Below, one piece after another: positions 1-64,000 of a stretch of DNA of 64,000 nucleotides. Each line of letters opens with the position of its first letter. Within the stretch, counting starts at the first letter, position 1. Both the position numbers and the translations under genes were made by a program. The stretch lies in NCBI GenBank assembly GCA_019637335.1, contig JAHBVV010000008.1:124001-188000 (forward strand), written 5' to 3'. The stretch comes from Candidatus Hydrogenedentota bacterium. Its GTDB lineage: Bacteria > Hydrogenedentota > Hydrogenedentia > Hydrogenedentales > JAEUWI01. Below the pieces are notes generated by a model. It was given only the letters and a program-made list of their open reading frames with translations. It searched no databases and was not told the origin of the DNA.

Positions 1-1
1 G

Positions 2-742
2 CCGCACCTGCTGCATGTGGCCCTGACCACGGCGGACCCGGACAAGAACGTGCCGGTGGGGTTCTGGCTCCACCGCGCCGGCGTGCCGTTTGTGAAGCGG
101 GAGCACTTCGACACGATCAACTGGCCCACGTTGAAGCCGATCATCGAGGCGCTCTGGGCGCATGGCCACCAGACCATGTTCTATGCCGAGGGAAACTGGG
201 ACGCGCACCTCGAGGCCTTTGCGGAATTGCCGGACCGCAGCATTCTTTACCACGTGGATCGCGGCGACATCGTCAAGGCGCACGAGGTTCTGGGCCGGAA
301 GTTCTGCCTCAGCGGCGGCATTCCGAACGCGCTGCTGGCCTACGGGACGCCCCACGAGGTGGAGGCGCATTGCAAGGCGATTATCGACGCTGTGGCGGGG
401 GAGGGGGGCTACATCATGGACGCGAGCGCGATTATTCAGAACGACGCGCGCGTGGAAAACATGCGGGCCATGACCGATTTTACGCGGTCGTATGGCGTGT
501 ACTCGGCCACCGGATCGTATACCGTGCCCGAGAATCCGGCGCTGAACCCGCCGATCAGCATTGCGGAGGCGATGGCGCGGATTCCGGGGGGAACGGTTCC
601 CGCGGGCGCCTGCGATCCGTGGTCGCGGAAGCGCGAAGAATTCGACCGGATCCAGGGGGACGAGAAGACCTTCGAACGGATCTGGGACAACATCGACGCG
701 CTGGCGAACATGTACGTCTGGCAGTGTCTGCTTTCATTTTGA
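2..742 (+). CDS. Uroporphyrinogen decarboxylase-family protein, 5'-truncated by the window edge
   Basis: The frame is open from the first bases of the window to the TGA at 740-742, so this is the C-terminal part of a longer gene; about 246 codons are visible. The protein reads like the C-terminal half of the URO-D (PF01208) superfamily, which includes haem-pathway decarboxylases and the zinc-dependent corrinoid methyltransferases MtaA/MtbA/CmuA. Typical are the closing strand-helix segment GGYIMDASAIIQNDARVENM and a barrel rich in small residues. The next gene, 22 bp downstream on the same strand, is a second URO-D-family protein. A pair of such genes outside a haem cluster suggests methyl transfer or C1 metabolism rather than haem synthesis. 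A GTG lies at 17, but reading through to the edge makes a truncated gene more likely than a start there. Confidence 0.8.
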   Translation, partial: PHLLHVALTTADPDKNVPVGFWLHRAGVPFVKREHFDTINWPTLKPIIEALWAHGHQTMFYAEGNWDAHLEAFAELPDRSILYHVDRGDIVKAHEVLGRKFCLSGGIPNALLAYGTPHEVEAHCKAIIDAVAGEGGYIMDASAIIQNDARVENMRAMTDFTRSYGVYSATGSYTVPENPALNPPISIAEAMARIPGGTVPAGACDPWSRKREEFDRIQGDEKTFERIWDNIDALANMYVWQCLLSF

Positions 743-764
743 GGGGGCCTGGAGCGCCGCGAAG

Positions 765-1781
765 ATGACGGGTCGTGAACGGGTGCTAACGCTGCTGGCT
801 GGCGAACAGCCGGATTCTCTGCCGCTGATGCCGATCACGATGATGTTCGCGGCGGATCACGCGGGGGTGCGCTATCGCGAATACGCCACGGATCACCGGG
901 TGCTCGTGGAGGCGCAATTGCGCGTGGCGGAGGCCTACGACTTCGACCAGGTCTCATGTATCTCCGATCCGGGACGCGAGGCGGCCGATTGCGGGGCGAC
1001 GGTGGTCTATTTTGACGATCAGCCGCCGGCTATTGACGAGTCGCACGCGCGGCTGGCGAACCGGGCCGACCTGGCCGGGCTCGCGATGCCCGATCCGCTC
1101 GGGGGCGGGCGCATGCATGATCGGGTGCTCGCGGCGGCGCTGTTCCGGGAGCGCGCCGGGGACGACAAGCTGATCGAGGGCTGGGTCGAGGGGCCTTGCG
1201 CGGAAGGCGCGGATCTCCGCGGGATCAACGCGCTGATGGTGGACTTCTACGACGACCCCGTGTTTGTGCACGACCTGTTCGCCTTCAACGTCGAGATGGG
1301 AATCGCGTTCGCGAAGGCCCAGGTGGAGGCGGGCGTTGATATCATCGGCGTGGGAGACGCCGCCGCGTCGCTTGTGGGCCCGCATATCTACGAGGAATTC
1401 GTCTTCCCGTATGAGAAGCGGCTGGTGGACGGGATCCGCGCGCTCGGATCGCGCGTCCGCCTGCACATTTGCGGCAACACGTCGTCGATACTGCATGGGA
1501 TGGGGCGGCTTGGCTGCGAAATTGTGGATCTGGATTATCCCGCGTCGCTGTCCGCCGCGCGCCAGGCGATGGGGCCGCGCCAGGTGCTGCTGGGGAATAT
1601 GAACCCGGTGGCGGTGCTGAAGAACGGCACGGTGGACGAGGTGGCGGCGTGCATCGCCGAGTGCCATCGGGACGCGGGGGATCCGTATATCGCCGGGGCC
1701 GGCTGCGAGATACCGCGCGGGACGCCGCCGGAGAACGTGCACGCGCTGCGGGAGTATGCGCGCGCGCAGCGGTTTGGGTGA
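765..1781 (+). CDS. URO-D/corrinoid methyltransferase (MtbA-like) family protein
   Basis: This 338-residue protein, a normal length for the family, starts at ATG 765. The N-terminus MTGRERVLTLLAGEQPD is the usual URO-D opening. The centre carries HICGNT, the His-x-Cys zinc pair of MtaA/MtbA-type methylcobamide:thiol methyltransferases, and a further Cys lies in GCEIPRGTPPEN near the C-terminus; together they can supply zinc ligands. Arginines expected of true haem UroD are not evident. The likely reaction is methyl transfer between a corrinoid protein and a thiol, but no corrinoid protein gene is visible. It probably forms a transcription unit with the URO-D gene ending 22 bp upstream. Family assignment is firm; substrate is unknown. 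Confidence 0.85.
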   Translation: MTGRERVLTLLAGEQPDSLPLMPITMMFAADHAGVRYREYATDHRVLVEAQLRVAEAYDFDQVSCISDPGREAADCGATVVYFDDQPPAIDESHARLANRADLAGLAMPDPLGGGRMHDRVLAAALFRERAGDDKLIEGWVEGPCAEGADLRGINALMVDFYDDPVFVHDLFAFNVEMGIAFAKAQVEAGVDIIGVGDAAASLVGPHIYEEFVFPYEKRLVDGIRALGSRVRLHICGNTSSILHGMGRLGCEIVDLDYPASLSAARQAMGPRQVLLGNMNPVAVLKNGTVDEVAACIAECHRDAGDPYIAGAGCEIPRGTPPENVHALREYARAQRFG

Positions 1782-1822
1782 AGGGGATGCGATCGGGGGC
1801 GGATCAACGCGGCCCCGGGGTC

Positions 1823-1851
1823 TTGACAAACCTTGAACTTCAAGGTATAGT
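1823..1851 (+). promoter_or_regulatory. padR promoter with palindromic operator
   Basis: TTGACA (1823-1828) and TATAGT (1846-1851) are separated by exactly 17 bp. Bases 1830-1846, filling the spacer, form a perfect odd palindrome ACCTTGAACTTCAAGGT. A repressor dimer bound there would block RNA polymerase, as expected for PadR autoregulation. An AAGGAG ribosome site at 1863-1868 lies 9 bp before the padR ATG. Confidence 0.8.
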
Positions 1852-1877
1852 GCTCTCAGAACAAGGAGCGCCGTACC

Positions 1878-2213
1878 ATGACGTCCAACAAAGAGCTTAT
1901 CGGCGCCAGCACGCGCCTGCTCATCCTCTCCGTGCTCGCGCGCGAGGCCAACTACGGCTACGCCATCATCCGCGCCATCAATAAGGAGGCCGAGGGGCTC
2001 TTCACCTGGCAGGAGGGCACCGTCTACCCCATCCTCCACAAGCTGGAGAAAGAGGGCCTCGTCCGCACCCAATGGCAGGAAGCCGACACCGGCCGCAAGC
2101 GGAAGTACTACTACATCACGGCCAAAGGCCGGGAGGGCCTCGCCGAAGGCACGAAGGAGTGGACCGGCTTCCACAGGCTCATCACCGCGCTGGGGGATAG
2201 CGGCCATGGCTGA
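1878..2213 (+). CDS. PadR-family transcriptional regulator
   Basis: A 111-residue protein that is essentially one winged-helix domain of the PadR/PF03551 type. Visible hallmarks are the helical opening STRLLILSVL, YGYAIIRAI, the recognition region GTVYPILHKLEKEGLV and the wing followed by GRKRKYYYITAKG. It lacks a long C-terminal dimerisation extension, so it belongs to the short PadR-s2 class. The ATG at 1878 has a strong AAGGAG site. The palindrome in its own promoter spacer predicts autorepression. The downstream genes encode membrane proteins with an N-terminal helical domain of the kind that commonly sits next to short PadR regulators (HAAS/DUF1700-like), so PadR probably controls them too. 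The inducing signal cannot be read from the sequence. Confidence 0.93.
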   Translation: MTSNKELIGASTRLLILSVLAREANYGYAIIRAINKEAEGLFTWQEGTVYPILHKLEKEGLVRTQWQEADTGRKRKYYYITAKGREGLAEGTKEWTGFHRLITALGDSGHG

Positions 2214-2240
2214 GACGACCGTAAAGAAGACTTGGGCACG

Positions 2241-2534
2241 CGCGCAAAGGATCTTTGACATTCCGTCCTGCGGCGGACCTGCGAACTGTCCGAGGCAGCG
2301 ACTGTTCCAATACCAACAGGCATTGCGAACTTGTGAAGAAGTCGGAAATCTCGTCATCCCCACGAAAGTGGGGATCCAGACACGCTGTGGGGTGCACTTC
2401 ACATATGCACTGGATTCCCACTTTCGTGGGAATGACGTTGTTTACTCTATAGTTGCGCTACATATCCTGGGGGCCTTCTGCAAATGGCGCGACTTCTGCC
2501 TCGGACAGGAATGTCCAAGATCCTTTTCGGCGCG
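2241..2534. repeat. Imperfect inverted repeat enclosing a REPIN-like element
   Basis: The left arm (2241-2298, cgcgcaaaggatctttgaca onward) matches the reverse complement of 2495-2534, where ctgcctcggacagg and aatgtccaagatccttttcg are found. The left arm has about 20 extra bases in its middle. The arms flank the double-hairpin repeat at 2352-2437. The whole 396-bp gap between padR and the next gene is made of these repeats; no gene is seen in it. Confidence 0.6.
2352..2437. repeat. REPIN-like double-hairpin repeat, 86 bp
   Basis: Two hairpins in inverted orientation: CGTCATCCCCACGAAAGTGG at the left and CCACTTTCGTGGGAATGACG at the right, separated by a short unpaired middle. Each half is itself a stem around a CGAAAG or CTTTCG tip. 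The same 86-bp design occurs three more times near 51.6-52.1 kb, which makes this a dispersed family and not a local terminator. Confidence 0.85.
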
Positions 2535-2609
2535 AGTCGTTGGGCACTTCTGCAACTTCAAGCGGCATGTGGGTACATCAACAGAAACAAAAATCACGAG
2601 GGCAACATC

Positions 2610-3890
2610 ATGAACACCCCGCTCAACGACGACACCCAGCAAAAAGCCCGCGAGCTGGCCCGCCAGATTACCGTGGCCCACGACCTCGACCCGGAGATCC
2701 AGGAAGAGCTCTACGGGCACATCGAGGACAAGCTACTGGCCTACAAGAGCGGCGAGGAGCGGGTTTCGGATGAGGATGCGTTTATCCTGGTGCGCGAGCA
2801 CTTTGGGAACACGGCGACCCTGAAGGGGTTGTTCCAGGACGTTCATCGGGGGATGGTGGAACGAAGTATGCTTCGCAGACTCTTGGTGGCGGCGATCACC
2901 ACGTTGATATATGTTCAGGGCGTGGCATGGCTGGCCCACGTTATGGATCTGCTGTTCGGTAGCGCGAACGCGAACCGCCTTCCCTGGGGCTATACCTCCA
3001 TGGCGGTCGCGGCTCTCGCCTGTCTCCTGCCATGCGTCTGTTTTGTGCGTTGGAAGCGCCGGATGCGCCGGGGTGAGCCCGTCTGGTTTTTCCGATGGTC
3101 AACGCCGGCACTGGCGGCCATGGCATTGGGGCTCTTTGCGGCAGGCCTTGTCTTGCCTGGTTTCTGGGCGCCGTTGCGCAAAGTATTCGAGATCCCTTAT
3201 ACGCTTCATCTCGTCTTGTTGCACAGCTTTCCACCGCATACCCGGATGGACTACGCGATCTATCCGGTAGCTTTCATCGCAATCAATGCCCTGCTATTGG
3301 CCATCCTGGTTTGGGGTTGTATGCGTATCGGGTCCGCACGACCGGAGCACGGGACGGAAGGTGGCACTTCCCGTTGGATGCGCGTGACCTGGCTTTGGTT
3401 GGCCCTGGCGCTTCTCGTCTTCGCGGATTTCGTTGTACTTGGCCGCATCGCGGCCAACGACACGAACGGCAGTACGATGGTTGTCAAGACGCTTTTTCTC
3501 GCGTGCGCGCTGGGGAGCGTTGTTCCGCTGGCGTTCTGCGCGTCCTGGGTCTGGTGGTGCGATACGCCGCCGAGGCTAACGCGAAATACGGCGAAGGTGG
3601 CGCTAGTCTGGGGGGGATTTGTGGGCTTGTACAACGCGCTGCCAACCCTGAAGGCGGGGTTGGCGCTGGGGAAGGACGCATGGGCGCTCGGTGCGGGCAC
3701 TACGTGGTTCAAGCTCAATGTCCCGGGAACGGATATGTGGCTTTATCTCGGCAGGTCCCCGCACGATCTGTTGTACGAAGTATCGTTGTTGCCGACTCTG
3801 ACGGCTTTTGCCGTGTTTTTTGCGGTGACCGTGACGCTCACCTATCGTATTCTCGATCGAAAACGCGAAGTCGCCGTTGCAGGGGAGTAG
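2610..3890 (+). CDS. PadR-linked membrane protein with HAAS-like N-terminal domain, paralogue 1
   Basis: This 426-residue protein starts at ATG 2610, with GAGGG 7 bp upstream. Residues 1-75 are soluble and helical and contain ARELARQITVAHDLDPEIQE, a segment like the HAAS/DUF1700 domains that accompany PadR regulators. The rest is membrane, with about eight to nine hydrophobic segments and basic loops such as RWKRRMRRGE. The first 60-70 residues are almost identical to those of the gene at 4106, while the membrane parts differ. The membrane segment RRLLVAAITTLIYVQ instead resembles the start of the gene at 5886. The domain may sense an envelope signal in partnership with PadR; that role is inferred from family context. 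No enzymatic motif was found. Confidence 0.75.
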   Translation: MNTPLNDDTQQKARELARQITVAHDLDPEIQEELYGHIEDKLLAYKSGEERVSDEDAFILVREHFGNTATLKGLFQDVHRGMVERSMLRRLLVAAITTLIYVQGVAWLAHVMDLLFGSANANRLPWGYTSMAVAALACLLPCVCFVRWKRRMRRGEPVWFFRWSTPALAAMALGLFAAGLVLPGFWAPLRKVFEIPYTLHLVLLHSFPPHTRMDYAIYPVAFIAINALLLAILVWGCMRIGSARPEHGTEGGTSRWMRVTWLWLALALLVFADFVVLGRIAANDTNGSTMVVKTLFLACALGSVVPLAFCASWVWWCDTPPRLTRNTAKVALVWGGFVGLYNALPTLKAGLALGKDAWALGAGTTWFKLNVPGTDMWLYLGRSPHDLLYEVSLLPTLTAFAVFFAVTVTLTYRILDRKREVAVAGE

Positions 3891-3965
3891 CGAATGGTGG
3901 AAGGTTTCCTGATATACCCGAATCGACCGAAACCGGCCTCCATTCCCGCGGAGAAATGACAAGAG

Positions 3966-4020
3966 CCAGATATTCGCGCCTTCGGCGCGATGCAGGCGAG
4001 CCGCCTGCGCTCCCAGCGGT
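3966..4020. repeat. Short palindromic repeat remnant (GGC/GCC-type)
   Basis: GCCTTCGGCGC followed by GCAGGCGAGCCGCCTGC and GCTCCCA matches the inner part of the larger miniature elements at 36.5, 40.7 and 47.2 kb. It lies in the 215-bp gap between two membrane-protein genes. Confidence 0.45.
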
Positions 4021-4105
4021 TGCCGATACTATTCTAAAGTAAACTATTACACTGGCGTCCCGAGGCCATCGGTCCGGCCAGCAGCAAATACAGGGGCACA
4101 CCATC

Positions 4106-5548
4106 ATGCATGAGCCGCTCGAAGATTCGACCCAAGCCAAAGCCCGCGAGCTGGCCCGCCAGATTACCGTGGCCCACGATCTCGACCCGGAGATCCAGGA
4201 AGAGCTGTATGGGCATATCGAGGACAAGATGCTGGCCTATAAGAGCGGCGAGGAGCGGGTTTCGGACGAGGACGCCTTCATCCTCGTGCGCGAGCACTTT
4301 GGGGATGCGAAGGTGATTCGCGGGCTGCTGCGGGAGGTGCATGCGGGGGCGGTGACACTTTCACTCGGACGGCGGATCGGCGCTGCCTGCATCATCACGC
4401 TGGCCGTAGCTTGGTTGTGTCGCCTGCTTGCGTTACCGTGTCAGGGAATAGCGCGCGCCCTGGTTGGTGACGGTGAGTTTTCGAGTGCGAACGGCGCTCT
4501 GGCATTCATGCTGTACTATGCGCCCTTGCCGATCTTTCCCCTCGGCGTTGCTTTGGTGTTCCTATACTGGCGTAAGCGGGAGGATGCGGGCAATTCCCTT
4601 TGGTTCCACCGGTGGCGGGTTCGCACGTTTTTCCAGACGGGCGCCCTGCTCATGACCGCGACTCACATTACGCCCGCCTTTGAGCAACTGCCGTTTCATG
4701 CCCTTGCCGATGAACTCGCGGAGATCGAGCTCGGCGAGGCCCATACCATTGTGGTGACATGGGTGCTTTTCTGTTGGCTGTGTGTGTCCTGGCTCTGGTG
4801 GTGCGATGTGAGCCTGCGCCGTCCGGGTGGCGCCTTATATTGCCTAGCGGGCTGGATGGGGATGATGATGCTTGTGCGTCACGTACCCCTTCAAGTGGCG
4901 CTATATGCCGCAGGGGATTCGGGCATCGGCGCGAATACGGCCGGCCAGTTCACGCTGTTCGGTATGCCCTACCGTTGGTCCTTTCAGCTCGAGTCAGTAA
5001 CCTCCATCATGCACAATCTTTCGCGAGATTTCCTGCTTGTTCTGCTGATCGGGATAAGCAGTCTCCTTCTCTACGCGCTCTACGCGGTAGAGACACATTT
5101 TCGAGTCTTCACAAGAGCGAACGCGGAATACCCGCGCCCGGTCACGGGGCCTCAAATCACCGGTATATGCTTCTTATCGACGATGACGCTTTGGACACTC
5201 TTCAGGGACCAGCCGTGGACCAAGGCTGTTATGTTGGCGGTATTGGTCGCCTCAATTTCGCTCGCAACGTTTGCCGTCATAAACCTGGTCCACGTACCTC
5301 GCGCAAGCGCGAGCGGGATCCCGTCCCGTGCGCGCGCGCTGCGGCACACGGCCAACGGGTTCCTATGTCTGGCGCTCCTTTTCCCGCTTTACCATCACGA
5401 TTCGGATTCAACCGCGGATGGCATCGAAAGATCCGCATTTCTTGCCGGGACCGCGGTGGCTATTCTTTGGATTGTCGCCTCCGCACTCACAAGCTGGTGG
5501 AAGTATCTTGTTTCAAATCAGGGACGCGATGCTCTCGTTCGAGAATGA
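4106..5548 (+). CDS. PadR-linked membrane protein with HAAS-like N-terminal domain, paralogue 2
   Basis: This 480-residue protein starts at ATG 4106 (AGGGG about 10 bp upstream). Residues 1-70 repeat the soluble helical domain of the gene at 2610 almost word for word, including DLDPEIQEELYGHIEDKMLA and GEERVSDEDAFILVREHFG. From about residue 75 the sequence becomes a different set of roughly ten hydrophobic segments with no clear match to paralogue 1. Near-identity in the DNA of the domain but not beyond points to recent duplication or gene conversion confined to that module. No catalytic motif is visible. Its position implies control by the PadR protein or response to the same signal. The function is unknown. 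Confidence 0.75.
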   Translation: MHEPLEDSTQAKARELARQITVAHDLDPEIQEELYGHIEDKMLAYKSGEERVSDEDAFILVREHFGDAKVIRGLLREVHAGAVTLSLGRRIGAACIITLAVAWLCRLLALPCQGIARALVGDGEFSSANGALAFMLYYAPLPIFPLGVALVFLYWRKREDAGNSLWFHRWRVRTFFQTGALLMTATHITPAFEQLPFHALADELAEIELGEAHTIVVTWVLFCWLCVSWLWWCDVSLRRPGGALYCLAGWMGMMMLVRHVPLQVALYAAGDSGIGANTAGQFTLFGMPYRWSFQLESVTSIMHNLSRDFLLVLLIGISSLLLYALYAVETHFRVFTRANAEYPRPVTGPQITGICFLSTMTLWTLFRDQPWTKAVMLAVLVASISLATFAVINLVHVPRASASGIPSRARALRHTANGFLCLALLFPLYHHDSDSTADGIERSAFLAGTAVAILWIVASALTSWWKYLVSNQGRDALVRE

Positions 5549-5885
5549 TTCGAGCGCAGTCTGGCCGCCGCCATTGTATTTGTGGCATTTGTGGACGGGA
5601 TCGTATCGAAGGTCGGTGGGGGACCATCGAACTTGGTTGAGCGGGACCGGGGGTATTGTTACCGCCATGGCAAGATTGCGTGGCGGGAATACCACGGCGC
5701 ACTTCGACAAGGGGTCGAACAAAACCCCGAGGAGCCTGCGCAAGGATTGGCCCATGGCGGATGGTGACTTTGCCTGTCACGCGATTGACGAGCGATCGCC
5801 GCAAGTTTCTATATAGAATGGCAATCCTGTAGGATGGTGGGTATAGACATCATCTTCCAACACTACGGGCACAGGGGCACGAGGT
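5549..5885. other. Gene-poor gap
   Basis: No convincing gene is seen in these 337 bp. Short open frames lack ribosome sites and recognisable composition. The last 20 bp before the next ATG (acaggggcacgaggt) resemble the leader of the gene at 4106 (acaggggcacaccatc), which suggests a duplicated translation-initiation region. Confidence 0.5.
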
Positions 5886-6953
5886 ATGGACCGGCCGCAC
5901 GCTAACGAATCGGCGCATCATCCTTATGAATCGATTCCGAATCCTTCCTCCCATTTCCTCACCCGACGCATCCTCGTTGCGGCGATCACCACCCTGATCT
6001 GCGTGCAGGTCGCGGCGTGGTCAACCCATGGAATCGCCACGCTTTGCGGCCTTTCGAGATGGGACCGCGAACTACTTCCCCTCTTCGTGTTGTTTCCCAC
6101 CAGCCTGGCCTTTGGGGCGTCGGCGGCGCTCTTCTCACGCTGGGCCGCGCGCATGGACCGGGGCGGACGAGTCTGGTTTTCCTCGTGGAGCACGGTCTCG
6201 CTGTTCTTTTGTTGCGCCCTGCTGCTCGCAACGGGTACGGTTGTCCCCGGCCCCTGGGATCTCCTCCGGTCGGTATTCCATATCCCCCAGTCATTCCAAT
6301 TCTTCTGGACCTTCGGTTTTCTATCTTCCGGCGTAGCCCGGTGGGGCTGGACGGTCCTGGTGACGCTGCTCGTGCTGAATTATTCTATACTGGGCTTGTT
6401 CTGGCTCGCTTTCCGTCGCGCCCGACGTAAGCCTGGATCTCTTCCAACCTCCGTTGGCGCCTTTGCAGCACTGGCACTGCTCTGGTCCTCACCCGCCTTG
6501 CTCTACGTCATTGAAGTGGTGGCGCTACGCTATTGGTCGGGAATGGGCGACCAGCGGCACGAACTTGCGGAGGTTCTCCGGACACTTCCGGTGCAGGTAG
6601 CCACTATCGCGGTCGCGCTGCTCGCTTGTTGTTCCTGGGTGCAGTGGTGTGGCGCGGCGCGTTCTGGTCGGGGCACGATCAAGGTCGCGGCGGCCTGGGG
6701 CGCGCTCGTACTCACGCACCTGGCGCTGCCCTCGATTGGGGTTTACCTGGCTGCGACCAAAATGGCGGATTGGTCGCCCTACAGCAGGGCTTTTTTTCAG
6801 TGGCCCGTCGCGAACACCGATTCAGCGTTATACCTCGTGCTCATGCAGAATTTGGAACAGGGGCTTTTCTGGGCGCCGATCGGCCTGGTTTTCATCGTGT
6901 TTCTCGTTGCAATCGTCGTCCTGACCGTTGAAACCACCCGTCAAAAACCTTGA
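5886..6953 (+). CDS. Membrane protein, paralogue 3 lacking the HAAS-like domain
   Basis: A 355-residue integral membrane protein starting at ATG 5886 with GAGG just upstream. After a 25-residue polar N-terminus it enters RRILVAAITTLICVQ, matching RRLLVAAITTLIYVQ at the start of the membrane part of the gene at 2610. Further segments follow similarly: a basic loop with RMDRGGRVWF against RMRRGEPVWF, and a Trp-rich segment CSWVQWCG against CASWVWWC. It is therefore a paralogue of the 2610 product that has lost, or never acquired, the soluble N-terminal domain. About nine transmembrane segments are likely. It probably acts alongside the two upstream proteins. No enzymatic function can be assigned. 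Confidence 0.7.
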   Translation: MDRPHANESAHHPYESIPNPSSHFLTRRILVAAITTLICVQVAAWSTHGIATLCGLSRWDRELLPLFVLFPTSLAFGASAALFSRWAARMDRGGRVWFSSWSTVSLFFCCALLLATGTVVPGPWDLLRSVFHIPQSFQFFWTFGFLSSGVARWGWTVLVTLLVLNYSILGLFWLAFRRARRKPGSLPTSVGAFAALALLWSSPALLYVIEVVALRYWSGMGDQRHELAEVLRTLPVQVATIAVALLACCSWVQWCGAARSGRGTIKVAAAWGALVLTHLALPSIGVYLAATKMADWSPYSRAFFQWPVANTDSALYLVLMQNLEQGLFWAPIGLVFIVFLVAIVVLTVETTRQKP

Positions 6954-7064
6954 AACCCGAATCGCCGAACGCGCACGATCTGGTACACCGGGCGAGGGCG
7001 GCCGTGCGAACCGAGATGAAGGCCCTGCGACGCACACCCCTGACGTTCGGGACTGTCCCATTCC

Positions 7065-7192
7065 CAGCCATGATTCAGCGGGCCGGCGCCCCGCCCCAAC
7101 CCCGGCCAGGCATGTTCCAGCGCGCCATTCAAATACGCCTTCGCGCTTTCGATGGCCGCCTTGAGTTCCAGGCCCTAGTCGAGTTGGGTGGT
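7065..7192 (-). pseudogene. 3'-end fragment of a thiD-like gene
   Basis: On the minus strand this reads ELKAAIESAKAYLNGALEHA followed by WPGLGRGAGPLNHGW. That is nearly the same as the C-terminus of the intact thiD at 9995-10810 (ESAKLYLNGALQHAWPGLGK). The homologous stretch is only about 43 codons and has an in-frame TAG at 7175-7177 just upstream, so it cannot be a working kinase. No upstream thiD sequence is recognisable. The rest of the 6954-7256 gap holds nothing else that could be identified. Confidence 0.8.
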
Positions 7193-7256
7193 ATCTGGCG
7201 GGCGGGTTGGCCAGCGGCCGCCCCGCCCGCGCGTGAAGGAACCGTATTGATAAGCG

Positions 7257-7892
7257 CTACCGATCGGTGGCGGTTTCCTCGAATATTATCTTGCGGTCGA
7301 ATTCCGCCCAGACGGTGTAGCTGATTTCCTCGACTTTCTTGAAGTACGCGGGGGTCAGGTTGCCGTGTTCCGCGATTGCGTCCTGAATATGGCCGGCGAT
7401 TCGCTTTTCATACTCCGGCTTCAGCCTCAGTGTGACGGCGCGATCCTGGTAGGAAAACTCGGCGGCGACGGCGGGTTGGTCTACCGCGGGTGCCTCGATG
7501 AGGTTCTGGCCGAGGGTGCTTCCCAGCCCGACCTGGAGCCCGTCGATCATGCACGCCAGGGGCTGTTTTGTACCGGTCAGGGATTTGACGGACACGGCGC
7601 GCATGGGGGCGTCGAGGATTTCCCGTGCGCGTACGGCCATCTTGGCGCCCAGCAGCGTGTAGATGCCGATGTGCTGGTGTACTTCGTGGGTGAGCACGAC
7701 GGCGGACCATTCCTCGCTTCCGTAGCGCCCGGGGACGCCGTTTCGCGCGAGCTCCGCGGTTGGCCCGCGGTAGAAGTCCTCCGTTTCGGGCAGGCTCTGG
7801 ATAATGGTCATGGGGCGGCTGGCGCCGGCGCTGTCGGGCGCGTGTCCGGGGTGGCCTTGCAGCGCGATCAGCGCCGCGATCAGAATGTGCAT
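7257..7892 (-). CDS. FmdE-domain-like exported protein lacking the usual cysteines
   Basis: This 211-residue protein starts at ATG 7892 with AAGGAG 7 bp upstream. A short hydrophobic start (MHILIAALIALQ) suggests export. The body resembles the FmdE domain (PF02663, named after a formylmethanofuran dehydrogenase-associated subunit). THEVHQHIGIYTLLGAKMAV corresponds to the family's H-G-H-x-C-P-G opening, and CMIDGLQVGLGSTLGQN to the C-x-D-x-x-Q-x-x-x-G-C-T-x-G block. The CPG cysteine is absent and the second is Ser (GSTLG), so classical metal binding may be altered, though His residues remain. It follows the DUF1559 gene by 18 bp on the same strand, so the two are probably co-transcribed. Role unknown. 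Confidence 0.6.
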   Translation of the reverse strand: MHILIAALIALQGHPGHAPDSAGASRPMTIIQSLPETEDFYRGPTAELARNGVPGRYGSEEWSAVVLTHEVHQHIGIYTLLGAKMAVRAREILDAPMRAVSVKSLTGTKQPLACMIDGLQVGLGSTLGQNLIEAPAVDQPAVAAEFSYQDRAVTLRLKPEYEKRIAGHIQDAIAEHGNLTPAYFKKVEEISYTVWAEFDRKIIFEETATDR

Positions 7893-7910
7893 GGTTTTAC
7901 TCCTTAATGT

Positions 7911-8891
7911 TCATCCGAGGCCGAAGTGGCCGATGGTCCGTGGAAGCCCGTAGTTGTTTTCCTCATCGGAGACGACGGGGAATCGCTCGGGGTACTTGAT
8001 GAAGGCGGCGTGCCCGTCCATGTAGAGTACGTTGCACCCGCCGGGCAGGTGGTTGTACACAATGCCGCCTGCGGCCATCGCGGCGTCTCGAAAGTTGCCG
8101 AAGGTATCGAAAAGAACCACCATGCCGCTCTGGGCGACGGCGCTTGCGCCGGGGTTGTTGATGTCGGTGATGGCGAATCGTTCGACGCCTTCTCTGAGTC
8201 GCAGCACGGTATTGCCGCCGGCGAAGCCGGTACCCAGGATCGCGACCCACGGGAGCTTGGTGGCCAGCGCCAGGTCCCCGTCCCAGTTCTTGGGGGTGAC
8301 GGGCGCGGCGAGCGGCGCTACCCCGGCGATGGCGCCCGCTGGGATAACCGGTCCGGAGGCGGGGGCGGTTCCGGCGCCGTTCACAAGCCCGTAGAACTCC
8401 TGAATGTTGGTCATGGCGTAGCCCTGGTACCAGTAGGAGCGGCCCAGGCAGGCCGAGCGGAAGTAGTCCTCGCTCAGCCGGTCCTTAGCCGCTTCGGCCG
8501 CGGCGATATGGGCTTCGATCGCGCCGTCGGGCAGGCGGGCGGCGATCATGGCGCCAGTCCCATCGGCGCCGGTGTCCGAGGGGCACTTGGTTGCGGCGAG
8601 ATCCGTAAGGTATTCCGGGTAGACCTTTTCCGCGTGTGGCGCGGCGAAGATGGGCACGCCGTTGGGGTTGGCGTAGGGGGCCATGGGCGGGAACTTCCCC
8701 CCCTCGCTTTCGTTGGCGTACATCTTGAATATTAAGCCCAGTTGCTTGAGGTTGTTCTGGCAGCTTGCGCGCCGGGCCGCCTCCCGCGCCCGCGCCAGCG
8801 CGGGCAGCAGGATGGCGGCGAGTATGCCGATGATGGCGATAACGACCAGCAGTTCGATCAGGGTGAATCCGTGTCTGTGTAGACGTATCAT
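7911..8891 (-). CDS. DUF1559-type prepilin-like secreted protein
   Basis: This 326-residue protein starts at ATG 8891 with GAGGAA 6 bp upstream. The N-terminus has the type IV prepilin signal [20 protein letters not shown], cut before Phe by prepilin peptidase with Glu5 present, followed by the helix [19 protein letters not shown]. This start and the closing H-x9-DG-type motif [16 protein letters not shown] define the DUF1559 (SBP_bac_10) family that is greatly expanded in planctomycetes and relatives. Such proteins are exported by type II secretion or pilus machinery and form surface structures of unknown use. The partner genes are the FmdE-like protein 18 bp downstream and a His-rich protein 126 bp upstream on the same strand. 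Confidence 0.92.
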
Positions 8892-9017
8892 GTTTCGTTC
8901 CTCGGGAGTGCCGGGCAGGCGAGTCCAGACGCCCGCCTTGCCGCGTATTCGCGCGTGGCGGGGCGGATCGCGGGCGCCGTGGCGCCGCGCCCGGAAGTGA
9001 GATGGGAAGAAGTGAAG

Positions 9018-9632
9018 CTAGAGGACGGCAATCCCGAGAGGCGGTGCGCGCGCCCGCCAAGCGCCGGAGAATTCCCGGCCTGGCGCTCCCTCGCCATGCA
9101 AGATGGCGGTTTGCAGGCCTGGCGGAAATCCCGGCGGGGGGATCGGGCCCGCTTCCAGCGCGGCGGAGGCCGCCGCGCAGTAATAGGTGGCTTCGTGCTC
9201 TTGCGGCGCGCCGTCCGGCGTCGCGGGTTTTCCGCCGCGGCCTTTTTCCTTCTCCTCCGTGTGGCAGGCTTGCGGGAGATGGCGGACGGGGATCGTGATC
9301 GTGTAGCCGCCATCGGGCGATGGTGTCTTGGGAAGGGGGCTCCGGCGCGCGCCGCCGAGATGGGCGTGCGTATGGCGGTGTTCGGCGCCATGACGGTGAA
9401 GCAGGTTTGCCGTGTCCGATGAATGGGAGTGTGCTATGCCGCCGGAAGCATGGCTGTGGTGCGCCCCGCCGTGCTGGTGTGGCGCGTTCGCGGCGGGGAA
9501 TGCGGAGAGAACGCGGAGGGCCAACGCGGCTGCCATAGCGAACAGGGCCGCGGCTTTTGTAAGCGCGAGTCCCGAACGGAGAATAGCGGAATCCGTATCG
9601 GTTGGTCGCAGCTTGGCCAGCAGGCGAAGCAC
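9018..9632 (-). CDS. Histidine-rich membrane-anchored or exported hypothetical protein
   Basis: A 204-residue open frame with a GTG start at 9632. Residues 25-50 form one hydrophobic segment (ALFAMAAALALRVLSA) that could be a signal peptide or anchor. Immediately after comes a His-rich tract with HQHGGAHHSHASGGIAHSHS and HRHGAEHRHTHAHLGG, a composition typical of metal-binding or periplasmic metal-handling segments. The C-terminal half is Pro/Gly-rich with a few Cys (QACH, YYCAAA). No family was recognised. It lies 126 bp upstream of the DUF1559 gene on the same strand. GC-rich DNA can create long spurious frames, so this is held at moderate confidence. The coherent hydrophobic-then-histidine order is the main support. 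Confidence 0.5.
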   Translation of the reverse strand: MLRLLAKLRPTDTDSAILRSGLALTKAAALFAMAAALALRVLSAFPAANAPHQHGGAHHSHASGGIAHSHSSDTANLLHRHGAEHRHTHAHLGGARRSPLPKTPSPDGGYTITIPVRHLPQACHTEEKEKGRGGKPATPDGAPQEHEATYYCAAASAALEAGPIPPPGFPPGLQTAILHGEGAPGREFSGAWRARAPPLGIAVL

Positions 9633-9994
9633 GGTGCGTCGAAATCCCCGGCGGCGCGTAGCTGGAAGGCGGGGTTGCGGGGAATCCGCGGCCCGCGCGA
9701 CCGTCGCGCCTGGAAACAGTGTATCAATTGCGGGGGCGGACGCGCAACGCGTGAATGCGGTTTCTCTTCGGCTTATTGCACGGGCGTCACGGAAAACGGC
9801 GCTGCGGTAGCCTGGGAATACTTGGATAATGTCTCTTTTGGCTTTGCGTCACCCGTAGCGGATCGGAAAGGCCTTTCTGATTGATCCGCAATCAGCGCAT
9901 AGCCGAGACGACTGTCCTACGTTGCGCACCGAGATTCAATCCTTGTCGGGTGTAGCAAGGCGTCCTGATCGGCTGTTCAGCCGGGTTGGAAGGC
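9633..9994. other. Intergenic region with a strong hairpin
   Basis: No gene is seen. On the minus strand GCGGATC and GATCCGC (about 9858-9890) bracket the palindrome GAAAGGCCTTTC, making a stable stem upstream of the His-rich gene. The core GACGCAAAGCC typical of c-di-GMP-I riboswitches follows on the same strand at 9850-9840, but the remaining riboswitch elements could not be found (see rejected items). Confidence 0.4.
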
Positions 9995-10810
9995 TTATCT
10001 CGCGCCGGGGTCGGCGTCCATCCAGCCGTGATTCAACGGTCCGGTCCCTTTGCCGAGGCCGGGCCAGGCGTGTTGGAGGGCGCCGTTCAGGTAGAGCTTG
10101 GCGCTTTCTATGGCGGCCTTGAGTTCGATGCCCTGTCCGAGGCGGGTGGCGATGGCGGAGGCGAGGGTGCAGCCGGTGCCGTGGCCGCCGGCGGTCTGGA
10201 TGCGTGGGGCGCGGAATTCGGTCCATTCGGCGCCGTCGAAGAGGTAGTCGACGACCTCGTCGCCTTCGCGGTGGCCGCCCTTGATGAGGACGGCGTTTCC
10301 GCCGAGATCGTGGATGATGTGGCCGGCGGCTTCGAGGCTTTGCTGGTCGGTGATGCGGAGGCCGGTGAGGGCTTCGGCTTCGGGGAGGTTGGGGGTGATG
10401 AGCGCGGAGCGCGCGAGGAGGCCGGTGATGATGGACTCCTGGGCCTCTTCGTCGATCAGGCGGGCGCCGCTGGTGGCGACCATGACGGGGTCGAGGACGA
10501 GCGGGATGCCGGCTCCGCGCTCGTCGAGCACTTCGGCGATGGCGTCGATAATGCGGCTGTTGAGGAGCATGCCGGTCTTGATCGCGTCGACGCCGGGGTC
10601 GTCGAGGACGGCTTCGAGTTGCTGGGCGACCATGGCGGCGGGGATGGCGTGTACGCCGAAGACGCCGAGGGTGTTTTGCGCGGTGATGGCGGTGAGGGCG
10701 GACATGCCGTAGCCGCCGAGGGCCTGGATGGTCTTGAGGTCGGCCTGGATGCCGGCTCCGCCGCTGGAGTCGCTTCCGGCGATGGTGAGGATGCGCGCGG
10801 GCAGGTTCAT
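9995..10810 (-). CDS. thiD: Hydroxymethylpyrimidine/phosphomethylpyrimidine kinase
   Basis: This 271-residue protein, normal for ThiD, starts at ATG 10810. It phosphorylates HMP and HMP-P in thiamine pyrimidine biosynthesis or salvage. Visible family marks are ILTIAGSDSSGGAGIQADLK at the N-terminus (substrate loop), GTGCTLASAIATRLG with the anion-hole/catalytic GTGC of ribokinase-type kinases, and LVLDPVMVATSG in the middle. Its ATG overlaps the stop codon of the upstream nucleoside transporter gene (ATGA, 10807-10810), so the two are translationally coupled. The pairing suggests that the transporter may import a pyrimidine or a related precursor for ThiD; that is inference. A decayed copy of its 3' end lies at 7065-7192. 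Confidence 0.95.
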   Translation of the reverse strand: MNLPARILTIAGSDSSGGAGIQADLKTIQALGGYGMSALTAITAQNTLGVFGVHAIPAAMVAQQLEAVLDDPGVDAIKTGMLLNSRIIDAIAEVLDERGAGIPLVLDPVMVATSGARLIDEEAQESIITGLLARSALITPNLPEAEALTGLRITDQQSLEAAGHIIHDLGGNAVLIKGGHREGDEVVDYLFDGAEWTEFRAPRIQTAGGHGTGCTLASAIATRLGQGIELKAAIESAKLYLNGALQHAWPGLGKGTGPLNHGWMDADPGAR

Positions 10811-12075
10811 GTGAGTACTCCCGCGACACAGGCGGTGCAGAAGCAGGCCAGGGTGCCGGCGATGAAGGCTTTGAGGCTGAGGCCCGCGACTTCCGCGCGC
10901 CGTTCGGGGATCATGCCGTCGAGGCCGCCGATGAGGATGCCGAGGCTGCCGGGATTGGCGAAGCCGCAGAGGGCGTAGGTGGCGATGGTCTGCGCGCGGG
11001 GGCTGAGGGCGCCCTCGGCAATGAGGGGCTGCATGTTCTGGTAGGCCAGGAACTCGTTGAAGACGGACTTGGTCGCCAGGAGCTCCGAGACGGTTCCGAT
11101 GTCGGCCCAGGGGACGCCCATGATAAAGGCGAAGGGCCGGAAGGCCCAGCCGAGAATGGCGGTGACGGTCATTCCGGTGAGGGCGGTGGCGGCGAGGTCG
11201 ACGAGGTAGATCAGGCCGACGAAGACCATGATGAGGGCGGCGACATTCAGCGCCATATTGAGCCCGTTCTGCGCGCCGCGCGCGGCGGCGTCGAAGATGT
11301 TGCGGCTTTCCACGGGCAGGATGATGCGCTCGGCGCCCGAGGTCTGCGGCGTCCCTGTTTCGGGCACGAGCAGCTTCGCCATGACGAGGCCGGCCGGCGC
11401 GCTCATGAGGGAGGCGGCGAGGAGGTGTCCCGGCTCCGCGCCGAAGCCCGCGTAGGCCACCATGACGCTGGCGGCGATGGTGGCCAGGAAGCCGGTCATG
11501 AGGGTGAAGATTTCCGAGCGGGTCATGCCCTTGAGGTAGCCGCCGAGCGCGCTGACGGATTCGATGCCGAGGAAGATGAGCAGCGCGGCCCCGAATGTTT
11601 CGGCGCCGGAGGTCTTCAGGGTGCGGCGCATGACCCAGGCAATGCCCTGGATGACCCACTGGACGACGCCGAGGTGGAGAAGCATGGCGGAGAGGCCGGC
11701 GACAAAGATGATGACGGGGAGGACCTGAAAGGCGATGACCCCGGCGATGAGGAAGGGGCCCTCCGACTGGGGGGCGCCCTCGGGGCCGATGCTGAGGCGA
11801 TCCACGAAGAAGACCTGGTTGAGGTTGCCGAAGACGAAGCCGCCGCCTTCCGCGCTGGCGCGGGTGAGGATGTCGAAGCCCGCCTTGACCCACTGGAAGA
11901 ACACGACGCCGGCCTGGGTGTGCATGACGAGCAGGCCCAGGGCGAATTGCAGGCCCATGCCCCACGCCACAAGCCGCCAGGAGACGGCCCGGCGGTTTTC
12001 GGAGAGGGCCCAGGCCAGCGCGACGAGTAGCGCGAGGCCGGCCAGGCTGATGCAACGCAGGTAGAGGGTGTCCAT
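10807..12075 (-). CDS. Concentrative nucleoside transporter (CNT/NupC family)
   Basis: A 422-residue inner-membrane protein, a normal CNT length, starting at ATG 12075. CNT carriers import nucleosides with Na+ or H+. Family features include the N-terminal gate segments, GGFVFGNL, the motif ESVSALGGYLKGMTRSE, the central NMALNVAALIMVF and the C-terminal TYALCGFANPGSLGI block, which carry conserved ligand and ion contacts. Earlier in-frame codons exist, but their translation is Arg-rich and not hydrophobic, so the start at 12075 is preferred. It is the first gene of the nupC-thiD unit and is preceded by a terminator-like hairpin 116 bp upstream. Linkage to thiD raises the possibility of a thiamine-pyrimidine or nucleoside salvage role. 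Confidence 0.92.
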   Translation of the reverse strand: MDTLYLRCISLAGLALLVALAWALSENRRAVSWRLVAWGMGLQFALGLLVMHTQAGVVFFQWVKAGFDILTRASAEGGGFVFGNLNQVFFVDRLSIGPEGAPQSEGPFLIAGVIAFQVLPVIIFVAGLSAMLLHLGVVQWVIQGIAWVMRRTLKTSGAETFGAALLIFLGIESVSALGGYLKGMTRSEIFTLMTGFLATIAASVMVAYAGFGAEPGHLLAASLMSAPAGLVMAKLLVPETGTPQTSGAERIILPVESRNIFDAAARGAQNGLNMALNVAALIMVFVGLIYLVDLAATALTGMTVTAILGWAFRPFAFIMGVPWADIGTVSELLATKSVFNEFLAYQNMQPLIAEGALSPRAQTIATYALCGFANPGSLGILIGGLDGMIPERRAEVAGLSLKAFIAGTLACFCTACVAGVLT

Positions 12076-12191
12076 GGGGTTCCCAGCGGTTCTTACGCCC
12101 CGATTCTGGCTTCTATGTAGCAGTATGGGCGGGCGCAATGCAATTCGGGGGTGGTTGCCGCGACGCGGAGGGTGGGAAATCGACCCGTTTG

Positions 12192-12236
12192 GACGAAAAA
12201 ATGGGTCCCGTCGCCGGATCCGGCGGATCGGGACCC
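12192..12236 (-). terminator. Terminator-like hairpin in the nupC-thiD leader (possible attenuator)
   Basis: On the minus strand GGGTCCCGATCCGCCGGATC pairs with the following CCGGCGACGGGACCC and is followed by ATTTTTTCG: a classic intrinsic terminator. No minus-strand gene ends just upstream, so the likeliest job is attenuation of nupC-thiD. An upstream segment (GCCGGATCC, about 12256-12264) could pair with GGATCCGGC inside the terminator and act as an antiterminator. Confidence 0.6.
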
Positions 12237-12611
12237 GAAAACGCCGCACCCAGGCGGGATCCGGCGTCAACGCAAGGCGCACGGTCAGGGTAGCAGCTTG
12301 AGGTGTATTTTGTGTGTTGGTGCAGATTTAGTTGGATCAAAATACCATATGTTGTGTTTTGGTAAGGCTGAATCATGGGCGGGGCGTGGGTGGGTAGTCG
12401 CCGCCGCAGAAAAAAATTCCACTACAATCTGTATGGTGTGGAGCCGTGGGAGCAACGACCCGTAGTGGGTGTTCTGCGGGCGATTTGGTAGCGGCCAGGC
12501 GCCGGAAGGGCCTGAAAAAACGGGGTTTTCGGGGGCATTCCGGGGGGGCATTCCGGGGCGAAACGGTGGGTGGAACAGGACCTTCTTCAGGTGGGTGCTC
12601 GAAAACAAGAC

Positions 12612-12642
12612 ACTATACAAATTCATCTATATGTTGTATAGT
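12612..12642. repeat. AT-rich inverted repeat (operator-like)
   Basis: ACTATACAA and TTGTATAGT form perfect 9-bp arms around 13 bp. A smaller hairpin, GTTTA-GAAAA-TAAAC, follows directly. The surrounding stretch (about 12295-12730) is visibly AT-richer than the neighbouring genes and contains no convincing gene. It could be a regulator site or remnant of acquired DNA. Confidence 0.5.
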
Positions 12643-12737
12643 TTAGAAAATAAACTACAATATATTGCTATATGAAATGCTTCTTGTGCGTGTAAATAGT
12701 GCGAATACGCTGATGATGTATCCCTCAAAAAAAGCGC

Positions 12738-12766
12738 TTTACAAAGCCCCGTCAAGGGCCTATAAT
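12738..12766 (+). promoter_or_regulatory. Promoter upstream of thyX
   Basis: TTTACA (12738-12743) and a perfect TATAAT (12761-12766) are spaced by 17 bp. The next gene on this strand is thyX, so the transcript would have a leader of about 160 bases. That leader contains two stems: ATCGC-ttctt-GCGAT and a 7-bp stem with arms CGGTGAT and ATCACCG. No known riboswitch class was recognised. Confidence 0.7.
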
Positions 12767-12933
12767 GCGGGTTATCGCTTCTTGCGATGCGGCGCCCGGC
12801 GGCGCGGCATGGCGGTGATAGGGAAGTCTCGGGATCACCGTTTCCAGAGTATTCGTGGTCGTAACCCACTCCATCGACGGGCGAGCCATGTTCATTCGGC
12901 GATGGTGTAAATAGTGAAAGAAAAGAGAATTCT

Positions 12934-13716
12934 GTGCAACTCGTAAAGCCGAAAGTCTTCCTCGTTGGCGAAACCCGGATTATTGAACAGGGGCTCCAGG
13001 ACTACCTGGCGCATGTGGGAGCGCCCGGGTGGAAAACGGATGCGCCGAGCGATTCGGAGAAGCTGGCGGAGGTGATGGGGCGGCTGTGCTACCGTTCGTT
13101 CGAGCCGGGGCTGAATCCGAATGTGACGCGGGTTCGCGAGGGGAACCAGCCGTACCTGGCGAACATCATCAACGTGGGGCACGGCAGCGTGGTGGAGCAT
13201 CCGGTGCTCAATTTCATTTTTGCGGATGTGAGCCGGGTGGTGACGCACGAGCTGGTTCGGCACCGTGCGGGGACGGCGATGAGCCAGGAGTCGCTGCGTT
13301 TTGTGCGGCTGGACAAGCTCTCTGCGTATATGCCGGTGTGCATAGAGGAGAACGACGAGGGGATGCGGATCTTCGTGAAGACGATGGAGCAGCTTGAGGC
13401 GCTCCAGCGCACGCTTGCGGAGGTCTACGACATCGACAACGAGCAGAAGTTTGCGGTGAAGAAGAAGTTGACGTCGGCGTTCCGGCGGCTGGCCCCGATC
13501 GGGCTGGCGACGACGATCGGGTGGTCGTGCAACTTCCGGACGCTGCGGCACGTGCTGGAGATGCGGACCGATCCGCACGCGGAGGAGGAGATCCGGTATC
13601 TGTTCGCGGAGGTGTATCACGCGGTGAAGGATCGGTACCCGAACCTGCTGGGCGATTACACGGTGGAGATGGTGGATGGGCTGCCGCATATCACGACGGG
13701 GCACCGGAAGATCTAG
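12934..13716 (+). CDS. thyX: FAD-dependent thymidylate synthase ThyX
   Basis: A 260-residue protein starting at GTG 12934. ThyX makes dTMP from dUMP with methylene-tetrahydrofolate, FAD and NAD(P)H. The signature region reads RHRAGTAMSQESLRFVRLDK, a ThyX-type RHR motif of the divergent subclass. NVGHGSVVEHPVLNFIFADV matches the family's upstream GHxSxxEH block, and LRHVLEMRTDPHAEEEIRYL matches the C-terminal helix. ATG/TTG alternatives close to the start are absent, and the N-terminal strand VKPKVFLVGET begins directly after GTG. The next gene downstream is a B12-dependent ribonucleotide reductase, so both supply DNA precursors. ThyA was not seen in the window. Confidence 0.95.
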   Translation: MQLVKPKVFLVGETRIIEQGLQDYLAHVGAPGWKTDAPSDSEKLAEVMGRLCYRSFEPGLNPNVTRVREGNQPYLANIINVGHGSVVEHPVLNFIFADVSRVVTHELVRHRAGTAMSQESLRFVRLDKLSAYMPVCIEENDEGMRIFVKTMEQLEALQRTLAEVYDIDNEQKFAVKKKLTSAFRRLAPIGLATTIGWSCNFRTLRHVLEMRTDPHAEEEIRYLFAEVYHAVKDRYPNLLGDYTVEMVDGLPHITTGHRKI

Positions 13717-13760
13717 CGGGCGGCGGCGACAGTTGAAGAAGTTCGAGGGTCCGTTCTCCG

Positions 13761-13841
13761 TTGCAGGGACTACAGAGACGGCAGGGACAGCAGAAATGAA
13801 TTATTCTTCTGCCGTCCCTGGAGTCCCTGTCGTCCCTGCAA
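13761..13841. repeat. 81-bp near-perfect palindrome between thyX and the RTPR gene
   Basis: A 35-bp left arm (13761-13795, ttgcagggactacagagacg onward) pairs with 13807-13841 (ending gtccctgcaa) around an 11-base loop, with about four mismatches. Each arm itself contains repeated CAGGGAC units. It has no T-run, so it is a repeat element or a processing stem and not an ordinary terminator. Confidence 0.8.
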
Positions 13842-13943
13842 TTTACGAGAATGAATAGAATGCGCGCGCGGCGACCGGGGGGCGTTGCGCGGCTTGATTT
13901 AGAGGTTTACGGCGACGCGGAGCACGCCGAGGAGAAACGCACG

Positions 13944-16034
13944 ATGTATACGGGACACTCAACAGCGGAGACGGGAGTTATGTTTCAGGTTAAGGAGCAC
14001 TTCAAGCTGGCCGAGGGCTTTCTGGCGCAGTATCGCGGTCAGCAGCCGGACTGGGGCCCGCTGGGCTATATCACCTTCAAGCGGACGTACGCCCGCGTGG
14101 TGGACGCGGAGCAGAACCGCACGGAGGAATACTGGGAGACGGTCCGCCGGGTGGTGGAGGGGTGCTACACGATCCAGATGAACCACTGCCACGCCCTGAA
14201 GCTGCCGTGGAAGCCGGACAAGGCGCAGCGATCGGCGCAGGAAATGTTCAAGCTGATGTGGGACTTCAAGTTTCTGCCCCCGGGCCGCGGGCTCTGGATG
14301 ATGGGGTCGGACTATATCTACATCCGCGGTTCCGCGGCGCTGAACAACTGCGCGTTCGTGTCCACCGATGAAATCGACACCGACTTCGCCGAGCCCTTCT
14401 GCTTCCTGATGGACATGTCGATGCTGGGCGTGGGCGTGGCCTTTGACACGAAGGGGGCGGGCCGCCTGACGATCCAGGATCCGCAGATTGCGGAGTACAC
14501 GCATGTGGTGGAGGATTCGAAGGAGGGCTGGTGCGACCTGATCCGCGTGGTGCTGAACGCGTACGCCGGTCGCGGCAAGAGCCCCGCGCATATTGACTAC
14601 TCCAAGATCCGCCCGATGGGCGCGCCGATCAGGACCTTCGGCGGCATCGCGCCCGGCCCCGGCCCCATCATCGAGTGCATCGAGAACATCAAGAAGATTC
14701 TCGGGCCGCGCGCCGGCCACACGATCTCGTCCACGGACATCACCGACCTGATGAACGTCATCGGGAAGTGCGTGGTGTCTGGCGGCGTGCGGCGTACGGC
14801 GGAGCTGGCGCTGGGCGATCCGAACGACGGCGAATACCTCAAGCTGAAGGACCCGAAGCTGCACGGCGACAAGCTGACGGCGTGGCGCTGGGCGTCGAAC
14901 AACAGCGTGAACGCGGTGGAGGGGATGGACTACACCAAAGTTGGCGCGCAGACCGCGAAAAACGGCGAGCCGGGCTACTTCTGGAAGGAGACGGCGCGGG
15001 CCTACGGGCGCCTGAAGGACGGGGCGACCTGGGCGGACGCGAAGATCGCCGGGACGAACCCCTGCGCCGAGCAGAGCCTGGAGAGCTACGAAATCTGCAA
15101 CCTGGTGGAGACCTTCCCGAGCCGCCACGCGACGCTGGAGGAATACAAGCGGACGCTGAAGTTCGCCTACCTCTACGCCAAGACCGTGACGCTGATCCCG
15201 ACGCACAACGAGCGCACGAACGCGATCATGCTGCGGAACCGGCGCATCGGGCTGAGCCAGAGCGGGATCGTGGAGAGCTTCCAGCGCCACGGGCGGCGCG
15301 AGCACTTCCGCTGGTGCGACCTGGGCTACGACTACATCTGCAAGCTCGACAAGATCTACTCCTCGTGGCTGTGCATCCCCGAGAGCGTGAAGAAGACCAG
15401 CGTCAAGCCCAGCGGCACGGTGTCGCTGCTGCCCGGCGTGACTCCCGGCATCCACTACGCGCACTCGGAATACTACTTCCGCACGATCCGCGTCGACCGC
15501 ACCAGCCCGCTGGTGGAGCACATTAAGAAGGCCGGCTACCGCGTGGAGGACTCGGTCTACGGCGACAACACGCTGGTCGTGTACTTCCCCGTGCATGAGG
15601 AATTCTTCGACCGCTCCAAGACCGACGTCTCCGTGTGGGAGCAGGTCGAGAACGTCGCCCAGATGCAGTACTACTGGGCCGACAACCAGGTCAGCGCGAC
15701 GATTACGTTCCACCCGCAGGAAGCGAAGGACATCCCCTATATCCTCGAGCTGTACGAATCCCGGCTGAAGTCGATCAGCTTCCTGCCGCTGACGGACCAC
15801 GACTACGCCCAGGCGCCCTACCAGGCCATCACCCGCGAGGCGTACGTCAACGCGGTGGAGAAGCTCAAGCCCCTCAACTTCGAGAGCCTCAACACGGACG
15901 AGGCCCAGGACCTCTTCTGCGACGGCGACAAGTGCGAGATCAACGTCGCCCCGCACCTGCCGGAACAGCAGGAGGTGGAGTTCGACGAGAAGGAGGAGAT
16001 CCGGCGCGGGAGCGGGAAGGAAGTGGGGGTGTAA
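13944..16034 (+). CDS. nrdJ: Adenosylcobalamin-dependent ribonucleoside-triphosphate reductase (class II)
   Basis: This 696-residue enzyme reduces NTPs to dNTPs using adenosylcobalamin. It resembles the monomeric Lactobacillus leichmannii type in length and layout. WGPLGYITFKRTYAR opens the fold. Cys136 (NNCAFVS) and Cys385 (EICNLVE) match the reducible active-site pair, and Cys374 with Glu376 (NPCAEQ) match the thiyl-radical residue and its acid. The C-terminal CDGDKC (Cys659/Cys664) is the C-x4-C shuttle that passes electrons from thioredoxin. All key cysteines are present. The start at ATG 13944 has GAGGAG 9 bp upstream; ATG 13980 is an alternative. It follows thyX on the same strand and ends before a terminator. 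It implies B12 uptake or synthesis. Confidence 0.96.
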   Translation: MYTGHSTAETGVMFQVKEHFKLAEGFLAQYRGQQPDWGPLGYITFKRTYARVVDAEQNRTEEYWETVRRVVEGCYTIQMNHCHALKLPWKPDKAQRSAQEMFKLMWDFKFLPPGRGLWMMGSDYIYIRGSAALNNCAFVSTDEIDTDFAEPFCFLMDMSMLGVGVAFDTKGAGRLTIQDPQIAEYTHVVEDSKEGWCDLIRVVLNAYAGRGKSPAHIDYSKIRPMGAPIRTFGGIAPGPGPIIECIENIKKILGPRAGHTISSTDITDLMNVIGKCVVSGGVRRTAELALGDPNDGEYLKLKDPKLHGDKLTAWRWASNNSVNAVEGMDYTKVGAQTAKNGEPGYFWKETARAYGRLKDGATWADAKIAGTNPCAEQSLESYEICNLVETFPSRHATLEEYKRTLKFAYLYAKTVTLIPTHNERTNAIMLRNRRIGLSQSGIVESFQRHGRREHFRWCDLGYDYICKLDKIYSSWLCIPESVKKTSVKPSGTVSLLPGVTPGIHYAHSEYYFRTIRVDRTSPLVEHIKKAGYRVEDSVYGDNTLVVYFPVHEEFFDRSKTDVSVWEQVENVAQMQYYWADNQVSATITFHPQEAKDIPYILELYESRLKSISFLPLTDHDYAQAPYQAITREAYVNAVEKLKPLNFESLNTDEAQDLFCDGDKCEINVAPHLPEQQEVEFDEKEEIRRGSGKEVGV

Positions 16035-16082
16035 GGCGGTGATGCGCGGGGGCGATGAGAAAGCGAGATAGAGTGCCCACGG

Positions 16083-16120
16083 GGCGCGCAGTGCGGAGGC
16101 GCTGCGCGCCTTTGTGTTTC
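16083..16120 (+). terminator. Intrinsic terminator after the reductase gene
   Basis: GGCGCGCAG (from 16083) pairs with CTGCGCGCC (to 16110), followed by TTTGTGTTTC. It ends the transcription unit just before the island starting near 16.1 kb. Confidence 0.8.
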
Positions 16121-16214
16121 TTAAACTTTCTGGCTTCGAAGGGTAGGTGTTTGTGTGAATACAAGCAGATCAGTTGACTTTTACTCAAGGCCGGTGAAGG
16201 AAGAAGCCTAAAGC

Positions 16215-17042
16215 ATGAGTGTAAGCGATGACATGCAGCAGCCATTTTCCAAGCGTCACTGCTTCGGAGCGAATACCCCTGAGATTACTATCTGGGAAGA
16301 CGCTCCTGAGGCGCTACGCTCATGTTTACTATTCGCGGCGAAAGAGACTTGCGATCTCTCTCCGAGTACCCTTCGCGGGATCGTATGCCAGGTGCTGCGG
16401 AGACGCCCCGATCCCTCGAATTGGTCAGAATACCCTAACATCTGGGGAGAGGTTGAGAATCTAGTTTACAGCTGTGACTGGTTTTGCGTTTACGACATTG
16501 TAGAGGCAGTTGCGCAGCACCAGCAAAGGACTTATCACCGTAACAACGACGCTTACGAGCACGAAATCAACGATTGCCTCCGAGAAATGGGGATTGGGTG
16601 GCAATTGGTGGACGGCCACGTTCTAGGGCGCGGGGAAGAAACCTACGAGAGGATCGTAGCTCAGGCAAGAGACGCACTGAACGCGGCGGCCTTGCCTACC
16701 GCTCACAGCGAACTGGCCGAAGCCCTGAACGACCTGTCAAGACGCCCAGACCCCGATCTATCAGGGGCTGTTCATCACGCCATGGCAGCGCTGGAATGCG
16801 TGGCGCGAGAGCTTGCCGGACAGCCGAACGCCCCACTGGGAAAGATAATCGCGGACAAGAAGCACCTCTTCCCAAGGCCTCTGGATGAGGTGCTGAGCAA
16901 GGCGTGGGGGTATGCCTCAGAACATGCGCGCCATGGCAGGGAGGAGCGGAACTTAAGCCGGGCTGAGGCGCAGTTGATTGTAGGACTGGCTTCTTCCGCA
17001 AGTATGTATCTAATTCAGAAGTTTGATGAAAGCGAGTCTTGA
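16215..17042 (+). CDS. AbiJ-like abortive-infection family protein
   Basis: A 275-residue soluble protein. Residues 8-135 match what I know of the AbiJ N-terminal-domain 4 type: FSKRHCFG at the start, ITIWEDAPEALRSCLLFAA, LRGIVCQVLRRRPDPSNWSE, and EINDCLREMGIGWQLVDGHV. The C-terminal part carries ELAEALNDLSRRPDPDLSGA and HHAMAALECVARELAG, typical of the helical C-terminal region of the same proteins. AbiJ-type proteins are linked to abortive infection against phages; the activity of this subtype is not established. Base composition is less GC-rich than the flanking genes. A purine-rich stretch (ggtgaaggaagaag) precedes the ATG; ATG 16233 is a possible alternative. It opens a cluster of toxin-antitoxin genes, and a small frame with a strong ribosome site begins 16 bp downstream. 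Confidence 0.75.
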   Translation: MSVSDDMQQPFSKRHCFGANTPEITIWEDAPEALRSCLLFAAKETCDLSPSTLRGIVCQVLRRRPDPSNWSEYPNIWGEVENLVYSCDWFCVYDIVEAVAQHQQRTYHRNNDAYEHEINDCLREMGIGWQLVDGHVLGRGEETYERIVAQARDALNAAALPTAHSELAEALNDLSRRPDPDLSGAVHHAMAALECVARELAGQPNAPLGKIIADKKHLFPRPLDEVLSKAWGYASEHARHGREERNLSRAEAQLIVGLASSASMYLIQKFDESES

Positions 17043-17058
17043 ATAGGAGGATGTTCCC

Positions 17059-17355
17059 ATGCCAACGAGGCGACGCAAGATTGAAGTCCATCGCCTGACG
17101 ATTTCGGGGCTGCCTGAAGGCACGCCTTACGGGACCTTCCTGCACAATTTGCGCGGGCGGACGCGGCCAGTTGCCCTTTCAGGACGAAATATTGAGGGGG
17201 ACTCCGAACCCCAGGCGATGCGTGGGGCTATGCTGCGCTGCCCTTCGGGGCGACTCTTGGGTACGTTGCAGGTTGGCGTTTGGCCGGGCGCGCGAACGCG
17301 CATTTGGCGCGATCGTGCGGCACAGTGTTGGGTGGTTTGGGTTGGGACGTGGTGA
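17059..17355 (+). CDS. Small hypothetical gene after abiJ-like gene, probably truncated
   Basis: ATG 17059 has an AGGAGG site 8 bp upstream and starts 16 bp after the AbiJ-like gene, so translation initiation looks real. The first 45 residues (MPTRRRKIEVHRLTISGLPE, then GTPYGTFLHNL) have plausible protein character. From about 17195 the frame runs into the direct repeats of this gap and becomes low-complexity (WPGARTRIWRD, WVVWVGTW). The natural reading is a small partner gene whose 3' part has been replaced by repeat DNA. No family was recognised. An open tail from about 17535 to 17688 (NQGWITHDALFIHNPNASNP) might be its displaced remainder; that is speculative. Confidence 0.35.
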   Translation: MPTRRRKIEVHRLTISGLPEGTPYGTFLHNLRGRTRPVALSGRNIEGDSEPQAMRGAMLRCPSGRLLGTLQVGVWPGARTRIWRDRAAQCWVVWVGTW

Positions 17356-17450
17356 TGGGATGTTGGTTGCTTCTGTTGCCGCCGGCAGGAATGCCCGCGA
17401 TCCTTTTTGTGCGATGGCGTGGCACAGTGTTGGGTGGTTTGGGGTTGGGG
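17290..17450. repeat. Direct repeats in the abiJ-higBA gap
   Basis: GGCACAGTGTTGGGTGGTTT occurs at 17319 and again at 17421, each followed by GGG(G)TTGGG. The units are preceded by related GCGATCGTGCGG and GCGATGGCGTGG stretches. On the minus strand they resemble the tandem 100-bp repeats at 40967-41160 (GTGCCGC-GATCGC...GCGTTCG), so one dispersed family may be involved. Confidence 0.55.
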
Positions 17451-17684
17451 GAGTCGCTCGTGCGGGGTGGTTGGGTTGGATTCCAGGGAGCAAGGAGAAT
17501 ACGCGGCTCTTGAGAGGCGCCATACCGACCCATTGAACCAGGGTTGGATCACGCACGACGCCTTGTTCATTCACAACCCAAACGCATCAAACCCGATTTC
17601 GGATCGAATCTGGGACGTTATTCCCCATCTCGTGGACATAGGCGGGCGATGGCATTGGAGTGACCAACTCGGCGAGCAGCCGTC

Positions 17685-17978
17685 TTAGCTTGGCCCTACG
17701 AGCTCCAGGTGCAGACGTTTCCCGAGGGCGTGGGCGGCGCGTTGGAGGGTGTGCAGGGTGACCGAGGTGTTGCCCGGGTCGAGGAGGCGGTCGAGGGCCG
17801 GGCGGCTGGTTTTCATGCGGCGGGCCATGGCGGATTTGGAGAGGCCTTCGGCCTCCATCGATTGGCGGATCTGCATTGCGAGGACTTCTTTGAGCGCCTG
17901 GGTTTCGCATTCGGCGAGGAGGCCCTCTTCCGCGAGGAAATCATCGAAGCCGGAACCCACGTGTTTGTTCTTATTCAT
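17685..17978 (-). CDS. HigA-like XRE-family antitoxin
   Basis: A 97-residue protein starting at ATG 17978. Residues 35-85 form a Cro/CI-type helix-turn-helix: MQIRQSMEAEGLSKSAMARR, then MKTSRPALDRLLDPGNTSVT, then LHTLQRAAHALGKRLHLELV. This is the architecture of antitoxins paired with Gp49/HigB toxins. It begins 2 bp after the toxin gene's stop codon, so the toxin comes first in the operon, as in HigBA systems. It should bind and neutralise the toxin and repress the shared promoter together with it. The 18-bp palindrome in that promoter is the probable operator. Family assignment is firm from sequence style; the precise subtype is not. Confidence 0.88.
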   Translation of the reverse strand: MNKNKHVGSGFDDFLAEEGLLAECETQALKEVLAMQIRQSMEAEGLSKSAMARRMKTSRPALDRLLDPGNTSVTLHTLQRAAHALGKRLHLELVGPS

Positions 17979-17980
17979 AA

Positions 17981-18340
17981 TTATTCTCCGGGGCGGCGGC
18001 GAAGCGTCGCGAATCGTTGCGCGGCGAGGTTCAAGTCTTTGCCGGGTGTTTTCTGCATCTTCTTGATGAATCCGTGGAGCAATATGATTTCACCGCCGTG
18101 AATGCCGAAGATGATCCGGGCGATTCGCTTGTCGGAAATGTTACTGCGCACTTCCCAGAGTCCATTGCCGAGGGAACGGCACACGGGCAGGCCAACCGGC
18201 CAGCCGAATTCCACTATCTGGATATCCGTTCCGATGATACGGCAGTCGTCGCGACTGAGGCGTTTGAGCCAACGGCGCACCGGCTCATCGCCAGTTGCCG
18301 TTGCATAGAAGCGCGCCACAACTTTCTTCGCGGATGCCAT
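17981..18340 (-). CDS. HigB/Gp49-like RelE-superfamily toxin
   Basis: A 119-residue protein starting at ATG 18340. It has the RelE/Gp49-type toxin layout: the N-terminal helical DEPVRRWLKRLSRDDCRIIG, GWPVGLPVCRSLGNGLWEVR (the conserved L-x-x-GLWE-R strand), RIARIIFGIHGGEIILLHGF and the closing IKKMQKTPGKDLNLA. In characterised relatives these residues form an mRNA interferase active on ribosomes. Arg and Lys positions in ELR/FKKKT-type strands are present here as IKKMQKTP. It lies directly upstream of the HTH antitoxin and just downstream of a palindromic operator. Catalytic competence looks retained, since there is no frameshift or truncation. Confidence 0.88.
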   Translation of the reverse strand: MASAKKVVARFYATATGDEPVRRWLKRLSRDDCRIIGTDIQIVEFGWPVGLPVCRSLGNGLWEVRSNISDKRIARIIFGIHGGEIILLHGFIKKMQKTPGKDLNLAAQRFATLRRRPGE

Positions 18341-18346
18341 GGCTTA

Positions 18347-18375
18347 ATTTTGCACCAAATTTGGTGCATTGTCCA
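18347..18375 (-). promoter_or_regulatory. Promoter and 18-bp palindromic operator of the first HigBA pair
   Basis: TGCACCAAATTTGGTGCA (18351-18368) is a perfect palindrome. On the minus strand TGGACA (18375-18370) and CAAAAT (18352-18347) flank it with a 17-bp spacer, so antitoxin binding would cover the promoter. The toxin ATG follows a few bases later. Confidence 0.75.
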
Positions 18376-18524
18376 GTGCTCGAATGGCCCCATCTATGAC
18401 GTTTCCGAACAAGTGAGTATTCCGACGATTCCGCCCACCTAATCCGAAGGAAGGCGGCCATTCATCGGAGCGTAGCGACGCGGGTGGTTCAACTGTTTGG
18501 TTTCTTGTATCGTATCACCCGGCG

Positions 18525-18720
18525 GGAGTCAATGGCTTCTTCTTGCGCATGGATTCTCCCTTGAGGGTGATGGTGTAGGCGCCGTCGAGGAGGCGTTCCT
18601 TCATTTCGCTGCGAATCGCGTAGTCCGGGTAGCGCCGGTAGACCTCGCGGATGAGGTGGTCGCCCCGGAGCGGTTGCTTTGCGAGCCAGTGGATTGCGCG
18701 CGCCCGCTAGGCGCTTTCCG
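18525..18720 (-). pseudogene. C-terminal part of a split SocA/Panacea-like gene
   Basis: On the minus strand the frame RARAIHWLAKQPLRGDHLIR, then EVYRRYPDYAIRSEMKERLL, then DGAYTITLKGESMRKKKPLT runs to a stop near 18526. It has a protein-like composition but no start and begins after a TAG. Its first codons (18720-18680) repeat the DNA at 19711-19671, where the N-terminal half of a related frame ends. It looks like the displaced 3' part of the gene whose 5' part lies at 19636-20020. Confidence 0.6.
18680..18720. repeat. Left copy of a 41-bp direct repeat flanking the DUF6932/HTH cassette
   Basis: tgcgagccagtggattgcgc and the following 21 bases match 19671-19711 (tgcgagccagcgggttacgc onward) at 36 of 41 positions in the same orientation. 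The repeats bracket the two plus-strand genes at 18766-19646 and coincide with the break point of the minus-strand SocA/Panacea-like gene. Confidence 0.75.
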
Positions 18721-18729
18721 AACAAGCCC

Positions 18730-18765
18730 TTGACGCCCTGGCAACCCAACGATATAATTGGGTTG
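18730..18765 (+). promoter_or_regulatory. Promoter and operator of the DUF6932/HTH pair (leaderless transcript)
   Basis: TTGACG (18730-18735) and TATAAT (18753-18758) have a 17-bp spacer. CAACCCAA (18742-18749) and TTGGGTTG (18758-18765) form perfect 8-bp inverted arms overlapping the -10 box. The ATG follows at 18766, about where transcription should begin, so the mRNA is probably leaderless. The HTH protein of the pair is the obvious repressor. Confidence 0.75.
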
Positions 18766-19215
18766 ATGGTTCCGGACTTCGATAGCCGGGGTAACCTGCC
18801 GCCCGGTGTTCACAGTGCCACCTGGACGGAGTTTATCGAACGATTTGGGTACACCGCCCATCGCCGAACGCTTATTGACGGGATCCGGAGCGCTATTCTG
18901 CCCTTGAGAGCGGCGGGATGCAGCACGATCTACATCAATGGCAGCTTCGTAACGGATAAGGCGGCGCCGCTGGACTTCGACGCGGCATGGGCGACGGAAG
19001 GGGTGGATCTGGAGCGCCTCCTGGCGTTGGTGCCGGTCTTTTTCCGGTTTGAGAACAAGCGGGCTGCCCAGAAGGCGAAATTTGGCGGCGAGTTCTTTCC
19101 GTCGACCACAACGGCAGGACCCGCCGGCCGGACTTTTCTGGAATTCTTTCAAATCGACCGGGGCGGGCGTGCGAAGGGGATTGTACGTATCAACCTCGAG
19201 GACATCGCGCTATGA
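18766..19215 (+). CDS. DUF6932-type nucleotidyltransferase-like protein (putative toxin partner)
   Basis: A 149-residue protein starting at ATG 18766. The core IYINGSFVTDKAAPLDFDAA matches the G-S-x(10)-D-x-D pattern of nucleotidyltransferase-fold proteins, and from memory of the family it fits DUF6932. GSFVT supplies the GS motif and DFD the metal-binding acids. The C-terminal part (FFQIDRGGRAKGIVRINLE) looks complete. It overlaps the next gene by ATGA (19212-19215), so it is coupled to an XRE-type HTH protein. MNT-like proteins paired with small HTH or helical partners can form toxin-antitoxin modules; that role here is an inference. The promoter carries an inverted repeat typical of autoregulated modules. 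Confidence 0.65.
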   Translation: MVPDFDSRGNLPPGVHSATWTEFIERFGYTAHRRTLIDGIRSAILPLRAAGCSTIYINGSFVTDKAAPLDFDAAWATEGVDLERLLALVPVFFRFENKRAAQKAKFGGEFFPSTTTAGPAGRTFLEFFQIDRGGRAKGIVRINLEDIAL

Positions 19216-19646
19216 TTCAGAACGAACGCGAATACCGCATCACGAAATCGCAGGCGGAGAAGTTCGCCCGGGCGCTGGAAGGATTTGGCGCGAATGGCGC
19301 CAGCGATTTGCCCCTGGCGGAACTGCAACGGTCTGCCCTGGCGAGCCAGTTGGACGAACTTCGCGAGCAACTGGCGGAATACGACGCCCTGAAGTCCGGC
19401 GGGATTCGGGAGATTGCCGTTCATTCCCTTGAGGAGTTGCCGCTTGCCCTGATTCGCGCCCGTATTGCGACGGGCCTTAGCCAGAAGCAACTCGCGGAAC
19501 GCCTGGGCCTGAAAGAACAGCAGATCCAGCGATATGAATCCAGTGCGTTTGCCGGGGCCAGTCTGCACCGGCTGCAGGACATTTCCGGGGCGCTGGGGTT
19601 GCGGATAACGGGCGCGATCCACCTGTCAGCGCCGGTTCCGCGTTGA
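19212..19646 (+). CDS. XRE-family helix-turn-helix partner of the DUF6932 protein (putative antitoxin)
   Basis: A 144-residue protein whose ATG overlaps the stop of the preceding gene. The N-terminal half is helical and probably coiled (EREYRITKSQAEKFARALEG, then ASQLDELREQLAEYDALKSG). The C-terminal half is a Cro/CI-type HTH: ALIRARIATGLSQKQLAERL, GLKEQQIQRYESSAFAGASL and LHRLQDISGALGLRITG. This two-part layout, next to a DUF6932 gene, is one I know as a recurrent gene pair. It probably represses the shared promoter through the 8-bp inverted repeat at 18742-18765 and may neutralise the partner. The pair sits between 41-bp direct repeats within another gene, suggesting that it moved as a cassette. 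Confidence 0.75.
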   Translation: MIQNEREYRITKSQAEKFARALEGFGANGASDLPLAELQRSALASQLDELREQLAEYDALKSGGIREIAVHSLEELPLALIRARIATGLSQKQLAERLGLKEQQIQRYESSAFAGASLHRLQDISGALGLRITGAIHLSAPVPR

Positions 19647-20020
19647 ACCGCGCCATCGGTAGATCGGCCTTGCGAGCCAGCGGGTTACGCGCGCCCGCTC
19701 GGGGCTTTCCGCCGCCCAGGCCTGACCCGCGAGCGGCGTGCGGAGATCAACCTGGTTGCGCCCGGCCGCAATCCAGCCCCGTTTGACCATCAGATCCAAG
19801 TCATTCGTGGCCTGGAACGAGTAGCAGCCGTATTTGCAGGGCACGAAGGTGTAGTGGGGCGTGCCGGATTCCCGCACATAGAGGAAGAGTAGCTTTTGCA
19901 GGTCCAGCTTGCTCAGGCGCCCCCCGGCGGCATGGAGCAGGAAGAGGAGCAGTCGCCTGGCGGTGATAGACCGGATCCGCCGCGGAAGGCCATTCGGGCT
20001 CTCTGCAGGGCAATCGCGTT
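19636..20020 (-). pseudogene. N-terminal part of a split SocA/Panacea-like (DUF4065-like) gene
   Basis: The minus-strand frame contains SITARRLLLFLLHAAGGRLS, KLDLQKLLFLYVRESGTPHY, TFVPCKYGCYSFQATNDLDL and MVKRGWIAAGRNQ. The phrases KL-LQKLLFL and FVP-KYG-YSF are characteristic of the SocA/Panacea (DUF4065-like) antitoxin-chaperone fold. The frame then reads AAESPERARVTRWLAR and loses sense as it crosses the 41-bp repeat. The continuation (RWLAKQPLRGDHLIREVY) is found at 18525-18720, beyond the two plus-strand genes. No good start codon with a ribosome site is visible upstream, so the 5' end may also be damaged. Confidence 0.6.
19671..19711. repeat. Right copy of the 41-bp direct repeat
   Basis: Partner of the copy at 18680-18720, differing at five positions. 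It codes (minus strand) for SPERARVTRWLA in the N-terminal fragment of the split SocA/Panacea-like gene. Confidence 0.75.
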
Positions 20021-20233
20021 TAAACTTCCAACTCGAGCCGAGCGCCACATGAACCACCTTCCATGTTAAGAAGGGCGCGTGTTGGAGCGCTGGCATTTCG
20101 CCCGCGGCGAATCCCTGACCTTGCCGGCACAGATGCCGGCGCTCCAAGACGCTCACTATCGTTGATTCAAGGTTCCAAATCGACTCAAGTTTACGCCCAT
20201 ATAACGAGATCGAGTTTAAATGCGATTGCCCTG
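20005..20233. repeat. Inverted-repeat-bounded segment upstream of the giant lipoprotein gene
   Basis: CAGGGCAATCGCGTTTAAACT near 20006-20026 and AGTTTAAATGCGATTGCCCTG near 20213-20232 are inverted copies with about one mismatch. Inside is a second palindromic unit, TTGGAGCGCTGGCATTT through GATGCCGGCGCTCCAA (about 20081-20146), of the same GGAGCGC type found in the miniature elements farther right. No gene is seen in 20021-20416. Confidence 0.6.
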
Positions 20234-20416
20234 GGGCTCTCTGGGAACCGTGCGCTTGAATTTGTTGTGTTGTGCTAAACTTCGCGCGGGTTGATTGCTG
20301 CCTGGATCCCCTTCCTTGCAGGCGTTTCGTGTTGTTCCTCCGTGACCATTGTGCGCTATCAATCCGCCCTTATTCTGAATTCCTGTGGGATGCCTGTGTT
20401 CCGGGAGAACGTATTG

Positions 20417-23400
20417 ATGAAGCGCTGGGCCTCGAGTATAACGGTTCTATTGGCGTTGCATGTGGCGATCGGCGGCACGGGTTGCCCCCCGCCCGGCACA
20501 TCGGTTGCGGTCCCGAATCTGGTGGGGTTGTCTCAATCCGCGGCGGAGGCGGCGCTGGAGGAAGCGGGATTGATCCTCGGGCCGGTGTCCGAGGCCTTCA
20601 GCGATAGCGTTGCCGCCGGGCTGATAATCTCCCAGCGACCGTCCGCAGGCTCAACTGTCGCATCCGGAACCTCGGTGTCGATTACCGTTTCGCTGGGGCT
20701 TGAACCCGCTGTTGACGACGGGGAAGGTGTCCCGCCGCCACCGGTGGTGACGGCGCCGTCGCTGGAGACATCGGAGAACCGTATCCGGCTGACGGGCCAG
20801 ACGATCGCGCGGGGGGCCATTCGTGTGAACGGTGGCGCCGCACTCGCCGAGACGTCCGCGGACGCCGGCGGCGCGTTTGCGCTGGAAGTCGCGTTGCGCC
20901 CGAACCGGAAGAATCAGCTGTTTGTCATTGTGCGAAACGCCCGCGGCCTGGAAAGCCCGCCCGCTGTCATTCAGGTCGTTCAGGACGCCGAGGCTCCGTC
21001 GCTGCATATCGACTTTCCGCCGGATGGCGCCACGCTGACGAACGAGTCGATAACGGTCGCGGGGCGCGTGTCCGACCTGCTCAGCGGGTTCATGGGGCTT
21101 GCCGTCGAGGTAAACGGCGCGCCCGCCGCCGTGGCGATCGGCATTGGATCCAATGGCACCTTCGACCGCCCGAACGTGCCGCTGGCCCCCGGCCTTAACC
21201 GCATCACGGCCGTGGCGACGGATGCGCTGGGCAATACCGTGGAGCGGGGGATTACCGTGACCCGGGTGGAGCCTGTTGGGACACGCCTGTCAACGGTTTC
21301 CGGGGACGGCCAGTCGGCGATGGTTTACAACCGGCTTCCTCAACCCTTGCGCGTTCGAATGATTCAGCCGGACGGCACGCCGTTTGCCGGGAAACTGGTC
21401 ACGTTCCGGGTCACGCGAAGCAACGGCTTACTCGGCCCGCTTCCCAACGAGATCGACGCGCGCGCGCGCGCTGTCCAGGTGGCCACGAACGCGGATGGGG
21501 AGGCGGCGGTTTACTTCTGGATGGGCAGCGACGCCGGCTGCGGCAACAATCGGGTCGAGGTGACGAGCACGGACATCAGCGGCACGACTTTTTTCTGCGC
21601 GACCGCGTTGCCTGGCCCGCCCAGCCAGATCAATATTGGCAGCGGCAACTACCAGCGCGGGGAAGCGGGCGCGCCGCTTCCCGACCCGCTCCGGGTCTGG
21701 GTCAATGACGGCTGCAACGGGATAGGCGGTACTCGGGTCACCTTCACCGTGATTTCGGGTGGCGGGCGCGTTAACGGCCAGGAAAGCGTAACCGTGGAAA
21801 CAAGCGCCACCGGGCACGCCCAGGTGAGCCTTGAGCTGGGGGCCCGCGGCGGAAACAATCGGGTCACCGCGACATTCGCTGAGAACCCGGGCCTCGCCGC
21901 CACCTTTGAGGCCTACGGTCAGAAACGAAACAGCACGTTGCCGACAACCTTCACCGGGGTCGTGATCGACAATGCGAGCCAGCCCATTGGGGGCGTTGGC
22001 TGCACCCTCCTGGTGAATAACACCACGCTTTTCTCCGGCGTCAGGACCGACGCCGAGGGCCGGTTCCACTTCGACGGCCTTCCCCCGGGACCAGCCCAGT
22101 TCTTTCTGGATGGTCTCCAGGCCACCGAAGTGGGTGGCGTGGCGGTCCCTCCGGGCTCGTTTCCCGGGCTTTCCTACAACCTTGTTATTGTTCCCAACGC
22201 CGCCAACAGCCTGTCCACGCCGGTGAAGCTTCCTCCGCTCAATCCGGCGAATGCCGTGCTATACGATGGATCCCGGGATATCACCCTGACCATCGCGGGC
22301 GTTGAGGGCCTCGAAATGCGCATCAAGGCCGGCAGCATGACCCGCCGTGACGGGACGCGCCCGAGCCTGGAATCGCCGCAGGTGGTGTCGCTGGACCAGG
22401 TCCACCACGATGCCGTGCCCATGCCCATGCCCGACGGCGTGGCGCCGCCCTTCGCCTGGACGTTGCAGCCCGCCAGCGCCACCTTCGACCCGCCCGTGGA
22501 AGTGATCTATCCCAATATCACCGGCCTCGATCCGGGCGCGATTGCCTACTTCCTGAGCTACAACCACGACAATGAGCAGTTTGATATCGTGGGTTCGGGA
22601 GCGGTCAGCGAGGATGGGAGCGTCATCCAGTCCGATCCGGGAAGCGGGCTCACCATTTCCGGCTGGGGCGGCAACTGCCCGCCCTATGCCGTGACCGGCG
22701 ATGTTAACGAGAAATGTCCAGACGAGGACTGGGGCCCGAACGGCTGCGGTTCGCCGACAGTAGAGACGCCGGTTCCCATTCCGCAGAACGTTGTGGTGCC
22801 GGGCCTCCTGGGGCCGGGATACTACGTGCCCTTGCATCCCGCGTGCGACAACCACGATATCTGCTATGCAACCTGCGGGAAGACCCAGACCGAATGCGAC
22901 CTAGACTTCCTGTCGGATCTGCTCAAGCAATGTGACCAATACATCCCCGCGCTGGATATCGTGGCGAGGAACCGGTGCGCCGTGGTTGCGGCGGCGTACA
23001 CGACGGCTGTTGCCACCTTCGGCGAAGAGGCGCACCGGACCTCCCAGGAGCGGCTGCAGGAATGTGGAAAGTGCGGCAAGGCCGGCGGGCCGGGCGTCAA
23101 ACAGGATTCGCTAGAGTCGCTCTACGAGGACTATGACCGGGATCTCATGCCGGATGAGTGGGAGCTGGAAATGGGCCTCGATCCCAGCACGCCGGCGGAC
23201 GCCTTCCTGGACCCGGATGGTGATGGCCTTCCGAATTTCTACGAATTCCTGATGGGAACGGATCCCCTGCTGGCGGACACCGATGGCGACGGGATTGACG
23301 ATTTCCAGTTCACGATCGCGCTGCAGCCCGAGTTGCCGGACCGGCTTGACCCCACCTGGCGCCTGAGCCTGCTCGGCCAGGTGGTGACGCCCGACGCGGC

Positions 23401-26400
23401 GGGCATCTTCCGCTTCAGCAATGTGTCCGCTCCCGACGAATTTGGTCCCGAGGGCCCCGGGACGCCGCCCGATTTTCTGAGCGACGACTTCGCGCGGATT
23501 ACGGGGATCTCCAGCACGGTACGTGGGAACCGGTACGTGTACAGCCCCCCGTTTCGCATACCTCAAGGTGAGACCGTGGAGATTGATACGAACGCGCTGA
23601 TCTTTTCCAACAGCCCGCCGCCGGTACCGCAGTCGATTCATCTGGGGGCGGCGTCCGCCTTGCTGGAAGTGGGCGTATCAATACCGCTGGCCACCATCGG
23701 CGTGCTTCTCGACGGCAACGAACTCGACGTCACGACCGTGGAGACCGGGACAACCTACCGCGTGAGCAATTCCGGCGTGGCGCGCGTGGACGATCAGGGC
23801 ATACTCACCGCCCTGGCGCCCGGTGTCGTGTTGGTTACCGCAACCAACAGCGGCGCCACGGCGATCAAGCGCTTCGAGGTGGCGCGGGGGCTCCGGGATG
23901 CCCGAATTCAGGGCTTTGTGCGCCAGCCCGATGGGGAGCCCGCTTCCGGGGCGCGGGTATCGTGCGCCATTGGCGGCGCGATAACGGACGCTACGGGATT
24001 CTTTGAAATCAGCGGCGCAACCGGCGCCAGCGTTTCCGAGTTAACCGTTTTCGTCGACTGGGAGGGCGATGCCGCCTTCGGCGCCGCCAGCCGCACGGTG
24101 GCGCTCTCCGAGGCCGGCGTGTCGGACGCGGGTATACTGGTCCTGGAACTGGCGGATCCATCGCTTCTCGTGCGATGGACCGGTGGGAACTCCGGGCGGT
24201 GGGATGACCCGGCCAACTGGAGTTCCGGCGCCGCGCCGGGACCGGGCGCCATCGTGCGCCTGGGATCGCCGGAAGAACCGATCAACGTGACTGTCGAGTC
24301 ATTTACGCGGTGGGAAGACATGCGTGTGCTTGCGGGGCAAAGCCTCGTTACCGTTACCGGCAGCGGATGGCTCCAGATTTCGGGTGAAACCCGCTATGAG
24401 GGTACGTTGCTGCTCCAGAGCCAGGCCAGGCTCGTCGTGTCCGGCGGCGATACGGTCTTCCAACTGGATGGCGACATCGCGCCGATAGCGGGCGCCATAC
24501 CCGGCGGGCAACAGATCTACATTGAAAACGGCGCGCTTGCCGAAATCGGGCGCCTCTCGGGAAGTGCGGATCACCGCCTGGCGCTCAACGTAAGCGCTCC
24601 GGGAAGCCGCGTGGTTATTACCGGGCCGGGAGATCTGGAAAACAGTCAGATCGCCATTTCAGGAATACTGTCCCTGCCGCAGGTGGGCGAGATGACATCC
24701 ACATCGATCACCGTTTCCTTCGGCGGTCACGTGGACGCGCCGATACTGGAAGCCGCAGCGGGGGCTGAGGACCGCGTTGACCTGATTCAGGTGCTTGATG
24801 GCAGCACGTTTTCGGCGCCCGGACTCCGCTCCCTGGTGAACATGGGTCTCGTCGCAACAAACGGCGGCGCGCTGGAGTTTCCCCTGTTGACTGAATTCAG
24901 GGTAAACTACGGATGCGGCGATGTATTCATCTCGGCCAATGGTGTTCGCTTCCAGGATGGGCGCCGCAGCTCGATATCGCTGCCGGCGCTCGAACACATT
25001 GAGTATTCCCCGTCATTCCCGTTCTGCACCGGATTTCTCGTGTTTGCCGGCAGCGGGGCCCGGGTGGATTTGCCGATGCTATCGGAGTTCACCCTCGGTT
25101 CCAATGTCACAAGCCATCATACGTTTCGCGTGTCTGGCGAGGGATCCGAGCTGGCTGTTCCATCGCTAACCTCGCTCGGCGACACCCTGGCCTTCTACGT
25201 GGAGACCGGGGGCGTGCTGACTTCCCCGAACGTGACCGAACTCCTGGGCAATGTCCAGGTGCTCGCGGGCAGCTCACTCGCCCTGCGCCAGGTTGTGCGC
25301 GCGCGGGGAAGCGCGTTTACGGTTTCGGGCGCGCTGGATCTGCCCGCCCTGGCTGAACTGGAGGCATGCACGATTAACCTCGCGGGCAACGGGCGATTTT
25401 CGCTTCCGGAGGCGCCCGGCTCCACCGACACGAGCATCACCGCCACGGGAAACAGCGTTCTCGAAATCCCCAAACTCGCGTATCTGGCGAGCGAGGGCGT
25501 CACGCGCACCATCTCGGTTTCCGAGAACGCGTCCATCCAGGCGCCCGCGCTTTCTTCACTGCGGAACATGAAGCTCACCTCGAACACCGGGGGGCAGCTG
25601 ACATTTCCCGCGCTGGAGGAGTTTGCGTTCGACGCGGCGTGCGCCGATCAGGTTATCAGCGCAAGCGGCGTATATGCGGCGGATGGAAGGCCCGGCGCCG
25701 TGTCGCTTCCCCGGCTGGAGGAGATTGTGTACGAGGCCCCCGCCTATTGCGGCGGGATCACCATCTGGGCCAACAGTGGCGCCGTGGTGAATCTGCCTGC
25801 GCTCGTGGCGGTGTCCCGCAATCTGGAGACCCCGTATGACCAGGTATTTCGCGCCTCCGGTGCGGGCAGCCTGATCGATGTATCCTCCCTGGAGGTGCTG
25901 GAACGCGGATTGGCCTTCTATCTGGAAAGCGGCGGAACCATACTCAGCCCGAACCTCACCGATGTGGCGGGCAATCTGACCATTCTGTCCGGGTCCGAGG
26001 CCGATCTGCCCGGGGCGACCCGCATTGGCGGCCAGATAGTCCGTGTCGGGGGCGTTCTCCGGTTGCCCGCGCTTCAACGCCTCGACAACGGAACGGTTGA
26101 GCTCACCGCGACGGGGCGGATCGATGCGCCCGAGCTTTCGGAGATAACCGACACCAACGTGTCGATATCGGGAAGCGCCGCATTCGATGCGCCCCTGCTC
26201 CAGACCGTGAGCGGCGGCCCGGACCGCACGCGCGCGATTACGGTAAATGGCGACGGCGTGTTCCTCGCACCGGCCCTTGTATCGCTCGTTAACGTAAGAT
26301 TGACCGCGAACAGCGGGGGATGGATTGAATTGCCGGCGCTGACCGAGTTCTTCTTCGATGCCGGATGCGGCGATCAGATCGTCCTTTCCTCCGGCGTGCA

Positions 26401-27556
26401 TGCCGCGGACGGGGCGCCCAGCCTGGTATCGCTTCCCGTGCTGGAGGAGATCGCCTTTCTCGTGCCGCCCTATTGTGGCGGATTCACGATTTGGGCCACC
26501 GCGGGCGGCGTCGTCGAGCTACCGATGCTGGCGGCGCTGGAGCGCACGGCGGAGAACCCCCACGACCATGCGTTTCGAGCGTCGGGCGCGGGGTCCTTGC
26601 TGGACTTGCCGTCCCTGCCGGCGCTCGGCGGCGGATTCAGCCTCTATCTGGAGCATGGGGGAACCGTGAACGCCCCGGCGCTGTCGCTGGTTCAGGGGAA
26701 TATATCGGTGGTGGCCGGTTCCGAGGCGACGTTGCCCGCCGCAGAGACCCTGGACGGGGTTGTGCTGACTGTAAGCGGGCGCCTGAGCCTGCCGGCCCTG
26801 ACTACGCTCAACCGGTGTACCGTCAACCTCTCGGGCGACGCCATGCTGGAGCTGGATATCCTGGCGTCAATGGCCCACACGTTGCTGAATATCGGCGGGA
26901 ACGCGGTCGTCGACGCGCCGAATCTGGCCAGCGCCGCCGCTGCGGCGGACGGGAACGGCGCGATTTCGGTCTCGGGCGGTGGAGCATTTCTCGCCCCGCA
27001 ATTGTCGTCGCTGGTGAATATGCGCCTATCGGCTTCGTCCGGGGCCGCGATCGAACTCCCGGCCTTGACCGAGTTCCGGTTCGACGGGGTTTGCGGCGGC
27101 CACATCATCAACGCGCAGGCGGCGGCGCCGAACGGCGATCCAAGCCTGATCGCCCTGCCGGCGCTTCAGACACTGATCGTTCTCGCGCCCCCGTTTTGCG
27201 CCGGGTTTACGGTCAGCGCAGTCAGTGGCGCCCAGGTGGACCTCTCGCTGCTCTCGACCATCATCCTGAATACGGAGAACGCCTACAACAGCGCTTTCAG
27301 CGCTTCTGGCGCGGGATCCCGAATCGATCTCCGGGCCCTGGCCACGGCGCCCTCGCTGGTCTTGTTTCAGGAACCGAACGGCGGCGTCATTGTCCGCCCC
27401 GCAAAAGAACAGGCCCGGCTGGATACTGAGGGTCCGCTCGGCACGGGCCCCGTGACCACGCGCGCGCAAGATACGGCCCAATATGCCCTCGCTGCGCCAC
27501 CACGCCTGAGCAATGTCCGGCCCGCGCATGCGCGCGAGGCCGCCCGGAGAGATTGA
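20417..27556 (+). CDS. Giant multidomain outer lipoprotein with PLA2-like domain and exact 242-residue repeats
   Basis: This 2379-residue protein starts at ATG 20417 with GGGAG 9 bp upstream. The signal peptide ends in AIGGTGC (lipid Cys23). In order: a PASTA-like domain (about 30-95); Ig-like domains; a carboxypeptidase-regulatory-like domain (about 510-570); a Cys-rich phospholipase A2-like domain (about 765-885) with the Ca-loop-like WGPNGCG (772-778) and active-site type CDNHDIC with His813-Asp814; a TSP3-like Asp-rich stretch (DPDGDGLPNFYEF, DTDGDGIDD); a Big_2-like domain; and another regulatory-like domain. From residue 1473 a 726-bp unit repeats with a precise period (units start at 24833, 25559, 26285 and 27011; the last is incomplete). 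Each unit alternates short strands such as GGxxxLPAL, suggesting a beta-solenoid. The next gene starts 3 bp later. Confidence 0.85.
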   Translation: MKRWASSITVLLALHVAIGGTGCPPPGTSVAVPNLVGLSQSAAEAALEEAGLILGPVSEAFSDSVAAGLIISQRPSAGSTVASGTSVSITVSLGLEPAVDDGEGVPPPPVVTAPSLETSENRIRLTGQTIARGAIRVNGGAALAETSADAGGAFALEVALRPNRKNQLFVIVRNARGLESPPAVIQVVQDAEAPSLHIDFPPDGATLTNESITVAGRVSDLLSGFMGLAVEVNGAPAAVAIGIGSNGTFDRPNVPLAPGLNRITAVATDALGNTVERGITVTRVEPVGTRLSTVSGDGQSAMVYNRLPQPLRVRMIQPDGTPFAGKLVTFRVTRSNGLLGPLPNEIDARARAVQVATNADGEAAVYFWMGSDAGCGNNRVEVTSTDISGTTFFCATALPGPPSQINIGSGNYQRGEAGAPLPDPLRVWVNDGCNGIGGTRVTFTVISGGGRVNGQESVTVETSATGHAQVSLELGARGGNNRVTATFAENPGLAATFEAYGQKRNSTLPTTFTGVVIDNASQPIGGVGCTLLVNNTTLFSGVRTDAEGRFHFDGLPPGPAQFFLDGLQATEVGGVAVPPGSFPGLSYNLVIVPNAANSLSTPVKLPPLNPANAVLYDGSRDITLTIAGVEGLEMRIKAGSMTRRDGTRPSLESPQVVSLDQVHHDAVPMPMPDGVAPPFAWTLQPASATFDPPVEVIYPNITGLDPGAIAYFLSYNHDNEQFDIVGSGAVSEDGSVIQSDPGSGLTISGWGGNCPPYAVTGDVNEKCPDEDWGPNGCGSPTVETPVPIPQNVVVPGLLGPGYYVPLHPACDNHDICYATCGKTQTECDLDFLSDLLKQCDQYIPALDIVARNRCAVVAAAYTTAVATFGEEAHRTSQERLQECGKCGKAGGPGVKQDSLESLYEDYDRDLMPDEWELEMGLDPSTPADAFLDPDGDGLPNFYEFLMGTDPLLADTDGDGIDDFQFTIALQPELPDRLDPTWRLSLLGQVVTPDAAGIFRFSNVSAPDEFGPEGPGTPPDFLSDDFARITGISSTVRGNRYVYSPPFRIPQGETVEIDTNALIFSNSPPPVPQSIHLGAASALLEVGVSIPLATIGVLLDGNELDVTTVETGTTYRVSNSGVARVDDQGILTALAPGVVLVTATNSGATAIKRFEVARGLRDARIQGFVRQPDGEPASGARVSCAIGGAITDATGFFEISGATGASVSELTVFVDWEGDAAFGAASRTVALSEAGVSDAGILVLELADPSLLVRWTGGNSGRWDDPANWSSGAAPGPGAIVRLGSPEEPINVTVESFTRWEDMRVLAGQSLVTVTGSGWLQISGETRYEGTLLLQSQARLVVSGGDTVFQLDGDIAPIAGAIPGGQQIYIENGALAEIGRLSGSADHRLALNVSAPGSRVVITGPGDLENSQIAISGILSLPQVGEMTSTSITVSFGGHVDAPILEAAAGAEDRVDLIQVLDGSTFSAPGLRSLVNMGLVATNGGALEFPLLTEFRVNYGCGDVFISANGVRFQDGRRSSISLPALEHIEYSPSFPFCTGFLVFAGSGARVDLPMLSEFTLGSNVTSHHTFRVSGEGSELAVPSLTSLGDTLAFYVETGGVLTSPNVTELLGNVQVLAGSSLALRQVVRARGSAFTVSGALDLPALAELEACTINLAGNGRFSLPEAPGSTDTSITATGNSVLEIPKLAYLASEGVTRTISVSENASIQAPALSSLRNMKLTSNTGGQLTFPALEEFAFDAACADQVISASGVYAADGRPGAVSLPRLEEIVYEAPAYCGGITIWANSGAVVNLPALVAVSRNLETPYDQVFRASGAGSLIDVSSLEVLERGLAFYLESGGTILSPNLTDVAGNLTILSGSEADLPGATRIGGQIVRVGGVLRLPALQRLDNGTVELTATGRIDAPELSEITDTNVSISGSAAFDAPLLQTVSGGPDRTRAITVNGDGVFLAPALVSLVNVRLTANSGGWIELPALTEFFFDAGCGDQIVLSSGVHAADGAPSLVSLPVLEEIAFLVPPYCGGFTIWATAGGVVELPMLAALERTAENPHDHAFRASGAGSLLDLPSLPALGGGFSLYLEHGGTVNAPALSLVQGNISVVAGSEATLPAAETLDGVVLTVSGRLSLPALTTLNRCTVNLSGDAMLELDILASMAHTLLNIGGNAVVDAPNLASAAAAADGNGAISVSGGGAFLAPQLSSLVNMRLSASSGAAIELPALTEFRFDGVCGGHIINAQAAAPNGDPSLIALPALQTLIVLAPPFCAGFTVSAVSGAQVDLSLLSTIILNTENAYNSAFSASGAGSRIDLRALATAPSLVLFQEPNGGVIVRPAKEQARLDTEGPLGTGPVTTRAQDTAQYALAAPPRLSNVRPAHAREAARRD
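24833..27450 (+). repeat. Tandem 726-bp coding repeats
   Basis: Units begin at 24833, 25559, 26285 and 27011, each at a Leu codon followed by (V/R)N(M/V). The spacing is exactly 726 bp (242 codons) each time, with no indels, though the amino-acid sequences have diverged a good deal. The fourth unit degenerates near 27350. Confidence 0.85.
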
Positions 27557-27559
27557 CCC

Positions 27560-29542
27560 ATGCGACTTCGGTATTGGGCATTCATCGCGGTTATCCTGCT
27601 AGCCGTCGCGCCGGCTACAGGCGCGCAAACCCACTCCGCGGCGCGCACCTGGAACGAGGAGCTGCTCTCCGCCATCCGGCGGGACCAGGCGCGGCCTACG
27701 GTGCATGCGCGGAACCTGTTCCACGTGTCCATCGCGATGTGGGACGCCTGGGCGGCGTATGATTCCCATGCGCGGAACTATCTCATTGACGAGAAGCGCT
27801 CGGCGGCGGACCCCGACGCGGCGCGATCGGAGGCCTTGAGCTACGCGGCCTACCGGATACTGCGGGTGCGCTTCGCGAACTCGCCCGGTGCGGTGGCGTC
27901 GCTGGCCGCCTTTGACGCCCGGATGGATGCGCTCGGATACGATAGGACCTTTGAGTCGACCGAGGGCGACTCGCCCGCCGCGCTGGGCAATCGGATTGCG
28001 GCGGCGGTGCTGGCCTTCGGACTGGCGGACGGATCCAATGAGCAGGGCGGCTACTCGACCACGAACGGCTATCTGCCCGTGAACGAGCCGCTGGTGGTGG
28101 CGCTCCCGGGCACGGAAATGGTCGATCCGGACCGGTGGCAGCCGCTGGCGCTGGAATTCTTCATCGATCAGGCGGGCATTGTGCTGGGCGGTTTTCCGCC
28201 CCACCTGACGCCCCACTGGACCGACGTAACGCCGTTTTCCCTCCTGGAATCCGACCGCGCGCCCAACACCCACTTCGACCCCGGGCCGCCGCCCTACCTC
28301 CTGGGCGAGGGCAGCGAGGAATTTATCGCGAACACGGTGCACATCATCGAAGTGAGCAGCTACCTCGATCCCGATGATGGCGTCTTCATCGACATTTCGC
28401 CCGGCGCGCGCGGCAACGCGCCGCTGGGGACCTACGACGGTCCGGGCCACGCGCTGAATCCGGTGACGGGTGAACCCTACGCGCCGAACGTCGTGAAGCG
28501 CGGCGACTACACGCGTATCCTCGCGGAATTCTGGGCAGATGGTCCCGATTCCGAGACGCCGCCGGGTCACTGGAACACCGTGGCGAACTACGTCTCCGAT
28601 CACCCGCAGTTTGAGAAGCGGATAGGCGGCGCGGGGCCGGTGGTGGACGATCTGGAATGGGACGTGAAGCTCTATCTGGTGCTGAACGGCGCGTTGCACG
28701 ACGCGGCGATCTGTGCCTGGGGGGCCAAGGGCTTCTACGATACATCCCGGCCCATTTCCCACGTGCGCTATATGGCGGGACTCGGCCAGTCCAGCGAACC
28801 GGAAGCGCCGGACTACCATCCGCTCGGCCTGCCTCTGGTTTCCGGCCTGATCGAACGGATCACGGACGAATCCAGCGCCCGAGGCGAGCGGCACGCTCAT
28901 CTGTCCTTTCATCGTGGAGAACTGGCGGTTTTCGCGTGGCCCGGCGCCCCGTTCAATCCGGAAACCCAGTACAGCGGCGTGCGCTGGCATCGTGCGCGCG
29001 ATTGGGTTCCCTACCAGCGGCCCACGTTTGTCTCGCCGCCGTTCTCCGGCTACGTTTCGGGCCACAGCACCTTCAGCCGCGCCGCGGCGGAGGTTTTAAC
29101 CGCGATCACGGGCTCCGAATACTTCCCCGGCGGCATGGGCGAGTTCTTGGCGCCCCGGAACGATTTCCTGGTGTTCGAAGCGGGTCCGAGTGAAGATGTA
29201 GTCCTCCAGTGGGCCACCTACTACGACGCCGCCGACGAGTCGGGACTTTCCCGCATCTACGGCGGCATCCACCCGCGCCACGACGACATCCCCGGGCGCA
29301 TCATAGGAAGTGAGGTCGGAGCGCGCGCGTGGGCGCATGCGCAGGCGTACATTGGCGTGACGGCGGCTGAGGGCGAAGGCGAGGGTGAAGGGGAAGGTGA
29401 AGGAGAAAAGATCCCGGTCAACTGCCAGGCCCTTCCGGGCGATTCATCCCGCCATCCCGGGAGCGATCTGGCGCTTATCGGATTACTCGTACTTTTTCTC
29501 TCCGGAGTGCGCCTTCGGCGCGAGGAACGCACCGGGTTATGA
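27560..29542 (+). CDS. Vanadium-haloperoxidase/PAP2-type exported protein with C-terminal sorting tail
   Basis: This 660-residue protein starts at ATG 27560, 3 bp after the giant lipoprotein gene, so the two are co-transcribed. A signal peptide (FIAVILLAVAPATGAQ) is present. All three PAP2/vanadium-haloperoxidase motifs are intact: K-x6-R-P as KGFYDTSRP (Lys390), SGH at 500-502 (YVSGHSTFSR), and S-R-x5-H as SRIYGGIH (564-571). The product is thus a vanadate-dependent haloperoxidase or acid-phosphatase relative; the reaction cannot be chosen from sequence. The C-terminus has a GEGEGEGEGEGE linker, then a hydrophobic segment LALIGLLVLFLSG and Arg-rich tail, as in exosortase/rhombosortase-type sorting signals. 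Next to the lipoprotein with a PLA2-like domain, this suggests a surface lipid- or polymer-modifying unit. Confidence 0.88.
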   Translation: MRLRYWAFIAVILLAVAPATGAQTHSAARTWNEELLSAIRRDQARPTVHARNLFHVSIAMWDAWAAYDSHARNYLIDEKRSAADPDAARSEALSYAAYRILRVRFANSPGAVASLAAFDARMDALGYDRTFESTEGDSPAALGNRIAAAVLAFGLADGSNEQGGYSTTNGYLPVNEPLVVALPGTEMVDPDRWQPLALEFFIDQAGIVLGGFPPHLTPHWTDVTPFSLLESDRAPNTHFDPGPPPYLLGEGSEEFIANTVHIIEVSSYLDPDDGVFIDISPGARGNAPLGTYDGPGHALNPVTGEPYAPNVVKRGDYTRILAEFWADGPDSETPPGHWNTVANYVSDHPQFEKRIGGAGPVVDDLEWDVKLYLVLNGALHDAAICAWGAKGFYDTSRPISHVRYMAGLGQSSEPEAPDYHPLGLPLVSGLIERITDESSARGERHAHLSFHRGELAVFAWPGAPFNPETQYSGVRWHRARDWVPYQRPTFVSPPFSGYVSGHSTFSRAAAEVLTAITGSEYFPGGMGEFLAPRNDFLVFEAGPSEDVVLQWATYYDAADESGLSRIYGGIHPRHDDIPGRIIGSEVGARAWAHAQAYIGVTAAEGEGEGEGEGEGEKIPVNCQALPGDSSRHPGSDLALIGLLVLFLSGVRLRREERTGL

Positions 29543-29600
29543 CTGTAGGCGAGGGTGTATCGATGCGCCCCAAGCCCGTTCCGCGCGGGGGCGTTGCCGG

Positions 29601-30332
29601 CTATTGCGCTGTGCTCGTGGACCAGGACACAAGGAGGTCCCAGTCCTCGGCGCTTCGGTCCCCGGACTCGGCCACGGCCAGGTACGCCGCCAGGACCGCG
29701 CGCGCGGCGCCCAAATCCCCCTGTTCCGCGAGCATACGCGCCCATTCAGCCTGGGACGCATGCCCGGGATCGATAGCGTCCGCCTCGCGGTACGCCTCGC
29801 GGGCCGCGTTGTAATCGCCGGCGCGATACGCGATGCGCCCGAGCATCGCGGCAGCGTCCGCCCGCGCGCGCGGGTCCGTTCCCGCCTCGTCCCGCCACCG
29901 CTCCGCCACTGCGCGCGCCTCGGCGTCGCGATCCAGCGCCAGCAGGGTCTCGGCGAGCGGACCGTAGCCGTTCAGGCTGCGGTGCGGGCCGGTTTGCGCG
30001 CGTTGGAGATGGGGCAGGGCCTCCGCATAACGCCCGAGCCGCATCAAGACGACGCCCGCGCGCTTCTCGCAGTGGTTCCGGTTCTGTGGGCCGTGAAACC
30101 GCCCGGCAAGCGCACGCTGGTAGTGCGCCAGCGCCGCTTCCAACGCGCCCGCGGCCTCGTCGCGCGCCGCACGCTCCTGCGCGATTTCGCCCAAGCCCTC
30201 GGCCATCCCGGGCAGCTGCGCATCGCTCCAGCGCAGATACCACAGACTCCCGGGAACAAAAAGCCCGGTAAGAACCAGGGCCATTCCGCAGACGATCCAT
30301 GGAAGCCTCTTGTCGAAGCGAGACTTGTTCAT
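29601..30332 (-). CDS. TPR-repeat membrane-anchored protein
   Basis: A 243-residue protein starting at ATG 30332, overlapping the stop codon of the polymerase-like gene upstream (ATGA). One N-terminal membrane segment (LPWIVCGMALVLTGLFVPGS) is followed by about five TPR-like helical pairs: AAGALEAALAHYQRALAGRF, VVLMRLGRYAEALPHLQRAQ, DAAAMLGRIAYRAGDYNAAR and AREAYREADAIDPGHASQAE. It probably works with the TPR region of the upstream gene in polysaccharide assembly, facing the periplasm. It is the last gene of the minus-strand part of the cluster. No catalytic motif. Confidence 0.8.
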   Translation of the reverse strand: MNKSRFDKRLPWIVCGMALVLTGLFVPGSLWYLRWSDAQLPGMAEGLGEIAQERAARDEAAGALEAALAHYQRALAGRFHGPQNRNHCEKRAGVVLMRLGRYAEALPHLQRAQTGPHRSLNGYGPLAETLLALDRDAEARAVAERWRDEAGTDPRARADAAAMLGRIAYRAGDYNAAREAYREADAIDPGHASQAEWARMLAEQGDLGAARAVLAAYLAVAESGDRSAEDWDLLVSWSTSTAQ

Positions 30333-33193
30333 GGCGCGCCCCCCGCACCCCGGTCGAGCGCCGCGCGCGCTGACGCCAAGGGCGCCGCGTAGGGATGATC
30401 CGCCGGAAGCGAACGCGCCAGCGACTCGAAAAGAAAAGCCGCCGCTTCCGTCTCGCCCGAATTCGCCAGCGCGCGCGCCAGCTGCCAGCGGTGCGCCAGG
30501 GGCGCATCCGGCAGGCGGGCAGCCTCCCGCGCAAGCGCCAGCGCCGCGTCCGGTTGATCAAGCGCCTCGAGCGCCCGCGCGCGGTCGTAGAGCAGTGCGC
30601 CCGACGCATGCGGCGGCAGGTGCGACGCCGCCTCGGACAACAGACGCTCCGCCTGGCCCGGCGCCCCCGCCTCGAACCAGGCCCCGCCCAGATCGGCGAG
30701 CACCGGCGCCAGCCGGGCGTCGGGCAGCGCCATCGCGCGGACGCGCCCCTCCAGCGTGCGGACCAGCGATTGATAGACGGACGCATCCGCCCCCATACGC
30801 GCGCCGCCCGGAACGGTCGCCAGCGTCTTCAGCAACGCGGCGGACGCTTCCGCCAGCGGGGCGAGTTCCGAACCCGCCAGCGCGGCGGCCATCCTGCCGA
30901 TCACCTCGGGTGCGTGGCCTCCGGGGATGCGCGCCGCCATTGCGGGCAGCGCTGACGCACGGCCCCCTTCCTCCACAAGCGTAAGCCACGCCCCCCAGAG
31001 CGCAAGCTGCTCTGGATTCCGCTCCAGGACTTCTTCCAGCACCGCGCGCGGCACGTCCAACACGCCCGGCTCAAAGGGCGCCTCCGCGATGCGGGCCGCC
31101 CATATCGATGCGGCTTCCGTATCCGATTCCGCGCCGGCCAACTGGTGTATCAACGCCTGCCGGTAACGCGCCGGCCAGCCGCCACCCGCGCGCGACGCGG
31201 CGTCCCGAAAACGATCCCAGTACGCCGGAATCCCCGGGGCCTGCGCCACCGCCCGCGCACCGGCATCGGCGGCCTGTTCCCACGCCGTCAGTTGAGCGTA
31301 GGCCGAAGCCAGCGCGGCGTTCACGTTCACATCGGTCGACGCGCCCAGCATACGCGCGTGTTCGAAGGCCGCCGCCGCCGCCCGCCACTCCTCCGCCACG
31401 CGGGAGTCCTCCGCGCGGCGGTACGCGATCCAACCGATCATCTCCCAGGCCTCGGCTAGTGCGGGGACACGTTCGAGGGCCGTGCGCGCCGCCTGTTCGG
31501 CCGTCTGCAGCGCTTCCGCACGATCCGCGCCGTTCCGCCGCGCAGCCAGCCGAATGTGCGCACGCGCGTATTGAACATGCAATCGCGGAAGATCGGGAAA
31601 CAGCGTCAGGGCGCGCTCGTACGCCGCCAGCGCCGCTTCAACATGACCCCGCGCCAGCGCTGCGTCGCCCGCGAGCATCGAAGTCCGAAAATCCCACGGC
31701 GTATGGCGCGCGGCGCCCGCCAGGTACGCCGACGCCGCCCGCGCGGACTGCTCCGCCGCGTCCACGTGTCCCGCAGCGCGCTGTTTGCGCTCCCACGCGA
31801 TCGCGCCCCGGGCTCGCTGTTGCAGGGTCTCCGCCTGAAACTGCCGCCAGGCCCCGAACGCCAGGGCCAGCGCGAGCAGAATGGCAAGCGGCGGCAGTAC
31901 GCGACGGCCGCCACGCAACGCGCCGCCCGATGGGCCACCATGCTGAACCGCAAGCACGAAGAACAACGCCGCGCTCGCGGGGGCGTGCAGGTTAAAGCCT
32001 GTGCAGGCGTCAACTGCCACCGCGACCACCGACGCCGGCGCGGCCACGAGCAGGGCGCGCTCCCGGGCCGCGCCAAAGCGAGGGTGCGCGAAGGCCCCGG
32101 CCACCGCCGCCAGGAACAGCGCGATCAGCGCCGCCAGGCCCGGCAGCCCCGACTCGGCGGCTGCTTCCAGCCATTCATTGTGCGCGTGGAAATTGCGCCG
32201 GTTTTCCAGCGCGTACCACAGCGATTCGAATTCCGTCCAACGCCCGACCGCGTGGATGGCGTAGCCGCCGGGTCCGACGCCCGTCCACGGGTGATCGAGG
32301 AAGATCGCGGCCGCGCCGCGATACCCGTGCAGCCGGAGTTGCAGCGCGCTGTCGAGCGAAAGCCGGGGCGCCAGCACGACGGCGGCAACCGCCGCCAGGA
32401 ACAGCGCGAGCACGGCCCCCGAAAGCGCTCCGAGTCCGGCGCGGGCGGACGCCACGCCCCGCGCGGACATGAAGACGTATATCGCCGCGAACAGGCCCGC
32501 CATGGTCAGCGCTGCCAGCCCACCGCGCATCCCGCTCGCGTACAGATGCCACAGGAGCAGGGCCCCCGCGACGCCATACAGCGCCAGCGCGGAAACGCGC
32601 CGGCGGCGTCTCCACGCATCCGCCACCAGCCCCGCGCAGAGCACAATCGCAATAACAATGGTGTGGCCGGCGAGGTTCGGGTTTCCGAAGGTCGCCGGAA
32701 GCCCGCGGTACTCCTCCACGCTCCGGTCGGACCACGGGAAGGGGTCCAGGCCCCAATGCTGCGCGAGGCCGTAGAGGCTCGAGAGCGCCGTGGCCGCGAC
32801 AATCGCCCGGAAGAGTAACCGCAGATGCCGGGGCTCGGGAAAGGCCTGGTGGATCACGAAAGCCAGCAGAGCAAACACGCACCGCGGCAGGGTGGCGGCG
32901 TAACCGCGCGCGGGCGTCTCCGATAGCAGCGCCGCCACAAGCTGCGCCGCCAGGAACACAAGCATCAGGAGCAGCGCCGCGTTTGGCGGGCGCACGGGGA
33001 GCTGGCCGCGCGCCGCGCCCACGGCCCAGATCGCGCAGAGCACCAGCGCCGCGACCGCGCTGACGAGCACCTTGATCGGGGCGGCGGGGTCTTCGGTGTA
33101 GGGATACAGCGCCAGCACGAGAGTGAAGACCCAGACCACGGTAAGCCCGCGAATCCAGCGAAAGTAGCGATTGTCCGGCCCGGGCGCGATCAT
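30329..33193 (-). CDS. O-antigen ligase/polymerase (Wzy-type) with long C-terminal TPR region
   Basis: This 954-residue protein starts at ATG 33193, overlapping the stop of the lyase gene upstream (ATGA). Residues 1-430 hold about a dozen membrane segments and the O-antigen ligase (Wzy_C) block: GLPATFGNPNLAGHTIVIAI, LRLHGYRGAAAIFLDHPWTG, VGPGGYAIHAVGRW and FHAHNEWLEAAAESGLPGLA. Such proteins join or polymerise glycans at the outer face of the inner membrane. Residues from about 440 to the end are Ala/Arg-rich TPR-like helices (LAGDAALARGHVEAALAAYE, ERALTLFPDLPRLHVQYARA), an unusually long soluble extension. Neighbouring lyase and glycosyltransferase genes indicate an exopolysaccharide or capsule cluster. 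The start is fixed by the overlap and the onset of hydrophobic sequence. Confidence 0.88.
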   Translation of the reverse strand: MIAPGPDNRYFRWIRGLTVVWVFTLVLALYPYTEDPAAPIKVLVSAVAALVLCAIWAVGAARGQLPVRPPNAALLLMLVFLAAQLVAALLSETPARGYAATLPRCVFALLAFVIHQAFPEPRHLRLLFRAIVAATALSSLYGLAQHWGLDPFPWSDRSVEEYRGLPATFGNPNLAGHTIVIAIVLCAGLVADAWRRRRRVSALALYGVAGALLLWHLYASGMRGGLAALTMAGLFAAIYVFMSARGVASARAGLGALSGAVLALFLAAVAAVVLAPRLSLDSALQLRLHGYRGAAAIFLDHPWTGVGPGGYAIHAVGRWTEFESLWYALENRRNFHAHNEWLEAAAESGLPGLAALIALFLAAVAGAFAHPRFGAARERALLVAAPASVVAVAVDACTGFNLHAPASAALFFVLAVQHGGPSGGALRGGRRVLPPLAILLALALAFGAWRQFQAETLQQRARGAIAWERKQRAAGHVDAAEQSARAASAYLAGAARHTPWDFRTSMLAGDAALARGHVEAALAAYERALTLFPDLPRLHVQYARAHIRLAARRNGADRAEALQTAEQAARTALERVPALAEAWEMIGWIAYRRAEDSRVAEEWRAAAAAFEHARMLGASTDVNVNAALASAYAQLTAWEQAADAGARAVAQAPGIPAYWDRFRDAASRAGGGWPARYRQALIHQLAGAESDTEAASIWAARIAEAPFEPGVLDVPRAVLEEVLERNPEQLALWGAWLTLVEEGGRASALPAMAARIPGGHAPEVIGRMAAALAGSELAPLAEASAALLKTLATVPGGARMGADASVYQSLVRTLEGRVRAMALPDARLAPVLADLGGAWFEAGAPGQAERLLSEAASHLPPHASGALLYDRARALEALDQPDAALALAREAARLPDAPLAHRWQLARALANSGETEAAAFLFESLARSLPADHPYAAPLASARAALDRGAGGAP

Positions 33194-34959
33194 TCGCTCG
33201 CCCCGCCGGAATCCCCCGCGAGAGCGCGTGCGGCTTCGAGGACCGAGCCCTCCTCCGGCACGATCGCGCAGGCCAGCCGCCCGGCCCCCGACACGCGGCG
33301 CCGCGCGATCAGCACCGGCGCCGGTATAGCCACCCCGAATTGCGGAAAGCACCAGCCCTGATCGGGCGCCCGCATGCCCGATACCAGGTTGATCGCCTCC
33401 GCGCCGGCGATCACCACCACGATCGCGCCGCCGTTCCACGCAATACGCCAGGCGCTGCACGCAGGCGGAAGCGGCGCGCCCGATTCGCGCGTGACCGCGC
33501 AATCCGGATGCAGGTGAAGGAAGGCCGCTACATACATCTCTTCCCGCGTGTGCACCGTGTCCTCGATCCGCCACCATCCGCGCGGATCCCACGCGAACTC
33601 GCGCGAATGGCGCGGCCCGTGCAGGCAGCGGTACGACGCGCGCAGACGATGCGCGGCGGGATCCCACGCCTCCACCACGGCGTGCACCCGGCGCGCAATC
33701 CGGAATACCGACCAGTGCTCGTGCTGATCGCGCCCGCCGATTTGCAGCGTATTGTGCGCGGTCGCGCCCCGGCAGTAATTGCGAAACTCGCTCTCGGCGT
33801 AGCCGTGCGTTCCCGAATTCACGAGCACGCGCTGCGCGCCCACGCTGAATTCAAAGCTGAGCAAATCGCTGTGGGCGTGTCCCGGCTGGCTGTCGAGCAT
33901 GGCCTTCCCCGCCTTGGCGATCAGGAGTCCGCTGCCGCCACCCGGATCGATCCTGTAGATCCCGCTCTCGGGCCAGGCCCGGGTCCCTTCGCGGCGGGGC
34001 GGTGGCGGAAAACAGGTCTCGGCGAGCGCGATCACATCCAGCGCTGGCAACCCCTCGTCCGCCGCGCCATCGTTGAACTGCGCGCAGCGCCCGTCCCCGT
34101 GCAGCAGCCCGCGCAGGAAATCGATAGCGCCGCCGCCCGCCCGGACAAGCCACCCCGGCGCGGGATCCAGCGCGGCGGAGAGCACCGCGAGGTCCGCGAG
34201 CGCCTGCGCGTGGTACATCGGGCTGCGCTCGGCGTGCCCGCCGTCCGGCAGGAACTGCGCGGCGGCTTCCCGCTCGAGGAGGGCCACGCCGGTGCGCCGG
34301 TGCGGGCTGCCCAGCAAGGTCCCGGCGGCGGCCAGGGCGCACGCGTTTTTCAGGAGGTGGTTACCGCGAAGATCATACTCGAGACACCGCCGGAGGCAAT
34401 CCAATTGCGCGTGCATGCGCTCCCGGATCAAGACGTCGTCCCAGCCATATACCGAAACGACAAGCGACCAGTTCAAAAGCCGCTCGGACAGCGGGTACGC
34501 ATCCCACGCCGGCGTTTCCGGGCGCGCGTTGCGTTCGGCCCAGTCGATCATCCAGCCGCGAACGCGCTCGGCCTCGGGACCCGACGGATCGGGCTGGAGC
34601 AGCGCGATATCCCGCGCATACGCGAACCCGTGCAGGTGGTACAGCCACAGTTTGGAGACGTCGAGGCCGCTCCAGCGCGGGCGCGAACTCTGGACCGTCT
34701 TGTTCAGGAACGTGAAGCGGCCGGACAAAAACGCGGCGACCCGATCCGGATCCGGCGGCGCGGCGGCGGACCAGCGCCGCGCCAGATCCCGCAGGCGCGC
34801 CTGGGCCGCTTCGTCCACTGGCGGCAGCGGGCGGGGTGCGCTATACTGGCGCGCGTGGCCGCTGCGGAGACGGTATCGCAGCCGCCAGTAGAGTTGTAAT
34901 GGCGTCAGGTGGCGTATCGTATGCGCGTACAGAAGGACCCGCTGCAAGCCTGGCGCCAT
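33190..34959 (-). CDS. Heparinase II/III-family polysaccharide lyase-like protein
   Basis: A 589-residue protein starting at ATG 34959, with GGGGAG 6 bp upstream; ATG 34989 would add ten residues with a poorer site. It shows the alginate lyase-like alpha-barrel then heparinase II/III beta domain: PLSERLLNWSLVVSVYGWDD, EYDLRGNHLLKNACALAAAG (the NHL segment), GGHAERSPMYHAQALADLAV, and PGHAHSDLLSFEFSV with NSGTHGY in the beta part. Homologues occur in exopolysaccharide clusters next to glycosyltransferases, where they may trim or remodel the polymer. It is the first gene of the minus-strand set and stands back to back with the GT4 gene, 73 bp apart. Substrate unknown. Confidence 0.88.
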   Translation of the reverse strand: MAPGLQRVLLYAHTIRHLTPLQLYWRLRYRLRSGHARQYSAPRPLPPVDEAAQARLRDLARRWSAAAPPDPDRVAAFLSGRFTFLNKTVQSSRPRWSGLDVSKLWLYHLHGFAYARDIALLQPDPSGPEAERVRGWMIDWAERNARPETPAWDAYPLSERLLNWSLVVSVYGWDDVLIRERMHAQLDCLRRCLEYDLRGNHLLKNACALAAAGTLLGSPHRRTGVALLEREAAAQFLPDGGHAERSPMYHAQALADLAVLSAALDPAPGWLVRAGGGAIDFLRGLLHGDGRCAQFNDGAADEGLPALDVIALAETCFPPPPRREGTRAWPESGIYRIDPGGGSGLLIAKAGKAMLDSQPGHAHSDLLSFEFSVGAQRVLVNSGTHGYAESEFRNYCRGATAHNTLQIGGRDQHEHWSVFRIARRVHAVVEAWDPAAHRLRASYRCLHGPRHSREFAWDPRGWWRIEDTVHTREEMYVAAFLHLHPDCAVTRESGAPLPPACSAWRIAWNGGAIVVVIAGAEAINLVSGMRAPDQGWCFPQFGVAIPAPVLIARRRVSGAGRLACAIVPEEGSVLEAARALAGDSGGASE

Positions 34960-35032
34960 GGATGACTCCCCGATTGTTCGCCTCGCCATGACTCTAATCG
35001 GGAAACCCTGAACCGTTCAACTGGAAGCCCGC

Positions 35033-36277
35033 GTGCGGATATTGTTCTTCTGCCAGTACTTTCCCCCGGAAATGGGCGCGCCCGCCGCGCGCACCCACGA
35101 GCACGCGCGGCGCTGGGCCTCACAGGGCCACCAGGTCACCGTGCTCTGCGGCCTGCCCAACCACCCCGATGGCGTCGTGCCGCCGCAATACCGGGGAACC
35201 TGGCTCTACCGGGAGGAGATCGACGGCATCCGCGTGCTGCGCTGCTGGTTCTTCATCGCGCCCAACCGCGGCGTCCTCAAGCGCTGCCTCAGTTTCTTGT
35301 CCTTCATGATCTCCTCCATCCTGTTCGGCGTCTTCGCCACGGGAAAATGCGACGTCGTCGTCGGGACCACCCCGCAGATGCTCTGCGCGCTCGGCGGCTA
35401 CCTCGTCGCCTGCGTGAAGCGGCGTCCCTTCGTGCTCGAAGTGCGCGATCTCTGGCCCAAACACATCGTCGACCTGGGCACGATCACCAATCCCTGGATT
35501 ATCCGGGGCCTGGAGCGCCTGGAGATGTTCCTCTACCGCAAGAGCCGCGCCGTGGTGGCCGTGGCCGAGGCGTCCCGCCAATACATCGAGGACCGGGGCA
35601 TCCCCCCCGAAAAACTCCATACCATCACCAACGGTGTGGACGAAAACTTCTTCATCCCCCACGAAAAGAACGGCATCCGGCGCGATCGCGGCTGGAGCGA
35701 CAAGTTCGTCGTCCTCTACATCGGCACCCACGGCCTCTCCCAGGGCCTCGCGACCATCCTGGACACCGCGCGGATGCTCGCGGAGGACCCGCGCTTCCAC
35801 TTCGTCTTCGTGGGGAGCGGCGCCGAATGGCGGGCGCTGGAAGAGGCCGCCGCGGCCCGGGGCCAGCGCAACGTCGAATTCCTCCCGCACCAGCCAAAGG
35901 CCAGCATGCCGGCGTTCTACGCCGCCGCCGACGTGTGCCTCGTGCCCCTGAAGAAACGCGACGTCTTCCGCTACAACATCCCCTCGAAAATGTTCGAGAT
36001 CATGGCCTGCGCGCGACCCATCATCCTCGGCGCCACCGGGCAGGCCCGCCAGCTGCTCGAAGAAGCCGGCGCCGGTGTCGCCGTCGAGCCCGAGAATCCA
36101 GCCGCCTACCGCGACGCCATCGTCCATCTCGCGGAACATCCGGATCACTGCGAAGCCTTCGGCGCCAGCGGCCGCGCCCACGTCGTGGCCCACTACACCC
36201 GCAACAGCAAGGCCGACGCCTTCCTGGCCTGCCTCGAACGCCTCGTCCACCCGGCGCAGGACGAAGAAAAGGCGTAA
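35033..36277 (+). CDS. Glycosyltransferase family 4 (WbuB-like)
   Basis: A 414-residue cytoplasmic GT-B enzyme starting at GTG 35033. The opening RILFFCQYFPPEMGAPAART is typical of WbuB-like transferases that use nucleotide-activated amino- or deoxy-sugars. RPFVLEVRDLWPKHIVDLGT, HTITNGVDENFFIP and YRYNIPSKMFEIMACARPII-type segments supply the acceptor loop, hinge and nucleotide-sugar E-x7-type site (here RYNIPSKMFEIMACARPIIL). It adds a sugar to a lipid-linked acceptor early in surface-polysaccharide synthesis. It diverges from the lyase gene, so the short gap (34960-35032) must hold both promoters. The gene ends in a Lys/Glu-rich tail, followed by repeat DNA. Confidence 0.92.
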   Translation: MRILFFCQYFPPEMGAPAARTHEHARRWASQGHQVTVLCGLPNHPDGVVPPQYRGTWLYREEIDGIRVLRCWFFIAPNRGVLKRCLSFLSFMISSILFGVFATGKCDVVVGTTPQMLCALGGYLVACVKRRPFVLEVRDLWPKHIVDLGTITNPWIIRGLERLEMFLYRKSRAVVAVAEASRQYIEDRGIPPEKLHTITNGVDENFFIPHEKNGIRRDRGWSDKFVVLYIGTHGLSQGLATILDTARMLAEDPRFHFVFVGSGAEWRALEEAAAARGQRNVEFLPHQPKASMPAFYAAADVCLVPLKKRDVFRYNIPSKMFEIMACARPIILGATGQARQLLEEAGAGVAVEPENPAAYRDAIVHLAEHPDHCEAFGASGRAHVVAHYTRNSKADAFLACLERLVHPAQDEEKA

Positions 36278-37104
36278 CATTTCAGCCGCCTGACGCAGCG
36301 CCTCCCCTGGACCGCACTATTTGCCCACGGATAACGCAGGGCAGCCTCTCGCCGCAACCAAAGATAATGATCACCACGAAGGGCACGAAGACCACGAAGA
36401 AGAGAAGATAGAGAAGGAGTGGTATTCACGCATAGGCGCGATAACGCAGCTGAGTTGGCGCAGGTTCTATATCTGGTTGAAGAGAGAGAACCACGTAACA
36501 CTTTAGCGGAACGAAGTAAAGTGGTCAAACCAGAGCGACTTGCTGAATAAAGGCGACGTGCAACTATGGAGCGCCGGCGGCTCGCCGGCAAATTGCGCCT
36601 CCGGCGCAAGACAGCGTTCTGGAAATGCTACCGTCGCATCAGAAGCCGCGTGTTGTCGGAGGACTGCGGCAACGTGTTCTTGCACCTTCGGTGCAATGCC
36701 GGCGGGCCGCCGGCGCTCCATGCAATCCGGCTCCATTGGTAAGAGCACATACTGCTTCGTACTTCAGATGGCTAAAGTGTTACAGAACCACGAATTCACA
36801 CGAATGGACACGAATGAACATTTGAACCGGGGGACAATATACCGGATCGCCAGAAACATATCGACGGATTTCTTCGGCCCGCTCAAACCAGTCGTCCTCA
36901 CTTGATTTTTCTGTGTTCTTTGCGCTCTTTGTGGCTCGAAATCCAATCCCCGCCTGCCGGGGTTATATTCCGACCGGCAATGGTGTAGAATTGCCCGCTG
37001 TGACCGCCGCCGTCCGGAATTTCGCGCGCGCCCGGGAAGCGAAGCGCGCGATGACGCCGGGCGTCAACCCAGCGGTCCTCCGTAACCTCCAAGGAGCACA
37101 GGTA
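36278..37104. repeat. Repeat-filled intergenic region
   Basis: No gene is seen. Bases 36370-36405 contain several CACGAAG units, and 36787-36815 contain CACGAATTCACACGAATGGACACGAATG, both simple degenerate tandem repeats. A miniature element lies between (36495-36783). At 36911-36935 TTCTTTGCGCTCTTTGTGGCT is another short eroded repeat. A good AAGGAG site at 37091 precedes the next gene. Confidence 0.6.
36495..36783. mobile_element. Miniature inverted-repeat element, family 2, copy 1 (289 bp)
   Basis: The ends are GTAACACTTTAGCGG and, inverted, GGCTAAAGTGTTAC, giving 13-bp terminal inverted repeats. The 8 bases AGAACCAC occur immediately outside both ends (36487-36494 and 36784-36791), as expected of a target-site duplication. 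Inside, GGAGCGCCGGCGGCTCGCCG and GGGCCGCCGGCGCTCCA form a long internal inverted pair, with GCGCCTCCGGCGC and GCACCTTCGGTGC hairpins. No transposase gene. Related copies are at 40649 and 47102. Confidence 0.8.
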
Positions 37105-40100
37105 ATGAGATTTGGTTGTCGTCCCCTTTCTTTTCTGCTCGCGCTGGCCGCATTCGCCGGCGCCGCAAGCGCGCCGGCGCAGTTCCATTTTGAGCCAGGC
37201 GACCATATCGCCTTCCTCGGCAACAACCTGGCCGACCGCATGCAGCATCATGGCTGGCTGGAAAGCTACCTGCACAGTGCGAACCCGGACAAGAGCCTGG
37301 TGATCCGCAACCTGGGCTTCTCCGGCGACCAGGTGGCCCTCCGCCCGCGCAATGAAAACTTCCCCAGCCAGGATTTCTACCTCCGGCACATCGGCGCGGA
37401 CGTAATCTTCGTCTTCTTCGGCTACAACGAGTCCTACAGCCGCGATCCCGAAAAGTTCAAATCTGAGCTGCGCGCGTTCATCGATGAATTGCAGGCCAAC
37501 CAGTACAACGGCGAATCCGCGCCGCGGATCGTGCTCTTCTCCCCCATCGCGCACGAGAATCTGGAATCGCCCAATCTCCCGGACGGCAACGAAAACAACC
37601 TCTGGCTCTCGATCTACACCGACGCCATGGCCCGCGTCGCCGCCGAGAAGGGCGTCGGTTTCGTCGATATCTTTGCGCCCTCCCGCGATCTTTACGCGCA
37701 GAGCGGTGCGCCGCTCACGATAAACGGCGTCCACCCGAACAGCGACGGCAACCGGGCCATCGCGCGGGCCATCCTGGCGGGCCTCGGCCAGCCGGTGGTC
37801 GAGGATCACATCGACACCATCCGCGCGGCCGTGCTGGAGAAAAACTGGTGCTGGTTCAACCGCTACCGCGCCACCGACGGCAACGACGTCTGGGGCAGCC
37901 GCTCCACCCTGACCTTCGTCGATGATCAAACCAATGCCGAAGTGCTCCAGCACGAACTCGTGATGCTCGACGTCATGACCGCGAACCGCGACCAGGTGGT
38001 ATGGAGCGCGATCCGCGGCGAGTCGGTTCCGCCGGACGACAGCAACGTCCCGGACCCTGTGCAGGTCATCACGAATTTCGACAGCCGCCCCAACGGCGGC
38101 AACGGCTCGCTCGACTTCGTCCCCGCCGAGAAGGGCGTCGAAACGCTCACCCTGGCCCCGGGCATGAAGGCCAACCTCTTCGCCTCCGAGGCTCAGTTTC
38201 CCGAACTCGTCAACCCTGTGCAGATGGATGTCGACCCCCAGGGCCGCATCTGGGTCGCGGCGTGGCAAACCTATCCCAAGTGGCAGCCCGACCAGCCCAT
38301 GCTCGACCAGCTCCTCATCCTGCCGGACGACAACCGCGACGGCGTGGCCGACCGGGCCATCACTTTTGACTACGTCCACAACCCCACCGCCTTCACCTTC
38401 TGGAACGGCGGCGTCATCGTCGCCTCCGCGCCCAACATCTGGTTTCTCAAGGACACCGACGGCGACGACAAGGCCGATCACCGCGAGATTCTCTTCAGCG
38501 GCATCGATTCGGCCGACACGCACCACGCCGCGAACAATTTCGACGACGGCCCCGACGGCTACGTCTACTACCAGCGCGGCGTGTTCCACGTGAGCAACGT
38601 GGAGACCCCCTGGTCGGTCGCGCACCTCTCCGGCAAGACCGGCATGTACCGCTTCAACCCGCGCACCTTCCGCTTCGCCTTCCACGCGGACAACTCGCCG
38701 AACCCGCACGGCGGCGATTTCGACTACTGGGGCTACCAGTTCGCCACCGACGCCACCTCCGGCCGCGCATTCCAGGTGCGCATGGACGGCGGGGGCGGCT
38801 ATGAAATGCACGAGCTGCTGGAGAAAACCGTGCGCCCCGTGCCCTCCAGCGGCATCCTCTCCAGCCAGCACTTCCCCGAGGAAAACAACGGCAACTACAT
38901 CATCCTCAACTCCATCGGCTTCCTGGGCATTAAGCAATACACGCTGGAATATAAGGAAGACGGGACCGTCTGGGGTACGGAAACCGACGACCTGCTTGTC
39001 TCCAGCGACGGCAACTTTCGTCCCGCCGATTTCGCCATTGGCGAGGACGGCGCGCTCTACGTCGCCGACTGGGCCAACCCGCTCATCGGGCACATGCAGC
39101 ACAACATTCGCGATCCCAGCCGCGACCACAAGCACGGGCGCGTCTACCGTATCACCGTCGAAGGCCGTCCGCTCGAAGATCCGGCAAAGATCCACGGCGA
39201 GCCCATTCCCGCCCTGCTCGACGTGCTCAAGCACCCGACCAACAGCGTGCGCGTGCGCGCGCGGGCCGAACTCAGCGCGCACCCGACCGAGGCGGTGATC
39301 GCAGCCGCCGCCGAATGGATCAAGCAGTTCGACGGAACCAAAGCCGACGACGCGCACCACCTCCTGGAAGCGCTGTGGCTCCACCAGCAGCACAACGTCG
39401 TCAACGAAGGCCTCCTGACCGTGCTCCTGCACTCGCCGGAGCGCCACGCGCGCCACGCCGCGCAGCGCGTCAAGTACCAGTGGGAAATCGATGGCATGCT
39501 CGGCCGGAACGACGTTGTCGACATGTCGCACCACGCGCACATGGACCACTCCGCCGAGGACGCGGTCCGCGCCTCGCAGGATTTCCGCCGCCAGGCCCCC
39601 TCCCCGAACCCGAAGATGGACGGCGACACCCTGGTAATCCATATTCAGACGCTCAAAGAGCAGATGAAGTACGACCGCAGCGCCTTCGCGGTCGGCCCGG
39701 GCATGAAGGTCCGCCTCGTGTTCAAGAACCCCGACGCCATGGATCACAACCTGATCATGGTGCAGCCCGGCGCGACCGCCGAAGTCGCCATGGCCGCCAT
39801 GATGCTCGGCGCCGAGGGCATCGCCAAGGGCTGGACCCCCGAGAGCAACAAGATCCTCTTCGCGTCCGAGATGCTGTCCATCGGCGAGGAAGAGACGATC
39901 GAGTTCGTGGCCCCGACGGAGAAAGCGATCTACGAATATCTCTGCACCTACCCCGGCCACTGGACGCTGATGAACGGCAAGATGCACGTGGTGGACGACC
40001 CGCTCAAATGGATGGCCGACAACAAGGCCACCACGGTGACCACGGGCGGCGCGCGGGTATTTGTGAAAGAGTGGACCGCCGCCGAACTGAAAGGCGCGCT

Positions 40101-40563
40101 GGGCGGCCTCGATTCCGGGCGCGACCTCGTGCGCGGAAAGCGCATCTTTGAGGAGGCCTCCTGCAACCAGTGCCACCAGACCGGCGAGGGCGACGCCCTC
40201 GTGGGGCCGGATCTCGCCGGCGTTCGCGACCGCCTCGACCCCGCCGCGCTTCTCGTGGAAATCCTCGAACCCTCCCACGTCATCAACGACGCTTACAAGT
40301 CCTGGCAGATCGAGATCGAAACCGACGACCTCCTCGCGGAGACCTCCATGGTCGGCCTCATCGCCGAGGAGACGGACGAATATGTCCGCATCGTCGCCAA
40401 TCCGCTTCAGGATGCCGAAGGCGTGAAGATTCCGAAGGATCAGGTCGGCGAACGGACCGCATCGCCCCTCTCGGCCATGCCCACCGGCCTGCTCAACAGC
40501 TACCAGCGCGGGGAAATCCTGGACCTGATGGCCTATCTGCAATCCCTGAAGGCCGCCGAATAG
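37105..40563 (+). CDS. Exported SGNH hydrolase / PVC dehydrogenase / cupredoxin / cytochrome c fusion
   Basis: This 1152-residue protein starts at ATG 37105 (AAGGAG 8 bp upstream) with signal peptide LSFLLALAAFAGAASAPAQ. Residues 25-260 are SGNH-like (FLGNNLADRMQHHGW, GYNESYSRDP, NGVHPNSDGN), but the usual GDS Ser motif is absent. About 330-760 is the PVC-type dehydrogenase propeller (LTLAPGMKANLFASEAQFPE, NPVQMDVDPQGRIWVAAWQT). About 760-840 is HEAT-like. Residues 850-970 form a cupredoxin with His881, Cys947, His952 and Met956 (CTYPGHWTLM), a full type-1 copper set. CNQCH at 1020-1024 is a haem c site. It is a periplasmic electron-transfer oxidoreductase, probably on sugars or polyols; the substrate is unknown. 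A strong terminator follows. Confidence 0.88.
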   Translation: MRFGCRPLSFLLALAAFAGAASAPAQFHFEPGDHIAFLGNNLADRMQHHGWLESYLHSANPDKSLVIRNLGFSGDQVALRPRNENFPSQDFYLRHIGADVIFVFFGYNESYSRDPEKFKSELRAFIDELQANQYNGESAPRIVLFSPIAHENLESPNLPDGNENNLWLSIYTDAMARVAAEKGVGFVDIFAPSRDLYAQSGAPLTINGVHPNSDGNRAIARAILAGLGQPVVEDHIDTIRAAVLEKNWCWFNRYRATDGNDVWGSRSTLTFVDDQTNAEVLQHELVMLDVMTANRDQVVWSAIRGESVPPDDSNVPDPVQVITNFDSRPNGGNGSLDFVPAEKGVETLTLAPGMKANLFASEAQFPELVNPVQMDVDPQGRIWVAAWQTYPKWQPDQPMLDQLLILPDDNRDGVADRAITFDYVHNPTAFTFWNGGVIVASAPNIWFLKDTDGDDKADHREILFSGIDSADTHHAANNFDDGPDGYVYYQRGVFHVSNVETPWSVAHLSGKTGMYRFNPRTFRFAFHADNSPNPHGGDFDYWGYQFATDATSGRAFQVRMDGGGGYEMHELLEKTVRPVPSSGILSSQHFPEENNGNYIILNSIGFLGIKQYTLEYKEDGTVWGTETDDLLVSSDGNFRPADFAIGEDGALYVADWANPLIGHMQHNIRDPSRDHKHGRVYRITVEGRPLEDPAKIHGEPIPALLDVLKHPTNSVRVRARAELSAHPTEAVIAAAAEWIKQFDGTKADDAHHLLEALWLHQQHNVVNEGLLTVLLHSPERHARHAAQRVKYQWEIDGMLGRNDVVDMSHHAHMDHSAEDAVRASQDFRRQAPSPNPKMDGDTLVIHIQTLKEQMKYDRSAFAVGPGMKVRLVFKNPDAMDHNLIMVQPGATAEVAMAAMMLGAEGIAKGWTPESNKILFASEMLSIGEEETIEFVAPTEKAIYEYLCTYPGHWTLMNGKMHVVDDPLKWMADNKATTVTTGGARVFVKEWTAAELKGALGGLDSGRDLVRGKRIFEEASCNQCHQTGEGDALVGPDLAGVRDRLDPAALLVEILEPSHVINDAYKSWQIEIETDDLLAETSMVGLIAEETDEYVRIVANPLQDAEGVKIPKDQVGERTASPLSAMPTGLLNSYQRGEILDLMAYLQSLKAAE

Positions 40564-40608
40564 GGAGGTTTGGCGCCCGGCCTGACCCATCATTCATCGG
40601 AATACGCA

Positions 40609-40642
40609 ACGCGCGCGATCAATCCCGATCGCGCGCGTTTTC
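40609..40642 (+). terminator. Intrinsic terminator after the dehydrogenase fusion gene
   Basis: ACGCGCGCGATC (40609-40620) pairs with GATCGCGCGCGT (40627-40638) and is followed by TTTTCT. Confidence 0.88.
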
Positions 40643-40648
40643 TATTCC

Positions 40649-40956
40649 GTAATTCTTTAGCGGAATGAAGTTGACTTGATTACTCCACGACACAAACCCG
40701 CCCCGCAACGGAAGGGCGGACCAATGGGAGCGCGGGCGGCCCGCCCGCATCGCGCCGAAGGCGCGAATTTGATCAACGGGGGTGGTCCGGGTACAGTCTT
40801 CCTCCCGATCAAATGTGCCGACATTGCGAACACGCTTTGCACCTCCGGTGCATTGCAGGCGGGGACGCCTGCGCTCCCAGCCTTGCGCGCTCTCCTCGTA
40901 GTGTCGCGGCAAGCTAGCAAAAAGACTGGCTCAACTTCAGACGGCTAAAGTATTAC
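40649..40956. mobile_element. Miniature inverted-repeat element, family 2, copy 2 (308 bp)
   Basis: Begins GTAATTCTTTAGCGGAATGA and ends GGCTAAAGTATTAC, aligning with the copies at 36495 and 47102 along their whole length. The inside carries GGGAGCGCGGGCGGCCCGCC and, inverted, GGCGGGGACGCCTGCGCTCC, plus GCGCCGAAGGCGC and GCACCTCCGGTGC hairpins. No convincing target duplication remains. Confidence 0.75.
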
Positions 40957-40966
40957 CATTTCCCAG

Positions 40967-41160
40967 ACGTGCCGCGCGATCGCACCCGAAGGGTGCGTTC
41001 GTGCGCACGTGGCAACAGAAGCCCCACACCTCCAGCATAAACCCACACGCACCCTCACCACCCCAAACGTGCCGCGTGATCGCACCTGAAGGGGGCGTTC
41101 GTGCGCATGCGGCAGCAGGAGCCGGATACCTCCGGCATCAACCCGCACATGGTTCCGGCG
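40967..41160. repeat. Two tandem 100-bp hairpin repeats
   Basis: ACGTGCCGCGCGATCGCACC at 40967 and ACGTGCCGCGTGATCGCACC at 41067 start two successive copies with a period of exactly 100 bp. Each contains a GCACCC-GAA-GGGTGC-type hairpin inside a longer TGCCGC...GTGGCA-type stem. They lie beside the miniature element in the 600-bp gap before the VOC gene. Confidence 0.75.
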
Positions 41161-41166
41161 CGCCCA

Positions 41167-41640
41167 TCAGGGACCCCCGTACGCCGCCTCCAGCGCCGCA
41201 ATATCCAGCCGGTCCATCGCCATGATCGCCTGCATCACGCGGTTACGGCGCGCGGGGTCCGGATCCCGCATCATGCGCCCCACCGCCGCCGGGACCACCT
41301 GCCAGGACAGGCCGTACTTGTCCCGCAGCCAGCCGCAGCGTTGTTTCTCGCCGCCATCCGAGAGGTTCTCCCAGAGATGGTCCACTTCCTCCTGGGTCTC
41401 GCAATGGAGGATGAACGAAACCGCCGGCGAAAACTGAAACATCGGCCCGCCATTGAGCGCCAGGAATTTCTGTCCCTGAAGCGTGAATTCCACCGTAAGT
41501 GCCGTCCCCGCCGGCAACGGCGCGCCCTCGCCATAGCGCACCACCTCGCCAATCTGCGAATCCTCAATAAGGGAGGCGTAAAACGCGACCGCCTCCTCCG
41601 CCTGCGTGTCGAACCACAGGCACGGGGTGATTCCCTGCAT
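41167..41640 (-). CDS. VOC-superfamily (PhnB/DUF899-like glyoxalase fold) protein
   Basis: This 157-residue protein starts at ATG 41640, with AAGGAG 8 bp upstream; ATG 41646 lies too close to that site. The fold signature is GITPCLWFDTQAEEAVAFYA (beta-alpha of the VOC fold), LTVEFTLQGQKFLALNGGPM, FQFSPAVSFILHCETQEEVD and CGWLRDKYGLSWQVVPAAVG. That pattern is the PhnB/3-demethylubiquinone-methyltransferase-like VOC group. The C-terminus (RRNRVMQAIMAMDRLDIAAL) is also typical. Members are often of unknown substrate despite the annotation history. The gene stands alone, divergent from the esterase gene. Confidence 0.92.
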   Translation of the reverse strand: MQGITPCLWFDTQAEEAVAFYASLIEDSQIGEVVRYGEGAPLPAGTALTVEFTLQGQKFLALNGGPMFQFSPAVSFILHCETQEEVDHLWENLSDGGEKQRCGWLRDKYGLSWQVVPAAVGRMMRDPDPARRNRVMQAIMAMDRLDIAALEAAYGGP

Positions 41641-41802
41641 GGTCATGTCTCCTTCATTGTAGGCCACCCTATATCCTGACGACGAACAACGGCTTTCGGA
41701 AAGGACAATTCAACGGGCGTGGGCTGCGGGCATTCGGCAGTCCGTGTTTGATACCGTAGGATAGGCGGAAATCGGAGAATCAGCTGCAGAAGGATACTTT
41801 CG

Positions 41803-42921
41803 ATGAGAAGACTGCCCACAATTGCCACACTGACCGCCCTGGTTGCCGGTATCACCGCCGCGCAACCAAAAGACTTCAATGCCTACCCGGAACACATCAC
41901 GCCCTACCTCCAGCGGATGTTCTCCGATGGCCAGGGCAAGTTTGCCTGGCGCGACAATTACCCCGGCGGCGTCGACGCCTGGCGGAACGAAACGCGGGCG
42001 GCGCTGTCCGACCGGATCGGGCTTGGCGCCATTGCGGCGCAGGCGGGCGCCTTCGAACCGCGCGTGATCCTCAGCCCGCCGGACGACATGGGCGGGTACA
42101 CGCGCCAGCAAGGCGCCATTGAAACCGAGCCCTCCGTGACCGTGGCGTTCTGGCTCCTGAAGCCAAAAGGTGACGGCCCCTATCCGCTCGCGCTCCTCCC
42201 GCACGGCCACGATACGGCCGGCCACGACACGCACATTGGCCTGGCGCGCAGCGACGGACACCGCAAGAAAATCGAAGAAGAAGACCGCGATGTGGCGGTG
42301 CAGGCGGTCGAACGCGGCTTCCTCGCCATTGCCCCCGCCACGCGCGGTATGGCCGCCGGCGGCGTGCCGGATCTCCACGACCGCCACGGCAAACGCGACT
42401 GCCGCGCACAGCAGATGCACTGCCTGCTCGCCGGCCGCACGGCGATGGGCGAGCGTGTCTGGGACATGATGCGCCTGATCGACTGGGCGGCGGCGCGGGA
42501 CGATGTGGACGCCTCCCGGATCCTGGTCATGGGCAACTCGGGCGGCGGCATGGTCACCATCTACACCGCCGCCCTCGACACGCGCGTCACCGTCGCCGTG
42601 CCCTCCTGCTCCTTCTGCGCGCTGGCCAGCCCCTCGGGCTACATCTACCATTGCGACTGCAACCTCGTTCCCGGCCTGCTGGATTTCGGCGACCTGGCGG
42701 ATATCGCCGGGCTGACGTCGCCGCGCGCCATGCTGGCGGTAAATGGACGCGAGGATCCGCTCTTCGACCCGAAGGACGTCGAGCGGGCCGCCGGGCGCAC
42801 GAAAGCCATTTACACCGCCGCCGGCGCCCCCGATCGCTTCGATCACCAATGGGGCCACGCCGGCCACCGCTTCTACAGCGACTTGATGTGGCCCTTCGTG
42901 ATGGCGCATATCGGCGAATAG
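41803..42921 (+). CDS. Exported alpha/beta hydrolase (acetyl-xylan-esterase/dienelactone-hydrolase-like)
   Basis: A 372-residue protein starting at ATG 41803 with an AAGGA site upstream and a signal peptide (LPTIATLTALVAGITAAQ). The alpha/beta hydrolase triad is visible: the nucleophile elbow GNSGGG around residue 246 (ILVMGNSGGGMVTIYTAALD), Asp in NGREDPLFDP, and His in WGHAGHRFYS. PYPLALLPHGHDTAGH gives the oxyanion-strand HGH. It resembles carbohydrate-esterase-like hydrolases of large polysaccharide degraders (xylan or pectin deacetylation), which fits the neighbouring sulfatase and mannosidase. The substrate is inferred only. The PQQ-propeller gene follows on the same strand after 126 bp. 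Confidence 0.85.
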   Translation: MRRLPTIATLTALVAGITAAQPKDFNAYPEHITPYLQRMFSDGQGKFAWRDNYPGGVDAWRNETRAALSDRIGLGAIAAQAGAFEPRVILSPPDDMGGYTRQQGAIETEPSVTVAFWLLKPKGDGPYPLALLPHGHDTAGHDTHIGLARSDGHRKKIEEEDRDVAVQAVERGFLAIAPATRGMAAGGVPDLHDRHGKRDCRAQQMHCLLAGRTAMGERVWDMMRLIDWAAARDDVDASRILVMGNSGGGMVTIYTAALDTRVTVAVPSCSFCALASPSGYIYHCDCNLVPGLLDFGDLADIAGLTSPRAMLAVNGREDPLFDPKDVERAAGRTKAIYTAAGAPDRFDHQWGHAGHRFYSDLMWPFVMAHIGE

Positions 42922-43047
42922 GGGCTGGGCCGCGGCCTGGAAAACCTTGCACCGCCCCCGTGTTCCCGGGCATGCTGATGGCGCAGGCAGCCGTGCTTTC
43001 GCCCGCATGAAGTATGAATCGATACAACCAGAAAACGAGGTGCGCCC

Positions 43048-44358
43048 ATGGACCGACACAAGACCCCCGCCCGCGCCGCGCGCGGCATCACCCGCCGTAC
43101 GCTGCCCGCGCTTGCCCTGATCGCCACCATCGCGCTCGGAGCGGGCGCTTCCGACTGGACCCAGTTCCGCGGCCCCGGACAGGATGGCATTGCGAACGCC
43201 ACCGGCCTCCCCGCCACCTGGGACGACACGGCCAACATCGCCTGGAAGACGCCGCTCCCCGGACCGGGCGGATCCAGCCCAATCGTCGTGGGCGATCGTG
43301 TGTTTCTCACGTCTTATTCGGGCTATGCCGAATCCATCGAGAATCCGGGCAATATGGAGGATCTTATGCGCCACGTGGTCTGCCTGGACCGCGCCACAGG
43401 CAAAGTGATCTGGCAGAAGGATTTCAAGGCGAAGATGCCCGAATCGGCCTATGTTGGCGGCAACAACACCCGCCACGGCTACGCCAGCAGCACCCCAACC
43501 AGCGACGGCGAATCCCTTTTCGTCTTCTTCGGCAAGTCGGGGGTGTTCAGCTTCGATCTGGACGGCAACGAGCGCTGGACCGCGGACGTGGGCGAAGGCA
43601 CGGATGGCTGGGGCTCCGCCACGTCGCCCGTGCTGCACAACAACCTCCTGATCGTGAACGCGGGGGTGGAGAGCGGCGCGCTTATCGCACTGGACAAGGC
43701 CACCGGCCAGGCTGTCTGGCGCGCGGGCGACGTCAGCCGCACCTGGGCCACTCCGGTCCTCGTCGAGGCCGGCGGACGCACCGAGGCGGTCCTGAACCTT
43801 CCCGGAAAAGTCGCCGCGTACGACGCCGAAACCGGCAAAGCGCTTTGGCATTGTGAGGGAATTCCCGACAGCTACGTTTGCCCCTCCGTCATTGCGCACG
43901 ATGGCGTTGTGTACGCCATTGGCGGGCGCCGCAGCCAGGTAATGGCGGTGCGCGCGGGCGGCAGCGGCGACGTGACGGGTTCGCACATTCTCTGGCGCAC
44001 GGAAAAGGGCAACAACGTCACTTCGGCGGTACTCGTGGACAATCATCTCTACTGGTTCCACGAATCCCGCGGCGTGGCTTACTGCGCGAATGCCGCCACG
44101 GGCGAGATCGTGTACGAAGAAAACCTCGAGCCGAGGCCCGGGCTGATTTACGCCTCCATTACGGTGGCGGACGGCAAGCTTTACGCCACCTCGCAGGACA
44201 ACGGAACCTACGTGGTCGCGGCGAAGCCGGAATTCGAGCAAATCGCCGTGAACACCTTCGCCAGCGACTCTTCGCGCGTCAACGCGTCGATCGCGGTGGA
44301 TCGGGGACAGCTCCTGCTGCGGACCGACCGGGCAATCTACTGCATCGGCAACAAATAA
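43048..44358 (+). CDS. Exported PQQ-like beta-propeller protein
   Basis: A 436-residue protein starting at ATG 43048 with CGAGG 7 bp upstream. The N-terminus GITRRTLPALALIATIALGA resembles a Tat or Sec signal, and mature sequence opens SDWTQFRGPGQDGIANATGL, the standard opening of PQQ_2-type propellers in planctomycetes and relatives. Blades repeat G-x-x-V(F/Y)L(T/A) and A-x-x-A-x-T-G-K-x-x-W patterns (LDRATGKVIWQKDFK, LDKATGQAVWRAG, YDAETGKALWHCEG). PQQ-binding residues cannot be confirmed, so a structural or sensor propeller is possible. The gene is convergent with the sulfatase and shares a hairpin terminator. Confidence 0.9.
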   Translation: MDRHKTPARAARGITRRTLPALALIATIALGAGASDWTQFRGPGQDGIANATGLPATWDDTANIAWKTPLPGPGGSSPIVVGDRVFLTSYSGYAESIENPGNMEDLMRHVVCLDRATGKVIWQKDFKAKMPESAYVGGNNTRHGYASSTPTSDGESLFVFFGKSGVFSFDLDGNERWTADVGEGTDGWGSATSPVLHNNLLIVNAGVESGALIALDKATGQAVWRAGDVSRTWATPVLVEAGGRTEAVLNLPGKVAAYDAETGKALWHCEGIPDSYVCPSVIAHDGVVYAIGGRRSQVMAVRAGGSGDVTGSHILWRTEKGNNVTSAVLVDNHLYWFHESRGVAYCANAATGEIVYEENLEPRPGLIYASITVADGKLYATSQDNGTYVVAAKPEFEQIAVNTFASDSSRVNASIAVDRGQLLLRTDRAIYCIGNK

Positions 44359-44380
44359 CCCCTGCACGCAAAAGCATCAG

Positions 44381-44420
44381 CGCGGGCGGACCGGATTCTC
44401 TCCAGTCCGCCCGCGTTTCT
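44381..44420. terminator. Bidirectional terminator between convergent genes
   Basis: CGCGGGCGGAC (44381-44391) pairs with GTCCGCCCGCG (44405-44415), followed by TTTCTC. It lies between the convergent PQQ-propeller and sulfatase genes. Confidence 0.75.
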
Positions 44421-45826
44421 CATAACCCGAAATCCGCGTCGCTCGCGGGAAACCAGCGCGCCAAATCCGCCTTCACCGACGCCAATTCATCCCGGCCCGC
44501 CAGGTTCGTCCACTCCAGCGGATCCGCATCGTGATCGTAGAGCTCCTCGCTGCCGTCGGCATACCGGATATAACGCCACCGCGCGGATCGCGCCGAATGG
44601 TTGCCTCGGCCATAGGTCGTCACCGCCGGGCGTTCCCACGCCGCCGCGGGATCCTCAAGGAGCGGTCGCAGGCTCCGCCCGTCGAGCCCGTCCCGCGCCG
44701 GCAGCCCGCACAAGTCGGTCAGGGTCGGGTAAATGTCGATAAGCCCCACCGGCGTCGCGCAGCGCTGTCCCGCCGGTATGCCCGACCCCGCGAAAATCAT
44801 CCCGTTCTTCGTGGCCTCTTCCCACAGCGCGAACTTGCGCCAGTGCAATTTCTCGCCCAGGTGCCAGCCATGGTCCGACCACAGCACCACCAACGTGTCG
44901 TCCCGGTGCGGGCTCGCGTCCAGCGCGTCCAGCACATGCCCCACCTGCGCATCGGCAAAGCTGATGCTCGCCAGATACCCCTGCACCGCCCGGCGCCACT
45001 GATCGTGTTCCACCACCCGCTTGTGATCCGAGTCCGTCCGCGCCATCGCCCGCCCCGCCGCCGGCACGTCGTCCAGATCGTCCGCCCGCGTCTCCGGCAG
45101 CGTCACCTCGTCCAGCGGATACATATCAAAGTACTTTTTCGGCGCGTACCACGGCAGGTGCGGGCGAAATATCCCGCACGCCAGGAAAAACGGCTGTTCC
45201 CGCGGCTTCGACAGCTCCGCCGACACCCAAGCCGCGACCTGGCCGTCCCCCATGGCCGAATCGTCTACGTCCAGCGGCCCCCAGTCAAAGTGGCGGCTCG
45301 CCGCGCCCCCGCCCTGCCAGGGGATCGAAGGCGGATTCGGGTCATCCGGTTTGCAGGTGTCCTGCGACGGCCAGTATGCCTGCCACGACGCGGGATGCTG
45401 GAAGGGACCATGGTAGATCTTGCCCGCGCCCCGCGCCGAATACCCGTTCGCCATGAAATGCTGCGAAAGCGTGGCCGCCTCCGACAACACCGGGCTCTTC
45501 CGCCAGTCCTGATCGTTCATATAGACGCCCGAACGCGACGGTATGATGCCCGTCATCAGCGCCGCGCGCGACGCATTGCAGAGCGGCGCGGGGCAATACG
45601 TGTGCGTGAACGCCGTGCCCCGCGCGGCAAGCCGGTCCAGGTTCGGCGTCTTCACGTCCGGGTGGCCGCCCTGGTAGCCCGTCCAGTCGTTCAGATCATC
45701 CATGGAAATGAACAGCACATTCCGCGGACGGCCCGCGCCGCCCGAAGCCGCCCCGCCGCCCAACACCAACGCGCCCGCCGCCGCTGACATCAGAAACGCC
45801 CGCCGTGATTGCCCTGGATTGCTCAT
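44420..45826 (-). CDS. Sulfatase with C-x-A-S-R active site (iduronate-2-sulfatase-like)
   Basis: This 468-residue protein starts at ATG 45826, with GAGGAG 6 bp upstream. A twin-arginine signal is present (SRRAFLMSAAAGALVLGG), so it is probably exported folded. Metal-site motif NVLFISMDDLNDWTGYQGGH is near the N-terminus. The formylglycine site reads CNASRAALMTG: Cys is present, but the usual Pro after x is Ala, a C-x-A-x-R variant that anaerobic-type maturases (anSME) can accept. SDHGWHLGEKLHWRKFALWE carries the second metal and substrate Lys/His set. It hydrolyses sulfate esters, probably on algal or host polysaccharides. It is convergent with the PQQ gene. No maturase gene was found in the window. 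Confidence 0.9.
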   Translation of the reverse strand: MSNPGQSRRAFLMSAAAGALVLGGGAASGGAGRPRNVLFISMDDLNDWTGYQGGHPDVKTPNLDRLAARGTAFTHTYCPAPLCNASRAALMTGIIPSRSGVYMNDQDWRKSPVLSEAATLSQHFMANGYSARGAGKIYHGPFQHPASWQAYWPSQDTCKPDDPNPPSIPWQGGGAASRHFDWGPLDVDDSAMGDGQVAAWVSAELSKPREQPFFLACGIFRPHLPWYAPKKYFDMYPLDEVTLPETRADDLDDVPAAGRAMARTDSDHKRVVEHDQWRRAVQGYLASISFADAQVGHVLDALDASPHRDDTLVVLWSDHGWHLGEKLHWRKFALWEEATKNGMIFAGSGIPAGQRCATPVGLIDIYPTLTDLCGLPARDGLDGRSLRPLLEDPAAAWERPAVTTYGRGNHSARSARWRYIRYADGSEELYDHDADPLEWTNLAGRDELASVKADLARWFPASDADFGL

Positions 45827-45878
45827 ATCGTTCTCCTCGCCCGCTTACATTGCTGAAACGCAGTCATTCCGCGGCAAA

Positions 45879-45940
45879 TGTAGGATAGCCGTCCCGGCTG
45901 TCCACGGCGCCGAAAGGCGCGACTTCGCCATCCTACCACA
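45879..45940. repeat. Palindromic TAGGAT/ATCCTA repeat upstream of the nucleoside hydrolase gene
   Basis: TGTAGGATAGCCGTCCCGGC on the left and CGACTTCGCCATCCTACCA on the right pair at their outer ends around smaller GGCGCCGAAAGGCGC hairpins. It lies between divergent sulfatase and nucleoside hydrolase genes and could be a repeat or a regulatory stem. Confidence 0.45.
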
Positions 45941-46032
45941 ACCCATCCGCGCGTTGATCCCGCCCCGTTCCGCGCTATACGCTGTATGCCATCATGAACT
46001 CCGTCCAAGCGACAACCACAAGAGGAAGTACC

Positions 46033-47043
46033 ATGCTCCACTTCGCACTCTGCGGACTCCTGGCCCTCGGCGCCATCGACAACAAACCCGAGCCCAAGCC
46101 CCCCGTCAAGCTCATCTACGACACCGACATGGGCAACGATGTCGACGACGCCCTCGCCCTCGGCGTCATCCACGCCCTGCAGGATCGCGGCGAATGCGAG
46201 CTCCTCGCGGTTACAGTCACCAAGGACGAGCCGATGTCCGCACCCTTCATAGACGCCGTCAACACCTTCTACGGCCGCCCCGATATTCCGATTGGTGTTG
46301 TGAAGGACGGCCCCACGCGCCAGCCCAGCAAGTTTACGCCCATCGCGAAGTATGAGGAAAACGGCGCCCTCAAATACCCCCACGACCTCGCCAGCGGCGA
46401 CGACGCGCCCGACGCCACCATGCTGCTGCGCCGCATCCTCGCCGCCCAGCCCGACGGCTCCGCCGTCATCGTCCAGGTCGGCTTCTCCACCAACCTCTCC
46501 CGACTCCTCCAGAGCGAAGGCGACGACTACTCCCCCCTCGACGGCAAAGAGCTCGCCGCGCGCAAGGTCAGGTTCATCTCCGTCATGGCCGGCGCCTTCA
46601 AACCCTTCAACGGCCAGCCCCACCCCGAATACAACGTCGTCAAAGACATCCCCGCCGCCCAGCATCTTACGAAGGAATGGCCCACGCCGATTATCTACAG
46701 CGGATTCGAGATCGGCATCGAGACCGCCCTCTACCAGGACAGCCTCAAGTTCGACTACAACTACCGCAAAGATCACATTCTCGACGTCGCATACCACCAC
46801 TACCACGATCAGTACCGCGACCAGCCCTCCTGGGACCTCACCAGCGTCCTGTACGCCGTCCGACCCGACCGCGGCTACTTCGATCTCTCCGTGAAGGGCC
46901 ACGTCCACTACGACGACGAAGGCTACACGTTCTTCCGCGAGCACCCCGAAGGCAAACACCAGTACCTCATTGCGAGCCCCGGCCAGGCCGAGCGCGTCAA
47001 AGAGGGCCTCGCCAACCTCGCCAGCCAGCCACCCGCCAAGTGA
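46033..47043 (+). CDS. Exported nucleoside hydrolase (IUNH family)
   Basis: A 336-residue protein starting at ATG 46033, with GAGGA 7 bp upstream and a short signal peptide (LHFALCGLLALGA). KLIYDTDMGNDVDDALALGV is the canonical D-x-D-x-x-x-D-D calcium site of inosine-uridine nucleoside hydrolases, which cleave the N-glycosidic bond of nucleosides. VGFSTNLSRLLQSEG matches the G-x-x-TNL segment, and the tail DLTSVLYAVRPDRGYF matches the D-x-x-A ligand helix. Export suggests scavenging of extracellular nucleosides, a possible partner to the CNT transporter at 10.8 kb, though far apart. A terminator follows the stop codon. Confidence 0.92.
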   Translation: MLHFALCGLLALGAIDNKPEPKPPVKLIYDTDMGNDVDDALALGVIHALQDRGECELLAVTVTKDEPMSAPFIDAVNTFYGRPDIPIGVVKDGPTRQPSKFTPIAKYEENGALKYPHDLASGDDAPDATMLLRRILAAQPDGSAVIVQVGFSTNLSRLLQSEGDDYSPLDGKELAARKVRFISVMAGAFKPFNGQPHPEYNVVKDIPAAQHLTKEWPTPIIYSGFEIGIETALYQDSLKFDYNYRKDHILDVAYHHYHDQYRDQPSWDLTSVLYAVRPDRGYFDLSVKGHVHYDDEGYTFFREHPEGKHQYLIASPGQAERVKEGLANLASQPPAK

Positions 47044-47054
47044 ACAACCCCGCG

Positions 47055-47093
47055 CCCCCGGGCCGCGCGAACAGCCGCCGGTCCGGGGGTTTT
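47055..47093 (+). terminator. Terminator after the nucleoside hydrolase gene
   Basis: CCCCCGGGCC (47055-47064) pairs with GGTCCGGGGG (47080-47089) with one imperfect pair, followed by TTTTGATTTTC. Confidence 0.78.
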
Positions 47094-47101
47094 GATTTTC
47101 G

Positions 47102-47429
47102 GTAACTATTTAGCGGAATGAAGCTGGCTTGATTCCTCGACGATACAATCCGCGCCTCAACGGAAGTGGGGACGAATGGGAGCGCGGGCGGCCCGCCCGC
47201 AACGCGCCGGAGGCGCGAGTCTGTTAAACAGCGGTAGTCCGGGTCCGATTGTCTCGCCGATCAAGTGTGCCGATATTGCAAACACGCCATGCACCTCCGG
47301 TGCATTGCAGGCGGGGACGCCCTCCTGCGGCGCGTCTTCGACCTGCGCTCCCAGCCTTGCGCGCTCTCGTCGTAGGATCGCGGCATGACAAGAATGGGCT
47401 GGCGCTACTTCAAACGGCTAAGGTGTTAC
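47102..47429. mobile_element. Miniature inverted-repeat element, family 2, copy 3 (328 bp)
   Basis: Begins GTAACTATTTAGCGGAATGA and ends GGCTAAGGTGTTAC. Flanking 8-mers GATTTTCG (left) and GGATTTCG (right) agree at six of eight positions, consistent with a decayed target duplication. Compared with the copy at 40649, it has an insertion in the right-hand stem (around 47321-47349). No gene lies in 47044-47485. Confidence 0.75.
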
Positions 47430-47485
47430 GGATTTCGAGGCGCCGGCCCGGCGGGATGTCCAGCGTGCTGGAGGAGATGGTGGGG

Positions 47486-50400
47486 TTAGCGGAAATAGAC
47501 TTTCAGCGTCTTGATTTCGAAGGGGGCGATGTTGAATTCGGCGGTGTCATCGCGGGTTTTGAGGGGGGTGTCTTCTTCTTCCATGAGGTTGCAGGAGACG
47601 GCCTTTTTCACCGGGCGGCCGAAGCTGATTTCGACGGGGCCGCGGGTGTTTCCGGCTTCGTAGAGGCGGATGATGACGGCGTTGTCGGCTTCGGCTTTTT
47701 TCACGGCTTCGACGAGGACCTTCGGGTTACTGACCTGGCAGAAGGCAATCGCGGGGGCCGCGCCGCCGGTTTCCGCGCCGGGCGCGGCGGTCAGGGGCGC
47801 GTTGAGCGCGTAGGCTTCGCGCACGACGCTCTCGACCGCGAAGGGTCTGTGGTGGGGGAGGAGCGCGTAGGTGAATTCGTGGGCGCCGATATCCGCCTGC
47901 TCGTCGGGGCAGCGGGGGGAGCGCAGGAGGGTCAGGGAGAGCATGCCGTCGAGGGTGTCGTAGCCGTACTTGCAGTCGTTCAACAGCGCGACGCCGTAGT
48001 CGCCCTCGGAGAGGTCGACCCACTTGTGGGCGCAGGCCTCGAAGCGGGCGCGGTCCCAGGAGGTGTTCTCGTGCAAGTTGCGGAGGACGTGGCCGAACTG
48101 GATCTCGGCGCGGATGTGCGGCGCGTGGATGTCGAGCGGGAAGCCGGCCTTGAGGAGCGTACGCTCTTCCCGCCAGTCCACGCGTGTTTTGAAATCGATG
48201 CGGCGGGTGTGCGCGTAGACGTGCATGTCCTGAACGAGTCGGGAGCGACGCCCGATCTTCCAGGCGGAGCGGATGGCGAGGAAGAGCGGGCCATCGGCCA
48301 GCAGCTCGCGGGATTCGAGGTTTTCCACCGTCTGGACGTGGTCGCGGTAGTAGCGGTCGATGTCCCAGGCGTCCCAGAAGAGGGGCATGTCCTCGGCGGT
48401 GTAGAACTGGTTCAGCGCGGCGCCGGGCTGGACGATATCGCGGTTCGCTTCCTTGTCGACGAGTTGCTTGATGCGCCCGGCCTTGTCGAAGGCGATGGTG
48501 TAGTGCGGCGTTTCGAGGCCCTTGCCGGAATAGCGGAAGGGCGACGTTACTTCGGGCTCCCGGTCGCGCAGGGCGATGGGCGCGACGCTCAGGCTGCCGG
48601 CGCGAACGCGCACGGCGAGGCCCTTGGGCGTTTTCTGGCAGGGGAGCGCGCGCCCCTCGCCGTCGCAGGCGGAGGTGGCGTCCGGATCGGGGATGAGCGC
48701 CAGGTCTTCGCGGTTCCAGGAGAGCGGGTTCGCGACGATCCAGGCGCGTCCTTCGGCATCGGGGATGAGCTGGCCGGCCAGGGCGGCCAGTGCGTCGCTT
48801 TTGAGGGCCGTGAGCTTCTCTTCCAGCCGCGCGTATTCCGCCTCCGCCACCTCGTAGACGCGCCGGATGCTGGAGCCGGGGATGATGTCGTGGAACTGGT
48901 TGGTGAGGAGGACGCGCCAGTAGGATTCCAGCGTGGCGGCGGGATAGGGCGCGCCGAAGGGCATGGCCATGCTTGCGTAGAGCTCCACTTCGCGCAGGAG
49001 GAATTCCAGCTTCCGGTTGTAGCGCTTGGTGCGCGCCTGCGCCGTGTAGGTTCCCCGGTGGTACTCCAGGTACAGCTCGCCGGACCACACCGGGCGTCGG
49101 GCCGGGGCCTCGCGAAGTTCGCGGAGGAATTCCGACACGTTGACCCATTCGGTTCGGACGCAGCCCTCGAGATCGGCCATGCGCGCGGCGTACTCGCACA
49201 TTTCGCGGGTCGGTCCGCCGCCGCCGTCGCCCCAGCCGACCGAGCTCAGCGTGGCGTCCTGGACTTCCTTATGTTGTACGCGATTCCAGACGTGTTGGGA
49301 GGCCTCCGGCAGCACCGGCGCGTTGTAGCCCATGAATTCGCCCATGGTGTTGATGTAGTGCGTGAAGATTTGCGTGCCGTCGATGCCCTCCCACAGGAAG
49401 GTGTCGTAGGGGAAGCGGTTGGTGTCGCCCCAGTTGATCTTGCTGGTGACGAAGTTCTGGATGCCGCTCTTCCGGAGGATCTGGGGCAGGGCGGCGCTGT
49501 AGCCGAAGACATCCGGCAGCCACAGCGTGTCGCCGGTATAGCCGAAGAGCTCGCGCGTCTTCTTGCGGCCCTCCAGGAACTGCCGCACGAGGGATTCGCC
49601 CGAGGGGACATTGCAGTCCGCCTCCACCCACATGCCGCCGTTGGGCTCCCAGCGGCCTTCCTTGACCCGCTTCTGGATTTTCGGGAGGAGGGCCGGGTAG
49701 TGCGTTTCGATGACGTCGTAGAGCCAGGGCTGCGACTGCTGGAAGCGGAAGCCGGGGTACTGGTCCATCAGGTTCAGCACCGTCGAGAAGGATTTCGCGG
49801 CCTTGCGGATCGATTCGCGGACGGGCCAGAGCCAGCCGATATCGATATGGCAGTGGCCGGCGATGCCGACGCGCGGGGCGGTGGGGCCATTTTTCAGGGC
49901 CAGCGCGGGCGCGAGGGCCTTGCGCGCCGCCGCGGCCGCCGCCTCCAGCTCCGCTTCGTCCGCCCATTGCATGGGCACGAGGTTCAGCGCGTTGTTGAGC
50001 GCCGACAGGATCTTCGCGCGGCGCAGGCTGTTCTCGTCGAGCATGCGTGCGGTCCGGTAGAGGACGTCCGCATCGAAAAAGAGCCCCGCCACGGCCTCGC
50101 GCTCGCAGACCAGCGCGCTGCATTCGAGCGGGAGCGGCGGCTCCACGCCCGGATCGCGTTCCGTGAACTGGTGCGTGTACATACGCGGCTCCGCGTAGGC
50201 GTCGAAGCCGGGAATCGGGTGGCCCGTGTAGGCCTCCACGTGGAGCAGGTGCGTTTCGCCGCCCCGCGCGGGAGCGTGAAGCAAGACCTCCTCGTGGGCG
50301 TGGTTCATGCCGGCAAAGGGCGCGCCGTCGACCCAGAGGAGCTTGTCGGTGTGGCTGCGGTGGCGGTAGAACACGCGCCGCCCGCGCGCCTCTCGGGGAA

Positions 50401-50614
50401 TCTCGATTTGCGCGCGGAACCACGTTGTGTTCCAGTGGGCCCCGAAGGTCGAGCCCACCGGCGCGGGCGCCCAGCCGCTCCCCTCCGGCGGCGTGCGCAG
50501 GTGTTCGTCCGTCTCCCACTCTTCCAGCGGGACCTCCGCGAGCACGGCGTAGCGCCAGGCCCGCAGTTTTTCGATGCGGCGGCCGAGTTTCTCGATTATC
50601 TTCGGGGGTAGCAT
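47486..50614 (-). CDS. Glycoside hydrolase family 38 alpha-mannosidase
   Basis: A 1042-residue protein starting at ATG 50614 with AAGGA 5 bp upstream; the long in-frame extension beyond lacks composition support. No signal peptide, so it is probably cytoplasmic. GH38 catalytic features are clear: GHCHIDIGWLWPVRES (about residue 254; zinc His/Asp), GGMWVEADCNVPSGESLVRQ (the Asp near 332 is the expected nucleophile), and TNQFHDIIPGSSI (about 573; zinc His/Asp). The C-terminal beta domains end with VEISFGRPVKKAVSCNLMEE. Length fits bacterial GH38 enzymes such as those trimming N-glycans or alpha-mannan. With the sulfatase and esterase nearby, it suggests glycan use. The operon appears single-gene. 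Confidence 0.95.
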   Translation of the reverse strand: MLPPKIIEKLGRRIEKLRAWRYAVLAEVPLEEWETDEHLRTPPEGSGWAPAPVGSTFGAHWNTTWFRAQIEIPREARGRRVFYRHRSHTDKLLWVDGAPFAGMNHAHEEVLLHAPARGGETHLLHVEAYTGHPIPGFDAYAEPRMYTHQFTERDPGVEPPLPLECSALVCEREAVAGLFFDADVLYRTARMLDENSLRRAKILSALNNALNLVPMQWADEAELEAAAAAARKALAPALALKNGPTAPRVGIAGHCHIDIGWLWPVRESIRKAAKSFSTVLNLMDQYPGFRFQQSQPWLYDVIETHYPALLPKIQKRVKEGRWEPNGGMWVEADCNVPSGESLVRQFLEGRKKTRELFGYTGDTLWLPDVFGYSAALPQILRKSGIQNFVTSKINWGDTNRFPYDTFLWEGIDGTQIFTHYINTMGEFMGYNAPVLPEASQHVWNRVQHKEVQDATLSSVGWGDGGGGPTREMCEYAARMADLEGCVRTEWVNVSEFLRELREAPARRPVWSGELYLEYHRGTYTAQARTKRYNRKLEFLLREVELYASMAMPFGAPYPAATLESYWRVLLTNQFHDIIPGSSIRRVYEVAEAEYARLEEKLTALKSDALAALAGQLIPDAEGRAWIVANPLSWNREDLALIPDPDATSACDGEGRALPCQKTPKGLAVRVRAGSLSVAPIALRDREPEVTSPFRYSGKGLETPHYTIAFDKAGRIKQLVDKEANRDIVQPGAALNQFYTAEDMPLFWDAWDIDRYYRDHVQTVENLESRELLADGPLFLAIRSAWKIGRRSRLVQDMHVYAHTRRIDFKTRVDWREERTLLKAGFPLDIHAPHIRAEIQFGHVLRNLHENTSWDRARFEACAHKWVDLSEGDYGVALLNDCKYGYDTLDGMLSLTLLRSPRCPDEQADIGAHEFTYALLPHHRPFAVESVVREAYALNAPLTAAPGAETGGAAPAIAFCQVSNPKVLVEAVKKAEADNAVIIRLYEAGNTRGPVEISFGRPVKKAVSCNLMEEEDTPLKTRDDTAEFNIAPFEIKTLKVYFR

Positions 50615-50707
50615 GGGAATCCTTCGCGGTGTTCGGGCGGGCAGAGCCGAGCCGCCCTTGATGGCGGGGATTCTACCACAGCCCCGCGTCGGGCGGGAGG
50701 AGAGGCC

Positions 50708-50902
50708 CGACCGGAATCGCTGGACGCCATTGCGGCCACCTACCCCGGTCCCCTGCCCGTGGACCCGTTCAGCGGCGGGCCGCTCCAATACCGGCTCGAG
50801 CGACGGCTTCGTGTTGTACAGCGTGGACCGCGACGGGGTCGATGATGGCGGGACCGCCGGCAGCCGCAGCGAGGGGGATTTGGTCTGGACCGCCACGCGG
50901 TA
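50708..50902 (+). pseudogene. Frameshifted 3' fragment of a DPFSGxPL-type gene
   Basis: The plus strand reads ESLDAIAATYPGPLPVDPFS followed by GGPLQYRLE in one frame. After about 50805 it continues as DGFVLYSVDRDGVDDGGTAG and SEGDLVWTATR to a TAG in another frame. P-x-DPFSG-PL-YR and GFVLYS(V)G-DG-DDGG are the recognisable tail of a protein type common in this kind of genome. Only the last about 65 codons are present, with one frameshift and no start. Confidence 0.7.
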
Positions 50903-50998
50903 GCCGCCGCCCCTGAAAGCCTCTCGTTCGGGTATGCATCGGGGTGGGGTTGATATACTCCATCAACCGCCACCCCAACCCGACAAGGAATCACCCCG

Positions 50999-51526
50999 GT
51001 GGAAATCGAAACCCCACGGCTCCGGCTGCGCCCCTGGCGTCCGGAAGACAAGCGTGCTCTCCTGCGCCACGCGGACAACCCCAACGTCGCGCGCAATCTC
51101 ACGGACATCTTCCCCTCGCCCTACACCGAGGCCGACGCCGGTCGCTGGCTCGACGCCCGCGCGAACGACGAAGGTCCCTGCCGGCTGTTCGCTATCGTGA
51201 TCGACGGCGAGGCCGCCGGCGGGATCGGCATTCACGGGCGTGAGGATGTCCACGCAAAGACTGCGGAGATTGGGTACTGGCTGGGCGAGGTCCATTGGGG
51301 TCAAGGCTACATGACCGAAGCGTTGCGGGCTCTCTTGCCCTACGCCTTCGCCACTTTCGATCTCCACCGTCTCGAAGCCTATCATTTCGGCTGGAACCCC
51401 GCTTCGGGGCGCGTGCTGGAAAAGGTCGGCTTCCGCCTGGAAGGCTGCCTCCGCGAACGCATCTGCAAGAACGGCGTCTATACCGACAGCCTCATGTACG
51501 GGCTGCTCCGGGGTGAGTTTCTGTAA
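50999..51526 (+). CDS. GNAT-family N-acetyltransferase (RimJ/RimL-like)
   Basis: A 175-residue protein starting at GTG 50999, with AAGGA about 10 bp upstream and a possible TATACT box at 50954. It shows the RimJ/RimL layout: METPRLRLRPW-type opening (here EIETPRLRLRPWRPEDKRAL), strand-helix AEIGYWLGEVHWGQGYMTEA (motif A, acetyl-CoA pyrophosphate loop GQGYMT) and LEAYHFGWNPASGRVLEKVG, the usual motif B with N-x-x-S. It transfers acetyl from acetyl-CoA to a protein N-terminus or a small amine; the target is not predictable. It lies isolated between a gene fragment and the repeat nest at 51.6 kb. Confidence 0.93.
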   Translation: MEIETPRLRLRPWRPEDKRALLRHADNPNVARNLTDIFPSPYTEADAGRWLDARANDEGPCRLFAIVIDGEAAGGIGIHGREDVHAKTAEIGYWLGEVHWGQGYMTEALRALLPYAFATFDLHRLEAYHFGWNPASGRVLEKVGFRLEGCLRERICKNGVYTDSLMYGLLRGEFL

Positions 51527-51619
51527 TTGCGTTCGATGATTACCGTGCCGCGCGCCTCATTCTACTCCAGGAGTGGCAGGAGTCCACTTGAAAAGCGACA
51601 GCCGTCATCCCCACGGAAG

Positions 51620-51820
51620 GGGCTGTCGGTTTAACTGGTGCGGATGCCTCAAAACCTACAATTTTGTACTAACGCCCTACAGCGTCATTCCCGCGAACGC
51701 GGGAATCCAGCGGAATTCGGAGGTTTGTACGATCGCGTTGCTGGATCCCCGCGTTCGCGGGGATGACGGATCTTTTCATTCCTTCCATAGTGTAGGGTGC
51801 GTTAAGTAAACCGACAGCCC
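51620..51820. mobile_element. Miniature element, family 1, copy A (201 bp)
   Basis: Ends GGGCTGTCGGTTTA and, inverted, TAAACCGACAGCCC; direct 6-bp duplications CGGAAG lie just outside (51614-51619 and 51821-51826). Its core (51683-51768) is a complete 86-bp REPIN-like double hairpin, CGTCATTCCCGCGAACGCGG to CCGCGTTCGCGGGGATGACG. No open reading frame could encode a transposase, so it is non-autonomous. Confidence 0.88.
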
Positions 51821-51884
51821 CGGAAGTGGGAATTCGGCGAACGAGCAACGCGACCCTTACAAATCCTCTGGATTCCCGCTTTCG

Positions 51885-52085
51885 GGGCTGTCGGATTAAC
51901 GTGTGCGGCGAGCGCATTTCCTACAATTTTGTGCTAACGCCCTATGGCGTCATTCCCGCGAAAGCGGGAATCCATTGGAACTCGGAGGTTTGTGCGTTCG
52001 CGTTGCTGGATCTCCGCGTTCGCGGGGATGACGGATCTTTTCATTCCTTCCATAGTGTAGGGCGAGTTAAGTAAACCGACAGCCC
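51885..52085. mobile_element. Miniature element, family 1, copy B (201 bp)
   Basis: Same length, ends and orientation as copy A, with a few substitutions. Direct duplications CTTTCG at 51879-51884 and 52086-52091. Its core is again an 86-bp double hairpin beginning CGTCATTCCCGCGAAAGCGG. The target is the tip of the second hairpin of the host repeat, and CTTTCG is the complement of CGAAAG, close to copy A's target CGGAAG. Confidence 0.88.
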
Positions 52086-52200
52086 CTTTCGCGGGAATGA
52101 CGAATACTTCCAGTGTTTGAGGGCATTTCGGATCCACGGGCGCTATACCTCAGACGGTCAAAATACTGCGGGAATACGAATTTTCGCACGACGGGCGCAT

Positions 52201-52536
52201 TCAGGCGGGAATGACGCGTGTCCGGCCGTGCTCCCGGGCTTTGGGCTTGGGCTTGAGCGTTATCTCAACATCGATATCCAATGCGTTGAGAAAGCGCATC
52301 AGCCGTTCGAGCGTGAATCCCTTTAGGTTTCCGTTTACTATGGCGGAGACCTTCGCCTGGTCAATGCCCATGATTTCGGCGGCCTGGCGCTGGGTCAAAC
52401 CGCGCGCTTCCATGGCATCCTGAATGTGCATCGCCATCGTTGACTTAACAAGCGCCCGCTCCGGATTTCGAAACCCAAAATCGCGATACGGGTTCTTCGA
52501 GCATTTGAACTTTTCTATGCTGCTGTCGACGGGCAT
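52201..52536 (-). CDS. HigA-like XRE-family antitoxin (second pair)
   Basis: A 111-residue protein starting at ATG 52536. An XRE-type HTH is clear at residues 45-95: IQDAMEARGLTQRQAAEIMG, IDQAKVSAIVNGNLKGFTLE, RLMRFLNALDIDVEITLKPK. The preceding residues (DSSIEKFKCSKNPYRDFGFR) are like those of HigA2/NadS-type antitoxins coupled to Gp49-like toxins. It follows the toxin gene by 20 bp on the same strand, again toxin-first. It is unlike the HigA at 17.7 kb, so the two pairs were acquired separately. Likely autorepressor of the promoter at 52963-52991. Confidence 0.88.
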   Translation of the reverse strand: MPVDSSIEKFKCSKNPYRDFGFRNPERALVKSTMAMHIQDAMEARGLTQRQAAEIMGIDQAKVSAIVNGNLKGFTLERLMRFLNALDIDVEITLKPKPKAREHGRTRVIPA

Positions 52537-52556
52537 GGATTCGATTCCTCATGTGG

Positions 52557-52901
52557 CTATTTGGGCCGGTGTTCTCTACTCAGTGCTTTGAGCCTGGCTC
52601 GAACTATATCCATTTCTTTCCTGGGGGTTGCTATGCCCCGCTTTGATTTCTTCTTGAACGCATGTAGCACATTGACTGTGCCCGGAAATCGCGTCGTGTA
52701 GATCACGCGATAGGCATCGCCGGCGTGGCCGTACGGTATCTCCATTTCACGGGCGCCCGGAAATCCCTTCAGTGGTTTGGCCAATTGGTGTTTTCGACCA
52801 TTACACGCCAGGAAAAGCCCGTGAAGCATTACCTCTTGAACTTCCAGTGGAAACTTCCGAAAATCCCTTTGGCTACCCGCGCAAAACAGCAAGTCGTCCA
52901 T
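52557..52901 (-). CDS. HigB/Gp49-like RelE-superfamily toxin (second pair)
   Basis: A 114-residue protein starting at ATG 52901. It has the phage-derived Gp49/HigB pattern: DFRKFPLEVQEVMLHGLFLA, LAKPLKGFPGAREMEIPYGH (the conserved KPLKGF and E-x strands), DAYRVIYTTRFPGTVNVLHA and FKKKSKRGIATPRKEMDIVR, whose FKKKSK-type motif forms the RNase active-site strand. Complete length and intact motif suggest an active mRNA interferase. It precedes its antitoxin by 20 bp. It probably cleaves translated mRNA when not bound by the antitoxin; this is family knowledge, not shown here. Confidence 0.9.
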   Translation of the reverse strand: MDDLLFCAGSQRDFRKFPLEVQEVMLHGLFLACNGRKHQLAKPLKGFPGAREMEIPYGHAGDAYRVIYTTRFPGTVNVLHAFKKKSKRGIATPRKEMDIVRARLKALSREHRPK

Positions 52902-52962
52902 GGACGAGCGTCCTCACGTATCCCCGATTGCCATGCCGCGAATATACAGATCGACCACCCGA

Positions 52963-52991
52963 ATGATGCCATATCTGGCATGCTCTGTCAA
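52963..52991 (-). promoter_or_regulatory. Promoter/operator of the second HigBA pair
   Basis: On the minus strand TTGACA (52991-52986) and CATCAT (52968-52963) have a 17-bp spacer. The spacer contains ATGCCA-gata-TGGCAT (inverted arms at 52966-52981), a probable antitoxin operator. Confidence 0.6.
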
Positions 52992-53002
52992 TAAGCGCCC
53001 CA

Positions 53003-53261
53003 CTAAGGCAGCCGCAGTTCGTTCGGGCGGGTCCATTTGATTTTCGACGCCCATACGCGGCCCTTGCCGCCGTGTTTTTCGGGTTCACCGGATTGGTGCA
53101 TGCCTTCGCCGACGGTGATCCAGGTTTCGTGGGGGCTGACGGTGACGACGCCGAAGTTGCCGAGCATGGCGCCGCGTTCGGGGACGACGATCTGTTCGGT
53201 GGCGCGGATGATGCGCATGGATTTGGTGTCGACCTGACTCATGAAGAGGGGGGCGCGGTAT
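53003..53261 (-). pseudogene. 3' fragment of the sialidase-like gene (partial duplicate)
   Basis: The minus-strand frame ends in TRPNELRLP and contains ATEQIVVPERGAMLGNFGVV and TVSPHETWITVGEGMHQSGE. It is nearly identical to the C-terminus of the complete gene at 55535-56770, and the DNA matches closely over about 254 bp (53006-53259 against 55538-55791). The match stops abruptly within the codons for RAPLF; everything upstream of that is missing, so it has no working N-terminus. Confidence 0.85.
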
Positions 53262-53291
53262 ACGTAAGGCCCAAATGGGCGTGAGAAGTGC

Positions 53292-53320
53292 TTGACAGCG
53301 GGAGCGCGGCAGTTTATGTT
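53292..53320 (+). promoter_or_regulatory. Promoter upstream of the regulatory-like-domain protein
   Basis: TTGACA (53292-53297) and TATGTT (53315-53320) with a 17-bp spacer. A strong GGAGGGAG ribosome site at 53336-53343 and ATG 53351 follow. Confidence 0.65.
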
Positions 53321-53350
53321 GGGAGGAGGCTGGTACGGAGGGAGTTTTCA

Positions 53351-53569
53351 ATGATCGATGAAGACTTCAGACAACGTGCGTTACGGTTGTCGACCTTTTC
53401 GCTCCCCCAACGAAATATCGGCGTGTCGTCGCAGGCAATCATGCCGGCTGTGTTCATGACGTCCGGGGCCGGTGATCGTAGTTGGCGCGGATATTTTCCG
53501 GTTGCATCCCGGCGCCCGCGTCGACATGTTGTTTCGACAATCGGAAAGGCAATTCGGGGCCATGAGTAA
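53351..53569 (+). CDS. Small hypothetical protein, possibly a coupled leader gene
   Basis: A 72-residue frame (MIDEDFRQRALRLSTFSLPQ, NIGVSSQAIMPAVFMTSGAG) starting at ATG 53351 with GGAGGGAG about 7 bp upstream. Its stop (53567-53569) overlaps the next gene's ATG (53562) by 8 bp, which fits translational coupling. The sequence matches no family I recognise and becomes Arg-rich toward the end (YFPVASRRPRRHVVS). It may be a short leader or a decayed 5' portion. The good ribosome site and promoter are the main support. Confidence 0.4.
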   Translation: MIDEDFRQRALRLSTFSLPQRNIGVSSQAIMPAVFMTSGAGDRSWRGYFPVASRRPRRHVVSTIGKAIRGHE

Positions 53570-55490
53570 CCGGCGATGGATTATTGTGCTTGTATTGCTG
53601 GCCGCTCTCGGCGGCTTCCTGTGGTGGCAAAGCGGCGTCGGTTCAGATGACCCTCGGGAAGTAGCGATTGGCGGTTTGCCGCAGGACTCCCAGAAAGGGG
53701 GCGATTCGCGCGAGGAGCCCCGGCCTGAAGTCCCGTCGGATGTTGTCGCCGAGGCGCCCGACGTCGCTCAAGACGCGGCGGCCGATGCCGCGGAGCAGGA
53801 GCGATTGGACCGCCTGCTCTTTCCCCGGCTGGACGATAGCGAGTGGGCGATCGAGGGCCGGGTATTGGACGAGAAGGGCGTTCCGCTGCCGGGCGCCAGC
53901 ATCTCCGCGATGCCCCTTGGCCGGTCGCTACTTGAAACCACCCATGCGGAGTCGGATGCCCGGGGCTTTTATCGAGTCGGCGTCATAGACGAGGGGCGTT
54001 ATCGGGTGACGGCAGAACTGATTCCCAAGAGCTCAGAAACGCACGACGAAGTGCTTGCGGGCAGCACGGGCGTGGACTTTGTCCTCGGGCTCAGGGGCGC
54101 GGTCGAGGGGCGGGTGCTGGACAGTCGAACGCGGGAGCCCGTGACGAGTTTTCAGATTGGCTTTCTGCGGGGGCGGATTCCAGATCCGAATCCACCCGGT
54201 GGATTTCAATTTCGGGGCCAGGGGGATCTGGAGGGGCGCTTTCGCCTGGAGAACGTGGAGGCGGGCGATGTGAGCCTCTTCGTGCGGGCTTCGGGTTTCG
54301 TCAACGCCGCTGTAATCGTGAACGATGTCCCTCCCGGCGACACGGTACGGGGAGTTGAAGTGTACCTGGAACCGGCATATACCATTTCGGGGCTTGTGGT
54401 GGACAGCTCCGGAGCGCCGGTGGCCAATGCCGAGGTCGTGGTGTACGAGGCGGGTAGTGTTATCTACCACACATCGCCCACCTCCCGTAGCGACGAAAGC
54501 GGCGGTTTTCTCGTCGGCGGTCTGGTGGTCGGGGAGTATGTCGTCAACGGGCGTCACGAGGATTACGCCAGTGGGGAGGCGGCATTCACCATTCCAACCG
54601 CGGACCCCGTAACGGTTGTTCTACTTGCGGGCGGCGCCATTGAGGGGCGGGTAACGCTGGGCGGCTTTTCCGTCCCCGGCGCCCACATGTACATCAGTTC
54701 CGACGCAATCGCACGCGAACTTACCGCCAGAACGGACGGGGAAGGCCATTATCACGTCACGGGCGTGACACCGGGCGTGGCGCGTGTTCGCGCGTCGATA
54801 GGAACGCACCCGATCACCCGATCGCGCTCGGTGGAATCGCAGGTCCGCGTGGGAGAAACCGCCGTAGCGGACATCGAATTCCCCCTGGCCGACGCGTCTA
54901 TCGAGGGGAATATCTACGGCGCGAATATGGAGCCTGCCGAAGCTTCCATCACGCTGATTGTCGATTCCGCCGGGCATATAGAACATTTCCGGAAGTCCCG
55001 CGCGTTGGGCGCCTACGCTATTGAAGAAGTTCCGCCCGGCCCGGCGACGTTGGAGGCGCTTAGTGAGCAGGGGCTCCTGAAGCGAATTACGGTTGAACTC
55101 GTTGCGGGCGAGACACTGCTTCAGGACATCCATCTCGACACGGGTTTTGAAATCGTGTGCGCTTTTTCGGTTCCCGGAAGTGAATTCGACGAAATCTGGG
55201 CCGTGGCGATTGCGGGCGAGCTCCCGCCGCCGGAGATGACGCAGACGGGATTGAACGAGGTTCGGGCGCTGGCCGCGGCTTCGGCCAGATCGCAGCACGG
55301 GGAACCGGTGCTATTGGGCGGATTGGAGCCGGGAACCTACACGGTTTTCTCCTGGGCGCAACCGGTGGACTTTCACTTCGCACCCCGCGATACGTGGCCC
55401 GCGCTTATCGCCGACGCGCCAGCGGCCCTGGCTGTTGTGACGTTGGGCGAGGGGAATGAGCGGGAGGAAATCGAGCTCGTGCTTCGGTAG
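53562..55490 (+). CDS. Membrane-anchored protein with several carboxypeptidase-regulatory-like (CNA-B-like) domains
   Basis: This 642-residue protein starts at ATG 53562 and opens with one membrane segment (RRWIIVLVLLAALGGFLWWQ), then an acidic linker. Repeated beta-sandwich units follow: WAIEGRVLDEKGVPLPGASI, AVEGRVLDSRTREPVTSFQI, YTISGLVVDSSGAPVANAEV, AIEGRVTLGGFSVPGAHMYI and SIEGNIYGANMEPAEASITL. These match carboxypeptidase-regulatory-like domains with the usual SGRVL-D-xx-G-P(V/L)-A-A pattern. No peptidase domain is present, so a structural periplasmic role is likely. It lies in the segment between the two copies of the sialidase 3' end. Surface assembly is plausible; no partner is obvious. 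Confidence 0.82.
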   Translation: MSNRRWIIVLVLLAALGGFLWWQSGVGSDDPREVAIGGLPQDSQKGGDSREEPRPEVPSDVVAEAPDVAQDAAADAAEQERLDRLLFPRLDDSEWAIEGRVLDEKGVPLPGASISAMPLGRSLLETTHAESDARGFYRVGVIDEGRYRVTAELIPKSSETHDEVLAGSTGVDFVLGLRGAVEGRVLDSRTREPVTSFQIGFLRGRIPDPNPPGGFQFRGQGDLEGRFRLENVEAGDVSLFVRASGFVNAAVIVNDVPPGDTVRGVEVYLEPAYTISGLVVDSSGAPVANAEVVVYEAGSVIYHTSPTSRSDESGGFLVGGLVVGEYVVNGRHEDYASGEAAFTIPTADPVTVVLLAGGAIEGRVTLGGFSVPGAHMYISSDAIARELTARTDGEGHYHVTGVTPGVARVRASIGTHPITRSRSVESQVRVGETAVADIEFPLADASIEGNIYGANMEPAEASITLIVDSAGHIEHFRKSRALGAYAIEEVPPGPATLEALSEQGLLKRITVELVAGETLLQDIHLDTGFEIVCAFSVPGSEFDEIWAVAIAGELPPPEMTQTGLNEVRALAAASARSQHGEPVLLGGLEPGTYTVFSWAQPVDFHFAPRDTWPALIADAPAALAVVTLGEGNEREEIELVLR

Positions 55491-55534
55491 GGCCTGCCAT
55501 TGCGGGAGAAGCGTTGCCGGACGAGGGCGATTCA

Positions 55535-56770
55535 TCACGGCAGCTGCGATTCGCTCGGGCGGGTCCACTTGATTTTCGACGCCCACACGCGGCCTTTGCC
55601 GCCGTGTTTTTCGGGTTCGCCGGATTTGTGCATGCCTTCGCCGACGGTGATCCAGGTTTCGTGTGGGCTGACGGTGACGACGCCGAAGTTGCCGAGCATG
55701 GCGCCGCGTTCGGGGACGACGATCTGTTCGGTGGCGCGGATGAGGCGCATGGTTTTGGTGTCGACCTGGCTCATGAAGAGGGGGGCGCGGTGGCGGATGA
55801 CGTGGTCGTTGTTCGCGCCTTTGCGGGTGTAGACGAGGAAGAGGGCGTCGTGGTGGGTGACCCAGTGGGCCTGGGTGTTGTAGCTGCCGATCTCTTCGCC
55901 ATCGTCGAAGAGCCAGGGCTGCTTTTCGCCGAATTTGAGGTCGGGTCCGGCCGAGGCGACGTAGGCGCGGTCGTCGTTGCGGAGGGTGAGGTAGTAGCGG
56001 CCCTGGAAGCGGGTGAGCGAGGGCTCGTAGACCCCGCGGGGCGTGTCGTGGGTTACGGGTGTGCTGTGCTCCTTATACGTAACGGTGGTCCCGTCGAAGC
56101 CGCAGCGCATGACGGTGCTCGCGTAGGTTTTGGCGTCCTCGGACTTGAAGTAGATGGGCACGAGGAGATCGCCGTTGTCGTCCACCAGCCACTGGCCGCA
56201 ACCGTTGCCCGAATTGAAGAACTCGGGGCGGTCCGGCATGGCGACGGTGCGCCAGCCGCTCCAGGTGTTGGTATCGCTGTCGAAGATCGAGAAGGCGGTT
56301 TCGCGCGGGCGCGGATCGGGCATGAGCTTGCCGTCCCGGTAGCGGACGGTGTGGCCGAGGCCGAGGAGCTTTCCGGCCTGCGGGTGCCAGCCGGGGGTGA
56401 AGTCGCAGACGCCGACCGTAGTTTCTTCGTCCTCCTCGCGCCAGGCGAGGCTTTCCGGGGTGGCGACGGGGCTCCAGGTTGCGCCCAGGTCGTTCGTCCG
56501 TATGAAGCTGAGGCCGGAGAAGTAGTCGGAGACGTTTACGAACCACTTCTGCATGGTGAGGACGACGGCGGGCGGTGCGCCGTTCCGGGACGGCACGATG
56601 CCGGCGCGCGGGTGAAACCAGCAGGATTCCCCGTCGAATTCTTCTATAACCACCTGTAAATCAATGGTATAGGCCAGGTTATCGACGCCCTGGACGGGGT
56701 GGGGGCCGGGGGCGGGATCGGGACCGGCGGCGGGCAACAGGGACGCCAGGGCAAGCAAAACGAGGGACAT
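55535..56770 (-). CDS. Exported sialidase/BNR-repeat-like protein
   Basis: A 411-residue protein starting at ATG 56770 with GGAGG 5 bp upstream and a signal peptide (SLVLLALASLLPAAGP). The body has sialidase-type propeller elements: CWFHPRAGIVPSRNG, SFIRTNDLGATWSPVATPES (Asp-box-like S-x-D-x-G-x-T-W), YEPSLTRFQGRYYLTLRNDD and SYNTQAHWVTHHDALFLVYT, a layout of the exo-alpha-sialidase/BNR class often annotated only as sialidase-family. The catalytic Arg triad could not be confirmed, so the activity is not assigned. Its last 85 codons are duplicated at 53003-53261. It lies convergent with the regulatory-like-domain gene. Confidence 0.82.
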   Translation of the reverse strand: MSLVLLALASLLPAAGPDPAPGPHPVQGVDNLAYTIDLQVVIEEFDGESCWFHPRAGIVPSRNGAPPAVVLTMQKWFVNVSDYFSGLSFIRTNDLGATWSPVATPESLAWREEDEETTVGVCDFTPGWHPQAGKLLGLGHTVRYRDGKLMPDPRPRETAFSIFDSDTNTWSGWRTVAMPDRPEFFNSGNGCGQWLVDDNGDLLVPIYFKSEDAKTYASTVMRCGFDGTTVTYKEHSTPVTHDTPRGVYEPSLTRFQGRYYLTLRNDDRAYVASAGPDLKFGEKQPWLFDDGEEIGSYNTQAHWVTHHDALFLVYTRKGANNDHVIRHRAPLFMSQVDTKTMRLIRATEQIVVPERGAMLGNFGVVTVSPHETWITVGEGMHKSGEPEKHGGKGRVWASKIKWTRPSESQLP

Positions 56771-56872
56771 GGGAGGCCTCCAAGGTCGGGTGATTTGAGG
56801 TCCCATCGTACGGGAGCGATGGGGGCGGGTCAAGCCCTGTTCGGGGCGTCGGCGGTGGGGTGGAAGAATAAT

Positions 56873-56902
56873 TTGACATGGGGCTCGTACAAAGGCGATA
56901 AT
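56873..56902 (+). promoter_or_regulatory. Upstream promoter of the str operon
   Basis: TTGACA (56873-56878) and GATAAT (56897-56902) with an 18-bp spacer. It lies about 170 bp before the rpsL start. Confidence 0.65.
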
Positions 56903-56971
56903 ACGCCTCTTGCCAGAACCAAGCGTGTTTCACGGGCGATGTTGGCACGTAAACGGGAGAGCGATCTGCCG

Positions 56972-57001
56972 TTGACATGGCCTGTGTTTTTTTGCTATGC
57001 T
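56972..57001 (+). promoter_or_regulatory. Proximal promoter of the str operon
   Basis: TTGACA (56972-56977) and TATGCT (56996-57001), 18-bp spacer, with a TGC just before the -10 box giving an extended -10. Two tandem promoters fit the high expression of ribosomal genes. Confidence 0.65.
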
Positions 57002-57068
57002 TCTGGGCCGTTGTCTGGACCGCGTTCTGCTGTCCGCACAATCCGTTTCCCATACAGGAGTTGTCGAT

Positions 57069-57491
57069 TTGCCAACGATCAATCAGCTGGTACGAAACTG
57101 TCGCAAGACGAAGGTTTCGAAGACAAAGTCGCCGGCCCTGAAAGCCTGCCCGCAGGCTTCGGGGACTTGCACGCGCGTCTATACCATGACGCCGAAGAAG
57201 CCAAACTCGGCCCTTCGGAAAGTGGCCCGCGTGCGCCTGAAAAATGGCATGGAGGTGACTGTGTATATTCCGGGCATTGGCCATAACCTGCAGGAGCACT
57301 CGCAGGTTATGATCCGCGGCGGTCGTGTGAAGGATCTTCCCGGTGTTCGCTATCACCTGATCCGCGGCGTCCTGGATTCCCAGGGCGATTGCGGCGGTAC
57401 GGCGGCTGTCAAGCAGGACGGCGGGAAAGAGATTCATACGGGCCGCTGGGTGAGCCGCTCGAAATACGGTGTCAAGAAACCGAAGCGCTAG
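57069..57491 (+). CDS. rpsL: 30S ribosomal protein S12
   Basis: A 140-residue S12 with a TTG start at 57069, fixed by the universally conserved [10 protein letters not shown] beginning and an AGGAG site 8 bp upstream. It sits at the decoding centre of the small subunit. [17 protein letters not shown] carries Lys43, and [13 protein letters not shown] carries Lys88, the two residues whose change gives streptomycin resistance. Both are wild type, so a streptomycin-sensitive ribosome is predicted from these positions. C-terminal YGVKKPKR is normal. It is the first gene of the str operon, and the unusual TTG may be a translational-control feature. Two promoters precede it. Confidence 0.98.
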
Positions 57492-57543
57492 AGGATAGGC
57501 TTCGTCCCTGTTTACGAGTAGCAAAGGCTAATGGAACGATAAG

Positions 57544-58017
57544 ATGGCTCGACGGAGAGAAATTCAAAAACGGGAAATCCTGCCTGATCCGAAGTACGGC
57601 AGCGTTACGCTCTCGAAGTTTATCAACGCGGTAATGGTTGATGGCAAGAAGAGCGTGGCGGAATCCATCGTCTACGGGGCGCTGGATTTGGTGAAGGCCA
57701 AGCTGCCGGCCGAGGACCCTCTGTCCGTCTTTAACACGGCCGTGGACAACGCGAAGCCCCTGCTTCACGTGAAGTCGCGGCGCGTGGGTGGCGCCACGTA
57801 CCAGGTGCCGGTCGAAATTGCGCCGGCAACCCGGACGGCGATCGCCTTCCGCTGGATGATCGAGTTTTCCCGCAAGCGCGGGGAGAAGACCATGCGCGAG
57901 CGCCTGGCCGGCGAACTGCTGGACGCCTACGGGCGTCAGGGCGCCACGATCAAGCGGAAGGACGATACCCACCGCATGGCGGAAGCCAACAAAGCCTTTG
58001 CACATTTCCGGTTCTAG
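57544..58017 (+). CDS. rpsG: 30S ribosomal protein S7
   Basis: A 157-residue S7, normal length, starting at ATG 57544, 52 bp after rpsL. S7 binds the 3' domain of 16S rRNA and initiates head assembly. Typical features are [20 protein letters not shown] at the start, [39 protein letters not shown] and the C-terminal [20 protein letters not shown]. In E. coli, S7 represses translation from the spacer before its own gene; no such site can be read here. fusA follows after a structured 201-bp spacer. Confidence 0.98.
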
Positions 58018-58218
58018 TACTGTGGCGCCAGCCCGGTTCTCGCCCCTCGGGGCGAGCGCCTGACTCGCCCGGCGCGTCAGATAGATAGTAGCCGGCCACT
58101 TTCACGCGCATTCCGTGTGAAGGGGCTGGTGTGTGTTCGCGTGTCCCCAACGGGGCCCGCGATCGTGCGGCGCGCCGCGCGGGCAAGGTGTATTCAAGCA
58201 GATTAAGAGGATTGTAAA
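58018..58218 (+). promoter_or_regulatory. Hairpin-rich spacer between rpsG and fusA
   Basis: CTCGCCCC-tc-GGGGCGAG (58039-58056), CTGAC...GTCAG (about 58060-58080) and a GCCCGCG/CGCGGGC stem (58155-58184) follow each other in 201 bp. There is no T-run. Such a folded spacer may tune fusA expression or process the transcript. An AAGAGGA ribosome site lies just before the fusA GTG. Confidence 0.5.
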
Positions 58219-60312
58219 GTGGCTCGTTCACTCCCCCTGGACAAAGTGCGCAACATCGGTATCATGGCGCACATCGACGCGGGTAAGACCACCGTAACGG
58301 AGCGCATTCTGTATTTCTCCGGGCGCGTTCACCGTGTCGGCGAGGTGCATGACGGCGCCGCGACGATGGACTACATGGAGCAGGAGCGCGAGCGCGGCAT
58401 TACGATTACGTCGGCGGCGACGGCGTGTTCCTGGAAAGACCACAAAATCAACATTATCGACACGCCGGGCCACGTGGACTTCACCGCCGAGGTGGAGCGC
58501 AGCCTGCGCGTACTGGACGGCGCGGTGGCGGTGTTTTGCGCGGTGGCGGGCGTGCAGCCGCAGTCCGAGACGGTGTGGCGCCAGGCCGATCGCTATCATG
58601 TTCCGCGGATGGCCTTTATTAACAAGATGGACCGCGTCGGCGCGAACTTCGAGAAGGCGGTTGCCAGCATGAAAGACCGCCTGGGCGCGAATCCGGTCCC
58701 GATCCAGCTTCCCATCGGCGCCGAGGACGACTTCAACGGGGTGATCGACCTGGTCACCATGAAAGCCTATACGTGGGAAGGCCAGGGTATCGAAGTGAAG
58801 CCGGTGGAGATGGATGTGCCAGCGGACCTGAAGGACCAGGCCGAAGAGTGGCGTCACAACCTCGTGGAAGCCGCGGCCGAAGCCGATGAATCGCTCATGG
58901 AAAAGTATTTCGCGGAGGAGGAGCTGACGGTCGACGAGATCCGCGCGGGCATCCGCAAGGGCACAATCGCCGGCAACTTCACGCCGGTGGTTTGCGGCAC
59001 GGCGCTCCGGAGCAAGGGCGTCCAGTTGATGATGGACGCGGTGACGTATTACCTGCCCTCGCCGGTGGATGTGGATGAGATTCACGGCACGGTGCCCCAC
59101 GAGCCCGAGAAGAAGCTTTCGCGCAAGCCCGCGGACAACGAGCCGTTCTCCGCGCTGGCCTTCAAGATCATTACCGACCCGCACGTGGGCCGTCTTACCT
59201 TCATCCGCGTGTACTCCGGCGTCCTGAGCGCGGGGGACCAGGTCCTCAATGCGCGCACGGGCAAGAAAGAGCGCCTGGGCCGCCTGCTCGAAATGCACGC
59301 CAACGAGCGCTCCGACCTTCAGGAGCTGCGGGCCGGCGATATCGGCGCGGTAATCGGCTGTAAGAACACGACGACCGGCGACACGCTTTGCGACGCCGAC
59401 AAGACCATCGCGCTTATGGCGGTGGACTTCCCCGAGCCGGTGGTTCACATCGCCATCGAGCCGAAGACCAAGGCCGACCAGGACAAGATGTCCGAAGCGC
59501 TGGTCAAGCTTTCCGACGAGGACCCGACGTTCCGCGTGCGGAGCGACGAAGAAACCGGCCAGACGATTATCGCGGGGATGGGCGAGCTTCACCTCGACAT
59601 CATCGTGGACCGCATGAAGCGCGAGTTCAAGGTCGAAGCCAACATCGGCAAGCCGATGGTGGCGTACCGCGAATCCATCCGGAAGCCGGCCCAGGGCGAG
59701 ATGAAGTTTGTCCGCCAGTCCGGCGGCCGGGGCCAGTACGGCCACGTGGTGCTGACGCTGGAGCCGGGCGACCCGGGTTCGGGCTTCACGTTCGAAAGCA
59801 AGATTGTGGGCGGCGTGATCCCCAAGGAATACATTCCCGCCGTGGAAAAAGGCTGCAAGGAAGCGGTCGAGTCCGGCGTGATTACGGGCTACCCGATGGT
59901 GGACGTGAAGGTGGTTCTGACCTTCGGCTCGTACCACGAGGTGGACTCTTCGGAAATGGCGTTCCAGATTGCCGGGTCGATGGCCCTGAAGGCCGCCGCG
60001 CCGAAGGCGTCGCCGGTGCTGCTGGAGCCGGTGATGAAGGTGGAGGTGATAACGCCGGACGAGTACACCGGCGAAGTGATTGGCGACTTCAACAGCCGCC
60101 GCGGCCGCCTGGAGGGCATGGAGAGCGAAGGCAGCACGCAGACGATCAAGGCGTTCGTGCCGCTCGCGGAGATGTTCGGCTATGCGAACTCGCTGCGCTC
60201 CCGCACCCAGGGCCGCGCGTCCTACAGCATGGAATTTGCGAATTACGAGCCCGCGCCGACCGGCGTGGCCAACGAGATTATGGAAAAGGCCGGCAGCAGC
60301 TTCCGCTTCTAG
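58219..60312 (+). CDS. fusA: Elongation factor G
   Basis: A 697-residue EF-G starting at GTG 58219, with AAGAGGA upstream. It catalyses ribosomal translocation with GTP. The G domain shows [17 protein letters not shown] (P-loop), [10 protein letters not shown] (switch I), [20 protein letters not shown] (switch II) and [12 protein letters not shown] (NKxD). Domains II-V are complete, ending in [20 protein letters not shown]. Position in rpsL-rpsG-fusA-tuf is classical. Residues around the fusidic-acid site look ordinary, but this was not checked by alignment. No paralogue was seen in the window. Confidence 0.98.
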
Positions 60313-60393
60313 CCGCACCCTTGTTCCGAACCGTATCGATCCAGAATGGCTGACCGGCCGCGTTAGCAGCCCGAAAGAAGGAGAAAGAAGACC

Positions 60394-61584
<1,191 letters not shown>

Positions 61585-61593
61585 GTACCGTGC

Positions 61594-61620
61594 GCCCCCG
61601 CCTCCCCGAGAGGCGGGGGC
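61594..61620 (+). promoter_or_regulatory. GC hairpin between tuf and rpsJ
   Basis: GCCCCCGCCTC (61594-61604) pairs perfectly with GAGGCGGGGGC (61610-61620), with a 5-base loop. There is no T-run, so it is more likely a processing or stability element, or a weak (Rho-type or paused) terminator at the boundary between the str and S10 parts, than a strong intrinsic terminator. Confidence 0.65.
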
Positions 61621-61676
61621 CCGCATGAGATTGGAACTAAGGCGCCACCGCTTCGGCGTTAGCTTGGAGACAGTCA

Positions 61677-61988
61677 ATGGCTGCGAGCCACAAGATACGA
61701 ATCAAATTGCGGGCCTACGACCACCGCCTGCTGGACCAGTCCGCGCAGGAGATCGTCGCGGCCGCCCAGCGCACGGGCGCCGGCGTTCACGGCCCGATCC
61801 CGCTGCCGACGAACACGACCAAGTACACCGTGCTGCGGGGACCGCACATCGACAAGAAGTCCCGCGAGCAGTTCGAAAGCCGGACGCACAAGCGCTTGAT
61901 GGACATCGTGAACCCCACGGCCTCCACCGTGGACGCGCTGATGAAACTGGTGCTGCCGGCCGGCGTGGACGTGGAAATCAAGCAATAG
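61677..61988 (+). CDS. rpsJ: 30S ribosomal protein S10
   Basis: A 103-residue S10 starting at ATG 61677, 92 bp after tuf. S10 is a head protein of the small subunit and, as NusE, a transcription antitermination partner. Conserved features include [60 protein letters not shown] and [10 protein letters not shown]. It begins the S10 operon, here directly after tuf, an arrangement common in bacteria outside the Gammaproteobacteria. Confidence 0.98.
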
Positions 61989-62052
61989 CCCAGAGCGAAC
62001 GAATGCGCGCCTGCGCGCTGGTTCGCAGGGCGGTGTAAGGATTACCAAGAAC

Positions 62053-62688
62053 ATGGTAAATGGACTGTTAGGGCGAAAGCTGGGCATGACCCGGGTGTTC
62101 ACCGAAGACGGGCGCTGGATACACGTGACCCTCGTCGAGGCGGGCCCCTGCACGGTCATCCAGAAGAAGACCCAGGATTCCGATGGCTACGACGCGATAC
62201 AGGTCGGCTTTGGCGAGGCCCGGGAATCCCGGCTGAACAAGCCGCAGCTCGGCCATTTCAAGAAGGCGGGCCAGGCCCCGAAGCAGGTCCTCCGCGAGTT
62301 TCGCGTGCAGGCGGACGCCGAGCTGAACGTCGGCGACGAGATCCGCAACGACATATTCAAGGCGGGCGATCGCGTGGACGTGTCGGGCACGAGCAAGGGC
62401 AAGGGCTTTGCCGGCGTAATCAAGCGGCACGGCATGGGCGGCGGCCCCGGCGCGCACGGCTCGCACTTCCACCGCGCGCCCGGCTCGATCGGCCAGAGTG
62501 CGGATCCGTCCAAGGTCTACAAGGGCAAGCGCCTTCCGGGCCGGATGGGTAACAACAACCGCACGACCCAGAACATAGAAATCGTGGACGTCGACGCCGA
62601 AAAGAACCTGCTGCTGCTCCGCGGGGCGGTTCCGGGCGCGAACGGCGGGGTAGTCGTCCTGCAACGCAGCGTGAAGGGAGCCAAGTAA
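62053..62688 (+). CDS. rplC: 50S ribosomal protein L3
   Basis: A 211-residue L3 starting at ATG 62053. It reaches to the peptidyl-transferase centre and starts large-subunit assembly. Typical features are GLLGRKLGMTRVFTEDGRWI, SGTSKGKGFAGVIKRHGMGG, GAHGSHFHRAPGSIGQSADP (the central loop) and GNNNRTTQNIEIVDVDAEKN. It lies 64 bp after rpsJ and 2 bp before the rplD start codon. No insertion or truncation seen. Confidence 0.98.
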   Translation: MVNGLLGRKLGMTRVFTEDGRWIHVTLVEAGPCTVIQKKTQDSDGYDAIQVGFGEARESRLNKPQLGHFKKAGQAPKQVLREFRVQADAELNVGDEIRNDIFKAGDRVDVSGTSKGKGFAGVIKRHGMGGGPGAHGSHFHRAPGSIGQSADPSKVYKGKRLPGRMGNNNRTTQNIEIVDVDAEKNLLLLRGAVPGANGGVVVLQRSVKGAK

Positions 62689-62690
62689 CC

Positions 62691-63317
62691 ATGGCAACCT
62701 TGAAACTAGTCAATATGAACGGCGAAGAACAGGGCGGTGTTGAAGCCAGCGACGCCATCTTCAATGTCGAAGAGAACGCGGCGATGGTCCATGAGGTGGT
62801 CCTCGCGCTTCGCAACGCGCAGCGCCAGGGCACGCACAAGACCAAGACCCGCCGCGAAGTAAGCGGCGGCGGCGCGAAGCCGTTCCGCCAGAAGGGGACG
62901 GGCCGGGCGCGCCAGGGTTCGACGCGCGAGCCGCAGATGCGCGGCGGCGGCACGGTCCACGGTCCGGTGCCTCGGAGCTACCGGCAGAACGTGACCAAGA
63001 AGGTCCGCCGCCAGGCGCTCTGCTGCGTGTTGAGCGATCGCTTCCGCCGCGAACGGCTGAGTGTGATCCAGGGCTTGCAGCTTGAAGGCATCAAGACCAA
63101 GCCGGTCGCCGAGATGCTTGACAAGGTGTCGCGCGAAGGCCGCAAGACGCTGCTGGTCACGGCGGGCTACGACGAGAATATTCTTCTGTCCTCGCGGAAC
63201 ATCGAACGGGTGACCGTGCGCACCGCGGAGGAAGTGAATACCCTGGATGTGCTGGCGGCGGTTCGCGTGGTGGTGCAGGAGGAGGCGCTGGCGAAACTTG
63301 AGGAGCGGCTGTCATGA
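62691..63317 (+). CDS. rplD: 50S ribosomal protein L4
   Basis: A 208-residue L4 starting at ATG 62691. It lines the exit tunnel with L22 and in E. coli is the autogenous repressor of the S10 operon. Signature: TKTRREVSGGGAKPFRQKGT, the long loop GRARQGSTREPQMRGGGTVH and GPVPRSYRQNVTKKVRRQAL. The loop contains the macrolide-relevant KPWRQKGTGRAR-type stretch (here KPFRQKGTGRAR). It overlaps rplW by 4 bp (ATGA at 63314-63317), so translation is coupled. Confidence 0.98.
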   Translation: MATLKLVNMNGEEQGGVEASDAIFNVEENAAMVHEVVLALRNAQRQGTHKTKTRREVSGGGAKPFRQKGTGRARQGSTREPQMRGGGTVHGPVPRSYRQNVTKKVRRQALCCVLSDRFRRERLSVIQGLQLEGIKTKPVAEMLDKVSREGRKTLLVTAGYDENILLSSRNIERVTVRTAEEVNTLDVLAAVRVVVQEEALAKLEERLS

Positions 63318-63610
63318 GCCAACTTTCCCCGTACCAGATAGTCAAGCGGCCGATCATCACCGAGGAATCGCAGATTCAGACGGTGAAGGGCGCGCAGTAC
63401 ACGTTTGCGGTGGCCCCCGCGGCCAACAAGAACCAGATTCGCGAGGCGATCGAGGCGATCTTTCCGGAAGTCAAGGTGGTGCGCGTCAACACCATGAACT
63501 ACGACGGCAAAGTGAAGCGCCAGTTGGGCTCCCGGAAGGTCGGGCGCCGCGCCAAGTGGAAAAAAGCCATCGTCACCCTTCGGGATGGCGACAAAATCGA
63601 ACTGATCTGA
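63314..63610 (+). CDS. rplW: 50S ribosomal protein L23
   Basis: A 98-residue L23 starting at ATG 63314, which overlaps the rplD stop. L23 sits at the tunnel exit and docks trigger factor and [23 protein letters not shown] and [20 protein letters not shown] are the conserved N-terminal helices, followed by [20 protein letters not shown]. The normal order rplD-rplW-rplB is kept. Confidence 0.98.
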
Positions 63611-63622
63611 CGGAGTATCCGG

Positions 63623-64000
63623 TATGCCTCTGAAGCGATTTAAGCCCTATACCCCCTCGCGGCGGGAGATGACCGTCGCGGATTACTCCGTGTTGACCGT
63701 GTCGAAGCCGGAGAAGAAGCTCACCGAGCCGAATCCGCGCAGCGGCGGCCGCAACAACAACGGCCGCATCACGATGCGCCGGCGCGGCGGCGGGCACAAG
63801 CGCCTGTACCGCGTAATCGACTACCGCCGCGACAAGGACGGCATCCCGGCGCGCGTCGCGACGATCGAATACGATCCGAACCGGAGCGCGCATATCGCGC
63901 TGCTGGTGTACGCGGACGGCGAGAAGCGCTACATGGTCGCCCCGAAGGGCCTCCAGGTGGGCGCGCAGGTGATGAGCGGCGAGAAGGTGGAGTTTGAGCT
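63623..64000 (+). CDS. rplB: 50S ribosomal protein L2, 3'-truncated by the window edge
   Basis: The first 126 codons of L2 are present, starting at ATG 63623, 12 bp after rplW. L2 binds the 23S rRNA near the peptidyl-transferase centre. Visible are [60 protein letters not shown] and the beginning of the OB/SH3-like RNA-binding domain ([20 protein letters not shown]). The remainder, with the conserved catalytic-loop histidine, lies beyond the window. Confidence 0.97.

Follow-up and report, generated by a model that had tools for sequence, protein, structure and literature searches.

The window, a stretch of 64,000 nucleotides from a Candidatus Hydrogenedentota bacterium, carries at 37105-40563 a gene whose product belongs to a widespread, uncharacterised propeller-copper family, of which it is a four-part variant specific to one lineage. 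We read this product as a secreted periplasmic redox protein, in which the propeller would oxidise a sugar or glycoside and electrons would pass to copper and then to haem; we give this reading a probability of roughly 45%, i.e., somewhat below an even chance. The preliminary description had recognised four parts in a single protein, namely, SGNH-like, PVC-type propeller, blue-copper, and cytochrome c parts. Consistently, we found an intact open reading frame of 1152 amino acids (aa), with all four domain matches above their cut-offs. The features are as follows.

37105..40563, + strand: whole gene, 1152 aa; ATG at 37105, TAG stop at 40561-40563
37091..37096, + strand: likely ribosome-binding site AAGGAG, eight bases 5' of the ATG (sequence)
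37105..37179, + strand: signal peptide-like N-terminus, residues 1-25 (MRFGCRPLSFLLALAAFAGAASAPA) (sequence; modelled helix at 8-18)
37192..37812, + strand: SGNH-like domain, residues 30-236, catalytic Ser and Asp replaced (Pfam, solved-structure profile matches, alignments)
37219..37230, + strand: SGNH block I GNNL (G39-L42), Asn in place of Ser (alignments)
37723..37734, + strand: SGNH block V N207-G-V-H210, Asp replaced by Asn, His kept (alignments)
38122..39174, + strand: beta-propeller, residues 340-690, TIGR02604/DUF7133, GSDH-like fold (domain scans, model and fold search)
38521..38526, + strand: invariant His pair H473-H474; H474 aligns to the GSDH catalytic His (alignments)
39175..39492, + strand: helical HEAT-like segment, residues 691-796 (AF2 model secondary structure)
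39493..39618, + strand: poorly ordered His/Met-rich linker (VVDMSHHAHMDHSAED), residues 797-838 (model, composition)
39619..39993, + strand: cupredoxin, residues 839-963, auracyanin/azurin-like type 1 copper (Pfam, sequence and fold comparison)
39745..39747, + strand: copper ligand H881 (sequence, alignment)
39943..39972, + strand: copper ligands C947, H952, and M956 (C-x4-H-x3-M) (sequence, alignment)
40117..40551, + strand: TIGR02603 haem-binding domain, residues 1005-1149 (NCBIfam scan)
40162..40176, + strand: haem c site C1020-N-Q-C-H1024; candidate axial ligand M1125 (sequence, alignment)

More specifically, Pfam and NCBIfam scans returned Lipase_GDSL_2 (PF13472) at residues 48-218 (56.9 bits; cut-off, 32.9), DUF7133/TIGR02604 (PVC-type heme-binding CxxCH protein) at 342-560 (172.8 bits; cut-off, 122.2), Copper-bind (PF00127) at 850-962 (35.3 bits; cut-off, 21.2), and the TIGR02603 haem domain, with its CxxCH present, at 1007-1147 (73.1 bits; cut-off, 68.15). 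The HEAT-like helical segment at ~691-796 was absent from the earlier list of parts. A long open reading frame on the opposite strand (36898-40593) overlaps the gene; we regard it as a shadow, because the + strand protein has orthologues that are 53 to 79% identical over its domains. Judging by its N-terminus, the protein is probably exported.

Both metal sites, which had been described as intact, are indeed so, and they are conserved: the copper ligands are retained in 46 of 47 aligned sequences, and CxxCH is present in all eight rows that include the haem domain, as is the candidate axial Met1125. The residue numbers given earlier (H881, C947, H952, M956, and C1020-NQ-CH) are all exact, and the conserved loss of ligands in relatives that the preliminary description had set against its own proposal did not occur. 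The His-Cys-His-Met ligand set with azurin spacing identifies a type 1 blue copper site, and the cupredoxin is closest to auracyanin and azurin in both sequence and fold. Azurin proper was rejected as an assignment (TIGR02695 equivalog, 35.8 bits; cut-off, 105.1). Upstream of the cupredoxin, the linker encoded at 39493-39618 is rich in His and Met, such residues making up 12 to 18% of it in five of seven aligned Hydrogenedentota rows (background, 6%), with a high content in the corresponding linker of locus L065 as well; it possibly serves in copper loading. The genome carries cytochrome c assembly genes.

To place this architecture, we drew on 259 relatives from one scan, of which the best 80 come, by record titles, from about eight phyla (Hydrogenedentota, Planctomycetota, Verrucomicrobiota, Acidobacteriota, Gemmatimonadota, Bacteroidota, Balneolota, and Rhodothermota). 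The search for homologues with the same part order that had been proposed earlier found them in Hydrogenedentota orthologues (53 to 79% identical, sharing the domain order in all cases with a complete contig) as well as in a single Phycisphaeraceae protein. Most of the best 80 relatives comprise SGNH domain, propeller, helical segment, and copper domain, and their chain ends right after the cupredoxin, with no haem. Among these best 80 of 259, haem domains are seen in members of the Hydrogenedentota clade plus two proteins from Phycisphaeraceae, a distribution that needs two changes on the tree when truncated rows are left out; the haem was added late within one lineage, and the propeller-copper core spans several phyla. 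One of the two Phycisphaeraceae haem proteins (L083) carries its haem directly after the propeller, without copper, and in L081 the copper domain is followed by a BNR_4 propeller, haem being absent. About eight Verrucomicrobiota have an SGNH-propeller gene devoid of copper; there, a cupredoxin lies on the next gene, at the C-terminus of an SGL (SMP-30/gluconolactonase-like) propeller (L084 10404-11699, L121 10427-11791, and others). Since haem thus occurs without copper, copper without haem, and copper on a neighbouring gene, the copper and haem modules are exchangeable electron carriers on a constant core and form no obligatory wire. About twelve TIGR02604 loci in the protein's own genome score over the cut-off; all six paralogues examined over their full length possess CxxCH at the C-terminal end without any blue-copper motif, which suggests that the copper domain is special to the protein studied here.

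The preliminary description had also proposed that electrons could pass from substrate to copper to haem within one chain. The full model (pLDDT 84, pTM 0.69) has low confidence in the linker at 801-824 and in that between copper and haem (964-1004, especially around 978-1004), so that a fixed copper-haem distance cannot be claimed. Two loci whose records are labelled Planctomycetota hold reading frames of 1870 aa (L053 8001-13487, L054 690-6161), in which ~700 unannotated residues separate the cupredoxin from the haem domain; in the tree, L053 falls inside the Hydrogenedentota clade despite its label. An intramolecular wire is plausible in our protein, but a fixed copper-haem relay is not general in the family: the majority of relatives possess copper and lack haem, one shows the reverse, and the ~700-residue spacer occurs in two.

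The suggestion that the SGNH-like part lacks the usual Ser and may have lost hydrolase activity held up on both counts. Asn41 (GNNL) stands in place of the Ser and Asn207 in place of the Asp; the aligned Hydrogenedentota orthologues also lack the Ser, with Ala, Asn, or Gly at this position. Across a 47-sequence alignment, the Ser column reads A in 18, G in 13, S in 10, T in 4, and N in 1 of its rows, and the Asp column holds Asn in 45 of 46. Loss of the triad most likely excludes a classical hydrolase and led us to reject the simple reading of an active SGNH esterase. An enzyme deacylating a substrate for the propeller would fit the above-cut-off Pfam GDSL score, the retained Gly74 (block II), Asn108 (block III), and His210 (block V), and the Ser found at the nucleophile position in 10 of 46 relatives, but with both triad residues replaced here and the Asp replaced nearly throughout, we consider it very improbable. 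The pocket motifs GN.L.DR, GD, GYNES, and NG.H are strongly conserved among the relatives although the triad is lost; therefore, the domain likely serves some purpose other than hydrolysis, e.g., holding the substrate. Elsewhere in the same genome (L145, C38:52501-57759), an SGNH gene that likewise lacks the triad Ser and Asp lies directly 5' of a TIGR02604/TIGR02603 gene without copper, and such a split SGNH/propeller pair recurs in related genomes. Because separate SGNH and propeller genes adjoin in this and several related genomes, the arrangement supports the view that the two domains are functionally connected.

Conservation within the protein is highest in the propeller (mean column conservation of 0.78 versus 0.61 to 0.72 for the other parts, disordered linkers aside). 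Pocket-type residues invariant among 47 relatives are H473, H474, H535, H663, H666, N533, K610, R577, R639, R669, and R673, five of which are His. Modelled alone (pTM 0.87), it gave HHIP as the top match of a fold search, followed by soluble PQQ glucose dehydrogenase (1cq1, 1qbi), with further matches to pyranose dehydrogenase 6jt5 and PQQ sugar dehydrogenase 3a9g (E 1e-11 to 3e-9, TMq about 0.6). As modelled, the propeller has a fold of the GSDH (PQQ sugar dehydrogenase) class. The Pfam scan gave no match of the 1152-aa protein to GSDH (PF07995) at E up to 1, and the propeller profile, compared with sequences of solved structures, found short NHL-repeat matches only, so the link to sugar dehydrogenases rests on fold and not on sequence. 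A weak hhalign alignment to GSDH relatives (6.7% probability) places H474 at the catalytic His, N533 at the Asn of the "RNP" motif, Pro532 at its Arg, and R639 near Arg406/408 of soluble glucose dehydrogenase (sGDH), the placement of the Lys being insecure. We take the PQQ-binding residues of sGDH to be His144, Arg228, Asn229, Lys377, and Arg406/408; the position of Arg228 is that occupied by Pro532. Canonical PqqE was not found in seven Hydrogenedentota genomes. Given the replaced PQQ-site Arg and no canonical PqqE, "dehydrogenase" stays a name for these proteins; PQQ use by the propeller is doubtful, and a dehydrogenase activity is plausible from its modelled fold.

HHIP has the GSDH fold without being an enzyme. 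Its rank as best fold match, together with the lost PQQ-site Arg, the missing PqqE, the lost SGNH triad, and the linker rich in His and Met that adjoins the cupredoxin in most Hydrogenedentota members, would suit a non-catalytic protein, whose propeller and SGNH domain bind a ligand or polysaccharide and whose copper and haem act only as an electron shuttle or extracytoplasmic copper store. We hold this to be unlikely, if well worth keeping in view, because the propeller is precisely the most conserved part and has many invariant charged and His residues. Nor do we favour a reversed flow, by which the respiratory chain would supply electrons to the haem, and these would move on to copper and finally to a reductase site within the propeller, by analogy with cytochrome c nitrous oxide reductase. 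Nitrous oxide reductases have a CuA cupredoxin (two Cys) and a seven-His CuZ propeller, and they are the top Foldseek matches of our full model; the five invariant propeller His and a domain order equal to that of cNosZ point the same way. However, these matches align with an rmsd of about 28 A and a TM of about 0.3, showing that the domain arrangement differs, and a search with the isolated propeller points to the GSDH class, with N2OR absent from its 50 best matches. With a single Cys947, the cupredoxin is type 1 and not CuA, and the SGL and ThuA neighbours in relatives point to sugar chemistry; membership in nitrous oxide reductase was rejected on the single Cys and the five invariant His, and we consider reversed flow rather improbable.

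A sugar-related role is suggested by gene neighbourhoods in other genomes, i.e., by the SGL-cupredoxin gene directly downstream in Verrucomicrobiota and by a ThuA gene no more than 700 bp away in 24 of 48 loci from relatives with flanks of 1.4 kb or longer, several phyla being represented. Within the window, neither ThuA nor SGL adjoins the gene, which stands apart between a glycosyltransferase upstream and a small opposite-strand gene downstream; the closest ThuA relative in its genome (69%) lies on another contig. Five Acidobacteriota/Gemmatimonadota loci (L063, L068, L069, L070, and L115) share a conserved run of ThuA, SGNH-propeller-copper, a ~300-aa protein, and UPF0261. Genes in the vicinity (41803-45826) encode an esterase-like alpha/beta hydrolase, a PQQ_2/BamB-like propeller, and a sulfatase on the other strand; elsewhere in the window lies a protein matching vanadium chloroperoxidase second domain and PAP2 (27560-29542).

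Under the sugar-oxidation reading that we prefer, the propeller would be the working core, most likely oxidising a sugar or glycoside, and the inactive SGNH domain and helical segment would probably serve as a scaffold or substrate-holding part. Electrons would leave the propeller site in one-electron transfers to the type 1 copper and, in Hydrogenedentota, pass on to the C-terminal c-type haem and from there to a soluble cytochrome or oxidase. For this reading, we counted the propeller fold matches, the invariant pocket residues, the conserved copper ligands and CxxCH, the SGL and ThuA neighbours, the haem without copper in L083, and the cytochrome c assembly genes; against it, we counted the weak hhalign result, Pro532, the missing canonical PqqE, HHIP as best fold match, the lack of adjacent ThuA or SGL in the window, and the fact that no activity for the family was found in the literature. 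A bolder generalisation, which we think has little chance of proving correct, would see cross-phylum periplasmic oxidoreductases whose sugar-dehydrogenase-type propeller does without PQQ and is permanently wired to blue copper, the carriers being swapped, moved to a lactonase-like neighbour, or, as in our protein, placed in series.

The TIGR02604 class, with about a dozen members in this genome, is often named "dehydrogenase" with no activity on record in the literature that we found. The present protein contains a pair of coloured electron acceptors of its own, blue copper and haem c, so an electron-donating substrate would reveal itself by a colour change; this would make it, along with its copper-only relatives, a good entry point to the function of the family. 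The lactonase-cupredoxin partner gene offers a concrete hypothesis, namely, that an aldose is oxidised to its lactone.

We found no paper on the SGNH-propeller-copper-haem architecture. An azurin survey records azurin genes in Verrucomicrobia and, as far as the terms searched show, says nothing about fused forms (PMC8779525). Auracyanin and azurin share with our protein the cupredoxin fold (TM 0.88 to auracyanin 6kol) and the four-ligand type 1 site with azurin spacing, whereas here the cupredoxin is embedded in a large protein and scores below the azurin equivalog cut-off. With the PQQ glucose, sorbosone, and pyranose dehydrogenases (GSDH PF07995, AA12), our protein has in common the propeller fold, a His where the catalytic one lies, the RNP Asn, and an Arg near the last blade; in contrast, it lacks a Pfam GSDH match, has Pro for the RNP Arg, and comes from a genome in which no canonical PqqE was found. 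cNosZ, in which NosZ is fused to a cytochrome c domain feeding electrons to the active site (PMC8139620), likewise has a propeller followed by a cupredoxin and a C-terminal c haem, and the present protein differs in its type 1 copper instead of CuA, its other class of propeller, and its extra SGNH domain. With PVC-type heme-binding CxxCH proteins (TIGR02604 plus TIGR02603), including the paralogues in its own genome, it shares the propeller and the C-terminal CxxCH haem domain, to which it adds an N-terminal SGNH part and a domain for type 1 copper.
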